Below, one piece after another: positions 1 to 64,000 of a DNA stretch of 64,000 bases; the stretch's first letter is position 1; every line of letters begins with the position of its first letter. Under the pieces are notes generated by a model, which saw nothing but the letters and a program-made list of their open reading frames with translations, was not told the origin of the DNA and searched no databases. The DNA lies in the NCBI GenBank assembly GCA_907165065.1, contig OU015541.1, forward strand, positions 434,001-498,000, in the 5' to 3' direction. The position numbers and the translations under genes are program-made. The stretch comes from Caprimulgus europaeus (Eukaryota > Chordata > Aves > Caprimulgiformes > Caprimulgidae).

Positions 1-2258
1 TACTGGCTCGCAGTCACTCGGTAAAAGAGGATCTGTCCCTTTATCAACCACCTTCCTCTCCAACATCCAGCGATTAAAGGACTCCCTTGGGGGGTCAATC
101 CCTAGAGAAGCAGAGAAAAAGGGTCTAATAAATATGATAAAGAGAGGCCCAGAAGCTCTGATAAGGATCATCACAGTGGAGTTCTGCCTAACGAGTTCAC
201 AACCAACAGTGTCACAGAAGTATAATAATCACAAAAAGAGATTAAAAGGCCAAACAGACATAAACCAGAAGGAAGACACCCACAGTACTGCAGGACTGAG
301 ATGACAAACAAGGGGAAGCCAACAGAAACTGACCTTCCCGCTGCTGGCAGAGCTCACGGTAGTGTTGCCGCAGCTTGAGAATGAGCTGGGATCGAAGCAG
401 CTCCACCTCGGGGTGTGGAGAAAGCACTTCAGATGGTGCTCTCTGCTTAATCACTGCATTTGTCTGAATATCCAGGTCCCAATATACTCTGTGGCAGAAG
501 CAAAGGTCATCAGGATGGCCAGATCATTGGCTAATTATCAAATACTACTTCCAAAGATGCTTCCCTGTGCTGTTTCACCCGCCAGGAAACTGAACTATCA
601 AGACCCCTTGCAAAGACACAGAGGGGTGTTATGTCCCTCAGGTTCTTCTTCAAAGATGTCTGGAAGAGCAGGTATCTCTAATCTACCACCAAGAACAGAA
701 GACAAATGGAGACAACTCACTCTGTTGGTCGTAAAAGAGCTCCCTGCTGTTTATCTTCAGGTGAAACACACCATGCCTTCAAAACAGAGGTTCCTGGGAT
801 ACTGGGGGAGCTGGGGACTGGCTGAGCAGCTGTGTTCCCTGGGACGTCCGCCTAGGCGTGTAAAAGATTAATTACTGCCCCACAGAGAAAGGGAAAAGGG
901 AAGCAGCCCAGTACACCAACCCACCCTGCACCAGTACACCCCTGGGGACACCCCTGCGACTTTCTCGAGCACACGTGCCTGCGGTTGGCCTGGGTTAACA
1001 CAGACACGCAAACCACCACGCTTCTCAGTCATCTCTCCTCGCCCAGCTGCCACACTCCACCTCAGGCTGCAAGAGACAAACGGCAACTGGGCAGGACCCA
1101 AGTCTGCTTCCACTTCTGCTCTCTGACCGCCAGCTGCCACAGCTCAAGCTGGACTAGGGTGGCCTGACCTTGCACATTTCAAAAAGCCCAGGTCCAACCC
1201 CGTAGGTGACAGCTCGAACAACATCCTTAAGCCTTTCTGTTTCACAGCACCAGACCCACCTTGGGCTTTTTCACACTGTTGCCACTCGGTGGAACCTCCT
1301 CAGAGAATCTCCTCTTCCTTTGCTTGCTCTCCACAGAAGTATCTATCATCCCACCTTCCAGTGGCATTGGAGCTGCATTCAATCCCAGAGGGTCTGACTA
1401 TGAGCATCCAAACAACAGAACACATCAGTTCATCAGCTGCCACGGCAGAGTCCCAAACAGAAGCAACAAACCCTCTTAATTTCCCATTTCACTGCCCCAG
1501 GCTCCCACGTGGACCAAAATAAGGACACCAATAGTCACACCTGCAGAAAGCAGGCTGTGTCTGTATGGGTTGTTTTTGTTAAAGCCTGAGATGAGAAAAA
1601 TGCAACACAACTCCCCCAGGGTGAGAGTTCTTGGAGCAGCACGCTGCACCTGGAGCAGCACTATCTGAACACGCAGGAGGAACGTCTCCTCAGAACCAGG
1701 CCAGAGACTGGACTCAGCGAGGAGTTCTGAAGGCAGAGACCTTCCCACACGTGCAATCTCACAATGCACGGCATCTGCCCCTGCAGGACGCCCCAGCCCT
1801 GGCGCAGCCCCTCCAGGCGGGCGCGTACTCACAATGACATCGTGCTGCCCCAGCACAGGCATTTCCCACAGGGACTGGTTCGTGAAGCGGTTGAAGTAGT
1901 AAGGGCGATTCTCCCGCTTGCTCCAGCACTTCTCCCAGCCAGCCTGCACCAGCTCATCTGAGAAGAGAGTCAGAGAGTCAGGAAGAAAACAGTCCTGCAC
2001 AGCAGCCCTGTCCTTCAGGTCCCCATGCGCTCAAACCACATCACTCCTGCCTCCCCTGGCAGCCCTGCTTCACCTCCCCTCCCCTGGGGCCCAGCAGAGC
2101 TCTGGGCTGGGCCTCCCCAAGGCGGGGTCAGCACCTGGCAGGTCCTGCACCAGGCGCATGGGTTTGGGGGAGCAGGGCTGGTTCTGGTTGGAGGTGCCGG
2201 GTGAGTGACTCATGAGAGACGCTTCCTCCGCAGGGCTCCCGTGATTCTCATTGGCCAT
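1..2258 (-). CDS. PCIF1: PCIF1, cap-specific adenosine N6-methyltransferase (5' half; continues past left edge)
   Basis: PCIF1/CAPAM methylates N6 of the cap-adjacent 2'-O-methyladenosine of mRNA in the nucleus and binds the phosphorylated RNA polymerase II tail through a WW domain. Six coding exons read on the minus strand: 2258-2135, 1957-1833, 1397-1260, 851-721, 488-334 and 101-1, all with AG/GT borders and matching phases. The protein starts MANENHGSP, as in mammals. The WW domain lies at about residues 44-76, with W49, W72 and P75 present. Later blocks SPEDKQQ, VYWDLDIQ, EVELLRSQL and FNRWML match the known protein closely. The catalytic NPPF region lies outside the window. The ATG is preceded by an acceptor near 2268-2276, so the first exon(s) are untranslated and lie near 5.0-5.5 kb. 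It is head-to-head with PLTP, as in mammals. Confidence 0.96.
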
Positions 2259-2268
2259 TTCTCAGCAA

Positions 2269-5000
2269 CTGCACTAGAGAAAAACACACACAAAACCCGT
2301 GTTACAGCGGCAGAGACCCCGGACCCGCTCGGCCACTCGGCTGCAGCACCACGAGCCCATCCTGACAATACAACAGGGTCTGAACCAGTACACACAAATC
2401 AGGACCCGAGCCCTGAAGAATACCTGCCACCTTAGATACAACCAGCTGTGAGGAGTGCCGAGCTTAAATGGTGTCGACCAGGGCATTAAGGCCAGCATTC
2501 AAAATACTCACTTTTCAGCTAGATCGCAGCATCTGCTCCCATACATCAGACCGAGAGCATAAGAAATAAAACACACTCCTCCATGCACACGTACCCCCTT
2601 CTGCCACGCCACTACTGCGAGCTGTGTCTGATCTGTCGTCCTCAGAGACAGTTTACATCAACATTTACACAAACATAACTGCACATACTTTAAACAAAAG
2701 GCCTTTATTTAAAAACTTCTGCTTACAAACAGCCCTAGAGCTTCACTAACAGCAGCTCCTGTGGTTCAGAGAACCGCAGGCTAGGAGTCAGAAACTACCT
2801 CCTGAATTATTTTCCCCAGCACATGCCAGGCCGGAGCAGCTGTAAGGCCTCAGCCAGGCTGCTCCAGCCTCTGGTACTTTTTCATCTGCATAACAACAGT
2901 TATGCAAAAGAAGATCTGTTGAAACAACAGACCTGAAGCTTGTCTTAATCATAATTTGATGTTGCCAGTCAGAGAGAAACAGCCAGGCTTTTCCTCTCTT
3001 AGTCACCCCTCTTTCCCCTGGGGAAGTTTCTGCAGCACTGCAGGTTGCTCCTCTCTGGCAGCAATGTGTATGTAGATCCAGTGGCAATGAACTGGGGGGA
3101 AACACAGCTTTTTAAATAATTACCATCTACCTCAGCTACTTAACTCTGTTCAGGCCTTTGGAGACACCCTACACAACACCAAACTCAGGGCTGCAGTAGC
3201 ACAGCCTTGTACACGGAAGCGTGTTCAACTGAACCCCAGCAACAGGCTCCTTTGTACATCGCCTCTTAAGTACCAACTGTGCTTTGATTTACACACGAAC
3301 TTATTTTGGATTTATCTGCTCTTCTCCCCTTCCTGTCATAAAAACTCTGCTGGCTACTTCAGCAGAGCAGAACAGTAGAAGCCAACAACAATTACAAATT
3401 AGCAGGCACTAAGGTGTCAATAGCACTGCAGGCCAGGGCTGAGGAACACTTGGCCCTTCCAGATCTCAGAAGGTGTTTCCGTCCTTCTGGGCAGGGTAAG
3501 CAGGGAAAGGTGAGGGGCACTGCAGAAGCCTGGGGCTTCGGTCCCTGCTCAGAACTCGGCAGGTAACAATAACCAAGCCCACGGGCAAAGTGTCTGCTCC
3601 AGAGAAAGAACCAGTGCCACGGCGGACAGCTAACAGCCTCAGCAGGTGAGGGTTGTGCAATATTTGCTTCCTCACACTTCCTCCTGAGCTCCAGCCCTGC
3701 CATGCCCTCTACAGCCCCTTCGCTTCAGCCCACTGCGGGAGCGGTGCCCAGGCTGGCCCAGGCACCTCGAGGAGAGGCGGCAGCAGCTGGCTGGGGCTGG
3801 GCTGTCCGCGCACGGGCACACCGGAGCCCAGGGCTGCAGGGCAGGAGCCTCCTTGGGCAGCTCTGCAGGTGCAGTAACTTCTGCAGGGTGTGCTGAGAGA
3901 CCCTCCTCCTTAAACTGCAAACACATCTGCACAGGCAGCTGCCGATGTGCCCTGCACACCACACAGCTGACACGCTACCATGAACTGGTGTGAGGGGACC
4001 AGAGCTCCCAGAGCGAGCCAAGCTGCAGATAGCGCTGGGTATCGAGATGTTCCTGGACTGGATAGCACACACCAGACACAGCAACTGGCCCATGTTCCTC
4101 GCCACGGATTGCCCAAAGCAGCTGTCAAATAAGGCTCATCCTTTCTGCCGTCTCCCTTTTATAGATAAACCAGGACGGGGGAAGTAAACAAGGCGCTTTA
4201 TCACTCAATCAGCATCGAATATTAAACCCAAGTACGCTTAAGGTCTGGGAAAACCAAAGTAACAGGAACCCTGACAGAAGGGACTCTATGTAACTAATAT
4301 TGGGACTTAGACAGTGAAAGGGACGCAGAGCAAGCACTTTATGGTGGTGACGGTTTTGTTTTTATACACCATGGCAAGGCATACAGTACTTGACAGACAT
4401 AGCCCACCGCTGTCCCTGCCCAGAGAGCTTACAACCTAGGAGCAGCAGCACAACCAGAGCCCACAGGGAGGGGGAAGGAGACACAAAGTGAAGAAGTACA
4501 GCAAACAGAACTGTTATTTGTTTCCATTTCACCGAGGTGGGATTTTACACAAGACAACAGCAAATGCAGACAAAGAAGAGCAGCAACAGCCCCCGGGGAC
4601 ACAGCAAGGCTTCCCCCCGGCTCCGAAGCACGGCTGCTTCAGCAGGCTGGAAGCCCGGCCACCGCCTCCTCCCGAGCCCCCGGGCTATGCGGGACAGGGG
4701 CCGAGCAGAGCACGGAGCCGCCGAAGCGGCACGCACACGTGTGGCAAGCGCGCCGGGGACCAAGGGACCGCGTCTGCCGAGGGGACGCGTAGTGCCGGGC
4801 AGCGCGGAGGCAGCTCCCGGGGCTGCCCTCCCGGAGGCGGTGACGGGACGGAGCTCCTCGGCGCGGCGGGCCGGCACCAGCGGGCAGCCACGGGCGCCGG
4901 GGCCCAGCGAGCGCGGAGCAGAGGCGGCGGCGGCGACAGCTCTGGAGGCGGGACAGGAGGAGTCCGGGGGCACGGCCTAAGCGGGCCCCGCGCCCGGGCA
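2269..5000. other. PCIF1 5'-UTR intron, no gene recognised
   Basis: This is about 2.7 kb between the first coding exon of PCIF1 and its untranslated leader exons. I find no exon of a known protein on either strand. A minus-strand AATAAA lies near 2708 (TTTATT on the plus strand), and the 2.7-3.7 kb stretch reads like non-coding UTR sequence. An alternative terminal exon on the minus strand is possible but unproven. Confidence 0.5.
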
Positions 5001-5011
5001 GGCGAGTACTT

Positions 5012-5480
5012 ACGGTGGCGGGCTGCCTGGCGGGACGCGTGGCCGTCGCTCCGTGCTCGCCGCTGGCGCGCCGGGGCCGCATCCTCACAGCGGGGCGTCC
5101 CGCGCCTGGCCCGCGGGGGCCGCTGCGGAGACAGGAGGCCGTTACGGCGCGTCGCGGGGAGGAGCCGCCGGGACGCGCAGGCGCGGCGGCGGGAGAGCGG
5201 CCACCAGCGCAGCCGGGGCGGGCGCAGCGGCAGCGGCGGCCGCGCTCTAAGATGGCGGCCGCGGGCTTGCACCGCCTCCCCGCTGCCGCCCGCCGCCTCC
5301 CGCCGCCGCCTCCTCCTCCTCCTCGGGGCAGGCCCCGGCCGCGCAGGAGCGCCGCTTACCTGGGCGTGAGGTCGGGGGCTGTAGGCACCGGGCACCGCTG
5401 CATCTCCCGCCGCTGCCCCACCTCCGTCTCGCCCGCCCCGCCGCCGCCATCTTGCGCCGGGACCGCCGGCCGCCGGCGCG
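5012..5480 (-). promoter_or_regulatory. PCIF1: PCIF1 promoter and leader exons in a CpG island
   Basis: Two good minus-strand donors sit here: CCAG|GTAAGC ending at 5360 and CACC|GTAAGT ending at 5014. They mark one or two untranslated first exons. A YY1-type element (AAGATGGCGGC on the minus strand, 5453-5443) sits just where a transcript start would be expected. An NRF1-like palindrome TGCGCATGCGC covers 5510-5520. The whole 4.6-6.0 kb stretch is extremely rich in CpG, typical of a housekeeping promoter. Confidence 0.65.
5249..5259 (+). promoter_or_regulatory. YY1-type element in plus orientation
   Basis: AAGATGGCGGC reads on the plus strand, about 190 bp inside the PCIF1 leader region and in the opposite orientation to the element at 5443-5453. 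YY1 elements of this form usually sit just downstream of a start site in sense orientation, so a plus-strand transcript overlapping the PCIF1 promoter is possible. Confidence 0.45.
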
Positions 5481-7590
5481 CAGGCGCGGGGCCGCCCCGC
5501 CCTCAGCACTGCGCATGCGCCGCCTCCCGGCCACCGCCCGGTGCATGCGCGCTCCGTTCCGCGCCCCGTCCCCTTGGCAGGGCGCCTGCGCGCAGCCTGG
5601 CCGGGCTCGGGCGGGCGGGGGGCGCGTGCGCGGCGGGGAGGGGGGCGGCCCCCCCTGCCCCGGCGCCGTCTGTGTTGTGGCGCGGCCGTGGGTCGGCCCC
5701 GTGGTGGGACGGGCCGCGCCGCCGCCGCTATTTCGGGCCGCGCGGGCGGTGGCTGTCACCGCGGCCCGGCCCGGCCCTGCCCTGCCCTGCCCGCCGCGGG
5801 CGGTTCCTGCCGCGGGCAGGGCGCGGCCGCCGCCAAAGGGCCTTTGAAGCGCGGCGGCGCCGCGGGCGAGGACCGCGCATTGATGTGCCGGCGCGGCCCC
5901 GCGGGGTGTCCGGAGGGCCGGGTCCGGCCGCGCTGCGGGGTGGCCCCGCTCGGCTGCCGTGATCCACGGCTGTGTGCGGCGGGGCGGGTGTGCCCGTGTG
6001 TGCCGGCCCCGTGCCCGGTGCTTTGCCGGGGGAGCTGGACATCGGCACCGCGATGTGGCCACACTGCTCTGCCAGCTCTTGGGGTCGCTCCCTTGCCCGG
6101 GAACGGTGGCTGCTGCCGGAGCTGACGGCAGTGGGGCTCCGCGCCCCGGCCCTGGTTCCTCTGTGCCCACCGGCTGCGTCCTGCCGGAGCCCCGGGCTGT
6201 GCGCTGGCAGGGACAGAGGTGCCTGTGCCGCCGGTGACACCGGGGCCCATGTGAGCATGGTGCTGGAGCGGTCAGCGTGCAGCGCAACGTGTGCCTGAGG
6301 CCAGGGCGTGGGAAGGGGGACACAGCGGTGACCGGGGCCTGTCCCTGCTGGGCTGGGCCAGTTTCTGGAGGGGCTGCAGGAGCTTCCGCTGTCCCCTCAC
6401 AGCCGGTGGGGCCGGGCTGTGCGTGGAGCCCCCGACACTCGCCCGGCGTCAGCGCTGCTCTGCGCAGGGGCACGGCCCCTCTCCTGCTGCGGGCTCGGCT
6501 GGCTGGGCAGGGGCGGCTGCGGGGCCATTACCCCCCACCACACGGTCCTTTCCTGCCCTTTGCCTCTGGAGCATCCCCCTGCCCAGCTTTCCCGTTCTTC
6601 CGGGCCACGGCCCGACCTGCTGGCTCTCCCGGAGCCCTGCCCTCTGCTCTGGGAGCACCGGGGTCAGTTTGATGAGTTAGTGCTGGCAAAGCAGTTCTGG
6701 AGGGGCAAGTGCTGTGTCAGCACCAAGGCTCCCAGTCGCCCTGCGCATGGCGCAGGGCCCCGCACAGCCCGGCTCTGCCGCGCAGATAATCGCCCGGAGC
6801 CAAAGTGCTGGCTCAGACCGACCCCTCGTTGCACGGCCTGGGGGGAGAGGGGACAGCGGAGGCTCAAAGCGGTGGAAGGGGGTGGTGAGGGCAGGGCAGC
6901 CCCTTGGCTGTGCCCCCACAGCGCGTTCAGGCTGGGCTGAGGGGCCCGAGGGTGCTTGCAGGGGTGGGACGGGGTGGGACGGAGCAGGACGGCAGCCCGG
7001 CCGCTGCGGGGCCACTTCACACAGCCCTCACTGAGCCCCAGTGCCCACTAGGCTGCTGGCAGCAAGCTGGGCAAAGTCCAGGCAGAGGCTCGTCCTGCAG
7101 CCCCTGAGCTGGTGCCAGGGGCCTGGGTGGCCACTGGAGCAGCACTGAGGATCCGGTGGCCTTGGCATCTCCATCCAGGGCTCACCCCACTGATGGGCAC
7201 AAACCAGCCTCTCTGGGAGCCCAGCGTTGGGCTCCAGCCCCGGTGCAGACCCAGCTGGGGAGGGCTGGAGGTGGCAGGGGTGGCTGAGGGGAACTTGGCA
7301 CCGGCGGAGGCATGACGGACCCGACGGACCCCTCGGACCCCGTTCCCACGCATGCCCCTCGCAGGGTTGAGCGCTGCCAGGGATGCCCAGGGCCGCGGTG
7401 CGTGGCTGCACGTGTGGGACACGGGGAGCGGTTTGCGGTGGGAGAGGAGGGCGGCAGGCTCAGCCCAGAGCCGGGGTGTCTGAGCAGCCCGCTCTGTCTG
7501 CCCGTGCTGGCAGGCTCGGCGTGCGGGAGACCTGCATCCTCCCCATCCCGCTGTCTCCTCCCAGCTGTGGGCTTGCAAGGAGTGGCAGCT
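5480..7590. other. PCIF1-PLTP intergenic region
   Basis: The CpG island continues to about 6.0 kb, followed by GC-rich sequence. Long open frames here are explained by base composition. I recognise no protein or RNA gene. Confidence 0.5.
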
Positions 7591-7597
7591 GGTGGGA

Positions 7598-7606
7598 TAT
7601 ATAAAG
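7598..7606 (+). promoter_or_regulatory. PLTP: PLTP TATA box
   Basis: TATATAAAG sits about 30 bp before the likely start of the untranslated first exon, whose donor GGCT|GTAAGT ends at 7724. A TATA promoter fits a regulated, tissue-variable gene such as PLTP. Confidence 0.8.
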
Positions 7607-8421
7607 GCAAGGGAACCTCAGCCAGCTCAAAAGAAACTCTTGGAGCTGCTGGTGTTCACCCTCCCGCCCTCCCTTCGCGTGATTCAGCTTCCCCACTGCA
7701 GGGGAGCCGAGGACAAGCCTGGCTGTAAGTACCAGAACTGAGCTGGCGAAGCCCCGGGTCCGTGCTCAGCCTTGGGGCAGGACGGTGGCTCTGAGCTGGG
7801 GACAGCAGGGTCCCTTGTCCCCTCCCTTGCAGAGAACTGGGGGGAAATGCTGTGGGGGGTCCCCACAGTCCTGCAGGGAGCTCTGCCCACGGCTGCTGGA
7901 TGGGCAGGTTCCAGCTCCCGCCTCAGCCCAGCACCCGCAGCGTGTGGGAGGCAGCACATCCCCACGGCAGGGACGGCTGGGGCTGTGCCGTGGGGCTGGG
8001 AGGGCTGTGGGGCAGCCCCACAGGGGAGGGCTCCCTCCACGGGGTGCTGAGGCTCCGTGCTGCAGCAGCACACGCTGGGCTCGCACCTCGCCGTGCAGTT
8101 TTGGGAGCGGGGTGCGTTCGGGGCAGGGTGGGACAGTGCCGGGGCCAGCAGGAGCCAACCGGAGCGAGTGTTCCCAGGGGACGGCCCGTGCTGGGGGCTT
8201 GTGCGCAGCACCCAAGGGTGGGGGCTGTGCCACTCGTGGGCTGCTGGTCTGTGTGGGTTCAGGTGATGGGGACCTGGGCAGCATCGGGGGTTTCAGGGTG
8301 TGGGAAGCAGCAGAGCCATGGGGTGTTCATCGGGGCCATCCCCTGCCCTGGGGCAGGTTGTCCCCTGTGTGCCCCTCGGGGCCAGCCCATGCTGACCCTG
8401 CTCTCTGCCTCCAGGTGTGAG

Positions 8422-11400
8422 ATGGCTCCCGGCAGCCACCTCCTCCTCCTCCTCCTCCTGCCGTGGCTGGCGATGACCTCCCACAGCCCACCCGGCTGCC
8501 GGATCCGGATTACCTCCAAGGGGCTGGACCTGGGTAAGGGGCTGGACAGGACCCTGCTCCCAGGGCCGGGGTGAGATGCAGGCTGGGACGCTGCTCCTGG
8601 GGTCTGCGCCTGGGTGAGGCTCTGCCTGCATGTGGGGTGGCTGGGGGCAATGGGGCCAGGAGGTTGTGGCCAGCCCAGGCTCTCTTTGCTTTGCAGTGAA
8701 GCAGGAGGGACTGCGCTTCGTGGAGCAGGAGCTGCAGAACATCACAGTGTCAGACCTGCATGGGAAGGAGGGGCAGTTCCACTACAACATCAGCCAGTGA
8801 GTCCTGCCTGCTCCCACCACACGTGGCTCCTCGTGTCCGTGTGTCCATCTGACCATCTCTGTCCCTTCCCCTGCAGGGTCAAGGTGGTGGACCTGCAGCT
8901 GGCATTTTCTGACCTGCACTTCCAGCCTCAGCAGCACCTTGTCTTCAACATCAACAATGCCTCCATCAGCCTGCGCTTCCGGAGACAGCTGCTCTACTGG
9001 TTCTTGTGAGCGGCCCCCACTCCCCTGGGCTCCAGCCTGCCCCACGCCTGGGCCACAGCTGCTGCTTGGCTGTGCCTGCTGGGTGCTGTGGGTACCTTGC
9101 TGCTCAGCCCTTTGCTCCTCTCATCTCTCTCGCTTCCAGCTATGACATCGGGTCCATCAATGCCTCTGCGGATGGTGTCCACATCCACACGGTGCTGCAG
9201 CTGGCCAAGGACGAGGCCGGGCGCCTGAAGATCTCGAACATCACCTGCAACGCTTCCATTGCCAGAATGCACGCGGGCTTCTCCGGCACACTCAGGTACC
9301 CCCCACCCCACCGCAGCAGCCCTGACCCTCTGCCCGCCTGTGCCCGGCTCCCCAGCTGCCCTTTCCACACCCCTGGGACTTCCCCAGCCCAGAGTGTGCT
9401 TGCATGGGGATGGAGGCTCAGGGCTGGAGCCACAGGGGAAGGCAGGCAGCCGCAGAGCCGCTGTTGTGTCCTGCAGGAAGGTCTACGAGTTCCTGAGCAC
9501 CTTCATCGTCACAGGGATGCGCTTCCTTGTCAGCCAGCAGGTAGGGCTGAGTGGAAACAGGCGATGGAGTCCAGGGGAGCCTGTCCTTGCCCTGCCCCAC
9601 AGCAGATTGCCCTGCACCCAGAGCGATTTGCCTCAGCCCAGCCCCTTGCCTTTCAGATCTGCCCCTCCCTGGAGCATGCCAGCCTGGTGCTGCTGAACTC
9701 TGTGCTGGACACGGTGCCAGGTGAGCGTTGCCCCAGGGGAAGGGACCAGACCCCACTCACTGTGGGGACGGCAGAGCTGGGCATTGGGCTTCCAGGCAGC
9801 CCACAGGCTTGGTCACGACAGCACATCTTCCCTGGCAGTGAGGAACTATGTGGATGAGCACATCGGGATTGACTACTCCCTGCTGCGGGATCCGGCTGTC
9901 TCCACGGACACCCTCGACCTCGACTTCAAGGTGAACATCAGATCCTGCCCTGCCAACCTTCCCAGTCCCCGTGGGAGCAGCTCTGTGCCAGCCTGAACCC
10001 TGGGCACCACGGAGCAGAGTGGGCTGGCCACGGCTGTAGAAACATCTCCTGTTCTTGGCCCAGGGCATGTTCTTCCCCCGTGCAAGAGAGAACCAAGAGC
10101 TGGAGAACCACGCGGTGGAGCCGGTGATCAAGGAGACGGAGCGCATGGTCTATGTTGCCTTCTCCGAGTACTTCTTCGACTCAGCCATGCACTCATACTT
10201 CCAGGCGGGTGTGCTGGCCATAGAGCTCGAGGGGGAGAAGGTGAGTGGTGCTGGGACACCCGGCTCTGCACAGGCAGCTGTCTGCAGGCAGGGGCCTGCT
10301 CGAGGCAGGGTGGGCTCTGCCTGCAGAGCAGAGGAGGTGCCATCCAGGGAACAGCTTTGCTGGGATCAGTCGCTCACCCTCTGGTGCTTTGTCCTCCTTT
10401 CAGGTGCCCAAGGACCTGGAGGTTTTGCTGAGAGCCACCTTCTTCGGGACCATCTTCATGCTGGTGAGAGGAGCACTCGGCTGGAGCGGGAGGCATGGGG
10501 GAGCCCCTGGGGCAGAGCACAGCCCTGCCCAGCTCCGTGCCTTCAGCTCCCTTGCCCTCCCCAGAGCCCCGCCGTGGATGCTCCCCTGCGGCTGGTGCTG
10601 CAGGTATCAGCTCCCCCTCGCTGTGTCATCAAACCCTCGGGCACCTCTGTCTCAGTCTCTGCCTTCCTCAACATCTCGCTGGTGCCCCCGGGCCGCCCCG
10701 CTGTCCAGCTCTCCAGCATGGCCATGGTGAGCGGGGCTCTGTCTGGGAGGGGTGCGTGTGGCCGGGGCTCCCTGTGCAGCCCCCGAGCATGCAGGGGATG
10801 AGCGTTTCCCACCCATGTGGGGAGGCTCCAGTGTCCCAAAGCAGAGGCACAGCTGGGCCAGCAGAGCTGCGGGCACGGCAGGGTTGTGATTCAGCCTCCT
10901 CTCTCTCTCTCTAGGAAACAAAGCTGAGTGCCAAGGTGTTTCTGCAAGGGAAGGCGCTGCGCGTGCAGCTGGACCTGCGACGGTACGGCCTGTGCCGGGG
11001 GCGGGCGGGGGCTGCGGGGAGGGTCCCCTCCACACTCTGCTCTCAGCTGCTTTCTCCCCTGCAGGTTCCGCATCTACTCCAAGCAGTCAGCGCTGGAGTC
11101 GTTAGCGGTGAGCAGACCCGAGCCAGCCCAGGGGTTCTGGCCTCCCTTTCTGACCCCCGGCCGCAGCACGGGACAGGCTCAGGGAGGGGCTGCACGTCAC
11201 AGGACACCCCTTTGAGCCCAACCCGCGCCAAGCGCGGGCGTGCTCAGCCCAGGCAGGTCTGTGGCCGCTGCGCTCACCCACGCTCCTCTCCCCCCAGCTG
11301 TTCTCGCTGCAGGCCCCGCTGAAGACCCTGCTGCAGCTGACGATCATGCCCATCATTAACGGTAGGTACCACCCTGCCCCACACAGCCGGGCTCGAGGCA

Positions 11401-11781
11401 GGGGCACAGCGGGACTCAGCTTCACTGCATCTCTCCCTCCCTGCAGAGAGAACTAAAAAAGGGGTGCAGATCCCACTGCCAGAAGGAATGGACTTCACCA
11501 AGGAGGTGGTAACCAACCATGCGGTACGTGGCAGGATGGGGACAGACCCGTCCCTCCCAGTGGGTGCAGGGACCATGTCCTGCTGGGGCAGGACGCAGTC
11601 ACACCCAGCCGAGCTCTGATCCTCTTCCCCTTTGCAGGGATTCCTCACAGTGGGAGCTGATCTCCACTTCTCCAAGGGGCTGCGGGAGGTGATTGAGAAA
11701 TACCGCCTGGCCCCTACTGCCCCCGCCTACCCCAGCTCAAGGCCTGCCGAGCCCACTGTGGACCCCCACCAGCAGCTCTAG
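8422..11781 (+). CDS. PLTP: PLTP, phospholipid transfer protein
   Basis: Secreted plasma protein of the BPI/LBP/CETP family that moves phospholipids between lipoproteins and remodels HDL. Coding exons: 8422-8533, 8697-8796, 8877-9005, 9140-9295, 9477-9540, 9657-9720, 9839-9930, 10064-10240, 10404-10463, 10565-10726, 10915-10982, 11065-11107, 11298-11361, 11447-11523 and 11638-11781; phases agree throughout. This gives 503 aa against 493 in human. The signal peptide is a Leu run (residues about 6-13) followed by the mature start PPGCRIRI. The ITCNAS and ICPSLEH cysteines are the conserved BPI-domain pair. Several N-x-S/T sites are visible (NITV, NISQ, NASI, NASA). The C terminus carries an extra Pro/Ser-rich tail. 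An untranslated exon 1 ends at 7724. The gene is tail-to-tail with CTSA. Confidence 0.97.
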
Positions 11782-11971
11782 CTCTTCTACCCACCTGGCT
11801 CCTTCACCCCGGACTGAGGGCAGATCCTGGGCTGGACCCATAGACTGTAGGTAGGAAGCAGCTTCCCAGGTACCACTGGCACATTCTGCAGGGTGCCAGT
11901 GTCCTGCTGGGCAGCAGCAAGGCGGAGACAGCTGCTCTGGGAAGCCCTGCTGCACCCCTTCTCCTCACAGT

Positions 11972-11977
11972 AATAAA
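11972..11977 (+). terminator. PLTP: PLTP polyadenylation signal
   Basis: AATAAA lies 190 bp after the PLTP stop codon. About 370 bp then separate it from the CTSA signal on the opposite strand; nothing else is seen between them. Confidence 0.85.
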
Positions 11978-12349
11978 CCACTCGACTCCAACCTGTGCGG
12001 CCTCGTTGCTGGCAGGACGTGCCCACACCTCCGTGGGGAAGAAGACAACGCTGCTCCCCCAGCCCAGCTCCTCGGGAGGCAGATGCAGCTCAGAACGGTG
12101 GCAGAGGGCTCAGAGCAACTGCACTGCCCCTGATTTGGTGGGTGGCTTGTTCCCAGGCCTTGGGGACCTCCTGCAGAGAGGGGGGCACAGACCACAGGCC
12201 CCGTCTCCCTGGCATGGCCGTTGGCACTCACCTCTGCTGGATCCTCGGCACGTAGCGGTTCTCCTCAAAGCGAAGGAAAGCAAAGTGAGGGGGAGCAGAG
12301 CAGTGCCAGGAGCTGGGCAATGAGGAGTAGAACCACTTTGGTCAGAGAA

Positions 12350-12355
12350 TTTATT
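12350..12355 (-). terminator. CTSA: CTSA polyadenylation signal
   Basis: TTTATT on the plus strand, i.e. AATAAA for CTSA, about 600 bp after its stop. This implies a 3' UTR from 12957 to about 12340. Confidence 0.8.
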
Positions 12356-12957
12356 GCGAGTTCCCAGAAGCACTGCATGCCTCAGGCAGTGAGCAGGTGG
12401 TGGGATGGCTTCATGGTAAGCCTCCTTCACCAGGATCAGAGGTGGGAGCGGTTTGGAGAGGAGCAGAAGTCCCTGCAGGAGCAGCAGCCAGCTGCCCGCA
12501 GCCACCACGTGAACTGTGCTTTCCTCGCAGGGGGCAGCTGCCTCAGAGTGCCCAGGGCTGTGTGCGTGCAGGGGCAGAGGGGAAGTGGTGGGGACTGCTC
12601 CTTTCCAGGAGGGAAGCAGCTGCTTCCCCAGACAGGGAAGAGGCGAGACAGGAAGCCACAAGTGAGGAGGCGGCTGCAGCAGTGGCACAACTCCTCACCC
12701 AGCAAGGGCAGAGCCCCTGGGACTCCTCGCCCCCAGCCCACGCCCCCAGCCGCAGCAGGCAGCCCCGTCCTCCACCCTGTCCAGCCCGGAGCTGTCCCGC
12801 AGGGCTGGGCAGAGCCCCTGGGCTGCAGCGGGAGCCGCGCCAGCTGCTGGGAGGACTCGATTCACAGTGCAGGGAGCCCGGGCACGGCGAGGACGGGCTG
12901 TGCGGGAGGTGCCAGTGGTGCGGGCAGCCGGGGCGCCCAGTGCTGCCTCTGCAGCTC

Positions 12958-16558
<3,601 letters not shown>

Positions 16559-16803
16559 CTGCGGGAGGGGAACGGGGCTCGGGGTCTGCTCGCCGGGAGC
16601 GGCAGCGACCCACACCGGGACCGGGACCGGCTCGATCCCCCCCGCCCGATCGCCCCACCCGCTCCTCCGGTCCCGGACAGGCCCGGTCCCGCCCGGTCGC
16701 CCCCGTCCCCCCCCCGCCCTGCTGACCGCGGCCGCTCCCCGCGCGGCTCCCGCAGGCGACGATCCCGGCGGGCACATGACACCGGCCCATATGACCTCCG
16801 GTG

Positions 16804-16813
16804 TTCACGTGAG
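16804..16813 (-). promoter_or_regulatory. CTSA: CLEAR-like TFEB/TFE3 E-box upstream of CTSA
   Basis: TTCACGTGAG contains the TCACGTGA core of the CLEAR element (GTCACGTGAC), which drives lysosomal genes through TFEB. It lies about 250 bp upstream of the CTSA ATG. A second E-box core, GCACGTGG, lies near 16882. Confidence 0.65.
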
Positions 16814-16962
16814 CGGGGCGCGGCCTCGCGGCGGCCAATCAAAGCCCCGAAGGCGGCCGGTCCCGGCTCCGGTCCCGCGCGTGCACGTGGGAGCGGCTCC
16901 CGGTGGGGGTCCCGCTCCGGCGGCGCGTGCTGCTTGGCCACGCGACCCCCGGAGCCCGCGGC

Positions 16963-16980
16963 GGGGGGGGGGGGGGGGGG
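16963..16980 (+). repeat. Poly-G tract
   Basis: An unbroken run of about 18 G between CTSA and NEURL2. It could form a G-quadruplex and is prone to length variation and assembly error. Confidence 0.85.
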
Positions 16981-17029
16981 ATGTGGGGGTAAGGACGACA
17001 CCTGGCACGGCCGAGGGTGGGGCACCCGG

Positions 17030-17340
17030 TGGGCACAGCTGGGTGACAGCGGGGACAACCGAGCACCACCGGGTGACACCGGGCACAGCGGGAACAGCCG
17101 GCCTCTGCCGGGTGACAGTGGGCGCAGCTGGACAGCACCGGGCACGGGTGGGTGCCACCAGGCACTGCTCGGTACAGCCGGGCACCGCAGGGCATTGCCA
17201 GGCATCACCGGGTACAGCCAGGCACTGCCAGGTGTCACCATGCACTGCTGGGCACTGTCGGGCATCACTGGGCACTGCCGGGTGACACCGGGGACAGCCG
17301 GGCACTGCCAGACATCCCCGGGTACCGCCAGGCAGCAGCG
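17030..17340 (+). repeat. Degenerate GGGCACNGC-type minisatellite
   Basis: About 300 bp built from imperfect short units such as ACCGGGCACAGC, GCCGGGCACTGCC and CAGGCACTGCC, spaced roughly 10-25 bp apart. It lies just upstream of NEURL2. Open frames across it come from the repeat and are not genes. Confidence 0.75.
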
Positions 17341-17477
17341 GGCAGGCCCAGTGTGGCGAGGCTGGTGGACCCGGCTGTCCCCAGCAGCCACAGGGTCCCC
17401 TCCTGCCCCCCCGCGGCACTAGGACCCACCGAGCCGGGCGGCTGTCCCTGCCCAGAGAGGCCGTCACCGTCACACGG

Positions 17478-17505
17478 CAGCTGTGACGGGGACAGTTAAA
17501 AATAG
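17478..17505 (+). promoter_or_regulatory. NEURL2: E-box plus MEF2 site at the NEURL2 start
   Basis: CAGCTG (17478-17483, MyoD-type E-box) is followed by TTAAAAATAG (17496-17505), a perfect match to the MEF2 consensus YTAWWWWTAR. Both lie within 40 bp of the NEURL2 ATG. NEURL2 (Ozz) is a striated-muscle protein, so a muscle regulatory module here makes sense. Confidence 0.6.
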
Positions 17506-17513
17506 CGGCGGCA

Positions 17514-20349
17514 ATGGCTGCCCGGTGTCGCCTCACCGCGCGCTTCCACCACGTCCACGGCACCAACGTCCGCCTGGACGCCTCGCGCACGCGGGCCACG
17601 CGCGTGGAGAGCTTCGCCAACGGGCTCTGCTTCAGCCAGGAGCCGCTGGTGCCCGGGCAGATCTTCCTGGTGGAGATTGAGGAGAAGGAGCGGGGCTGGT
17701 GCGGGCACCTGCGCGTGGGGCTGACGGCCCTCGACCCCCAGAGCCTGGAGGTTGTGCCCGAATACTCGCTGCCAGATCTGGTCAACATGGGGGACACCTG
17801 GGTGTTCGCCATCACCCGCAGCCACAACCGTGTCACGGTGGAGGGGGAGGAGGCGCCGGCCCGGGCGCGGGGTCCCCCCTGGGAGCCGTTCCTGCTGATC
17901 GAGCGGGTGAGGATCCCCCGCGACGCGCTGGTGGGGCGCAGCCGGCCCGGGCGCTACAGCCACATCCTGGATGACCTGTTCAAGGCGAACGTGCTGCCCG
18001 CAACCGCCCGGCGCAGCCGGATCGGCGTGCTGTACGCCCCGCAGCCCGACGGCACCGCTGACATGCACATCGTCATCAACGGAGAGGACATGGGGCCGAG
18101 CGCCCGGCGCCTGCCCACCACCCGCCCGCTCTATGCCGTGGTCGACGTCTTTGCCTCCACCAAGAGCGTCCGGGTCATCCCGGTGGAATATGGCCGTAGG
18201 TACCGGCCCCCTCCCTGGGGCATGTCCTGCATGGGCCAGGAGCTGGGGGAGCTCTGGTGGGGTCACCCCATAGTCCCCAACAGTGGGAACGTCAGAGCAT
18301 GCCAGGGGCAGAGGGACATGGGACAGAGGACACAGGAGAGCCCCCAGCCCTGCAGAGTGTGGGTGAGACCCTCACTGCCACTGACGGGCAGCGACTCCCC
18401 AAAGCTCTGCCACGTGGGCTACGCCGGGGCCGGGGGGGAGCCCACACCAACCCCAGCAGCGGCAGTCGGGGTAGAGCCCAGCCTGGCACCGTTCCCGAGC
18501 CGAGTGATGGGGGTGGGTGTTCTGGGTGCCCCGGATCGGGGGCTGGCGAGCGCCTGCCGTGCCCAGCCTCGCCCCACGGGCACACAGCAGCCCGGAGCCA
18601 AGCGACGTTCTGCCTTGGCATCCAAACATCCGGCTGCACCTCACCGCCCACCCTGGCACACGCGCCGTGCCCCCGCGCCTGCCGCGTGCCCCGGCTGTGG
18701 GGTGCCCTGGGCAGACACCCCGTGATGCCGTCAGAGGTTGGGCAATATCCGGCATCCCTCGGCCGGCTGGGACGGATGCTGGTCCCTGGCCCTCGTGAGG
18801 AGTCAGGCTAATGAGTGCCAATTAGTACCCTACTGGGAAAACTGGCAAGTGCTGAGGATCAGCCAGGAGAGACAGTGCCCAGCAGCCACTGCTTCTCGCT
18901 GCAAAGCTCAGCTGCTTGTGTCTCGAGGCTGAAATCCAACATTCTCCCCACCGGCGGCCCTGAGCCGGATTATCCAAACAGGGGGTTTACACGTGCCTGG
19001 CCCCCCAGGGCCCCCTGCCCTGGAAAAGGCCACCGAGCCGCCTCGAGGACCTGTCCCCAGCCAGACACACGTACCTCTGGGAGAGTGCCCCCTCCTGCTG
19101 CCCCACAGATGGGGGTCCCTGGCACAGGCACCGCTGCAGAGGCACAATCTGGCTTCTTCCCCTCCAGTAAGGGTTCAGTAGCTCCAGTTTCTGCAACACT
19201 TCCGCAGGCTGTAAAAGTCTCAGCGTGGTTCTGCTCCTGGCCGGGCCCAGCTGGTGAAGTGAAAACCAGAAGTGAGCAGCTGAGCTGCTGGTGACACACG
19301 ATGTGGCACAGGGGGTGCGGGACAGGCGAGGCACAGGGTGTGTGCTGCCCATCACCCAGCACTCGGCCGAGGTGGAGATAAGCACCCCAGCTATCCAAAA
19401 ACAACCCCAAGGTCGGGAGCCGGCTGGGCACGATGCGGTCGTGCTCAGCAGAGCTCTGCTCTGGCCGGTGCCAGCCCCGCAGCCGCAGAGCCACTCACCC
19501 CACGAGTGGCCGGAGCGGAGCGGCGATGCCCTGGGTGCTCTCCTCTGGTATGGGGACAGCAGATGGTCCAAGGCCCACGGGCTGTGCCCGAGTCAGCTCT
19601 TGTTCAAAATCTGAGGGAAGTGCCAGCCACAGCTCATTGCAGCCGCACAGCAGAGCCACCCAGGGCTCCGGCCAGAGGAACCCCACGGCAGCGCGCGTCA
19701 CAGCAGCAGGAACCGGGCAGAGCCCGCGCGGGTGCCCATGGGAACGGCTCAGGATGCTTCTCTCAAAGGCATTGCCGGAGCTGTCCCTGTGGGCAGCACA
19801 GCCCGGGGGGTACCCAGCAGCCTGGCACTGGTGCAGGTGGGAGCAGACAGAGGGAGCGGGGTGGAAGGAGAGTGCAGTGTGGGTGTGTGAAACCCCGGGG
19901 AGCCGCTCAACAGCCCCCAAAGGAAACAAATGCCAACAGCCGCGGTAACACTCGGCTTGGGCACGTAACTGTCCAACCTCCTCTGAGTAACGGCGAGAGC
20001 TTCACTGCCCGGGGCCCTCGAGCTCCCATCCCAGCTGGAGCACCGTGGCACCAGCTCTCCAGCACAGCCACCTTGAGCCCGGGGCAGGACTGTTCCTGCT
20101 GCAGAGCAGGTTCACCCACCACTGCCCTGAAACAGAGCGCTGACAGGGAGCCCCGGGGCCCGACTCCTCACCTCTGCGCTCGGCCGCGCTGGTGACTTGA
20201 CCAGCTCAGCTGCTTCTCTCTGTTCTCTTCCAGTTCCCTCCCTGCAGACCCTGTGCCGGCTGGTCATCCAGAAGCACATCGTCCACCGCCTGGCCATCGA
20301 CGGCCTGGACCTGCCCCCGCCGCTGAAGAGCTTCTGCAAACACGAGTGA
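17514..20349 (+). CDS. NEURL2: NEURL2 (Ozz), muscle neuralized-SOCS box ubiquitin ligase adaptor
   Basis: Substrate adaptor of a Cullin-5/Elongin ligase active in muscle; known partners include membrane beta-catenin and embryonic myosin. Two exons, 17514-18195 and 20234-20349, join in phase (C + TT = Leu) to give 265 aa (human 285). The neuralized repeat fills most of exon 1 (FHHVHGTNV to about residue 165), including GLCFSQEPL and FKANVLP blocks. Exon 2 encodes the SOCS box starting PSLQTLCRLVIQ, a near-perfect match to the mammalian end. The ATG is chosen because the protein start aligns with the family and follows the MEF2 module. The 2-kb intron holds nothing I recognise. Confidence 0.96.
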
Positions 20350-20567
20350 GGGGTCGAGGGCACTGCCCCAGGCTGCCCCCGATGCTGACAGCCCTGCCAG
20401 CCACAGCGGGTGAGCTGCCCAGGCAGGGTCTGTGCCCCCTGCCGCCCCCTGCACCTCCCAGGGCCCACCAGCCCTGTGCCCCTCGCCACAAGAGCACGGG
20501 CAGCGTGTTGGAAGGACTGTTCTCGGTCAGGCAGACGCGGCAGTGCCAGTGTGCGGGCTGGGCGAGC

Positions 20568-20573
20568 AATAAA
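20568..20573 (+). terminator. NEURL2: NEURL2 polyadenylation signal
   Basis: AATAAA about 220 bp after the NEURL2 stop codon. Confidence 0.8.
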
Positions 20574-20579
20574 GCGCTT

Positions 20580-22425
20580 CCAGCCAGAGAGCGAGCGTGG
20601 TGTGGGGAGCGCTGCTGCACGGAGCAACGCACGGCGCGCGGGGATCGCTGCCCGACCCGCGGCCGGGGCTGCACTCACCACCGGCACTGCCCGCCCTGCG
20701 CACCAGGCGGAGCCGGGCTGGCTGGGGTGGGCACCACCGGACCCCAGAGTCCTTGCAGCTGGGGGAGCCAGCCCCACTAACAGGATCAGCGCCCCACAGC
20801 ACAAGGCTTCCACACAAGCCCAGCCGGCACTAGGCCAGTCCTGGCCGGGGCAAGGCCAGCGCTGAGCAGCTCTGGGGCTGGCGTGCTGCCCGGCTGCCAT
20901 CTGGGGAGGAAGCCACAGCTTTGGGTATTGTAGGTCCCAGCCAAGAGGACTTTCTCTGCCTTCCACGTTCAGGACATTTTGTGTGGCTGACAGAGATGCT
21001 TCGGGGCAGCTGCCTTCCAGTGAGGTGGGCAGAGTCCCATCACAGGAGGGCTCAGGCTGGACCCCCATGCTCATGGGAGCAGTTCCCCCTCCAGTGAGGG
21101 AGGCAGCCGGGCCGTGAGCCTGTGAGCGCAGCCCTCAGCCCTGCTGAGCTCAGGACCTGTCCGTGCCCAGGAACGCCACTGGGATCGCCCGGGCGATCGG
21201 GGCGCGGGCCGGGCGGGTGGAGCGCGGGCGGGTACGGCCCAACGCTCACGCCGAGGGTAAATTACAGCCGGGAGCTTGTCCTGGCCGGGCAGTTTCGCTC
21301 TTGGGAAAGATGTTTATCCCGAGAGTGGGGATGAGTTATTTCCTGTACTCACAGTGGGGAGGGGGACGGGGCAGACGCGGGAGCATCCAGGGAGCCGCGC
21401 TGGCAGCAGCCATTGCTCGGGCACATGCCTGTGGCCACTGAGTTGGTCACAGTGACCCAGCGCGGGGTCCAGCTATTGCACCTCGCTGGCTGGGGAGGGG
21501 ACCCCAGCACTCTGGGTTCCAGGAGCCGGCACTGGACCCTCCTCCAGACCCCTCATCACAGAGCAAGAGCCCTCACAAAATCAGAGGGGTGCCCACAGAT
21601 GCTGGGAAGAGGCAGCGAGGGGGCCGGCAGGCAGGGCCTCCCAGGCCTCTTGTACAGCACAGCTGAGGGGTGAAGAGCAGCTCCGAGTTTACAGGAAGGA
21701 GTTTTAGGAAACACGACGCTGTATTTAGTCAGAGATTCGATAGTATCAGGTAATGTTACCAAACCCTCAATCGAGAGGAAATCCCCAACCAGGCAGCAGT
21801 CCTGCTCCTGCCATGGGCCGAAACCAAAGTGTTAACGAAGGAATCGCCCACCAGGGAGAACACGGCAGTGACAGAGCCACAGCGAAGAGCGAGGTCCCCG
21901 AGGTCCCCGCAGCCTCCTGAGCCCCGACACCGGGCGCGGGAGCTGCTGGGAGCTGTTCTCGCTGGCGAGGGGACACGGGGAGCTCACAGCGCCCCAGGGC
22001 TGGGGACTTGTTTGCTCTTCTCGGTATTTTTCCTCCCCCACGCCGTGCGTTTGAAGCCTTTGCTCTCCACCTCTCCACAGCGTTGTTTGCACTGCTGTGA
22101 CCCCAGCGCACGAGCTGTTGACGGGGGAGGGCGGGTTCCCCTTTCTAAACCGGAGCAGCTGCCACAGCCAGACAAACAACTCCCCAGCCCCGCGGCCGGC
22201 AGCGGCGGTTGCCACCCTCTGGATCTGCTGCCGCCTGACAAGCAGGCTCAGCTCCGGGAGGGCACCGCAACGAGACAAGGCCACAAAGAAGCTCCATCCA
22301 AAGCTCGGCCCGATGCCACGGGCTGAGTGAGCCCCACGGGCTGAGTGAGCCCCCCCGTCCCGTCCCACCGGCAGGGAGGGGCGGCCACAGCTGGCGCAGA
22401 GACAGACGCAGCTCCCGAGCGATCC
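20580..22425. other. Intergenic region after NEURL2, no gene recognised
   Basis: About 1.8 kb of GC-rich sequence. No exon of a known family was found on either strand. Confidence 0.45.
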
Positions 22426-22433
22426 AAGGCCAG

Positions 22434-22439
22434 TTTATT
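22434..22439 (-). terminator. Minus-strand polyadenylation signal near the ZSWIM remnant
   Basis: TTTATT on the plus strand gives AATAAA on the minus strand. It is the only obvious 3' end for a minus-strand transcript covering the SWIM-finger remnant at 23.0-23.4 kb. Confidence 0.5.
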
Positions 22440-23009
22440 GGCTTTGTTGCACAACACATCGCAGCTGGATGCTGGAAGGACCTGCAGGCGCTGGCCACAG
22501 ATCAAATACATTTATCACATGTTATTATACCATTGCCTCCCACGCTGCACCACCCGCGGCTGGCTCCCAGCCACGTCTCCTGTTGGCCAGGTCAGCGGCT
22601 GGTTACCCATTCCAGAGCAATCTGGAGTTCCCGATCCGGTTCCTCAGCTGCCTCGTGCAAGAGGCGACGCTCCCTTGGCAGATAAGCAGCTCAAACTGCC
22701 CCCTCGGTGCCGAGCCCCGAGGGAGTGACAGGCTGAGGGGAAGAAAGGTGGAAGCTGGAACAGGGGTGGAGGGACCAACAGGCCTCCTGCGCTTCTGCTG
22801 CCCCACTGCCCCCCAGGACCCGCACAGGGAGCGGTCAGTCCAGCTCCTGCTCACTGCTAGAGCTTCACCTCAACACAGGGCCTGCTCCAGCCATCCCTCA
22901 GCTCCCGGAAGGTCAAACCCCTCCGCACTGCAGGGTGTGAGAAGCCGGCTGATCCCCACCGTGAGGAAGGACACTGCCAGGGATTTATCCAAGGACTCAT
23001 TCCAGGAGC

Positions 23010-23400
23010 TCTTCAGGACCTCCAAGAGGCCATCAGCACTGTCTCTCTTGGCCTGAGGGCATCATATCCCTTCTGCCACTGCCTGCTGAGCATCTCTGGC
23101 TGCAAGCTCTTCAGAACAGAACCTGGCATGGCCAGGATGTGCTGCAGGGCAGCTGGAAGACCTGGTTGAAGTGGCAAGTGCAGCTGCTCAGGCCTCTCAC
23201 ATCCACCCTGTGGGCATCCTCCCCAGTGCCCATGAGCTGCACAATCTGGCTGAGGCCTCTCACATCCACCCTGTGGGCATCCTCCCCAGTGCCCATGAGC
23301 TGCACAATCTGGCTGAGGCACAGCCCAGCAGCGAGCTCTGTGCAAACATTGCTCAAAGGCTGCTTAACGCTCTGCAGTCCTGCGGTTAATCTCCTCCTCG
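23010..23400 (-). pseudogene. Damaged SWIM zinc-finger gene (ZSWIM1/ZSWIM3-like remnant)
   Basis: On the minus strand one frame reads CTELAAGLCLSQIV ... SSCTCHFNQVFQLPC, matching the start of a SWIM finger (CxC...CxH) of the ZSWIM1/3 type. The expected continuation (an Arg-His then ILAM) appears only in the next frame, as HILAM...SLQPEMLSRQWQKGY, so one base is missing near 23141-23144. A 63-bp piece inside the domain (23190-23315) is duplicated in tandem. In mammals ZSWIM1 and ZSWIM3 lie exactly between NEURL2 and ACOT8. I infer a decaying ortholog. A sequencing error could explain the frame break but not the duplication. The upstream part of the protein was not recognised. Confidence 0.6.
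23190..23315 (+). repeat. 63-bp tandem duplication inside the ZSWIM remnant
   Basis: Two almost identical 63-bp copies start at 23190 and 23253. The length is a multiple of three, so on the minus strand the segment LSQIVQLMGTGEDAHRVDV occurs twice in frame. Confidence 0.9.
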
Positions 23401-23850
23401 CCGTCCCCCTCCGGGTTTCTGTGGCCTCCAGCCCAGCCGCGGGAGACCAAGGATCTAATGAGGACTGAGGACTCGTGGGCTGGCGCTGGAGGAGAGCCCG
23501 GGGGTTCCAGGCCGACACTGAAGAGCTGCCAGCGGACTCTGGAGAACAACGACGGGACTTGGCAGCTGTGAGGAGCTGACAGCGGCTGCTGCGGCGCTGG
23601 GGGGGCCCTGGCCGGAGCTCTGGCAGGACAGAGGGGCGGGGAGCAGAGCCGAGGCAGGCAGGCCGCGGGAGCACCGCGGTGATGGGGACAGGGAGCAGAG
23701 CAGTCGCAGCATCAGGAGGGCTCCTAGAAACACCCCCGGTGGCACCGGGCTGAGGAGGGGACGCGGCTCCCCGGAGAGAGCCCCGCGCGGGAAACCGGGC
23801 TCAGCCCCGGGGGCACCATCTCCGGGCCGCTGCGGTGTGACTGCTCCTCC

Positions 23851-24200
23851 TGCAGGGGGAGTGTATCCCGGCATGCCTCGCGCCCCGCAGGGGGAGTGTA
23901 TCCCGGCATGCCCCGCGCCCCGCAGGGGGAGTGTATCCCGGCATGCCCCGCGCCCCGCAGGGGGAGTGTATCCCGGCATGCCCCGCGCCCTGCAGGGGGA
24001 GTGTATCCCGGCATGCCCCGCGCCCTGCAGGGGGAGTGTATCCCGGCATGCCCCGCGCCCTGCAGGGGGAGTGTATCCCGGCATGCCCCGCGCCCTGCAG
24101 GGGGAGTGTATCCCGGCATGCTCCGCGCCCTGCAGGGGGAGTGTATCCCGGCATGCCCCGCGCCCTGCAGGGGGAGTGTATCCCGACATGCCCCGCGCCT
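23851..24200 (+). repeat. 35-bp minisatellite, ten copies
   Basis: The motif GAGTGTATCCCGGCATG recurs every 35 bp from 23857 to 24172, ten times, with only scattered single-base changes. Each unit carries CTGCAGGGGGAG or CCGCAGGGGGAG, close to the core of a CTCF site. Because 35 is not a multiple of three and no unit carries a stop, several frames on both strands stay open; these are not genes. Confidence 0.95.
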
Positions 24201-24299
24201 TGTCGGGGACGCCACCAATCACCGCGGTGTGCACCAGGACTTGGGTAGCGCTTAGCGCCTTCTGCCGGCCCTGCGCGGCGCGGCACCACCCGCCGGTAC

Positions 24300-25355
24300 C
24301 GGACGGTCGCGGCCGGAGCGGAGGGCTCGGGCGCGGCCCCGTCCAGCACCGAGCAGGTCGGCCAGCTCTAGCCTGAGGGACTCTCCGCTCGGATCCCCGC
24401 CGCTGGCTCCAGGAACCGGGAGCGGCCGGTACCGGCTCTGCCAGCGCCCACAGACCGAGGCTCCCTCCACACGGCCCCGCTGCGCCTGCAGCACAGCCAG
24501 GGTGTGACCAACCGCCCTGCTCGGTGCTGGAGAAGGCAGTGACCCGCACACCCCGGAGCGTCGCCTCCAGGGACGGCTGCTGGCCAACGGCCCCGGCCTT
24601 GCAGCCCCCGCACACACCAGCGGATCCGCTCACCCGGGCGCACAAGACGGTGTCACTGGATCCGCTGGGAGAGGCCAAAGCTCTCGAGCTCCACGGGAGG
24701 GAAACCCGTGCCACCGCTCCGTGTCCCGCTGCTGGGGCGGAGCGAGGCGGGAGCTGCGGTCACCCAGAGGGACGGTGACTCCACAGGCCGGAGCTGAGGG
24801 TTTTGCTGGAAGAGGCGGGAGAATCGTTGACCCGAAGGCAACGCCAGAGCGGAGCCGCAGAGCGGACAGGGAGCGAGAACCGGGGACGCAGCGGGGGGAG
24901 CAGGAGTGACACAGGGGACACGTGACACCGGGCAAACGGCGAGACCGTGAGGCAGCAACCGGCGTCCTGCCCCGCAGGCGTGTGCTGCCGCCGGGACCGG
25001 CCCTTCCGCGGTCACAAACAGCCCGGTGACGGCTCCCGGGGCGGTAGAGCCCGTGCCCGATGGGAGAGCGCTGAGCCGGGAGCCCCAGAGCAGTGCGGGG
25101 CGCACGGCCCCGCGCCGGGATGCTGCTGCCGGGCCCGTCCCGGCCGGCCCGCCCTACCAGAGATCCTCGCGGGCGGCGGGGCCGTGCCAGCGGCTGTGGC
25201 GGCGGACGGGGCCGCAGCTCCGTACCGGGCCCGGGGCGCCCCGCGGCCTCTACTGTTAAACCAGCGGCGGCACCGCGAGTGGGCGGCACTTCCCGCCCCG
25301 CCGCGCGCCCGCCGGATGTTGCCGCTGTCAGTGGCGCCGGTTCCGGGTCGCTGAG
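24300..25355 (+). promoter_or_regulatory. ACOT8: CpG-rich promoter region of ACOT8
   Basis: Dense CpG sequence leads up to the ACOT8 ATG with no TATA box. No separate gene is recognised in it. Confidence 0.5.
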
Positions 25356-25358
25356 GCG

Positions 25359-27431
25359 ATGGCGGCTCCGGGGGACGGCGGGGGCGCGGGGCCGGGGCGG
25401 CCGCCGCCCGGGGACCTGCGGAGCGTCCTGCTGACCAGCGTGCTGAGCCTGGAGCGGCTGGAGCTCGACCTCTTCAGGTGCGCGGGGAACCGGGCCGCCG
25501 GGGCCGGGCCGCCCTCCTCGCTGCCCGCCCTCACTGTCTCCCCCGCAGGGGCCGGCACCACTGGGTACCCGCCACGCAGCGCCTCTTCGGCGGCCAGATC
25601 GTGGGACAGGCCCTGGTGGCAGCCGCCCGCGCTGTGAGCCGCGACGAGCAGGTCCACTCGCTGCACTGCTACTTCGTGCGGGCAGGTGGGCCGGGGAACC
25701 GGGCAGCAGGGCCGGGTCGGTGAGCCCCGGCGGCTGGGAGCGGGGCGGGAGGAGCAGGCCAAGGACCGGGGGCGGTGGGCGGCTGGTCCCAGGGGCGGGG
25801 GCTCGCGGAAGGGCCGGGCGGGGTGGCCGGGGCTGAGCCCGCAGGGCTGAGCCGGTGCCGCCATCCCGGCCCCAGCACAGCAGAGCGAGGGTGCGGGCGG
25901 CACTGCCGGCTCGGGGCGTGGCGGGCTCCGCCTGCCCGGCCCCGGTGCTCAGTCTCTGCAGGTCCAGTCCCCGCTGTGGCGCCTGGTGGCCCAACAGCAG
26001 AACGTCCCTTTCGTGTGCCAGGGGACCCCAAGGTGCCGGTGCTGTACGAGGTGGAGCGCACCCGCACAGGGAAGAGCTTCTCTGTTCGTTCCGTGAAGGC
26101 CATCCAGCACGGAAAGCCGATCTTCACCTGCCAGGCCTCCTTCCAGCTTTCCCAGGAGAGCCCAGTGCAGCACCAGTTCACCATGCCCACTGTCCCACCC
26201 CCCGAGGAGCTGCTCACGCAGGAGGAGCTCATCCAGAAGTTCCTGCAGTGAGTGGGGTGGAAGGGGCACAGCAGGGTCGTGCTTCTCTGCAGCTGGGGAG
26301 GCCCAGGGGGAAAGGGGCACAGGGTGGGAGTGGATTGGGGCGAGTGCCTGAGGAGTTCCCAAACATGCCTGTGAGGGGAGCAGAGAAGCGGGACAGGGCA
26401 GGAGCCCCTCGGGTCCCTGGGGTGACGCCGCTGCCAGCAGGATGTGGCCCTGGCCTGCCTGGCATCAACCTCACTGCTCTCTTGGTCTAAGGAATCCGAA
26501 CCTGGCGGAGAGATACAGAAAGCATCTCAACAAGATCCAAGCCGAAGATGTGCCCATCGATATCAAACCCGTGAACCCGCCAGACATATTCTGCTCGGAG
26601 CCGCAGGAGCCCAAACAGCTCTTCTGGGTGCGGGCTCGAGGCTACATAGGTGGGTCCTGCCGGGAGGGTGGGGCGGCTCCTCCCGAGCCCAGGGCTGGGG
26701 CTCAGCTCACGCTGTGGAGCGGTGGGGCGGACGAGGGGATCCTGGTTCAGAGGCTCCCTGCACCCCGAGCCTGTGGGGAAGCCCGAGGATCTCAGGGCTG
26801 AAATACGGGTGTGGGTGCTGGAGTGTGAAGCGATGCCTGTGTGGTGCTCAGCCACGGGGGGCTGTCCCCGGGGTCGTGGTGGGCTGTCCCCGGGGTCACG
26901 GCAAGGGGATGGGGTCTGAAGGAGCATCTCAGCTCTGCCAGCAGCTGCCCCCCAGGGAAGCAGAGCTGCTGGGGCTCTGCCCATGTCCCACGGCCACCCT
27001 AGCAGTGCCCTTGCTTTGCAGGAGAGACTGACATGAAGGTGCACTGCTGTGTGGCCGCCTACATCTCCGACTACGCCTTCCTGGGCACGGCCCTGCTCCC
27101 GCACCGGCTGTACCGCATCAAGTTCATGGTGTCCCTCGACCACTCCATGTGGTTCCACGCGCCCTTCCGAGCGGATCACTGGATGCTGTACGAGTGCGAG
27201 AGCCCCTGGGCTGGTGAGTCCTCACCGAACTCCCCGGGGGTCCCTGTGGCAGAAGCCAGCCCTGCCCATCCCAGGGGGCGGCGGGCCATGGTCTGACAGC
27301 CCCTCCCTGCAGGTGGGTGCCGGGGGCTGGTGCAGGGGCGGCTGTGGCGCCGGGACGGGGTCCTGGCTGTCACCTGTGCACAGGAAGGAGTCATCAGGGT
27401 GGAGCAAACACCAAACCAGAGCAAGCTGTAG
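25359..27431 (+). CDS. ACOT8: ACOT8, peroxisomal acyl-CoA thioesterase
   Basis: Hydrolyses acyl-CoAs (medium to very long chain, bile-acid CoAs) in peroxisomes. Six exons: 25359-25477, 25549-25685, 26022-26247, 26492-26649, 27022-27213 and 27313-27431; 316 aa (human 319). The double hotdog fold blocks RRxFGGQIVGQAL-like (TQRLFGGQIVGQALVAA), SLHCYFVRAG, RTRTGKSFSVRSV, FHAPFRADHWMLYE and ESPWAGGCRGLVQGRLW are well kept. The protein ends SKL, a perfect PTS1 signal for peroxisomal import. The start is set by MAAPGDGGG before the conserved DLRSVLLTSVL block. It is tail-to-tail with SNX21. Confidence 0.97.
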
Positions 27432-27692
27432 CTGAGGAAGCTGGCAGCACTGGTTGAGTGCTGCGGGCTGAGGCTCAGGCACGCTGAGGAGGGACCCCAG
27501 GACCCAAAGAGGTCCCAGCAATGCAGGACTTGGGTACAGCGGGAAGGATCTCGAAGGAGCCCAGGCTGGACTCAGAGCTGGTGCCAGAGGCTCTTTGCCA
27601 TGGATGCTGACTGCAGAGGATCCGCTGTGACCGACGGCCAGCGGCACAGCACGGGACTGCACGCTGCCATCGGCTGCCCCTCACCTTCCTTA

Positions 27693-27698
27693 AATAAA
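27693..27698 (+). terminator. ACOT8: ACOT8 polyadenylation signal
   Basis: AATAAA 260 bp after the ACOT8 stop. A second plus-strand AATAAA lies at 28079-28084, only 7 bp from the SNX21 signal on the other strand. Confidence 0.8.
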
Positions 27699-28090
27699 TC
27701 CGTCAGGTGAACAGCAGAGCTCTGTCCCTGGAGTTTGTCCCCCCGTCCCCATGACTGCGCTTGCCCCAGTGGGCCTCTCCTGGCAGGGGGAGGGTGGGCA
27801 GAGCCAGGGGCCAGCTCTGCCCCCGCAGCAGCCTGGGTCACAGGAGGGGAAAGTGCTCCTGCGGCAAACGTGGCTTCCCCTTCTCACTTCTGCCCTCCCT
27901 GTGCCCTGGCACATCAGGAGCTGTTTGCTCACCCTCAGTCTCCTCCCCAGTGCCGGGCGTGGGAGGAAGGGGACAAGGCAGCTCCCACCTCAGGCCTCCC
28001 GCTGACGGTGCCCTGGGGGAAGCGAAGCTGAACAGACCCAGTGGGCGCCCGGCTCTCCTTCCTACCACAATTCTATCAAATAAAGTCCTT

Positions 28091-28096
28091 TTTATT
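28091..28096 (-). terminator. SNX21: SNX21 polyadenylation signal
   Basis: TTTATT on the plus strand, about 330 bp after the SNX21 stop. The 28079-28096 stretch holds signals for both strands, so the two 3' ends nearly touch. Confidence 0.8.
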
Positions 28097-28421
28097 GTAT
28101 TCTGTAAGTTCTATGGGAAGTTCCTGGCCAGAGCCCCAGTCTGTGCCAGAAGCCTTCCCGTTCCCTTGTGCAGTGCCAGTCTGTCCCAGCTCAAGTCCCG
28201 TCCCAGCTCAAGTCCCGTCCCCCCTGAAGCCCCTGCAGCGGGGGAGCCGGCTCCCGGGACAGACTGACCACAGAAAGTGCATTTGCGAGGCAGCTCCCAG
28301 GCGAGGGCCGTGCTGCCTCCCTGCCCCATCCCTGCCCACGGCATCGCCCGCGCTGCTCCGGCCACCAGCCCCACGCAGCCCCTGGACCCCTGCCGGCGCG
28401 GGCCCCGACACGACACGGCGC

Positions 28422-29959
28422 TCACTCCAGAGGCTCCTTGATCAGACACTCCTTCAGGGTGGGCTGCTGCTGCAGGAGCGGGCCGGCCTCCCGCAGGCCC
28501 TGCAGCCGGGCTTCCGAGCGCCGCTTGTCCTTGCCCACCTTCCAGGCCAGGTGGACGTGGGCCTGCAGGAAGGGCCCCAGCAGCGGGTGGCTGTCCTGGG
28601 CCTCCAGCAGCTGCAGCGCCTGCTCGCAGCAGCCGTGGGCCTCGCCGAGCTCGTCCAGCTCCTGGTGGCAGACGGCCAGCCCGGCCAGCGTCAGGAGGAA
28701 GTGGCCGGAGCCGCAGACCCCCAGCCGGTCCTGCAGCCGGTAGGCGTTGGCCCAGGTGGCCAGGGCCTCGCGGTACATGCCGGTGCAGGTCAGGCGCTGC
28801 GCGGCCCGCAGGTCCTGCAGGAAGAAGAACTCGAGGAACTCGGGAGAGCGGCGGATCTCGGCGATGGAGTGCAGGTGCGACAGGAACTGCTCGAAGGCAT
28901 GGCTCCGCTTGGCAATGGTCTCGGCGGTGAAATTGCGGTGCAGCCTCTTTCTGGGGAAGGCGACGCCAGCCATGTCGCAGCCGAAGCGGCAGCGCAGCCG
29001 GCGGTTCAGCCGCTCAAAGTCCGAGTAGCGCCGGGTGATGGCGGCCGGGGCCTTGTCGAACCGGCCGGAGCGGATCAGGTAGATGGTGTAGAGCTGCGGG
29101 GTGAGCGTGTGTCAGCGCGGTGCCGCGGCGCGCTGCTCCCGCGGGGCTGGGCACAGCCAGGTGTGCGGCCACGGGGGGACCACGGCGGGATTGCCCGGGC
29201 GGGGGACAGGCCGGGCTGTTGGCGATAGTTACCTGAGGCTCATCTGAGCCGCCAGCACCGTCCGAGCAGCACGGGGGAAAGAGAGAGAAATAAGCGCCAG
29301 CCCTGTGGGACCCCCACCCGGGGAGGGAGCAGGATCCGTGCCCACCCCACACCCACCCCGCGCCCGCCCCGCCGGGCTCACTCACCACGTACTTGGAGGA
29401 GCGCTCGCTGACCACGCTGGCGCTGGTGACCTCGAAGAGCAGCCGCTGCGGTGCCAGGCTGCCCCGCGACTTCCGCCACAGCTCCTGCAGCTGCCGGGTC
29501 AGCAGGCTCCCGCCTGGGCGCTCGGCCGCAGGGCCCCACTCTGTGCGGGACAGGGGTGTCAGCCCACCCGCCGCGGGGACGGGGCTCTCGCCGCACCCCG
29601 ACGTCCCCGGGCCATCGGCCCCCATCATTGCTTGGGTACCCCCCGGGGTGCTGCGGCCCCGGGACCCCCCCGGCCCCCCAGCACCTACCTCCATCCTCCC
29701 CACCCACTGCCACTCCCGTTGGCTGCGGCGGCTCCCCTGGCTCCTCTCCAGCAGCTTCCTCCTCCTCCTCCTCCTCCTCGTCGTCGTGGCTGGTGAAGCT
29801 CAGGGTGCCGCTGAGGCGCGTCGACAGCCCCTCCGTGTCGTCCTCCAGCTCCGAGCTCTCCGGGAAATCCTCGGCCTCGCAGCCGCCGTGTGCCCGCTCC
29901 TCCCGCTCGCCCTCTCCCGCCAGCGCGTGTCGCAGCCGGTGCAGGATGCGGGCCGCCAT
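28422..29959 (-). CDS. SNX21: SNX21, sorting nexin 21
   Basis: PX-domain protein of the SNX20/21 pair that binds phosphoinositides on early endosomes. Three exons: 29959-29689, 29540-29386 and 29093-28422; 365 aa (human 373). The N-terminus MAARILHRLRHALAGEG and the FPESSELEDD block match the family, followed by an acidic Glu run. The PX domain covers about residues 115-245 with RRYSDFERL and FPRKRLHRNFT. The C-terminal PXB region (LTCTGMYREAL, LLTLAGLAVCHQEL) forms a TPR-like helical bundle. The 3' exon is one 672-bp piece. Confidence 0.96.
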
Positions 29960-31700
29960 CCCGGGATCAGGCCCGGCTGCTCGGACACGGCGGGACGGGC
30001 AGGGACAGGGCTGCGGGGGTGCTCTGGGTCACGCCCCTTCCCGGGACACCGCGGTGCCGGTCCGGTCCGTACTGTGCTGGCCCGGGCTGGGCTGTGCCGA
30101 GTCGGGCGGTGCTGAGCGATGGCCGCTCCGCTGCGGCTCGTCCCGGGATCCTCCCTGCGCGGCTCCGCCTCCGCCGGGAACCCGGATCGCGGTGGCGGGG
30201 ACGGCTCGGACCGGCACGGAACGGCACGGCTGGGATCGGAACGGCACGGCTGGGATCGGCACGGCCCGGCGCCGCCCGCCCCCAGCCGGTTACCGTCCCC
30301 TTTGTCCCCTGCCCGGGCTGTGCCGGCGGGACCCTGGCTCCCCCTGCCCGCAGCCGCAGCAGCCCCGCATCCAGGCGAGGGCACTGCGGGGTCCCGGGGT
30401 GCTGGTAGCCCCGTACCCCGGTACCCCACGGCCAGAGTCCGGATCCCGGGATGTCCCCGGGGCTGCGCTCGCCCCGCGCGAGTGGCTGCACCCCCGGTGC
30501 CGTGTTTTGCGCCGCGCCCGCTCGCTCCTCGAGGCGCTCTCGGGAATGTCTATTAATATCGAGGAACCGGCCCAGCTGCTGCCATCGCTCTGTCCCCTCG
30601 CCCGCTGCGCCCCGCTCCAGCACCCCGCACCCTACCAGGCTCCACTGGGACCCCTGTGCTCCCATGGGTGCGGGCAGGTCTGGAGGGGCTTCTGCACCCC
30701 GTACCCCTCCCCAGCCTCTCCCCATGCAGTTGCTGGGCAGGGTGGGACACACCGGGGGGCCCATCCCCAGCTCCCACCCTGGGAATGGGGGTCCTGGCAA
30801 GACCAGGCGCTGGGAACCTCCTGGATGTCCCAGCACTGGGACCCTGAGGGACAAGGTGGTGTCAGCCTGACCCCGCTGCAGCCCTGAGCCCCCGTGCAAC
30901 TGCCCCGGAGCACCACAGGGCACAGGCTACTTGGCCAGCATGTCCCCAAAGCCACCAGTCCACCGGGTGCTGGCACGGCTGCGGCGTGCGAGGGCAGAGC
31001 CTTCGAGGAGGGGCCCGGGCAGGTTTCCCACTTTCCAGCAGCATGGAAAGACGGGGCCTTTTCCAGACTCAGGAACCGGGTGCCAGCTCACCATGGACCC
31101 TGTACCGCAGGGGGCGGATGTAGTCTGTGCCCCCATAGGGGCTTCACGCCCCAGGCCCCCCGGGGTCTTTCCTCCCCGGAAAGACAGAGGTGGGGGCTGC
31201 AGCATGGCTCTGCCCTGGCCCACCGGAGCAGAAAATGGGGGTGAAAGGCAGTGAGGGGGGAACGCTGCCCCAGAGGAGCCCGGCCCCGTGCTGGGAGCCC
31301 ACCCCAGGCAGGACAGTGGGCGAGGGTCTGTGCACTGGGCAGACAGGTCGGGGTGAGGGGAGCCGTGGTCCCCTTGTCCGGGGGATGTTGGTGGCTCTGG
31401 GGCTATTTTTAACCCCCTCCTTGCTGAGCTGCCCTGGGCAGAGGGGTGCTGGGGGGAGGACAGAGCCGCCCTCCTGCCACGGCTCCGGTTTCCCTCCCCG
31501 AAGGGCTTGAATTTCTATCCCAGCTTCAGAGCCACGTTTAATCCCCAGCTCTTGGCCAATAATGCTTTGGCTAAATTAGGCAAAATGTGACGGTTGCCAA
31601 TCAGTGGGGCCAGATTTCCACCGGGGAGCTGATAGGCTGCCGGGTCCGGGGGGCCAGCAGCTGGGACACATCGGGTGGTGGGGACACTACAAATTGGGGT
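29960..31700. other. SNX21-TNNC2 intergenic region
   Basis: CpG-rich sequence to about 30.5 kb (the SNX21 promoter), including a short tandem repeat of GGAACGGCACGGCTGGGATC near 30218-30258. GC-rich spacer follows. No gene is recognised. Confidence 0.5.
31403..31412 (+). promoter_or_regulatory. TNNC2: MEF2 site upstream of TNNC2
   Basis: CTATTTTTAA is a perfect MEF2 consensus about 370 bp upstream of the TNNC2 ATG. A CCAAT box (31597-31601) and a CAGCTG E-box (31658-31663) lie between it and the gene, as expected for a fast-muscle promoter. Confidence 0.65.
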
Positions 31701-31776
31701 GCCAGGGGCACCAGGGACCTTCTGGGGACTTCTGCTGCAGGAGGTGGTGACTCCCTGGGGGAGGGAAACAGCAGAA

Positions 31777-33402
31777 ATGCCTTCGATGGTAAGTACTGCT
31801 ACGCGCCATGTGCCGCGTGCTGGGGTGAGACCTGGCCGGGCAGGAGGTGTTGGGCACCGCACGCACCTGGGGGGCTGAGCTGCCAAGGTGCCTCCATGGT
31901 GGCAGCCGGGAAACAGTCCCTGGGCCGGGCTGACCACGGCAGGCGAAGGCAGGGAGGTGTCGGGGTGGCACAGGGTCCCCTTGGGGGGTCTCCAGGAAGG
32001 GACTGTGCGGCTGCCCAAGGGACGCGGGTGCCCGGGGACACTGGATCAGCCCCGGACGGAGCTCAGGGCTGTGCGGAGGCGGCGGTGGCAGGGGGTGGCT
32101 GAAAGCCGAGCGCTGGGTCATGCGACCTGGTGTTGCCCCCGGCTCTACAGCCCACCCGCACCTCCAGCAGAAACTCGATCGGGGCCGACAGGTGCCCGTG
32201 GCCCCGCTGCTCCCTATAAGGGGAGCCAAGGAGATCCCAAAAATAGCCCAGCGTGCCTGGGATGCCAAGGCAGCACCCGGGGCCAGCAGCCTCTGCCCCA
32301 TGGAGCCCTCCTGGCTGGCGGGGGACCTTGGGCAGGCGGCTTCCCACAGCCCACCACCCTCACAGTGCCCAGGTGGCACCGGTGCTGTGGGGATTGCTGG
32401 GGGCTGCAGCTCACCCTGGCACAGCCCCATCCTTCAGCTGGGCAGAGGGTCTCCCCGCACCCCCCATGATGTCGGGTCTGTGCTGTGCGAGGGTCTCCCA
32501 GGCGTGATGCAGCAGCCGCGGTGACCCCGCTCCCTCCCCTTGCAGACGGACCAGCAGGCGGAAGCCCGCGCCTTCCTCAGCGAGGAGATGATTGCGGGTG
32601 AGAGCGGGGGCAGCGGGGAGAGGGGCCAGAGCCAGCTGAGGGACAGGGCTGGGCTCTGTCCTGCTGCCGTGGCCCCGTCCCGTGCACTGCCTGGCCGTGA
32701 CGTCCCTTCCCCACAGAGTTCAAGGCCGCTTTCGACATGTTTGATGCCGATGGTGGTGGTGACATCAGCACCAAGGAGCTGGGGACGGTGATGAGGATGC
32801 TGGGCCAGAACCCCACCAAGGAGGAGCTGGATGCCATCATAGAGGAGGTGGATGAGGACGGTGAGTGGCCCCCGGCAGCGGGCGGTGGGCAGCGGGCGCC
32901 GGGCGGGCGGCCTGACCCGCGCTTGGCTTCCTCCCTGTAGGCAGCGGCACCATCGACTTCGAGGAGTTCCTGGTGATGATGGTGCGCCAGATGAAAGAGG
33001 ATGCCAAGGGCAAGTCTGAGGAGGAGCTGGCCAACTGCTTCCGCATCTTCGACCGGTGAGTGGGGGACGATGGCTGCCCGCCCTGCCCGCAGGGGTGAGC
33101 GGGGCCACATCCTGCCCTCGCCCTCCGGCAGGAACGCAGACGGGTTTATCGACATCGAGGAGCTGGGCGAGATCCTGAGGGCCACTGGGGAGCACGTCAC
33201 TGAGGAGGACATAGAGGACCTGATGAAGGACTCGGACAAGAACAACGATGGCCGCATTGACTTTGACGGTGAGTGATGACCCCAGCCCTCGCCCCGCAGC
33301 TCCCGTGGCCACGCACCCATCCAGCGCACCCCGGGCATGGCCGTGGGCTGAGGGTGCTGCTCTCTTGCAGAGTTCCTGAAGATGATGGAGGGTGTGCAGT
33401 AA
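31777..33402 (+). CDS. TNNC2: TNNC2, fast skeletal troponin C
   Basis: Calcium sensor of fast skeletal muscle thin filaments. Exons: 31777-31788, 32546-32597, 32717-32860, 32941-33055, 33132-33268 and 33371-33402; 163 aa. The tiny first coding exon gives MPSM, then [19 protein letters not shown]; birds are known to have a four-residue MxSM leader where mammals have only M. All four EF-hand loops are intact: [36 protein letters not shown] and [12 protein letters not shown], each with Asp at 1 and Glu at 12. The end KMMEGVQ is canonical. Expression is probably driven by the MEF2, E-box and CCAAT sites upstream and by intron 1. Confidence 0.97.
32213..32246 (+). promoter_or_regulatory. TNNC2: Candidate muscle enhancer in TNNC2 intron 1
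   Basis: CCTATAAGGG (32213-32222, CArG-like with one mismatch, or a TATA box) and CCAAAAATAG (32237-32246, MEF2-like with one mismatch) lie 15 bp apart in the first intron. Confidence 0.4.
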
Positions 33403-33604
33403 GGGACCAGGCATTTCTCGGGCCGGTCGCTGCTCCCAGCCCTGCTCCACCCACCCGGGGAGCAGCAGCAGCTCCGCAGCACCCAGCCCCCGGCTGCCCA
33501 CCCCGGCTGGGCCCCTGCCCTGTGCCGGGCCCCCCGGTCTCACCCTGCTGCTGGCGGCCGAGCTGCTTCTCCCGCCTGTCGCGTGTGGTCTCCGTCGGAG
33601 CCTC

Positions 33605-33610
33605 ATTAAA
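33605..33610 (+). terminator. TNNC2: TNNC2 polyadenylation signal (ATTAAA)
   Basis: The common variant ATTAAA lies 200 bp after the TNNC2 stop; no AATAAA is nearer. Confidence 0.7.
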
Positions 33611-34337
33611 AGAGGAAAAGCTTGAGCTGCTGGTGTGGGATTTCACGGGGTGTTTGTGGGGAGGGGGCTGTGGCACCGTGCCCCCTGTGCCACACCCCAG
33701 GGACAGGGATGTGTCTGGGTGGGTGCCCCGCACCCCGTGCGGTTGGGCTCACCCCACGGGGCCGTGCTGGGGGGTGCGGGGGCCGCGGTTCCCACAGGGT
33801 GCTGGGCGGGTGCCAGCGCTGAGCTCAGAGTTTCCATGCGGAGCGGCCGGTTCACACGCCAGCAGGCCAGGGAGCGCGGCCCTGTCCCGAGGGGTCCCAG
33901 CAGGCAGTGAAACCTGGGAGGGGCTGGGGGGTCTGCTGCTGCCAGAGGGGAATCAGGGGACCCACTGCTGCCTGCCCAGCCCTGGGACCCCGCGTCCCAC
34001 CAGGATGGACATAGGGGACATGGCACAAAGGGGGGGTAGCAGCAGCCCCTCCCTGTGGGTTCGAGGCGATGCTGGAGCCTGTGTGCCCGCTCAGCCTGTG
34101 ACAGCCACCCTGCGCCGCTGCTCCTGGGGCCCTGCTCCTCCCCGGGCACTTGCAGCCAGGGGGACGAGGGGGACACACGCCCCAGGCCAGGGTGGGTGGG
34201 GGCCAGGGAGTGTCCAGAGCACACAGCTGGTGGGACACAGCTCGGAGCCCGTCACATCCCTGGGGAATAGGAGAGCTGAGCCCCCTGCAAAGCTGGGGGC
34301 CACTGCGGAGCCCGATCCTGCCCTGTCCTCACGAGGC

Positions 34338-35018
34338 ATGATGGCGCTGGGGAGAGGGGCTGCGTGCCATGTGCGAGGGACAGCGGGGACCTGTGCAGCA
34401 TCCCAGGCCGCCCTGTGCAAGGCCACAGCAGGGCACCGGCAGTTGGTGCTGCAGCTTGGGGGCAGCGGCGATGGCCCCTGGTTGCGGGAAGAACGGCGCA
34501 GAAGGAGCGCGGAGGCCCAAGAGCTCAGCACCGGTAAGGGGGGAGCTGCTGCATGGGGCAGGCAGAGAGGTGCTGGGGTCACCCTGGCTGTGTCCCCCCA
34601 TCCCACAGGGCTGCGACGGGTGCTGCTGGGGGAGCTGCGGCAGGAGCTGGTGAGCCCTGAGGAGCGGCGGGAGCTGGAGCGGCTGTGGGTGCTCTTCCTC
34701 TCCGCCCTGGAGCTCTTCCTGAAGGACCTGCGCCGAGCCCACCACCTCTGCCAGCTCTTCCCGGCACAGGGGGATGGTGCGGCTCTGCTGCACACCGGGC
34801 TGGGGGGCCAGCGAGGTGGGGGCCCCGCGCAGCCCCCAGCAGCCCCCCACCTGGAGGAGGAGATCGAGCAGGTGAGGGCCACGCTGGCAGAGATGGAGAG
34901 CGGAGCCAACATCCCACCGTGGACAGTGGAGGCCACACAGGCGGCAGGGACAGGCAGCACCACAGCCAGAGCAGCTCAGGGAGAGTCTCACCCCGGGCAC
35001 TGCTGCAGGGTGCTCTGA
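34338..35018 (+). CDS. R7BP/R9AP-family RGS-binding protein with Cys-Cys tail
   Basis: The family (RGS7BP, RGS9BP) anchors R7-type RGS/Gbeta5 complexes at membranes and tunes G-protein signalling. Two exons, 34338 (or 34341)-34533 and 34609-35018, give about 200 aa. Diagnostic blocks are RQLVLQLGGSGDGPWLRE, ELERLWVLFLSALELF and EIEQVRATLAEMES then NIPPWTVEATQAAG, in the same order as in R9AP. The C-terminal transmembrane helix of R9AP is absent; instead the protein ends HCCRVL. R7BP also ends with a Cys pair near the terminus that is palmitoylated, so an R7BP-like lipid anchor is inferred. The intron is only 75 bp, a multiple of three and free of stops, so intron retention would also be readable. 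The frame is open upstream, so the exact start is uncertain. Confidence 0.75.
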   Translation: MMALGRGAACHVRGTAGTCAASQAALCKATAGHRQLVLQLGGSGDGPWLREERRRRSAEAQELSTGKGGAAAWGRQRGAGVTLAVSPHPTGLRRVLLGELRQELVSPEERRELERLWVLFLSALELFLKDLRRAHHLCQLFPAQGDGAALLHTGLGGQRGGGPAQPPAAPHLEEEIEQVRATLAEMESGANIPPWTVEATQAAGTGSTTARAAQGESHPGHCCRVL

Positions 35019-35112
35019 GCAGGGCAGGAGAAGAGGTGGCAGGGCTGGCACCCCCCCTTGCACGCTCAGGTACCTTGGAGCAGGGGACAGGGCTCTATGT
35101 ACCCCAAGCGTT

Positions 35113-35118
35113 AATAAA
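35113..35118 (+). terminator. Polyadenylation signal of the R7BP/R9AP-like gene
   Basis: AATAAA 95 bp after the stop codon at 35018. It supports a real transcript ending here. Confidence 0.8.
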
Positions 35119-35233
35119 ACTTCTGTCACCCCATGGGGGTCGGTGTCCCTCTCTCCCCCAGAGGGGCCCCTGGGACCAGGCTGACTGAGAGGAGCACTCA
35201 CAGAACCCCCAGAATAAAAGTTATAAACATGCA

Positions 35234-35239
35234 TTTATT
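35234..35239 (-). terminator. UBE2C: UBE2C polyadenylation signal
   Basis: TTTATT on the plus strand, about 120 bp after the UBE2C stop. Confidence 0.8.
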
Positions 35240-35355
35240 TATACATTAACCGTGGCTCGGACTGCAAAATTAATTTAAAACCAGCCTATGATACAGAAAG
35301 CCGGGGGGAGGGGACAGAGATCCGGGTACGAGGGGGGCAGCGGCGGTGGCGTGGG

Positions 35356-36454
35356 TCAGGTGTCCTGGCTCTTGGCCTGCTTGGCGTACGTCTCCCGCAC
35401 GTACTTCTTGTAGGCTGAGGGGAGAGGGGACGTGGGGCTGAGGACACAGCAGGGCTGGGGGGCTGTGCCACTGCCCAGCCTGGCGGGAAGGAGGGCGCAG
35501 GGGGGACGCCTGCCTCGGACACTCACCGGTTTGGTTCTTCCAGAGCTCGGCAGCGTGTGTGTTCAGGGGGCTCTCGATGTTCGGCTCTGGGGATGGGAGC
35601 TGGGTCAGTGGGGGGGGGGGAGGCCTGGACCCCCATGCCCACCACCCATAGCTAAGCTTGGAGGGGAGCCCCAGCACTCACCCCCCAGCACCCACCTGCC
35701 AGCAGGCTCTGGATGGAGAGCAGGATGGTGCGGACGTCGTAGAGGGCCGACCACTTGTCCTTGAGGATGTCGAGGCAGATGTTGCCCTGGGTGTCGACGT
35801 TAGGGTGGTAGCAGGGAGTCAGGAACCGCACGGTGGGTGCCGTGTAGGGGTACCCGCTGGGGAACTCCAGCGACAGCCGGAACCGCAGCTCCTCATAGGC
35901 CTGGGGACAGGGGTCAGGGGGGCTGCGGCTCAGGGGCTGCCCCTGCCCCGGGGAGGGACGCAGGGCAGCCCCAGTCCGGGGTGCGGGGGGGGGCCCCAGC
36001 GCGGCAGTGGGGTGCTCAGGGAGGACTGAGACCACCCTGAGCGAGGGGAGCAAGGCAGACACCCCCGCCCCGTCCCGGCTCTCACCGTGCCGGCGGCACC
36101 GTCGATGGTCCCGATCCACTTGAAGAGGTTGTCGGACTCGGGGAAGGCAGAGATGCCTTTGTCACCAGACATCTGCGGGGGCGGCACGTCAGGGCGGCCC
36201 GGACTCCCCGGCTGGGCCCGGGACCCCCCGCCCGCCCCGGCTCCTACTCACCATGAGCGCCATCAGCTCCTGCTGCAGCCTGCGGGGGAAGCGCACGTTA
36301 CCGGTCCGGTCCGGCAGAGGAGCCCCAAGCCCCCTACCCCCGCCCCCGCTCACCTCTTCCCCACCGAACCGCGGGCCGCCGTCGCTCCCGCCTCAGCCGC
36401 TTTGCGGGCGGCAGCGCTGGGCACGGCGGCGGGGTCGGCGTTCTGCGAGGCCAT
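35356..36454 (-). CDS. UBE2C: UBE2C, mitotic ubiquitin-conjugating enzyme E2 C (UbcH10)
   Basis: E2 that starts ubiquitin chains for the anaphase-promoting complex. Exons: 36454-36354, 36279-36252, 36172-36086, 35900-35696, 35586-35527 and 35414-35356; 179 aa, the same as human. The N-terminal extension starts [10 protein letters not shown]. The UBC fold includes [24 protein letters not shown] and HPNV; the catalytic Cys is C114 in GNICLDILK, the same number as in human. The end ([11 protein letters not shown]...) matches apart from the last residues. The promoter carries cell-cycle elements (see 36801-36953). Confidence 0.97.
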
Positions 36455-36800
36455 GGCGGCTCCCGGGGCGCTGGGCCACGCACCTGCCTCAGCCGCCGCT
36501 GCCCAGCGGTGCACGGGCGCTGGACGCGGCTCCCGCTCCCAGGCGGTACCGCACCGGGCTCCGCTCCCTCCTGCCCGCGGCTGCACTCGAGAAAGGACGC
36601 GGACGCCGCCGCGGTTCTCCCGGTACAAAGCAGCGGTACCTGGGGCCCTCCCGGTGCGGAGCCCCGGTGCGGTGGCGGTGCGCCTTCCCGGTACGAAGGA
36701 GCAGTCCTGAGAGCTCCCGCGGTACAGAGCGGTAGTGCCGATGCGGAGCGGTCGCTATCCGGTGCAGCCGCCCTGCCCGGTCCCGTCCGGCCGCGCCCCG

Positions 36801-36953
36801 TTTGAATGTTTCCAACGTCCGGCGCCGCCACCAATCAGCGCGCAGCCCCGTTCGAGTCAGCCAATCGCCGCTCGCCCAGGATGCAGCTGCCACGGTAACG
36901 GTCGGCAGGCGCCGATTGGCCGCTGGGCGATGCCCCGGAAGCGCCGTGATTGG
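36801..36953 (-). promoter_or_regulatory. UBE2C: UBE2C cell-cycle promoter: CHR-like hexamer and four CCAAT boxes
   Basis: TTTGAA (36801-36806) matches the CHR motif of G2/M genes. CCAAT at 36831-36835 and 36861-36865, and the reverse ATTGG at 36915-36919 and 36949-36953, lie upstream at spacings of about 30, 54 and 34 bp. CHR plus NF-Y boxes spaced about 30 bp apart is the known layout of DREAM/MuvB-regulated mitotic promoters. Confidence 0.75.
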
Positions 36954-37057
36954 CCGCTGCCGCGCGACGCGGAGCCGCGGGTCCCGGCGGGCCCTTAAAG
37001 GGACAGACACCCCCAATCCCGGTCCCCAGGAAGCGGCGGAGGCGGGTGCGAAGTGGC

Positions 37058-37063
37058 TTTATT
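37058..37063 (-). terminator. DNTTIP1: DNTTIP1 polyadenylation signal
   Basis: TTTATT on the plus strand, only about 25 bp after the DNTTIP1 stop, giving a very short 3' UTR. It abuts the UBE2C promoter. Confidence 0.8.
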
Positions 37064-37084
37064 GGGGCCTCGGGGGGCGGGGCC

Positions 37085-40000
37085 TCAGGGCTCGGGGGGC
37101 CCCTCGGGGGGCGGAGCGTCCCCCCCGCGGCGAAGCGTCTCCATGTGCTTCTGCATCTTCTCTGTCATCCAGGGCGGCGGCACGAAGGGCTTCAGCTCCT
37201 CCAGCCGCAGGTCGACAGAGTCCCTGGGGAGAGGGGGGGTGAGACTGGGGGACCCCGGCACCCAGCCCCCCGACTGGCACCCAACATGGACCCCCAGCAT
37301 TGACCCAAACTGGGACGCACCATGGACCCCCAGCACCCAGCCCCCTGATCAGGACCCACCACAGATCCCCAGCATTGACCCCAACCAGCACCGAGCCCCC
37401 CAGCACTGAGCAGAGCCCCTCCGGCACGGGCCCCCCTGCAGCAGCGCAGCCCCCAGGGCAGCAGCACAGCAGTGACTCTGCTTTGGCCCTCACCTGTAGT
37501 CCTCGCTGGCAGCCAAATCCCGAATGTCCTCCTCGATGAGCAGGTAGGCCTGTGGCACAAGGGGACACACCTCAGGGCTGCCGCTGCCTGCTCCAGCCCC
37601 CGCGAGGGGCACCGCCCCAGCCCCACTGCTCCCCGCGGGAGCCACTGGCCTGCGACTGGATCCCAAGGGGCAGCGGGTGGCCCCCCTCAGTGCCCCTGCC
37701 TCCATGTCCTGCCTAGCCCCCTGCCAGAGCCGCCTGCCCTGCGCCTGGGCCCGCTGCTCCTGGCCCGTGCTGGCCCTGCTGTGGGTCTCTGCGCGGTTGC
37801 CGCTGCAGGAGCCGCGAGCCCGGGCGTACTCACCATCTTGCCCCCAGTGGCCCTCATGTGCTGCTGCTCTGCCAGCCAGTGCTTATCCTGCGGGTCGGCC
37901 GCGTACTGCAATAAAGCAGCAAGGACCGAGCTGAACACAGGAAGAGAGCAGAGCTCCCGCTCGGACCCCTCCTGCCGGGACGCTGCGCCCCGCTCCAGCA
38001 TGCCCCTCAAGCCCCTTTTCCCCCGGGGTGCTGCCCAGCGGCAGCTGCCAGGGGGGCCCAGCTCTGCCTCTGCTGTTTCTGCAGCCTCCAGCCCTGGCTC
38101 CAGGCACACCCCCCACCTCGCAGGCTGTGCTAAGCTGTAACTGATGTTCCGGTGCCAGCCGGACTGCGCGTGTACGGGCTCCACAAACAAGGGCGAGGGG
38201 GGGAAGAAAACAAGCGAGCCGGGGCACACGCTCCCGACTCCCATCGGAAACTGCTTCCCAGCAAACCCTGAAGGAGGAAGCGTCCTGCTGCGGCATCTGA
38301 CCTTAAAGAGGTGGGGATGTTTGATGTAGAGTCGCCCTCTTGTTCCTCCCATCCCGAGAGCTCTGAAAGAGGAACACGAGGGGCTGTTACGCCTGTGCCA
38401 GGGGCGGCCGGGGTGGTACAGGGACACCTCCTCTCCTCCCCGAGCCCTTCCTACTGCTTTCGAGGCAGAGAAGCGAAGTGACCGGAGGAGTCTTACGGGC
38501 TCCTGCCTTGGAGACACCACCCTCCTTTGACAGGGCCATTCCTTACTTGTTTGCTCGAGATCCCAGCACAAAGGTTGTGGTTTCAGTCAGTCGGGATGGA
38601 TCCCACTACAGAGCAATTGGAAAAGGGGCAACATTAGAAAGGAAGCTGGTGCTGGCCCACGCTCCATGAGCCTCAGCGCTCTGATGGGGAACCTCTGAAC
38701 CGCCCCTGGCCTGGGAGGGAGGGAGCCGGCCACAGATCATCCGCAGAGGAGGGAAGTGACATCCCTCTGGGTGGATCTAAGCAGCTTCCCTCTGGGAACC
38801 ACTTGTGGGATCCTCCTGGCTACTGCAGCTCTCCCCAGGTCTCCTGACAGCGGCACCACCACGCCGCAGAGCTACAGGCTGCGGCGCCTGGGGGAGACAC
38901 GCAAAGGCCTCCAGGCACTTCGCTCCTCTCCTGCGCGGCAGGGCCCGTCGAGGCAGAGCACAGCGGGCGCTGTCCTCCGCTCCCGCAGCCGCAGGGAGCT
39001 GCTGGGGGAGCACAGGGGAGGAGAGGGTGAGCCCAGCGGCGTCAGCCAGCCAATACCTTTGGTCCATCCCTTCTCACAGGCTCAGAGACTTTGAGCTTCC
39101 ACCTGGGGGGAAGGAAAATGCAGTAAGAACGAGTCCCTGTGGAACCAGCACCCACACCCCCATGGCAGCAGCAGCAGCAGGGACTCAGCCCCAGCCTCCC
39201 ACACCCGCCTTCGCTCACCCCCTCCGCTCCTCGCGGTGCCCACTCTCTGCTGCACATCCTCCTCCCCCTGCCTGCCAAGATCCCCCCGCCCCGTGTCTCA
39301 CACTGCTCGCTCTGAAGAGTCCCTCTGGGCCTTTTCACCCCTTACAGCCTGTTTAAAACCGCTTCCTCGAAGGTCTGTGCCTCCTGGGGAGAACAGCTCA
39401 ACCCAGACCCCTCCTGCCCGCCCTCCAGCACACCCCTGCACCTCTCCTTTGTGCAGGGGGGAGGACATCTCAGGGTCCCTGTACTCCCTGATGCCTTTTC
39501 CCTCCACCCTCCCGAAACACAGGCTCCAGCTCAGGACCCATACTCACGCAGCCACGCCTGAGACCCCGCGGTCATTCGCCAGGCTCTGTCCTGGAGGCCG
39601 CCCCTTTCTCTGCATGGAAGAAATCCTTCAGTGACTGAGCTCTGCAGGCTGAGAACCCCCTCGGTCACCCACCCCCTCCTGGGGAAGCTGCTCGTTTTGT
39701 CAGGAGCAGAAACACTGCCTGGCACAGGAGTGAGCACCCCCGAAGCGCCCCAAATGCTGCCCGCGCCCCTGCATGCGCTCGTGCAGGGGGAACGGCCAGG
39801 AACAAGGAACAGGCTTCCCAAAACACAACATCAGGTGTGGAAACCCCCCTACCTTTTTGGGAATGGGGCTCCCTCGACGACTCAGCTCCTCATCCATCTG
39901 TCGGGCACGCTGCAAGAGGAAGGGCAGTGGGGTGAGCGGGGCCCTGCGCACCCAGCCAGCCGCTCTCTCCTGCGCTGTGCTCCAGGCAGGGAAACGCCGA

Positions 40001-41517
40001 CCCCACCCCACCCCACCCCAGTGGGAAGCACCAAATCAACAAGCAGCGACTGCGCCTGGGATCTTCCCAGCCCTGTAGGTACCGCTTCCTCCCAGCCCAA
40101 CACCCCCCAGCGCTGCCCCCTCGCTGGTGCGCTGATGGACAAGAAGAGGCAGAGAACAAAGCCACTCCAGCCCTTCTCCCGGCTCTTTCGAGTCATTTTA
40201 GTCTCTGGGAACAAGAACAACTTTTACCTTTGGTACTGACGGCTCATGGGGCAACCTGGGAACAACCTTTTTGCCGTCAGAGAAGAGCAGTTTGGCCTGC
40301 AGGGAGAGACAGAGGGAGATTCTGAGTCCACAGGGGACCTGCCAGCCCACCCCACTTCTGTGCCTCTGCCCGACAGCCCTGTTCCAGCTCTGCCTTCCGC
40401 ATGCTGCCACACAGTGTTCCCACAGACACTGAGATGCCAAAGCACGATCTGAGTGTGATAAGGTCTGGGCAACTGGGACACAAACAACATGTGAAAGAAA
40501 AAATCCCACTCCCTCCAGGACTCTCCAACGGGTGCCAGGGGCCAGTGTCTGTGGAAGCTCCAGCCGTGTGAGACGTACTGACAGAGCAGCCGTGGAAAGC
40601 AGCAGCAGGAGCTGCCTGGCCCTGACTGCTCCCCTCTGCCCAGACAGTGACCACAGGGCCAACGGCAAAGCCATTAAGAGGGACATGTCCTACCTGGGCT
40701 GCTGTGCTCAGCCAGGCACCAGGCCCTGCTGAGGGCGCAGAGCCCCTTGCTTGCACCCACCTGCTCCAGGCAGCTCCGGCACGTCTCCTGGATGAGCTGC
40801 TCAGGGTCCACCTCCTCCCCGACATTGTCGCGCACGTTGATTGCTGCCTTCTGGAAAAACTGGAGAGGAGGAGAGGGTGAGAGCCCGAGCAGCCGGGCAG
40901 CGCCGGGGCAGGCAGGTGGGCCCAGCTCCCACGGGATGGGCGTGACAGCCCCGTGCGGTGCCGGGGGCAGGCGCTCCCCGCGCAGCCCGAGGCAGGGCCG
41001 GTCCCCCCGCTGCTCCCACCTTCATGTACTTGTTGAAGACGCCCCGGATCTCCTCGTTGATGCTGGGCTGCAGGACGGCTCGCAGCAGGTCCATGGACAC
41101 GGCCGGGTCTGTGAAGCTGAAGACGGAGAGAGGAGTCGGGGGGGAGCGCGGGTGGCCCCGCCCCGGTCTGCTCCCACCCGGACCCCGCCCGTCCCGCTCC
41201 AGTGCTCAGTCCAGCCGCTCCGACTGGTCCCTCTCTTTAACCGGTCCCCCCGGCCCAGCTCCACACCGCCCGGCCCGCCCGTACCTGGTGGTCATCTGGG
41301 AGCGCCGTCCGCGCCGCTGCACCTGCCGGTGCCTGATCATGATGTTCCAGGGGCTCTGCGGGACACACGCGTCAGCCGCGGCCCGGCCCGGCCCCCCCGC
41401 CCAGCCCCGCCCCGCCCGGCCCCGCCGCACCGTGCTGACCAGCTGCTCCTCGGCGCCGCCCAGACCCTCCTCGCCCGGCGGCCCCGGCTGCTGCTCCGCG
41501 TCGCGGGCGGCGCCCAT
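37085..41517 (-). CDS. DNTTIP1: DNTTIP1, scaffold of the MiDAC histone deacetylase complex
   Basis: Nuclear protein that dimerises and recruits HDAC1/2 with MIDEAS in the mitotic deacetylase complex; first found as a TdT-interacting factor. Thirteen exons: 41517-41431, 41355-41285, 41116-41020, 40859-40761, 40296-40228, 39909-39853, 39609-39548, 39102-39057, 38605-38547, 38362-38302, 37905-37834, 37549-37494 and 37223-37085; 324 aa (human 329). The dimerisation region (SMDLLRAVLQPSINEEI) and C-terminal DNA-binding region (ALGMGGTRGRLYIKHPHLFK, HWLAEQQHMRATGGKM, LIEEDIRDLAASEDYR) are strongly conserved. The middle (QSLANDRGVSG) is more divergent. Confidence 0.96.
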
Positions 41518-41519
41518 GG

Positions 41520-44290
41520 CGGCGGCACCGGCCCCGTTCCCGGCCCGCGCGACCGGAAGCGCCGGTCCCTGTGTGCGTCATCAGCCTGCGACGCCCCGGC
41601 TGCGCGCCGGAAGTGGCGCTGCCATGGCAACGGCGGCGGGGGAGGCTGTACCGGACGGGGCGCGGGAACGGGGCCCGGTGCGGGGGAGCCCCGCGGGGAC
41701 ACACGGTGCGCGCTGGGGATGGGCCGTGCGGACAGCGGCCTCCTGCCCGCCGGGCTGCGGGGTGTGGCCTCCCCCGGGCCCCCCGCCGCGGCGGGGCCGA
41801 GCAGGAGCCGGATGCCCACGGTCCGAGGACGGGGCCGGCGGACACCGGAACATTACAGACCCGGCTGCGCTCCCCCCGCGCCTCCGCCGGTTTTTCTGCC
41901 TCCCGGCTGCGTTCAGCCCCACGCCCGGTCTGTGCCGCCGGGTCCCGGGGGGCACAGCGTGGAACGGACACGGCGGGGTGTAGGGACGTGCAGCTCGTGG
42001 GGGAAGGCGGGGAGGGACGATCGGCTCTGGAATAAATCCTAAAGCCATGAAAAGTCAGGCGGCTCCGCCCGGTGCCACCCGGAAGCGGAGCCTGGCGCGG
42101 GTGACCCTGCCTGTGAGACCGGAGCAATCGTGGCTGCGGAGATGAGAACGTTTGTCCTTCCACGATCCGCGCCCTCCTTGTTGCATTATTTTCTATGCCT
42201 GAAATAGAAAAATACCCTCATTGCAGTTCCAGGTGACTTTTTCCTCAAGTCTCTCATCTTTCTGGAATCGTGTTTATCTGGGGGAACTCTCCAAACCAGC
42301 GTTTCTTCGTCCCGTCTAACGTGCGCAGAAGAGACAAGACGACCTGTCTGTTGTTTTCCAGATTATCTTGTCCCGTGTCGTGGTCAGTGAGAAGCTTTTC
42401 TGTTGGGTCAGCTGGAGAGAAATTAAACATTTTCTTTGGTTAATCCCAAATCCCAAGTGGGAATCCCACTTCCATGGGATTTATCTGGATGCTGTGAGCT
42501 CTGTGTCAGCTTAGTCACGATCTGCCCACAGCCCAGCCGTCCCCCGGGGATCCAGGTGCAGGAGCAGAGCCGCTCCTCACCGTGGGCATTTGCTCCTTCT
42601 TCCGGCTGCTTCCTTTTGCAAGTGACCGTGGCACCAGTGTCCGCGAGATCCTGCAACTAAAAAGCGTTTGGAGAGACAATTGACGTTGCTGGTGGGCACG
42701 CAGAGCGAGCCAGGGGCTCTGGTGACACCCCGCTCTCCGGGGACCTGCGCAGCCGTGCGCGATGGGTGCGGGGGTGACCCTGCTCTCTGAGATCTGAGTC
42801 ATGTCGCTGGAACAGGACCTGTGGGATTCATCTCTCCCAGGCGTTTCTTTCAGTGCTGCTGAGGCGTTCTCCTTCATTAGCTCCCTACATATTAACCACG
42901 ATTACGATCTGCTCAGACGGAAACGAGCCAGGGCGATGGCGTCGTTCCCGGGAGGAGGAGCTGCCAGGTGGGCGCGGGGCAGGGGCAGGGGCAGATCTCT
43001 TCTCGGCGGGAGTCCCGGGGCTGGAAGGAGCCCTGCCGTCCCGCAGGTTGTTCCACATGATTTGCTTGCTGCGTGGAAGGGAGGCGGCGCTGCGGACGCG
43101 GCAGGACACGGGTTCCTCCGGGGGGAGTCCTGCTCACGGTGATTAACAGCGACAGCAACGCGCGATAAGCACCGGGCTGTCGGGTTCGGTGGTGGAGCTG
43201 CGAGGCGTGGAACGGTGGATCTCAGCGGGCTTGTGTAGGAATTGCATCTGATTTGAGTCACGGCCACGAGGGGAAGACTAAACCTGTACTTAAAGCATAT
43301 TTCTTGCAACAAGCCCTCTTCCCACACGGATTTGGCAGCATGAGCCGTGCACCTTCCTGCTCCCGAGTCACAGCCCTTGCGCCGCCCCGGCACCGCTTCA
43401 GCGCGACGCTGATGGGAGCTCTTTGAGCAGGAACTTGGCCTTTTCCGTGTTTGTCGAGCGGCACGCGCTCACTTAGAGCTGTGGAAACAATGTCGGGATC
43501 AAACCAACTCGCTCGCCCCACGGCTGCAGATTTAAACTTTGTCTTTTGATCCAGCAAGTCTGACCCATTCCTGCCAGGGGCTGCCGTGTCCTGGCCCGAC
43601 TAGTCCCTAAGTTCTCCTGTAATACTGGTTGCACTTTTGTTTCTGTATAATTCAGGAAGAAATAATCAAATAGGGAAGGACCTATCCTGCAAATAATTAA
43701 ACAGGGAAGGACCATCTTTGCAAATCCCATGTAACACAGCACCGGCCTCTGCCTTCACACACCCGCCAGAGCACTCCCGGGGAAGCGGGAGATGCGCTGG
43801 CAGAGGCAGGGCTGGTGGCGGGACCGGCCCTGTCCGAAGCATCCTGGACCCCGGGGTGGGGATCAGCACAAAGGGACCGGCCGGAACGGAGGCGACGGGC
43901 AGCAGCCGCGGGCAGCCCGGCCTCTTCCCGCCCGGCATCGCGGGGAGGCACCGGCGGTGTCCTGGTTGCTGGGGCCTGGCGGGGATGGTTTGTCCCTGGG
44001 CACTGCTGGGTGGCAGTGATGGGGGTCACAGCCTTCAGCGAGGCGGTGGGCACCCCGTCACGAGCAGCTGTGGAGAACCGGAGAATCCTCCTCCTTGCAG
44101 CCGGGGTTCCCTCTTCCCTCCTCCCTGTTCCTGTGCAGCTGACCCTGGATCCTGCTCCTGCCTTGGTTGTGGGTGGAGAAAGGCAGCTGGAGTGGCTTTT
44201 AGAAAACAGAATTACAGCAAAATGTGGGAGGTCCCTGCAAGTCACCTGCCAGCTGCTTCCTCCCATTCCCAGAGCCGGGCTGCCCGGCAG
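41520..44290. other. DNTTIP1 promoter and 2-kb spacer to the WAP locus
   Basis: CpG-rich DNTTIP1 promoter to about 42.0 kb, then less GC-rich sequence. Within it, two imperfect copies of a roughly 35-bp unit (AGGGAAGGACC ... TGCAAAT) lie at about 43664-43728. No protein gene is recognised. Confidence 0.45.
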
Positions 44291-44294
44291 GAGC

Positions 44295-44300
44295 TTTAAA
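44295..44300 (+). promoter_or_regulatory. TTTAAA box of the GKP-repeat gene
   Basis: TTTAAA lies 40 bp upstream of the ATG at 44340. The same element at nearly the same distance occurs at four other secreted-protein genes in the window. Confidence 0.6.
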
Positions 44301-44339
44301 TTGCCGCCCGGCTCAGCCCTGGCCACTGGCTCCAGCAGC

Positions 44340-46281
44340 ATGAGGGCGAGAGGCACCGTCCTGCTGGGGCTCCTTGCCCTGTGGGCAGAGCTGCAGGCAG
44401 CACCCACCGCAGGCAAGTACGGGCGCACGGGAACACCCGGCCTCTCTAGATTTTAAGAATATTTTCTGTATTTTCGTGGAATTATAGAATGGTTTGGATT
44501 GGAAAGGGCCTTTAAAATTGATCTGGTCCAACCCCCCTGCCGTGAGCAGGGACATCTTCCACCAGAGCAGTGCTGCTGCTGCTGTTCAGCAATGTGTATT
44601 TAAATGTCTGTTTTCATCCTTGTACCTCTGGAAGCTTCCTGTGAAGAGCTGAAACTCTGTGAGGTTTAGCTCTTGCGTACACTTTATAATCTTCGAGTTC
44701 TGCAAACCTCCTGCCAGGGACGGGGATGGTGGTGGTGCCACCGCACAGGGATGCTCGGGAGGTTTGTCAGTTGGACCAGTGACCATGAGCCCTCCGAAAA
44801 CACCAGCCCCACCAGGGAGCTGCTGCTCTGGGAGAAAGGAAATTCTCAAAGAAGAATTATTTTTCCTTCTCTTACTTTTTTTTTTTTTTTTTTAAAAAAA
44901 AGGCCCAACTTTCAGAGAAGTGATAATGGCATTTCTTTGGAATGAGCAGTGAAGTCATTTTGGGAGCCCTGTTTACAATTTTACAGCACCCCTTCTTTCT
45001 GAACGCTCCTGCCCGTGTGCTGTTTTATTCTGTCCAGACGCCGAGGCAGCAGCAGCTCCGGTGCGGCGGGACCCGGGTGTGCTGCGGCTGATGGAAATGT
45101 GTTGAAGGAACCTGAGTTCCGTTTGGTCTCAGTTTTACAGGCTGGGGGGGAGGCTGGTGCTTTGGGGGTGCCCACATGGGAGCCCTGTGCGGCAACGTGG
45201 GTGCTGATGGGTGGGAGCCGTGGGTGGGAGGGCAGCACAGGGCTGGTGCCCCAGTGCTGACGCTGCTGCTCTCTGCTCCTTTCCAGGGCTCCCCGGAGCA
45301 GCCCCTGCCAGGCGGCCACAGCCCGGGCAGCCGGGAAGCCCTCTGCTGGGGAGGGGCCCTCGGCCTGGGGAGGAGCCCAGCGCGGTGCCCTGTCCGCAGC
45401 CCGGCAGCGTCGCCCCAGGCGGGAAGTGGGAGTCAGGTGCGGAGCGGGTGGGTGAGGACCGGTGCCCACCCGGGGCCGAGCCGGTGGCTGCTGCGACGCC
45501 TGCGCTGGGGAAGAAGCCGGACACTGGGCTGAAGCCTGTGGTGGGGAGCAAGCCCACACTAGCTGGGAAGCCGGACACTGGGAAGAAACCCAGTCCAGGG
45601 AAAAAGCCAGCATGTGGGGGAAAGCCTGAGGCTCAGGAAAAGCCAGAGGTCATAGCAAAACCAGGGACCGGGGGGAAGCCAGACATGGGGGGGAAGCTGG
45701 AGACCAGTGAGAAACCAGTGGCTGAGGGGAAACCAGTGGCTGAGGGGAAACCAGTGCCTGGGGGGAAACCAGTAACCAGTGAGAAACCAGTGGCTGGGGG
45801 GAAACCAGAAACCAGTGAGAAACCAGTGGCTGAGTGGAAACCAGTGGCTGAGGGGAAACCAGTGCCTGGGGGGAAACCAGAGACCAGTGAGAAACCAGTG
45901 GCTGGGGGGAAACCAGAAACCAGTGAGAAACCAGTGCCTGGGGGGAAACCAGAGACCAGTGAGAAACCAGTGGCTGGGGGGAAGCCGGAGGCCGGGGAGA
46001 AACCTGTGCTGGGGGAGAAGCCGCAGTCAGGGGGGAAGCCGGAGAGTGAGGGGAAGCCTGAGAGTGACAAGGGTGACAGTGGGGAGGGTGATGACAATGA
46101 CGATGATGGTGATGATGATGAGAAAAATGATCATGACAATGACAATGGCGATGACAATGACAATGGCGATGACAATGACGATGGTGATGATGATGATGAT
46201 GGTGATGATAATGGCGATGATAACAGCAACAGCAATAGCGACAACAACGGTGATGACAATGGCGATAATGATGACGACGAC

Positions 46282-46313
<32 letters not shown>

Positions 46314-46398
46314 CGACGGAGATGACGATGATGACTATGACGACAATGATGATTACAGTGATGATGATGGTGGTGGCGACGGTGATGACGCTTGGTGA
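44340..46398 (+). CDS. Secreted lysine-proline repeat protein with an Asp-rich tail (REST-like gene)
   Basis: Not a family I can name. Exon 1 (44340-44412) encodes only a signal peptide (MRARGTVLLGLLALW...APTA). Exon 2 (45287-46398) encodes the whole secreted protein; total 394 aa. Residues about 60-120 are Pro/Gly-rich with single GKKP units. Residues about 120-280 are tandem units of the type ETSEKPVAGGKP. Residues 285-394 are almost only Asp, Asn and Gly with some Ser, Glu and Tyr, ending DDAW. The junction keeps frame only with a GC donor (G|GCAAGT, 44413-44414). One signal exon plus one repeat exon is the layout of mammalian semenogelin/trappin-type genes, which also arose in the WAP locus. 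Calcium or mineral binding by the acidic tail is my inference. Confidence 0.8.
44480..44575 (-). mobile_element. CR1 retroposon 3'-end fragment
   Basis: The sequence TATAGAATGGTTTGGATTGG followed by AAAGGGCC and TCCAACCCCCCTGCC is the reverse complement of the well-known 3' end of CR1 LINEs of birds and reptiles. It lies in intron 1 of the GKP-repeat gene and supports an avian source. Confidence 0.85.
44874..44901 (+). repeat. T-run followed by A-run
   Basis: About 20 T followed by 8 A in intron 1 of the GKP-repeat gene. Perhaps a retroposon tail or simple repeat. Confidence 0.8.
46085..46395 (+). repeat. GAT/GAC simple repeat coding the Asp-rich tail
   Basis: About 310 bp of imperfect GATGAC, AATGAC and GGTGAT triplets. 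It is coding in the plus frame (Asp, Asn, Gly). The reverse frames (poly-His, poly-Ile/Val) are shadows. Confidence 0.9.
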
Positions 46399-46548
46399 CT
46401 GGTGCCCCAGGCTGTGTGGAGCGTGTGAAGCGAGGACAGCCCACAGCGGGTGGGCGCAGGGGCGAATGCCCCCAGCCTCCTCCTCTGCCTCACTCTGCCA
46501 GGGCTGGTCCCGGCCACCACTGGCATCGGGCAGGACTTCCTCTTTCCT

Positions 46549-46554
46549 AATAAA
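46549..46554 (+). terminator. Polyadenylation signal of the GKP-repeat gene
   Basis: AATAAA 150 bp after the stop. An acceptor-like CTCTGCCAG near 46500 leaves open an untranslated third exon, as in semenogelin genes. Confidence 0.75.
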
Positions 46555-46559
46555 CCCCA

Positions 46560-47325
46560 CACTGGGCCACCACCTTGGCGTGACAAGCTGTCCCTGGTCA
46601 GTGCCTGGCATGACCAGGTCACCGTGACTGCCCCCGCCCCGGGCATGGGCTCAGCACAGCCCTTTGCACAGTGACGTGACTGTCACCTGTAGAAGAGCCA
46701 CAGGGATGGCCCTGACTGGGCGTCTGCCCAGGGCCAGCTGAGCATCCCTGAGTCAGGAGAGGGGGTTTCATCCATCATCCCCACGATGCCATGCTGTGCT
46801 GTGCCATGCCGTGCTGGCAGCGGGGTGAGGAGCTGGGGTACCGCTGCCCGTGCTGGATGTGGGGGGCAGCCCCAGGTGACTCCCAAGGGCTCAGGACAGC
46901 TGTGACACACTCCTGCTGAGGAGCTGCACCAAGGCGAGGTCAGGGCTGGCTGTGCTGCCATGGCCCTGGGGCAAACCTGGGTCCTGTCAGAGGGCACAAT
47001 GGGGTCTCACCGGGCACCTGCTCCCAGGAGGGTCTCCGGGAATAGGAACGAGCTCGGTCCCAGCAGGGATGGACGGACCCGTGGAGTTTGGGCAGGACTC
47101 ATGTGCAGGTCCCCAGGGACCCACCGGCTGTGGTGGCACAACCCCTGCACGGGACCCCAACCCCCCCACTCAGGGGCTGAAAGTCCCACTGAGGCTGGCA
47201 GGGGCTCATCAGGAGACTGACACAGCAGGAGCCAGCCAGCGTTCATCGCAGACTGGGTTTACTGGAGAGTAGAGGGCACAGAGGCCCCTGTACTCAGCAT
47301 GGAGCTGAGGGCAAGGGGGTGGAGG
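46560..47325. other. Spacer between the GKP-repeat gene and the small secreted-peptide gene
   Basis: GC-rich sequence with no recognised exon. It includes the likely 3' UTR of the minus-strand gene, with a variant AGTAAA near 47250. Confidence 0.4.
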
Positions 47326-47330
47326 TGGGA

Positions 47331-47833
47331 TCAGGGGCACGGGTGCTTGTCCAGCAGCTGACAGGTCCTTCCATGGCTGGCTGTCCGGTGTGGATGTCGG
47401 GTGGCTGCACACACGGGGTCCTCGATCCAGGTCCAGGCAGGGACTAGGTGAATCCTGGGGAGAGACAGCAGCACCCATGTCCCAGGCCCTCGCTTTGGAG
47501 CACATTGGGTGCAGCCATCGGCACTACAGCGGAGCCCTGGGGGCGGGGGCTCCCAAGACCCTGGGCACCCCTCCCAGAGAGCTGTCGGGGGGTCTGCTGC
47601 TCACTTCCACAGCGTGCAAGGATGTGCGGGGAGACAGCCCTGCTCTGCGGGACACTGCACCCTGGCCACGGCCATGCTCGTACCTGTGCACGTGGCCTCT
47701 CACAGTGCTATCCCGCTGGCTCCCTGCGCCCACCCCGCACCCACCCCGCGCCCACCCCACGCTCACCTGTGGACACCAGCCGGGCCCAGAGGCAGCAGAG
47801 CCCCAGGAGCAGGAGCAGCGACAGCAGCCGCAT
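47331..47833 (-). CDS. Candidate small secreted cysteine-containing peptide
   Basis: Exon 1 (47833-47767) is a clear signal-peptide exon, MRLLSLLLLLGLCCLW..., ending in phase 1 at a good donor (ACAG|GTGAGC). The most consistent continuation is 47644-47605 (GCLPAHPCTLW, flanked by CCGCAG and GTGAGC) and 47454-47331 (...EDPVCAATRHP...CQLLDKHPCP, stop TGA). This gives 76 aa with five cysteines after the signal. The downstream exons are short and match no family I know, so they are tentative. A TTTAAA box at 47883-47888 lies 50 bp upstream of the ATG, as in the neighbouring secreted-protein genes. Confidence 0.45.
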
Positions 47834-47882
47834 GGTGCGGGACAGGCAGTGCCGGGGCTGCCTGCCCGGGCACAGGCAGGGG

Positions 47883-47888
47883 TTTAAA
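47883..47888 (-). promoter_or_regulatory. TTTAAA box of the small secreted-peptide gene
   Basis: The palindromic TTTAAA lies 50 bp upstream of the minus-strand ATG at 47833, matching the layout at the other WAP-locus genes. Confidence 0.55.
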
Positions 47889-47899
47889 TCCTCCCGGGG

Positions 47900-50245
47900 C
47901 TGGAGGTTGGTCCCAGTGACCTGCTCTGTGCCCCAGTGCCCAACACGCTCCGTCTGAGCGTGAACCCCCTGCCCCCTCCCTGCCGTGGGCTGCTGCTGCT
48001 GGACAAGCCACACAGGTGCTGCTGCTTGGCACTGGGGTCTGGGCAGCCCAGAGAGCTGTGCCATGCTGTGCTGTGCCACAAGACAAGGGCAGCCAGCACA
48101 GCTTCCCGCTGCAGGGGACAGGTCCCAGCCAGGCGGCAGCAAGGGGCTGGGGGTCCCCGGTGTGGGGCTGGCCCTGCTGAGGCAGTGGAGGTGGCTCCCT
48201 GGCCGGGTGCTGTGGAGCGGCCGTGGTGCCCTGGCACCTCTCCGGGCATTGTTCTGCCTCCAGAACAATCACTGGCTCCCGAGGGACATCCTGTGACTGG
48301 ACACGGTCCACAGCCCTGCGCTACCATCAGCCCCTCAGCCCCCCAGCATGTCCCCACCAGCCAGCACCCACCCAGCCCCACGCCTTGGGGCAGCAGCTGA
48401 GGGCCGGGGCTGGCCAGGGGTGCGGGGTCCTGGTGCTGAGGGCAAGGAGCCAGAGGCTGTGCAGGGGCTGTGGGACTGCGAGGTCATAGCCCTGGGTCCT
48501 GTGTCCTTGCTGGAGCTGTGGTGGGTGCCCAGGTCCCCATCATGAGGTGCTGGAGCTTCCTCTCACCTCCTGCTCCCTTTCATGGGCTGATGTGTCCGGC
48601 CACCCCAGCTCCTGTGTCCACCCGCTGCTGGGGGCTCCAGGCACGGATCTGCGCCAGCACCATCACTTGAGGGACGCAGCCCTTTCCGGAGTCTGGCTGC
48701 ATTTCCCACCCCAGCTCAGCCCCAAAGCTGCCCCCAGTATGGTGCCAAGTGGGAGGTCTGCAAGCGTGCCAGAGCCTGTGCCGTGCCAGCCTGCGTGGGG
48801 CTGCAGGCGGGGCTGCCGGGGCGCGTGTCGCAAGGCTGGAAGCACGGGAGCTGTCGGGACTTTCCCTGCCAGCTCCCTTCCGGGAGAGGCAGGAGGGCTC
48901 GGGCGGGCAGGCTGCCCACACATGCGTGTGCGTGTGCGAGCCAAAGCAGCCAGGTGTGGACACGTGCGTGCGCGTGTGCAGTCCACACTCCATGTGTGTC
49001 CGTGTGTGCCCGTCCGCAGTCCAGGCTGCTGAGTGGCACCACGCGCTTGCCAGCAGCTGCCTCCTTGGGGACCCTGTTCTGCTGGTGTGTCCCTGTGCGT
49101 GGGACAGAGGTGACGCGCAGGTGGGATGACCTGTCCTGGGAGCACACGGAGCCACAAGAGGAGCGGTGGGAAGTGATGGCTCCACCGTGCTGGGGCGTCC
49201 CCTCTGCCCACGGGGGCTGTCCCTGTCGCTGTCCCTGGGTGGGCAGCAGGGACAGTGCCTGGCTTGTGTCAGCCCCGGGGAGCGCGTGTCCCGGCAGGAC
49301 AGTGGGGTCCGTGTGGGGCCAGCTGGGATGTGCTGCAGCCAGGGGGACCCGCTCTGCCCCTCGGCTCCCCCAGCCCCTTTCCTGCCGCACACCCAGGCCG
49401 GGCAGGAGCATCATCCCGGTGCCACAGCCCCGTCCCCGCTCTGTGCCCGCCCTGGGAGGTGCCACATTCCTGGGTGCTCCCTGGGCTGGGCTGCCCTGGT
49501 CGCTATTTCCGCAATCCCCATGGAGGAGTCCCCGTCCCACCGCCCACCCTGACCCTGTGCCCCTCGACCGCCACCAGCGTGTCCCTCCGGCTTTGGTCCC
49601 GCATTGCTCGGGCTCTGTCACGTCGCCGTGTCCCGCGCCGGGGCTGCTGCCGGAGTGTCGGTCCCGGACGCCGGAGGAGAGGCGGGGAGAAGCTGCGGTG
49701 GGGCGCGGGCGGGGCACGGGCAGGTCACGGCACCTCCCAAACCCCACCCAGGTCCGACTTTCCTGGCCGCTCCCCACTGAGCTTTCCTCGCCCTCCGCTT
49801 CCCCCTTGGGACAGTAATTACAGCAGTAATTACAAGGACAATTATTCCTGCTGAATGGGAACAGCTTAATCTGTTTCTCCCTCCTCTCGGCAGGTTTCAC
49901 CCCACGCCCACCCACGGGTGCCGGCGCGATGCCAGGGACCCACCTGCCACCCAGCCCAGCGCTGGGACCCCTGTGCTGCCGTGGGTCTGACCCCTGGCCG
50001 GGAGCGCGGCTGGCTGTGAGCCGGGTCCCGTCCCCAGGAGATGCCACTGGTGTTGCCCCAAGCCCAGCACGGGCACGCTGCTGCTGTGCCGGAGCAGCCG
50101 TCCCGTCTTACCGGTCCCCCCAGCTCGAGGGCTGTGGCTGGGATCGTGCCGGGGAGGCCAGGCCCTGCCTGGGTGCGGCTCGTTACCCACATGGCAGGAA
50201 TTAGCTGGGCTCGGGCGCCAGCCCTGCTCCCTCCGCCCCACCAGT
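47900..50245. other. Spacer with GT-rich and homeodomain-like stretches
   Basis: No gene recognised. A GTGTGCG-type alternating purine-pyrimidine stretch covers about 48917-49012. Two TAATTA motifs 12 bp apart (49815-49820 and 49827-49832), followed by CAATTATT, stand out in GC-rich sequence. Confidence 0.45.
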
Positions 50246-50251
50246 GCACCT

Positions 50252-50257
50252 TAAATC
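50252..50257 (+). promoter_or_regulatory. TTAAAT box of the WAP-Kunitz gene
   Basis: CTTAAATCC lies 46 bp before the ATG at 50303. It is a one-base variant of the TTTAAA box seen at the neighbours; the TTAAATCC part is identical to that at 47883. Confidence 0.5.
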
Positions 50258-50302
50258 CCAGCCCGCCACGCCCGGGGCCCAGACCCAGCTGCCCAGGGCA
50301 CC

Positions 50303-51649
50303 ATGGAGCTGCCTCCCAGCTGCTTCCTCCTCTTCCTCCTCCTCGCAGCCCTGCTCCCCATTGCCACACGGTCTGGCCCAGCCCTGCACGCAGCTGGAAG
50401 AGAGGAGCCGGGGATGGGTGAGTGTGCCTGGGGCACGTCCCGGGGACAGGGATGCTGTGGGTGCTGCTGCCGCCCGGTGCTCCCCACTGCCCTGCGTGGT
50501 GCCGGGCATCTGTGGGGGCACGGGGCTGTGGGCGATGGGGGTCCGGCCCTGGGGGGCTGCTCAGTCCCCAGCTCTGCGACCCTCCCCATTGTCCCCGCCG
50601 CTGTGTCCCACAGTGAAGCCCGGGTACTGCTACCACATCCCGGAGGTGGAGGATCTGCTGGACAAGGACTGTGGCGCCTGCCGCAGCGATGCCTCCTGCT
50701 CCCACTGCACCGGTGACGCCAGCTGCCCCGGTGCCACCAAGTGCTGCCCCAGCAAGTGTGGCTACACGTGCCAGGAGCCGGTGCTGGGTGAGGGCTCAGT
50801 GCGGCGGCGGTGGGGCTCTGGGGCGGCGACATGGCGAGCGCAGGGGTGGGCGAGAGGAGGGGTGAGCCAAGCGAACCAGGAATGGGGTTCCCTGGGGTGC
50901 CTCGAGCTCTTGCTGGGTCCTGCAGACCCCAGGGACACCTCGCTGTGCAGTAGGGAGCACTGGGGCTGCTGGGCGTGGGGCTGGGGCACTGAATCAGCTG
51001 CTGGCAGGAAGGGTTTGTCAGCGAGAGGGGACTGAGCCCTGGGAACACCGAGCCCGGCAGTGTCCCTGTCCCATCCTGGCTCAGCCCGTCCCCCTCGGAC
51101 CACGCAGATTTCTGCTACCTGCCCTCGGTCTGCGGGAGCTGCAAGGCGCTCTTCCGCCGCTTCTTCTTCAACGCCTCCAGCCAGCAGTGCGAGGAGTTCA
51201 TCTACGGCGGCTGCGGTGGCAACAGGAACAACTTCGAGACCAAGGGAGAGTGCTTCCAGGCCTGCTCCCACATCGGTAACTAGCCATGTGCCGCGTGCCT
51301 TGGCCGGCAGCTGCTCCTGCCCGTGGCCATGTCCAGCCCAGCCCTGGCCCTCACCCTTCGTCTCTCAGTTCCAGGTGCCAATAGTGGCAGCCCGGGGAGT
51401 GCAGTGGCCTCTGCCCGGCCCCTGCCTGGTGGAAACTGCTGCCAGCAGCCAGGTCCCCGTCCCCGCAGGCAGCTGTTCCCCGCGGGGCTGGCAGTGGTGG
51501 GCACTGCTGCCCAGCGCAGCCGTGCTGGGGGCTCGCCCGGGGATGCTCGCCGGCCCAAGGACAGGGACATGTGCCCATGGGGGCACAGCTGCCCCGTCCT
51601 ACACCGTGGTGCACGGCTGGAGGAGCCTGGCCCTCCCCTGGGGCTGTGA
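50303..51649 (+). CDS. WAP-Kunitz secreted protease inhibitor (ovocalyxin-25/EPPIN-like)
   Basis: Exons: 50303-50417 (signal peptide, [15 protein letters not shown]), 50614-50787 (WAP domain), 51108-51275 (Kunitz domain) and 51369-51649 (basic, Pro/Arg-rich tail); 245 aa. The WAP domain has ten cysteines instead of eight; an inserted [11 protein letters not shown] carries the extra pair. The Kunitz domain keeps FIYGGCGGN and the six standard cysteines, with Lys after Cys2 (P1), suggesting a trypsin-like target, plus an extra Cys in SVCGSC. If the last donor (ATCG|GTAAC) is not used, TAG follows at once and the protein is 154 aa. The domain order WAP-Kunitz and size of about 25 kDa match eggshell ovocalyxin-25; EPPIN and WFDC8 are the mammalian relatives. 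Confidence 0.85.
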
Positions 51650-51655
51650 CACTTC

Positions 51656-51661
51656 AATACA
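51656..51661 (+). terminator. Possible variant polyadenylation signal (AATACA)
   Basis: AATACA lies 7 bp after the stop of the WAP-Kunitz gene. It is a weak variant; no AATAAA is seen nearby. Confidence 0.3.
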
Positions 51662-52182
51662 AGGAGAGGTCCTTGGATGAGCTCGTCTGGGTCTTGTCCT
51701 TCCTGCCTGTGCAGGCAGGAGCAGGCAGTGCCCGTCCCTCTGGCCACCCTCCCTTGCTAGGACCGGGCAGTGAGTGCCTTCAGCAGCATGGCACAGTGGC
51801 CCCAGGGCTCGCCCCAGCCACCACCCTGCAGCTCCCACTGCCCTGGACATGCTCCCAGCCCCGGCTCTGCCCTCAAGCTGCCAACGTGACCTCACTGGGA
51901 GCTAAAGTGGAGGACAAACAGCCCTCGCCTTGAAAGATGCCCAGGGTGGTGTCCTGATCCTGCAGCCCTGGTCTGTGTTTGTGCCACTCCGCTGGCCCCA
52001 TGGCACTGACCCTGGTGTGGGCTGAGACCCCTGGCCCCAGTCCTGGCAGGACCATCCCTTTCCCGAGGAGCCATGGGTGATGCAAGGCTGCTCCAGGAGC
52101 ACGAGGGGCCATCCCAGGGCCTGGTGGGGCCAGCGTGATGCTGCCGAGACTCGGGGGCGGCTGGAGGTGGCCACACACGTGC

Positions 52183-52188
52183 TTTATT
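52183..52188 (-). terminator. Polyadenylation signal of the multi-WAP gene
   Basis: TTTATT on the plus strand, 100 bp after the short last coding exon. No other minus-strand AATAAA was noticed between here and the signal-peptide exon at 57.8 kb, which supports a single transcription unit. Confidence 0.75.
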
Positions 52189-52287
52189 GCTGGAGGTGGT
52201 GAGGAGGCGACAGGCCAGCTGGGGCCCATGACCACCCTGTGTTCCCTAACGAAGGCGTCTTTCTGCTGCCACAGTGCTGCTCTCCTG

Positions 52288-55200
52288 TCACACGGTGTCT
52301 GAAAAGGAGGACGTGATTTCAGGGAGCCCCAGGGTGAGGGACCATCGGCCACGGCTGCAGCCAAGCACGGCCGGCTCTGGCGAGAGCTTCATCCCACTCC
52401 GTGTCCCTTCGGGTCCCCTCGCCCCAAAGGCACATCTCTGCCGGGAGCAGAGTGGCAGGGCAGCAGCAGGAGCCAGTCCTGCGGCGATGGCGAGCCGGGA
52501 GCATGCTGAGGGCTGCGCCCCAGTGCCAGCCCCGGTTGGCAGCCCTGGGCCCCCTTACCACCAGGCACCCGCGTGCAGACGTGGCCGCAGCCATTGCTGC
52601 AGCACTTGTGGCCCCAGGGACACTCCTCATCAAGGCTGCACAGGTCCAGGCATGTCCTGTGGCCCCTGGGGACGGGGCATGCTCCCTCCTTGCCTGCAAG
52701 GCACAGCACCCCGCCATGGGAGGGGTGACTGGGGGGTCACCCCCGGCTCCCAGGGCAACACCTGGGTCCTGGCTGGCTGAGCTGGCTCTCACCTCCGGGA
52801 ACATCCATGCAGACGTGGCCACAGCTGGTGCGGGTGCACCTCTGTCCCCAGGGACACTGCGAGTCAGCCTCGCACTCCTCTGTGCACTGCTTGGCACCGA
52901 GCCGTGGCACAACCACAGCATCACGCTCTGCGGGCAGGAGAGGACAGTCACATGGCAGCTCTGAGCTGAGGCTGTGTGTGCTCATCACTTGCATGGAAAG
53001 AGAGGGAAGCATGTGAAGAAGGGTGGGGACAGATCAAATCCCTGGAGCAGGGAGCGGGATCCCATGGGCACAGCTGCTTCAGCAGCCCCTGGCATGTGGC
53101 ACCAGTGTGGTGATGGCACAGGGTGCTCACTGGTGAGGGAGGGCCAGGATGTCCCTGCAGGGTCAGTGCTGGGGGACCCTAGGCTCTGCCCCCTCTGGGC
53201 TCAGCCGGGTGGGGGGACCCATGTCCTGGTGCATGGGGCTCACCTTGCAGAGAGGCCGGGGTGCAGACGTGGCCACAGCCATTGCTGCAGCACTTGTGGC
53301 CCCAGGGACACTCCTCATCGAAGCTGCACAGGTCCAGGCACGTCCCCCCGTCCCTGGGGATGGGGCACACTCCCACTCTGCCTGCAAGGCAAGCACCTGC
53401 CTGGGGGGCAGCCGACCAGGGACACCCCACCGCGGGGCACCCCGGGGGTCTGGCTGTCCCTCACCTCCGGGGATGTCCATGCAGACGCGGCCGCAGCCGG
53501 TGCTGGTGCATCTCTGTCCCCAGGGACACTGTGTGTCAGCCTCACACTCCTCTGCACACCATTCGCTGGCCCTGTCCTGGCTCTCTGCAGGGGCACGGTG
53601 ACCCGCTGTCACCTGGGGGACTGGTGGCTGGCTCCCCCCGGGACAGTGTGCTCCTGCTACCTCTGGGCACGGCCACGCACTCCCAGGTGCAGCCGGTGTC
53701 GCAGCACTTCTGCTCTCGCCCGCAGACACCGTCATCCAGGCAGGAGCTCGGGCGCCTGCGGCGGGGGTCCCAGCACGGCTGTGCCCGGGGGCACACCCCG
53801 GGGTGCTCTGCGGGAGGAGGGATTGCAGGCGAGGGCGCGGGGTCTCCGCGTGTTCCGGTCCGGCTCACGTGCCGCTGCCCGGTGCCGGTGGCCGGGCTGC
53901 CCGCGCTCACCTCTGGCAGGGCGGGCGCAGCGCATGGCGCAGCCGGAGAAGCAGCACTTCTCCTGCCGGGGACAGTCCCTGTCGTGGGTGCAGGAATCCT
54001 CCTCCGTGCACGGCTCTGGCGGCTGCCGCGGCCTCACCTTCGGGCACTCGCCGGGTTTGTCTGAGGGGGCGGGGAGGGGCAGCACCGGAGGTGTCTGAGC
54101 AACTGCCCTGCGGCAGCATCACCCACACCGTGGGAGGTTTGCTGGTGTGCCCGGTGAAGTGCAGCACCGCCGAGCTGGTGACCGTCCCCTCACCTTGTTC
54201 GGGGGCCGAGCACACGTGGCCACATCTGCTGCTGCAGCACTTCTCAGCCCCTGGGCACTGCCAGTCCCCGGTGCAGGCGGTGCCGCAAGGGGCCGTGGCT
54301 GTTGGTGCCTCCTCGGCCAAGGGGCAGATGCCTGGTTTCTCTGGAGGGCAGGAGGCAGCGGGGCTGGGGACGCGGGGGGCAATGGTGGGTGTCCCCCACC
54401 CAGACCCACAGCCCCAGGAGCTGGGGGGTCCCCACCCTGCCTGGCGTGGGGCTGAGCAGCTCGCACCTTGGGATGGGGACAGGCAGACATAGTCGCAGCC
54501 GCGCAGGCAGCACTTTTCCTCGCCGGGGCACTCGGCGTCGTGCCAGCACCGGGCTCTGCAGTCATAACTGGGGAACAGCCCGGCACGAGCCGGGCAGAAG
54601 CCGGCTTTCTCTGCAGGGCATGGTGCGGGGTGGCTGCAGTGACCCCGGGCCTGGCTACATGGACCCGCACGGACCTGCACGGACCCACACCACAGCCCAG
54701 CCACCCTCGTGGGGCACACAGCCCCCTCGGAACTGCTGCCCTTCAGCACCGCAGCCCCTTGGCGCCACAGCCCCTTGCCACCGTGGCCAAGGGTGCACCG
54801 GGCACCGCAGCACATCTTTGCCCCACGGCAGTGCTCCTCTTGTGGGAACCACGAGGCTGGCACCAGACCCCACTGCCCAGGGGTACGGGACTGTGGGGAG
54901 GAGCTGGCCTTGCCCCCAGGGCTCACCAGATTCAGCCACCCCCCCGTGTCCCACCTTGGTGCTTGGTGCTGCATAGCCCTGTGCACCGGCCGCCGCAGCA
55001 CCTCTCCCCGCTGCCGCAGTCTCCATCGCTTTGGCACCTCGTCCCCTCCTGCCAGGCTGGCGCAGCTGTGGGGGCCCCTGCGAGGGAGTTGGCTCTGTAG
55101 GGCCAGGGATGCCAGCAGGGACCAGGACACCTCCGTCCCCTCCGTCAGTCCTGGGCTGCCACCCAGCCCAGCTCCTGCCCCAGCCGTGGCACTCACCTGC

Positions 55201-57786
55201 TGCCTCAGCGCGGCACTCTGGGCTGCACCGGTGCCGGCAGCACGTCTCTGGGTGCGGGCAGTCCCTGTCCCCACGGCAGCTCTTCCCCTGGGGCCACTCT
55301 GCGAGTCAGGCAGTGGTGGGGCTGGGGCAGTGTCTGCCCTGCGCATGCCAAGGGGTTCCAACCGCGGGACCCCAAGGCAGCTGGGGTGCAGGTCCCCGGG
55401 GGTCCCAGCTCAGGTGGGTCTCTGCAGCCCAAGGTCCCTGTTCCCTTGGCTCCCGGCACCGCTTGGAGGGGCAGCAGTGGGGACCAGGGTGCTGAAGCTC
55501 TGGGGTGGCTCTCACCCCACTCACCTCGGCCATGTGTGTGGCACTCCTGGCTGCACTGCTGGTGACAGCACCCCTCGGGAGGGGAACAGTCCTGGTCCTC
55601 ATGGCATCTCTGCTGGTGGTGCGGCTGTGGGGTGGCCAGGGCAGGGCTGGTGTCCTCTGTGCCATGGAGCAGGGCCCGGCCGGTGGTGCCATCAGGGAGG
55701 AGGTGAGATGGGGATGGTCCCCATGGCCCCACAGCATCACTCGTCCCCAAGCCATGATCCTGCCCACAGTGCCCGTCCCGTCTCACCGGCACTGGCTGCT
55801 GGCAGGCACTGTTGGCCACAGCTGCTGTTGCAGCATTTCTGCGCGTCGGGGCAGTCGCTGTCACCTCGGCACTGCCCCCGGCACGGCCCCGCCAGCCCTG
55901 GCTGCACCGCGGGGCACTCCCCGGCTTTGGGTTGGTCTGGTGGAGCAGAGCAGACACATCTGCATCCCTGAGCAGCTGCACTGTCCGTGCCGGGGCCGCC
56001 GTGGGGGCTCATGGTGTCGGAGAGGTGGCAAATGTCTACGGCACGGAGCGGCCCCACGGCGTGGCACGGACCCACAGCGAGCTGGGGCTGTTCCGCTGCC
56101 GTGCTCCCGGCTGCCCCGGCGGAGGCCTTACCCTGCACCGGCTCCAGGCAGGCAGAGCCGCAGCGCAGCCGGCAGCACTTCTGCTCGCCCAGGCAGTCCT
56201 TGTCCTCCAGGCAGGGGAAGGCGCAGGGGGAAAAGAGACCCTCGGGGGCCATCGCCGGGCAGGCGCCGGGCTTCTCTGCAGTGGCACAGGGCCGGGAGGT
56301 GAGGCTGCACCAGCCGTGTCCCAGGGCAGCACTGGGAAACCTGCCCCTGCCAGACCCCTCTGCCTGCCCCTGCCTGGACCCCAGCACGTGCCCCATCCCG
56401 GACTGCTCCATGTGCCCCGTGCCAGCCTTGGGAGCTGTGGGCAGGAGGCTGCCAGCAGCACACGAACAGCAGCTCCGTGGCAATGGGGATGGCACAAAGA
56501 TGTGGACAAGGACAGGGAGAAGGGCGCCAGCTGCCCTGGGACAGAGCTGCTGCCAGTGGCTGTGCCGTGGTGCCGTACCTTCTGCCGGGGGGGTGCAGCG
56601 GAGCTGGCACTCCTGGGGGCAGCACTTGTGCCAGCCGGGGCAGCTGGAGTCATTGGCGCAGAGCGGGGGCTTGAGGCGCAGGCAGCGCGTGAAGTCCCGC
56701 GGGCACCTCCCCGGCTTCTGCGGCTGCCCTGCAGCAGGACGGTGGTGTCAGGGCAGCGGTGGGTGGCAGAGCTCCTCACCCTCTGTCCCCCAGCAGCAGG
56801 GCGTGGGACCCCCCATGGGGACAGGGAGAGGATGGCACAGCCTGGGCAGGGTCCTGGCAGGAGCTTGGCCTCCTGGGGCCCCGGGCCAGGGGTCTGGCTG
56901 GCACTGGTCCTCCCTCACTGTCATGGTAATGCCTGACTGGCAGCAATGCCCAGGGCTGTACCCACACACGGAGACGTGCAGAGCATGGCATGGTGCGGCA
57001 CAGAGCTAGGTGTGCCCTAGCAAGGCGGTGAGTGCCACGGGGAGTGTTGCTGAGCCTGCCGGGGAAGCCAGCACCGGGTAGAGGTCAGGATCCGTCCCCG
57101 AGCATCCTACTGCCCTGTGCAGCTGCACTGCCAGCAGTGTGCTCCTTGCCGCTGCTCCTCTTCCTCTTCTTCCTCCTCCTCTTGACACCCTGTGCTCATC
57201 TTGGCCATGCTGGGACAATTGGACAACCCCTGCCTTTGGCGTGGGCGAGCTCCAGCTGGTGCCCATGCCTGGCTCTGCCCACCCAGGGGAGATGCTGCAG
57301 GAGCAGCGGTTCCTGCAAGCAGCCTGGGCTGGCTGGGGCAGGGACACGCTGTTTGGGCTGCAAACAGAGGCACTGCTGGGAGGTTTCACTCCAAACAGCA
57401 GCTGTTTGGTTAAAACAAAGGAACCTGTCATCACCGTGCTACAGCCGGGCACAACCACCCCTGGCGTCACCCCATGGCAGTGGGGGTCCTGGCAGTGGGA
57501 GTCTGTGCCCAGGAAGCAGCACCCACAGCCCAGACCCCTCCGCTGGGGTTTGGGTCCGTCTGCAGCTGGCTGGGACATGGTACCCACCAGCACGTGCTGG
57601 GCAGGGACAGAGGGGACGTTGCCAGGGCATGGTGGGGCCGGGGTGCAAGGAGCTGTCCCCAGGATGCCTGTGCCTGGCAGCAGCTGAGTTTGCCTGCTGG
57701 TACTCACCACCTTTCTCCTCTGGTGCAGGGCCCGGCTCTGCCCCGAGGATGAGGAGCCCCAGGAGGAGGAAAACCCCCGGGCTCAT
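52288..57786 (-). CDS. Multi-WAP secreted protein, 15 WAP or WAP-derived exons (WFDC3-like position)
   Basis: WAP domains are four-disulfide antiprotease/antimicrobial modules. Signal exon 57786-57708 ([15 protein letters not shown]). WAP exons: 56728-56579, 56275-56132, 55936-55787, 55656-55525, 55298-55197, 55065-54955, 54838-54782, 54610-54467, 54340-54194, 54060-53911, 53807-53661, 53584-53465, 53381-53244, 52927-52793 and 52693-52559; last exon 52298-52288 (DTV, stop). All internal exons are phase 1-1, so any can be added or skipped in frame; total 683 aa. Nine exons carry the full eight cysteines. Those at 55.6, 55.3, 55.06, 53.5 and 52.9 kb have six, and 54.8 kb is a 19-codon stub. Exons 53584-53244 and 52927-52559 are a duplicated pair. 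Whether every exon enters one mRNA is inferred from phase and the lack of other signal exons. Confidence 0.8.
54782..54838 (-). CDS. Degenerate 19-codon WAP exon within the multi-WAP gene
   Basis: Reads [19 protein letters not shown] between an AAG acceptor and a CACG|GTGGCA donor, still in phase 1. Only the middle of a WAP domain (C, CC, C) is left. It may be a cryptic or dying exon. Confidence 0.4.
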
Positions 57787-57833
57787 GGTGCTGTGGGGAT
57801 GTCGTGTGTGTGCGGAGCTGAGCTGGGGCAGAG

Positions 57834-57839
57834 TTTAAA
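57834..57839 (-). promoter_or_regulatory. TTTAAA box of the multi-WAP gene
   Basis: TTTAAA 48 bp upstream of the ATG at 57786, in the shared arrangement of the locus. Confidence 0.6.
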
Positions 57840-58745
57840 GTCCCTGGCGGGGGTTCCCGGGGCGATGTGGCAGCTGAAGCGGGGCTGTGGCTGTGGCAGG
57901 CTGGCTGTGGCGTGGGCAGGAGGAGGGGCAGTTCCCAGAACCCACCGGCGCCCCGCCAGCCGCCCCGCTTATCTCCAGCTGAGTCGCAGTTTTGTGTCAG
58001 GGCGACCTGGGGGGCCGGAGAGGGGCGGGCGGGGTCAGGTGGCCGCTGTTCCCCGCGGTGCACAGCCCCGTCCCAGCCACAGCCGGCTGTGACCCCCGGC
58101 CTTTCCCTCCAGCCCCACTTGCCCCTCACCTACTTGGGGTAGGGCACACGGACAGACCCCACGGTGTGGCCCCGGTGCAGTAGCGGGAGCAGGCAGAGGG
58201 GCTCTGCTGGCTCTGCCACCATCGTGCCACCCTGCAGCCGTGGCTCAGCTCACGGGACTGCTCGGGATCCAGCACCACGAGGTGGGAGAGGTGTCCTGGG
58301 CCAGCTTGGTGTCTCTGCACAGTGACAGGGCTGGGCTGGGACTGGAGAGCGAGCGGGTCCTGCCGTGGCCCCTGGCATGTGGGTGCTGCTCCCTGCCCCC
58401 TTCCCTGTCCAGGTGCTCCATCTGCCCTGACCCGTGACTGCTTTTCCAACCAGGTTTTCACACTTTGGGATGCAAATGAGCCTTTCCTTGGTGTAAGGAA
58501 TCCGAGGGAACTGGTTTCTGTCTGAGGGGACATTGGTGTGGCCCCCAGACCCAGTGGGATGGCCACCATGGGGTGATGGTGGCTGGAGGGCACCCGCATG
58601 GAAATGAGAACCTCTCCCTGTCCCTGGGGCTGGCGGTCACCTGCCTGCCCATCCCTGCCTGTGCACAGCCCAGGGCTGCCTGCGCCTCTGCGGACCCGCG
58701 GCAGAGCTCAGGGACGGCGACCAGGAGTGGAAGGCGGCCCATGTG
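57840..58745. other. Spacer between the multi-WAP and five-WAP genes
   Basis: GC-rich sequence with no recognised gene; it is the promoter side of the multi-WAP gene and the 3' flank of the five-WAP gene. Confidence 0.4.
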
Positions 58746-58749
58746 CTGG

Positions 58750-58755
58750 TTTATT
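58750..58755 (-). terminator. Polyadenylation signal of the five-WAP gene
   Basis: TTTATT on the plus strand, about 320 bp after the stop in the last coding exon. Confidence 0.75.
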
Positions 58756-59072
58756 CTGTTTCCATGCCATGAAGCGGCGGGGCTGATGGGGATGCAGGCT
58801 CTGCTGCCCTGCCCACGCTGCCGGGAGCATTGGCCTGGCGTGGGATGGCGAGGGTGGTGTGCAGCCCTCGGTGGCACAGCTGGGAGGGGCAGGGGGTGAC
58901 AAGGACCCTGGCCAGGACCCACCAGGGCAATGCTGGTGTCATCTTGCCAGCCGTGCAGGCCTGGCACAGGGGGTGGTGGGCGCCTCTTCGCTCACCCACG
59001 GCGGTGCGATGGCAGCGGGGTAGGGAGCAGCCCTGAAACAGCGGCTCCTGGTGCAGCCCTTCCCGGCCGGGG

Positions 59073-61420
59073 TTAGGCTGTGCCTGGAAGAGACGGGTGG
59101 AGCTGTCAGTGTAGGATGGGTGCTCCCGTGCCCAGGGGTGGGGAGAATTGGGGTGCCTCCACCCTGGTCCCCCTCAGTCCCCTCCAGGCTGGACCTGCTG
59201 CAGAGGCAAGACCAGTGCAGAGCCCTGGGCTGCTGGGATGCCGGAGGTGACAGCCTGGGGGGGTCTTACCCCACAGCAGGGGGATGCACACCCGGCCACA
59301 GCTCTGCAGGCAGCACTTCTTGCTGGGGGGACAATCCTTGTCCTGCAGGCACCGGAGAAGGCACTTGGCCTCCCGGTCACCACCAGCGGTGGGGGGACAG
59401 AGCCCGGGCTGTGCTGGCACATGCAGAGAGAGGGAGGGGTGATGGGCTCAGCTCCTGTGGGCAGGCACCCCACGGCAGGGGAGCTGCCCTGCCCTCAGGG
59501 TGAGCCTCTCACCCGGCTCCTGCCCCATGGGGACAGCATCTGTGTCCCTGTGCTGCCATTGTCCGCCAGGAAGGTCATGGTGAGAGGCCTGGCACAGGGC
59601 AGAGAGGGGACATGGAGGATCTCAGCCCCACGGGGCACCAGTGGCTTTACCCTTGGTGGGCAGTTTGCAGATGTGGCCGCAGCCGGTGGTGCAGCACTTG
59701 GCGTTCCCGGGGCAGTCACCATCGGTGTCACACAGCTTCAGGCAGGGTCCCACGGAGCCCCGCAGCACCATGGGGCACATGCCAGGCTTTGGTGTGGCAC
59801 AGCAGCTCCCTGGTGACAACGGGGGGACCATGGCTGTGCTATGACCTGCTTCCCCCAGCCCTGCTCCTGGCACAGCCTCTGTCCCCATCCTGCCCCTGTC
59901 TTGCCCCCCCATCTGCCCTCTCAGAGCTTCTCACAGCCCTACGCTGCCCTCAGTTAACAGCCTGATGTCCACACCAGTCTGACCCAGTGAGGTCAGTCCC
60001 AGATCAATATGGGATGCAGGCTGTCAGCAGGAGCAGTGAGGGACAACCTTGGCTGCAGTCCCACCAGTACCCAGCCTGAGTGGGGTGCAGGATGGGGGTG
60101 ACAGGAGGGGGGTGTCAGGAAGGGGGTGCAGGATGGGGTGCAGCCTTACACCGCTTGGGGCCATCACCCACCCATCACAGAGGAGCTGGGCATGGGGATT
60201 CCTTCCCACAGCCTCCCAAGGGCCAGCTCCTGCCCAGGGGCGCACAAGGCTGGGGCTGTACCAGGCTGAGAGCGTGGCACTGGGAGCCACGGCTGGTGGC
60301 ACATGCTCCCCGGGGCTTGGGTGGCTGCCACCTGCTGTACACTCGGCCGGGCACTGCTGCTGGGGCTTGTCCCGCGGCACGGCCAGGCACGCGCTGGGCT
60401 TCGCGGGGGAGGAGGAGCTGTGCTACCACCGGCACTGCTCCGGGTGCTGTGGGGTGGCCGTGGGGCGGCCATGGGCAGTGCTGGGGGTGCACATGCTCAG
60501 GTGGGGGGATGTGGGTCTGATGAGCCCCAAGCCGGAGGAAGGGATGGCAGGACTGTACCTGTGTCTGGGGGGGCACAGGCCAGCCCGCAGCCGGAGAAGC
60601 AGCACTTGTGGTCCCCGGGACAGTCGCGGTCGTCAGCACAGCGGTTGGGGCAGGCACCGGCGCTCCTCTGGGCACGCCGCCGCGGGCAAAGCCCGGGTTT
60701 GGCTGGACGAGAGGGGAAGCTTGGGGCACGGCCTGGCCCCACAGCACCCGCGGTTCCCCCACAGAGCGATGGGGGCTGCGGACCCATGGGGCTGCCCCGT
60801 GGGTTGGGGACACCCAGGTCACCTTACCTGGCTCGGCACGCACGCAGCGGGCGCAGCAGCCGCGGGTGCAGCATTTTTCCCCGGGGCTGCACGCGGTGTC
60901 GTTGTGGCAGCTCGTCCCGCAGCTCGCCTTGCTGGCGCTGCCGGTGCGCGGGCAGTAGCCCGGGCTCTCTGCGGAGGGAGATGCTCCATGTGCCCAGGGA
61001 GTGTGGGGGTCACAGCGGGGGCACCCACCACGGGCACTGGCCCCCACCCACATCCCACCCATCGCCCAGTGCCTGTGCTGGCATCGCTCGGGAGGAGCCA
61101 GTGGTACCTGTGGTGGGGAGGAGGCAGGTCCTGGCCTGCCCGCTCTGGCAGCACCTCTCTGCGCCGGGGCAGCTGCGGTCGGACAGGCAGTACCGCCCGG
61201 CGGGGTGCGGGGCTCCGCTTCCCCACCTCGGGCACTCGCCCGCTTTGCCGGGGGTGGGCAGGGCGGCGGGGGGCCAGCGTCCCTGCGGGGCCCGGCGTGG
61301 TGCTGGGGTGATGGAGCGGGCAGCATCTGGGTCCCCGGTGCGGTGCTGGTGGGCTGGGGTGGGCAGCAGCTCCACAGCCAGCACCAGGAGCAGCAGGAGG
61401 AGGGTGCGCTCGCCCCGCAT
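59073..61420 (-). CDS. Five-WAP secreted protein
   Basis: Exons: 61420-61108, 60968-60828, 60702-60559, 59809-59651, 59413-59270 and 59083-59073; 303 aa. The first exon carries the signal peptide (RTLLLLLLVLAVELL), a 45-residue linker and a six-cysteine WAP (GECP...RSCPGAERCC). The next four exons are WAP domains with eight or more cysteines: SPGYCP (nine, with CCARC), KPGLCP, KPGMCP and QPGLCP. All junctions are phase 1. The last exon adds only GTA and a stop, the same plan as the multi-WAP gene (DTV and stop). It probably encodes a mucosal or egg antiprotease/antimicrobial. I cannot assign a mammalian ortholog. Confidence 0.85.
60309..60419 (-). pseudogene. Decayed WAP half-exon
   Basis: Inside the intron between WAP exons 3 and 4 of the five-WAP gene, the minus strand reads KPSACLAVPRDKPQQQCPAEC and then leaves the WAP pattern with no CC motif. 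No acceptor gives the phase used by the neighbours, so I regard it as a dead WAP exon. Confidence 0.55.
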
Positions 61421-61465
61421 CGTGCTGCTGTCAGGGAACAGTGCTGCTGGGCACCTCGGCCGGGA

Positions 61466-61471
61466 TTTAAA
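61466..61471 (-). promoter_or_regulatory. TTTAAA box of the five-WAP gene
   Basis: TTTAAA 46 bp upstream of the ATG at 61420; fifth instance of the shared box. Confidence 0.6.
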
Positions 61472-61474
61472 CCC

Positions 61475-62685
61475 TGCCGGGGCGGGGGCCAGCCGAGCCC
61501 AGCTGCTCCTTCCCACGGCATCACCGTACCGGGACTGTGGGAGCGCCGGGCACGAACAATCTGGCTCGGGGGAGACTCCTGGGGCAGTGCTGGGCTCGTG
61601 GCCCGTGGCTGACACATCCTCCGCAGCCCTTTCCAGGTCACCAGTGACCCATACGCGGCCGGGCTGCGGGGATGGGCAGCGCTCCGGGAGCCCCGGCGCT
61701 CCCCGACGGCGATCAGGGCTGGGACACCGTCCCTGCTCCTCAGCGTCCACCCAGTGCTGCCCAGGGAGTGTCACCAGTACCCTCCTGGCACACACGGAGC
61801 GGGAAGGGCTGCTGCGGAGAGCAGTGGCGCTGAGCCGGGGGGCACTAGCCTGCACCACGCTGCAGGGTGGGGGGGAACCGGCACCGGGCACCGGGCTGTG
61901 CCGCGCAGGGTGTGGGGCTCACTCTGCCCTCGGGGACAGCTGTGCTCTGTCCCCTGCCAAAGGCGGGGACCCTGGGGGTGCCGGCCCCTTAAAGGCAGAT
62001 GGGAACTCTCGCTCTGGTCCTGGGGGCTGGGAGCGGGAGTGGGGCAGGTGCGGGAGGGCTGGGGCGCTGGGAGCCTGTGGGGAGCAAGAGGTCCTGGGGC
62101 CGCGGGGCAGGAGCAGGAGTGGGGCCCCACTCTGAGCAGGCAGTGGAGGGACGGGGCAGGGCAGGGGCAGGCATGGGACAGGCATGGGGCAGGGGCCCGT
62201 GGCCTTCACTGCCCATGGCTCCTTCGGGCTCCTTGCATGGGTAACGTGCCGCTGCCTGGCTGGGAGCGCGTTGGGCAGGAGGAGTTTGGATGATGCTTGT
62301 GCAACAGCACACGCTGGCAGCCTCCCTGTCCCCCGGCCATTGTGGAGCAAAGAGCAGCTCCTCTCTGATGGGACACAGACATGACTCGTGCCACGATGGC
62401 CCTGCTCTGAGCACGTCTGGGCAAAGGTGGAGAGGCCGGTGTGCCAGGGCAGCCTGGGCTGTGGGGACGCGGGGCAGCCCTGGGAAGGGTCACTGGCTGG
62501 GGACCTTGGAGACATGGTGCAGGTGGTTGGTGCTGGCATTTGTCATGTGCAGCCCTTCCAGGTGGCCCCAACATTGGCTCTCAGCAGCAGCTGTGGTGGG
62601 CAGGATGCGGCTGGAGCGGGCAGAGCAGCTGCCTCACCAGGAGCGTGGCAGAATGGAGAGGCGGCCACGAGCACGGCAGGGATAG
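61475..62685. other. Spacer between the five-WAP gene and WFDC2
   Basis: GC-rich sequence with no recognised exon on either strand. Confidence 0.4.
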
Positions 62686-62690
62686 GCTGC

Positions 62691-62696
62691 TTTATT
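62691..62696 (-). terminator. WFDC2: WFDC2 polyadenylation signal
   Basis: TTTATT on the plus strand. An untranslated exon between here and the donor-like GAG|GTCAGT just after the stop is likely. Confidence 0.7.
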
Positions 62697-62979
62697 GGTG
62701 AGAGTGTGGGGGGCTGCGGTGCACCCCAAGCAGGGGACCCCGGAGAGGAAACTGAGGCTGAAGGCTCCGAGCAGGGAGTGTGGCCAGGCCGGGGGGGACG
62801 GTGCAGGGCCGGGGTCTGGGCATGTGGGACTCGTGTCGAGCAGCAGCTTCCCTGTGGCCGGGCTGGCAGGAGGCGGCTGCGCCTGCAAAGGGAGCAGAGA
62901 GATGTGAGCGGGACGGGCACATCGGTGCTGTGCCGTGGGTGCTGCGGGATCCCTGGGGTCAGTGGGCACCCGACTGACC

Positions 62980-63131
62980 TCAGAGGATGGGTGTCACACA
63001 GGAGACTTTGCCGCAGCCGTTCCTGCAGCACTTCTGGCTCCCGGAGCAGTTGGAGTCCGTCTTGCACTGGTTGGCGCAGACGCCCAGCATGGGGATCCCC
63101 GGGCTGACGGGCGGGCAGGTGCCGGGCTTCT
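62980..63131 (-). CDS. WFDC2: WFDC2 (HE4), last coding exon only
   Basis: One WAP exon, entered in phase 1 after TTTGCAG, reads EKPGTCPPVSP...GVCANQCKTDSNCSGSQ then KCCRNGCGKVSCVTPIL and stop. The end CCRNGCGKVSCVTP is the signature of the second WAP domain of WFDC2/HE4, a secreted epithelial protein. All eight cysteines are present. Upstream exons (signal peptide, first WAP) were not found in 63132-64000 and probably lie past the right edge. The stop is followed by GGTCAGT, so the last intron seems to fall just after the stop codon. Confidence 0.8.
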
Positions 63132-64000
63132 CTGCAAAGGGAAGGGACACGGCCTGAGACCTGCCAGCCCTGGCACGAGGGACAGGACCAGCCCTGCAGC
63201 TCCCAGAGCCATGGGCATGGCCCTGGTCCCTGGCTGCCATGGAGGAGGGATCTTTGTGCTGGCTGGCAGATCCCCCACCCCTCGGCTCTGCCCATCGGCG
63301 CTCCCGCCAGCCTGACCCAACGGGGACACGTCACAGAGGCCACATGGCACAGTGGTCCCCCTGGTCCCTGTGCTCAGCCTCCTGCTCAGGGCTGCGTGGC
63401 CAGCACGGGACGTGCTGCTGTGGCACACAGCCCCGGTGGCAGCCTCAGTCCCGCTTTCCCCTACAGTCACTGTGGACAGCCCCAGCCATGTGCTCATGGC
63501 ATGTGGGCTCAGCTCAGGCTTCGGCAGGGACACGTGCCTCCCAGAGAGCCCTGCCCCGCCACCCTGCCGCCTCCCACCAGCTCTGCACCACGCTGTCTTC
63601 CGCTGTGGCACAGCCGGGCCAGCTCCATCGTCGCAGGCAGCGATGGAGGTACCAGAGCCTCCAGTTCACATCCTTGTGTTTGCAGCTGGAGATCCCAAAT
63701 CCTGCGCCCATCTACCGGAACTCAGACAGCTGGCTGTGGGGCTGTCTGGCGCAGGATGGGGCTGATGCTGTTGGGAGACTCTTCCCAGGCGCAGGGTCGG
63801 GAGTCAGGACTGCCCATGTCCCAGGACAATGGCTGCCCATGGCGAGGCTGAGTGGGCAGCAAGGGCTGCGAGGGGGAGCGGGCAGCTCCCTGCCCTCTGC
63901 ACCAGCCCCAGCACCGTCTGGGGCATCTGCTCAGCCCCCAGGTCACCGGGAGGAGGACGCGGTGAGCGCGGCCCCACAGGAGCACACCCAGACCCCACCG
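63132..64000. other. WFDC2 intron or flank, no exon recognised
   Basis: No WAP or signal-peptide exon is visible up to the window edge. Confidence 0.4.

Follow-up and report, generated by a model that had tools for sequence, protein, structure and literature searches.

The window, by which we mean the whole analysed stretch of 64,000 nucleotides from Caprimulgus europaeus, carries ACOT8, SNX21, TNNC2, UBE2C, DNTTIP1, a candidate gene and a gene with a WAP and a Kunitz domain, in that order; positions above 64000 continue the window numbering past its end. The non-WAP neighbours were named from Pfam domains for four genes and from short motifs. The gene directly before the candidate is presumably DNTTIP1, as four of eight DNTTIP1 motifs match with at most one mismatch and in order on the minus strand; a further match to a DNTTIP1 motif at 44278 was set aside as chance. 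The neighbours are:

About 25.6 kb, plus strand: ACOT8
29.0 kb, minus strand: SNX21
32.7 kb, plus strand: TNNC2
36.2-35.8 kb, minus strand: UBE2C
41.4-37.9 kb, minus strand: DNTTIP1, directly before the candidate gene
50303 (signal exon) to 51280, plus strand: WAP and Kunitz gene (ovocalyxin-25-like, from Pfam), downstream of the candidate

In the ovocalyxin-25-like gene, Pfam finds a WAP domain in 50586-50804 (E 4e-6) and a Kunitz domain in 51107-51280 (E 3e-18), and the gene has a signal exon of its own at 50303, with a phase-1 donor, and a TTAAAT element. Beyond it, further WAP patterns occur, those at 52.6-64.2 kb on the minus strand and those at 70.8-71.6 kb on the plus strand. The setting described in an earlier note on this DNA, a WAP locus with DNTTIP1 on one side and an ovocalyxin-25-like gene downstream, is thus borne out by Pfam and motif matches. 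Two WAP domains at 52575-53391 on the minus strand, about 0.7 kb apart, are so much alike that an exon or a gene of the WAP cluster seems to have been duplicated recently. Around the candidate itself (41.5-50.3 kb), four queries for WAP or Kunitz remnants gave nothing significant, the best E being 0.044. The opposite strand holds a signal exon, MRLLSLLLLLGLCCLWARLVST, at 47833-47767, with a phase-1 donor (CAG/GTGAGC) and TTTAAA upstream. No WAP or Kunitz exon was found downstream of it, and the acceptors scanned within 1.4 kb give short products only, one of them of 37 residues with three Cys; it is possibly another small secreted gene.

The candidate gene, all on the plus strand, is laid out as follows:

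44295-44300, plus strand: TTTAAA core-promoter-like element, 40-45 nt before the ATG
44340-44412, plus strand: exon 1, coding for the signal peptide MRARGTVLLGLLALWAELQA and the first mature residues, ending in phase 1
44413-45286, plus strand: intron with GC donor CAG/GCAAGT and pyrimidine-rich acceptor TTTCCAG
45287-46398, plus strand: exon 2, coding for the remaining mature protein
45287-45513, plus strand: Pro/Gly-rich linker, part of residues 21-100
45514-46071, plus strand: Lys-Pro array of 31 hexads KPxxxx, residues 101-286
46072-46395, plus strand: Asp/Asn/Gly tail, 108 residues
46396-46398, plus strand: TGA stop
46549-46554, plus strand: AATAAA polyadenylation signal

The earlier note had already given the span 44340-46398 and a splice from 44412 to 45287, and these coordinates hold, with the ATG at 44340, an in-phase splice and the stop at 46396-46398; the donor is GC rather than GT, though otherwise consensus-like. 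Exon 1 contributes 73 coding bases and ends in phase 1, and within the intron a branch-point-like TGCTGAC lies at 45255-45261. A scan for acceptors from 44471 to 50400 (pyrimidine fraction of at least 0.8, joined product above 60 residues) listed six, among which the one at 45287 gives the longest product, 370 residues after exon 1, the runner-up giving 263. Intron 1 also contains, at about 44480-44620, sequence that resembles a fragment of a CR1 retroelement and may be one.

The conceptual protein has 394 residues and consists of a signal peptide, probably cleaved after residue 20, the linker (21-100), the array (101-286) and the tail. For its mature form, a mass of 37.9 kDa, a pI of 4.07 and a net charge of -57 were calculated, the array contributing +6 and the tail -64. 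A Pfam scan of the model returned no family at E<=1: there is neither a WAP four-disulfide domain, the protein having three Cys, nor a Kunitz domain, which could be acquired only through a splice to the neighbour's Kunitz exon. The linker around Cys60 and Cys84 had been considered as a decayed WAP domain, an idea dropped in view of the empty Pfam result.

Where the length of a repeat unit is divisible by three, an open frame comes cheaply, and for this reason the Lys-Pro codons were examined. Among 5000 order-1 Markov sequences for each block, 49% kept the frame of the linker open and 0.6% that of the array; none did so for the tail, which tells little, since GAT repeated in that frame contains no stop in any case. 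Long open frames of 279 and 283 residues also run over the same stretch on the other strand and in another plus frame. The open frame alone is therefore weak evidence, and the real evidence is the codon pattern of the array. The KPx/GGKP repeats reported earlier are indeed Lys-Pro repeats, more exactly 31 hexads KPxxxx of 18 nt each, with no indel across the 31 units. In their Lys and Pro codons, a minority base occurs in one of 124 cells at positions 1 and 2, compared with 25 of 62 at position 3, and across the 16 outer units the four Lys/Pro position-1/2 columns are the most conserved set among 3060. As the units were copied from each other, these cells are not independent, and changes were therefore counted on a tree of the units: by parsimony, the four position-1/2 columns changed once and the two position-3 columns 12 times (p=1.7e-5), and on a tree built from the other columns the counts at the Lys/Pro codons were 1 and 14 (p=2.2e-6), statistics that come from one genome and a tree of short units and in which CpG in CCG codons may inflate third-position change. 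The other four codons of the unit, the spacers, changed at a similar rate at all positions (42 changes in 8 columns against 20 in 4, or 41 against 19 on the second tree). This codon-phased pattern indicates selection on a Lys-Pro pair at every sixth residue in this frame, with unselected spacers, and it argues for a real gene.

Units 12-26 in the middle of the array (45712-45981) are almost homogeneous, with higher-order periods of 36 and 108 nt, which is a sign of recent amplification and makes length polymorphism probable. It had also been considered that the hexad grew from the 'KPG' with which WAP exons start; the likeness covers three residues alone and no such origin is claimed.

The tail is of another kind. 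The 110 Asp-rich residues of the earlier note are Asp-rich as described, though they number 108, of which 63 are Asp. When the tail, less its last two codons, is compared with a GAT ancestor, transitions number 22 at the first codon position, 21 at the second and 35 at the third (p=0.10), and transversions 3, 0 and 5 (p=0.09), so that its codons show no significant constraint at the codon level (p=0.10). It looks like an old, drifted GAT microsatellite, and its acidity can accordingly be explained without selection. Asp-rich mineral-binding proteins are known as a class, which the tail resembles in composition alone while fitting a drifting GAT microsatellite. The mineral binding once suggested for it is thus unsupported, given codons without significant constraint, although the tail may still be of some use.

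These results bear on the view that exon 2 is a non-coding minisatellite beside a GAT microsatellite, open by chance behind a remnant signal exon. Units divisible by three easily stay open, one further plus frame is open in the linker and likewise in the tail, with the long frames already mentioned elsewhere over the stretch, the tail shows no significant codon constraint and protein searches returned no homologue of exon 2, all of which speaks for such a view. It would leave unexplained why Lys-Pro is conserved in codon phase while third positions are free, why 31 units have gathered no indel, and why an in-phase acceptor with a branch-point-like motif, a stop and AATAAA follow in order. We consider it unlikely, and the candidate is probably a gene.

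A second line of evidence comes from the kinship of exon 1 within the locus. It was compared, in register from the ATG, with 214 ATG-started hydrophobic frames within 124 kb, all of them bird sequences of this locus. The three best lie on the minus strand at 68196, 57786 and 61420, with 53, 52 and 50 identities in 85 bases (mean 26.5, sd 5.6); since most of the 214 frames are not real signal exons, shared Leu-rich coding may explain part of this likeness. A fourth similar exon, at 64606 on the minus strand, gives the best local score, and one at 70462 on the plus strand is moderately similar (38/85). In a shuffle test covering eight regions, none of 300 shuffles reached the alignments of exon 1 with 57786 and 68196, while the signal exons at 47833 (minus strand) and 50303 (plus strand) were not significantly similar, 18 and 195 of 300 shuffles scoring as high. 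Each of the four similar exons (68196, 57786, 61420 and 64606) is followed on its own strand by WAP exons, in gene models that are partly established. A phase-1 donor is present in seven of the eight signal exons listed, five of these having been chosen by scans that required such a donor; where none was required, 64606 and 70462 have it and 61420 does not. TTTAAA-like elements precede the other listed signal exons, five of the eight having been chosen by scans for a donor or such an element. The likeness of exon 1 to signal exons upstream of WAP exons also argues for a real gene.

In protein databases exon 1 matches four entries, P0001, P0004, P0005 and P0006, with weak database E-values of 0.0067 to 0.084. 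P0001 and P0006 carry the label 'lgn' (taken as Logan), P0004 comes from JGI/ENA and P0005 is a prediction from the chimney swift, Chaetura pelagica. Searched by tblastn against the window, the exon-1 part of P0005 gives E 1.8e-12, and P0001, P0004 and P0006 give 1.4e-17 or better in alignments that include bases upstream of exon 1. The segment LLGLLALWAELQAAPTAG is identical in all four and in the window. In P0001, the promoter side is about as conserved as exon 1, so conservation of exon 1 alone is no proof of coding selection.

For exon 2, protein database searches returned no homologue, though the database contains at least one bird prediction. Matches to a Vicia faba protein and to nucleolin, from a search that scored just the 8000 candidates with the most words in common, were rejected as unrelated RNA-binding-domain proteins with Lys/Pro-rich stretches. 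In the candidate's own genome, no close paralogue appeared among the matches scored (134 of 224 candidates). A protein search of that genome gave 49 matches, namely exon 2 (the best), exon 1 and 47 others with 20-50% identity, whose best E was 2.4e-16 at 26% and one of which lay on the array's opposite strand; we read these 47 as probable low-complexity likenesses.

The swift entry P0005 is annotated as 'kunitz-type protease inhibitor 4' ('SPINT4') and joins an exon-1-type signal exon to a Kunitz domain, which raises another possibility: that the downstream WAP/Kunitz (ovocalyxin-25/'SPINT4') gene uses exon 1 as an alternative first exon, for a true product made up of signal peptide and Kunitz domain, the Lys-Pro/Asp exon being unused or a minor terminal exon. 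The signal part of P0005 matches exon 1 in 25 of 28 residues and its Kunitz domain matches window 51107-51280 in 56 of 57, so that the swift sequence is closer to the neighbour's Kunitz domain than to the candidate's exon 1. As the end of exon 1 and the start of the Kunitz exon at 51108 are both in phase 1, such a splice would be in frame. Yet the Kunitz gene of the window, with its own signal exon and TTAAAT element, makes the exon at 44340 superfluous there, and selection on the Lys-Pro codons is unexpected for an unused stretch. P0005 is, moreover, a computed prediction, which keeps the residues GKYG by reading past the GC donor; this renders its junction doubtful and suggests that a GC donor was missed. 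It may represent either a true swift splice or a prediction that bridges a gap in the assembly or the model. We hold this use of exon 1 to be rather unlikely, though a serious contender. We favour, with slightly better than even confidence, a gene of the REST type that arose within a bird WAP locus and whose product is a disordered secreted polymer in which trypsin could not cut after most array lysines, even though its GC donor is of a rare type and the swift prediction goes from exon 1 straight to the Kunitz exon, leaving out exon 2.

With the REST genes (semenogelins, rodent Svs2-6, guinea pig Svp5 and rabbit SVP200), the candidate shares the WAP-type locus, the WAP-like signal exon, the phase-1 junction and one large, repeat-built main exon without an inhibitor domain; its own are its bird host, its place on the DNTTIP1 side, the lack of an identified third non-coding exon, few Gln, the Lys-Pro hexads and the Asp tail. 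Transcription in the seminal vesicle is a further mark of the REST family, and birds are not known to have seminal vesicles. According to the available text of two papers, REST and WFDC genes are linked by a conserved exon 1 and a phase-1 second exon, the second exons being unrelated (PMC3209443, PMC7556508). The predicted model has a signal exon and one phase-1 main exon, and its exon 1 resembles WFDC exon 1 as measured against bird WAP-locus exons rather than mammalian REST genes. The layout had been described as exactly that of semenogelin and trappin genes, which holds for the signal exon, the single main exon and the phase-1 junction; in most mammalian REST genes as described, however, these are followed by a third exon, which is non-coding, consists of 3' non-translated sequence and is conserved in the family (PMC3209443, available text). 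Guinea pig Svp5 has two exons and no third (PMC7556508, available text). In the search for a third exon here, 46396-46600 matched the rest of the 124-kb stretch over 13-14 nt only, and AATAAA follows the stop without need for a further exon. The REST locus of Glires is bounded by Matn4 and Kcns1 (PMC7556508, available text), whereas the candidate adjoins DNTTIP1, on a side of the locus that is not semenogelin's place. Because no conserved third exon was found and the locus interval is another, and with seminal-vesicle expression as a further family trait, we do not file the candidate as a member of REST.

Direct orthology to mammalian semenogelin through the amniote ancestor is very improbable. 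The layouts are similar, and exon 1 has 73 coding nt in rabbit SVP200 as well (60+13; PMC7556508, available text). The sublocus differs, however, with the DNTTIP1 side here against Matn4-Kcns1 in Glires (PMC7556508), and semenogelins are counted with the genes whose origin lies in the eutherian radiation (PMC13354781, available text). Nor does any semenogelin occur among the protein-database matches.

Trappin repeats contain Gln; the candidate's are KPxxxx, and it lacks the WAP domain of the trappin-2/elafin precursor (PI3). Hexapeptide repeats after the signal exon and the WAP locus are common to both (PMC7556508, available text). With Kunitz genes of the SPINT4 type, it shares the locus and the phase-1 second exon (PMC3209443, available text), as well as a signal exon that the swift 'SPINT4' prediction also uses, and it differs in an exon 2 without a Kunitz domain.

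Published work on related genes gives some idea of where such a protein might act. Ovocalyxin-25, called WAP in the paper concerned, ranks with the most highly expressed genes in the hen uterus (PMC7385972, available text), a bird 'SPINT4' is one of the transcripts that were checked in the sperm-storage tubules of turkey (PMC10801083, available text), and the mammalian Kunitz relatives are epididymal (PMC3209443, available text). The earlier proposal of an eggshell role by analogy is weakened by the report, in the accessible part of PMC4666066, that ovocalyxin-25 is found in no eggshell matrix other than that of chicken. An Asp-rich or Lys-Pro eggshell protein was found neither in the available text of PMC4666066 and PMC4550075 nor in the accessible eggshell proteome literature searched, and in that of PMC8144736 'aspartic acid-rich' is applied to the ASARM motif only. 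A term search of the main text of a quail seminal-foam paper found nothing of the kind (PMC12853081), and in the accessible part of PMC5765365 semenogelin occurs in the reference list only. We found no published report of such a gene in the accessible portion of the open-licence literature searched.

The predicted gene is probably of the REST type in its anatomy and apparent origin, if it is expressed. Its history would be, much as for the semen-clotting proteins of mammals, that a WAP-locus signal exon, as sequence similarity suggests, was retained, while the inhibitor exon was probably replaced by a fast-expanding repeat exon: the two-exon anatomy is seen in the model, and the replacement is the event that would account for it. 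The product would be a secreted polymer of about 38 kDa, intrinsically disordered by its composition. Selection, to judge from codon statistics in one genome, appears to keep one Lys-Pro per six residues while the four spacer residues drift.

Trypsin cuts Lys-Pro bonds poorly, and 30 of the 34 Lys in the array stand directly before Pro. In silico digestion of the mature protein leaves 117 of 374 residues in peptides of 7-30 residues, so a search for tryptic peptides would see little of it. We speculate that evenly spaced lysines, nearly each before Pro, resist the trypsin-like proteases of a secretion, and that they serve as amines for transglutaminase cross-linking or bind anionic glycans or proteins. 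The hexapeptide repeats of trappin-2 are reported to anchor that protein by transglutaminase (PMC7556508, available text). With its two Gln, the array could hardly by itself serve as a Gln donor for transglutaminase, and mainly the Lys half of the chemistry is available to it. The Asp-rich tail, with its charge of -64, may be a passive block of variable length that binds calcium and water. A reproductive-tract or other mucosal gel would be the likeliest site, because related genes act there, ovocalyxin-25 in the hen uterus and the mammalian genes in the seminal vesicle and epididymis. A bolder version, possible but doubtful, is that of an independent bird gene of the REST type whose WAP signal exon, selected, largely trypsin-resistant Lys-Pro ladder and polyanionic tail yield a two-block polyelectrolyte, cross-linking or coacervating in egg or reproductive secretions and missed by tryptic proteomics.

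If the gene is expressed, the WAP locus would more than once have converted an inhibitor gene into one for a repeat protein, and the same route, in which the signal exon is kept and a repeat exon expanded, would have been taken outside placental mammals. The candidate would then offer a testable case of inhibitor-to-repeat conversion with a simple selected motif, and would point to a type of secreted protein that would largely go undetected when egg and semen are studied by standard tryptic proteomics.
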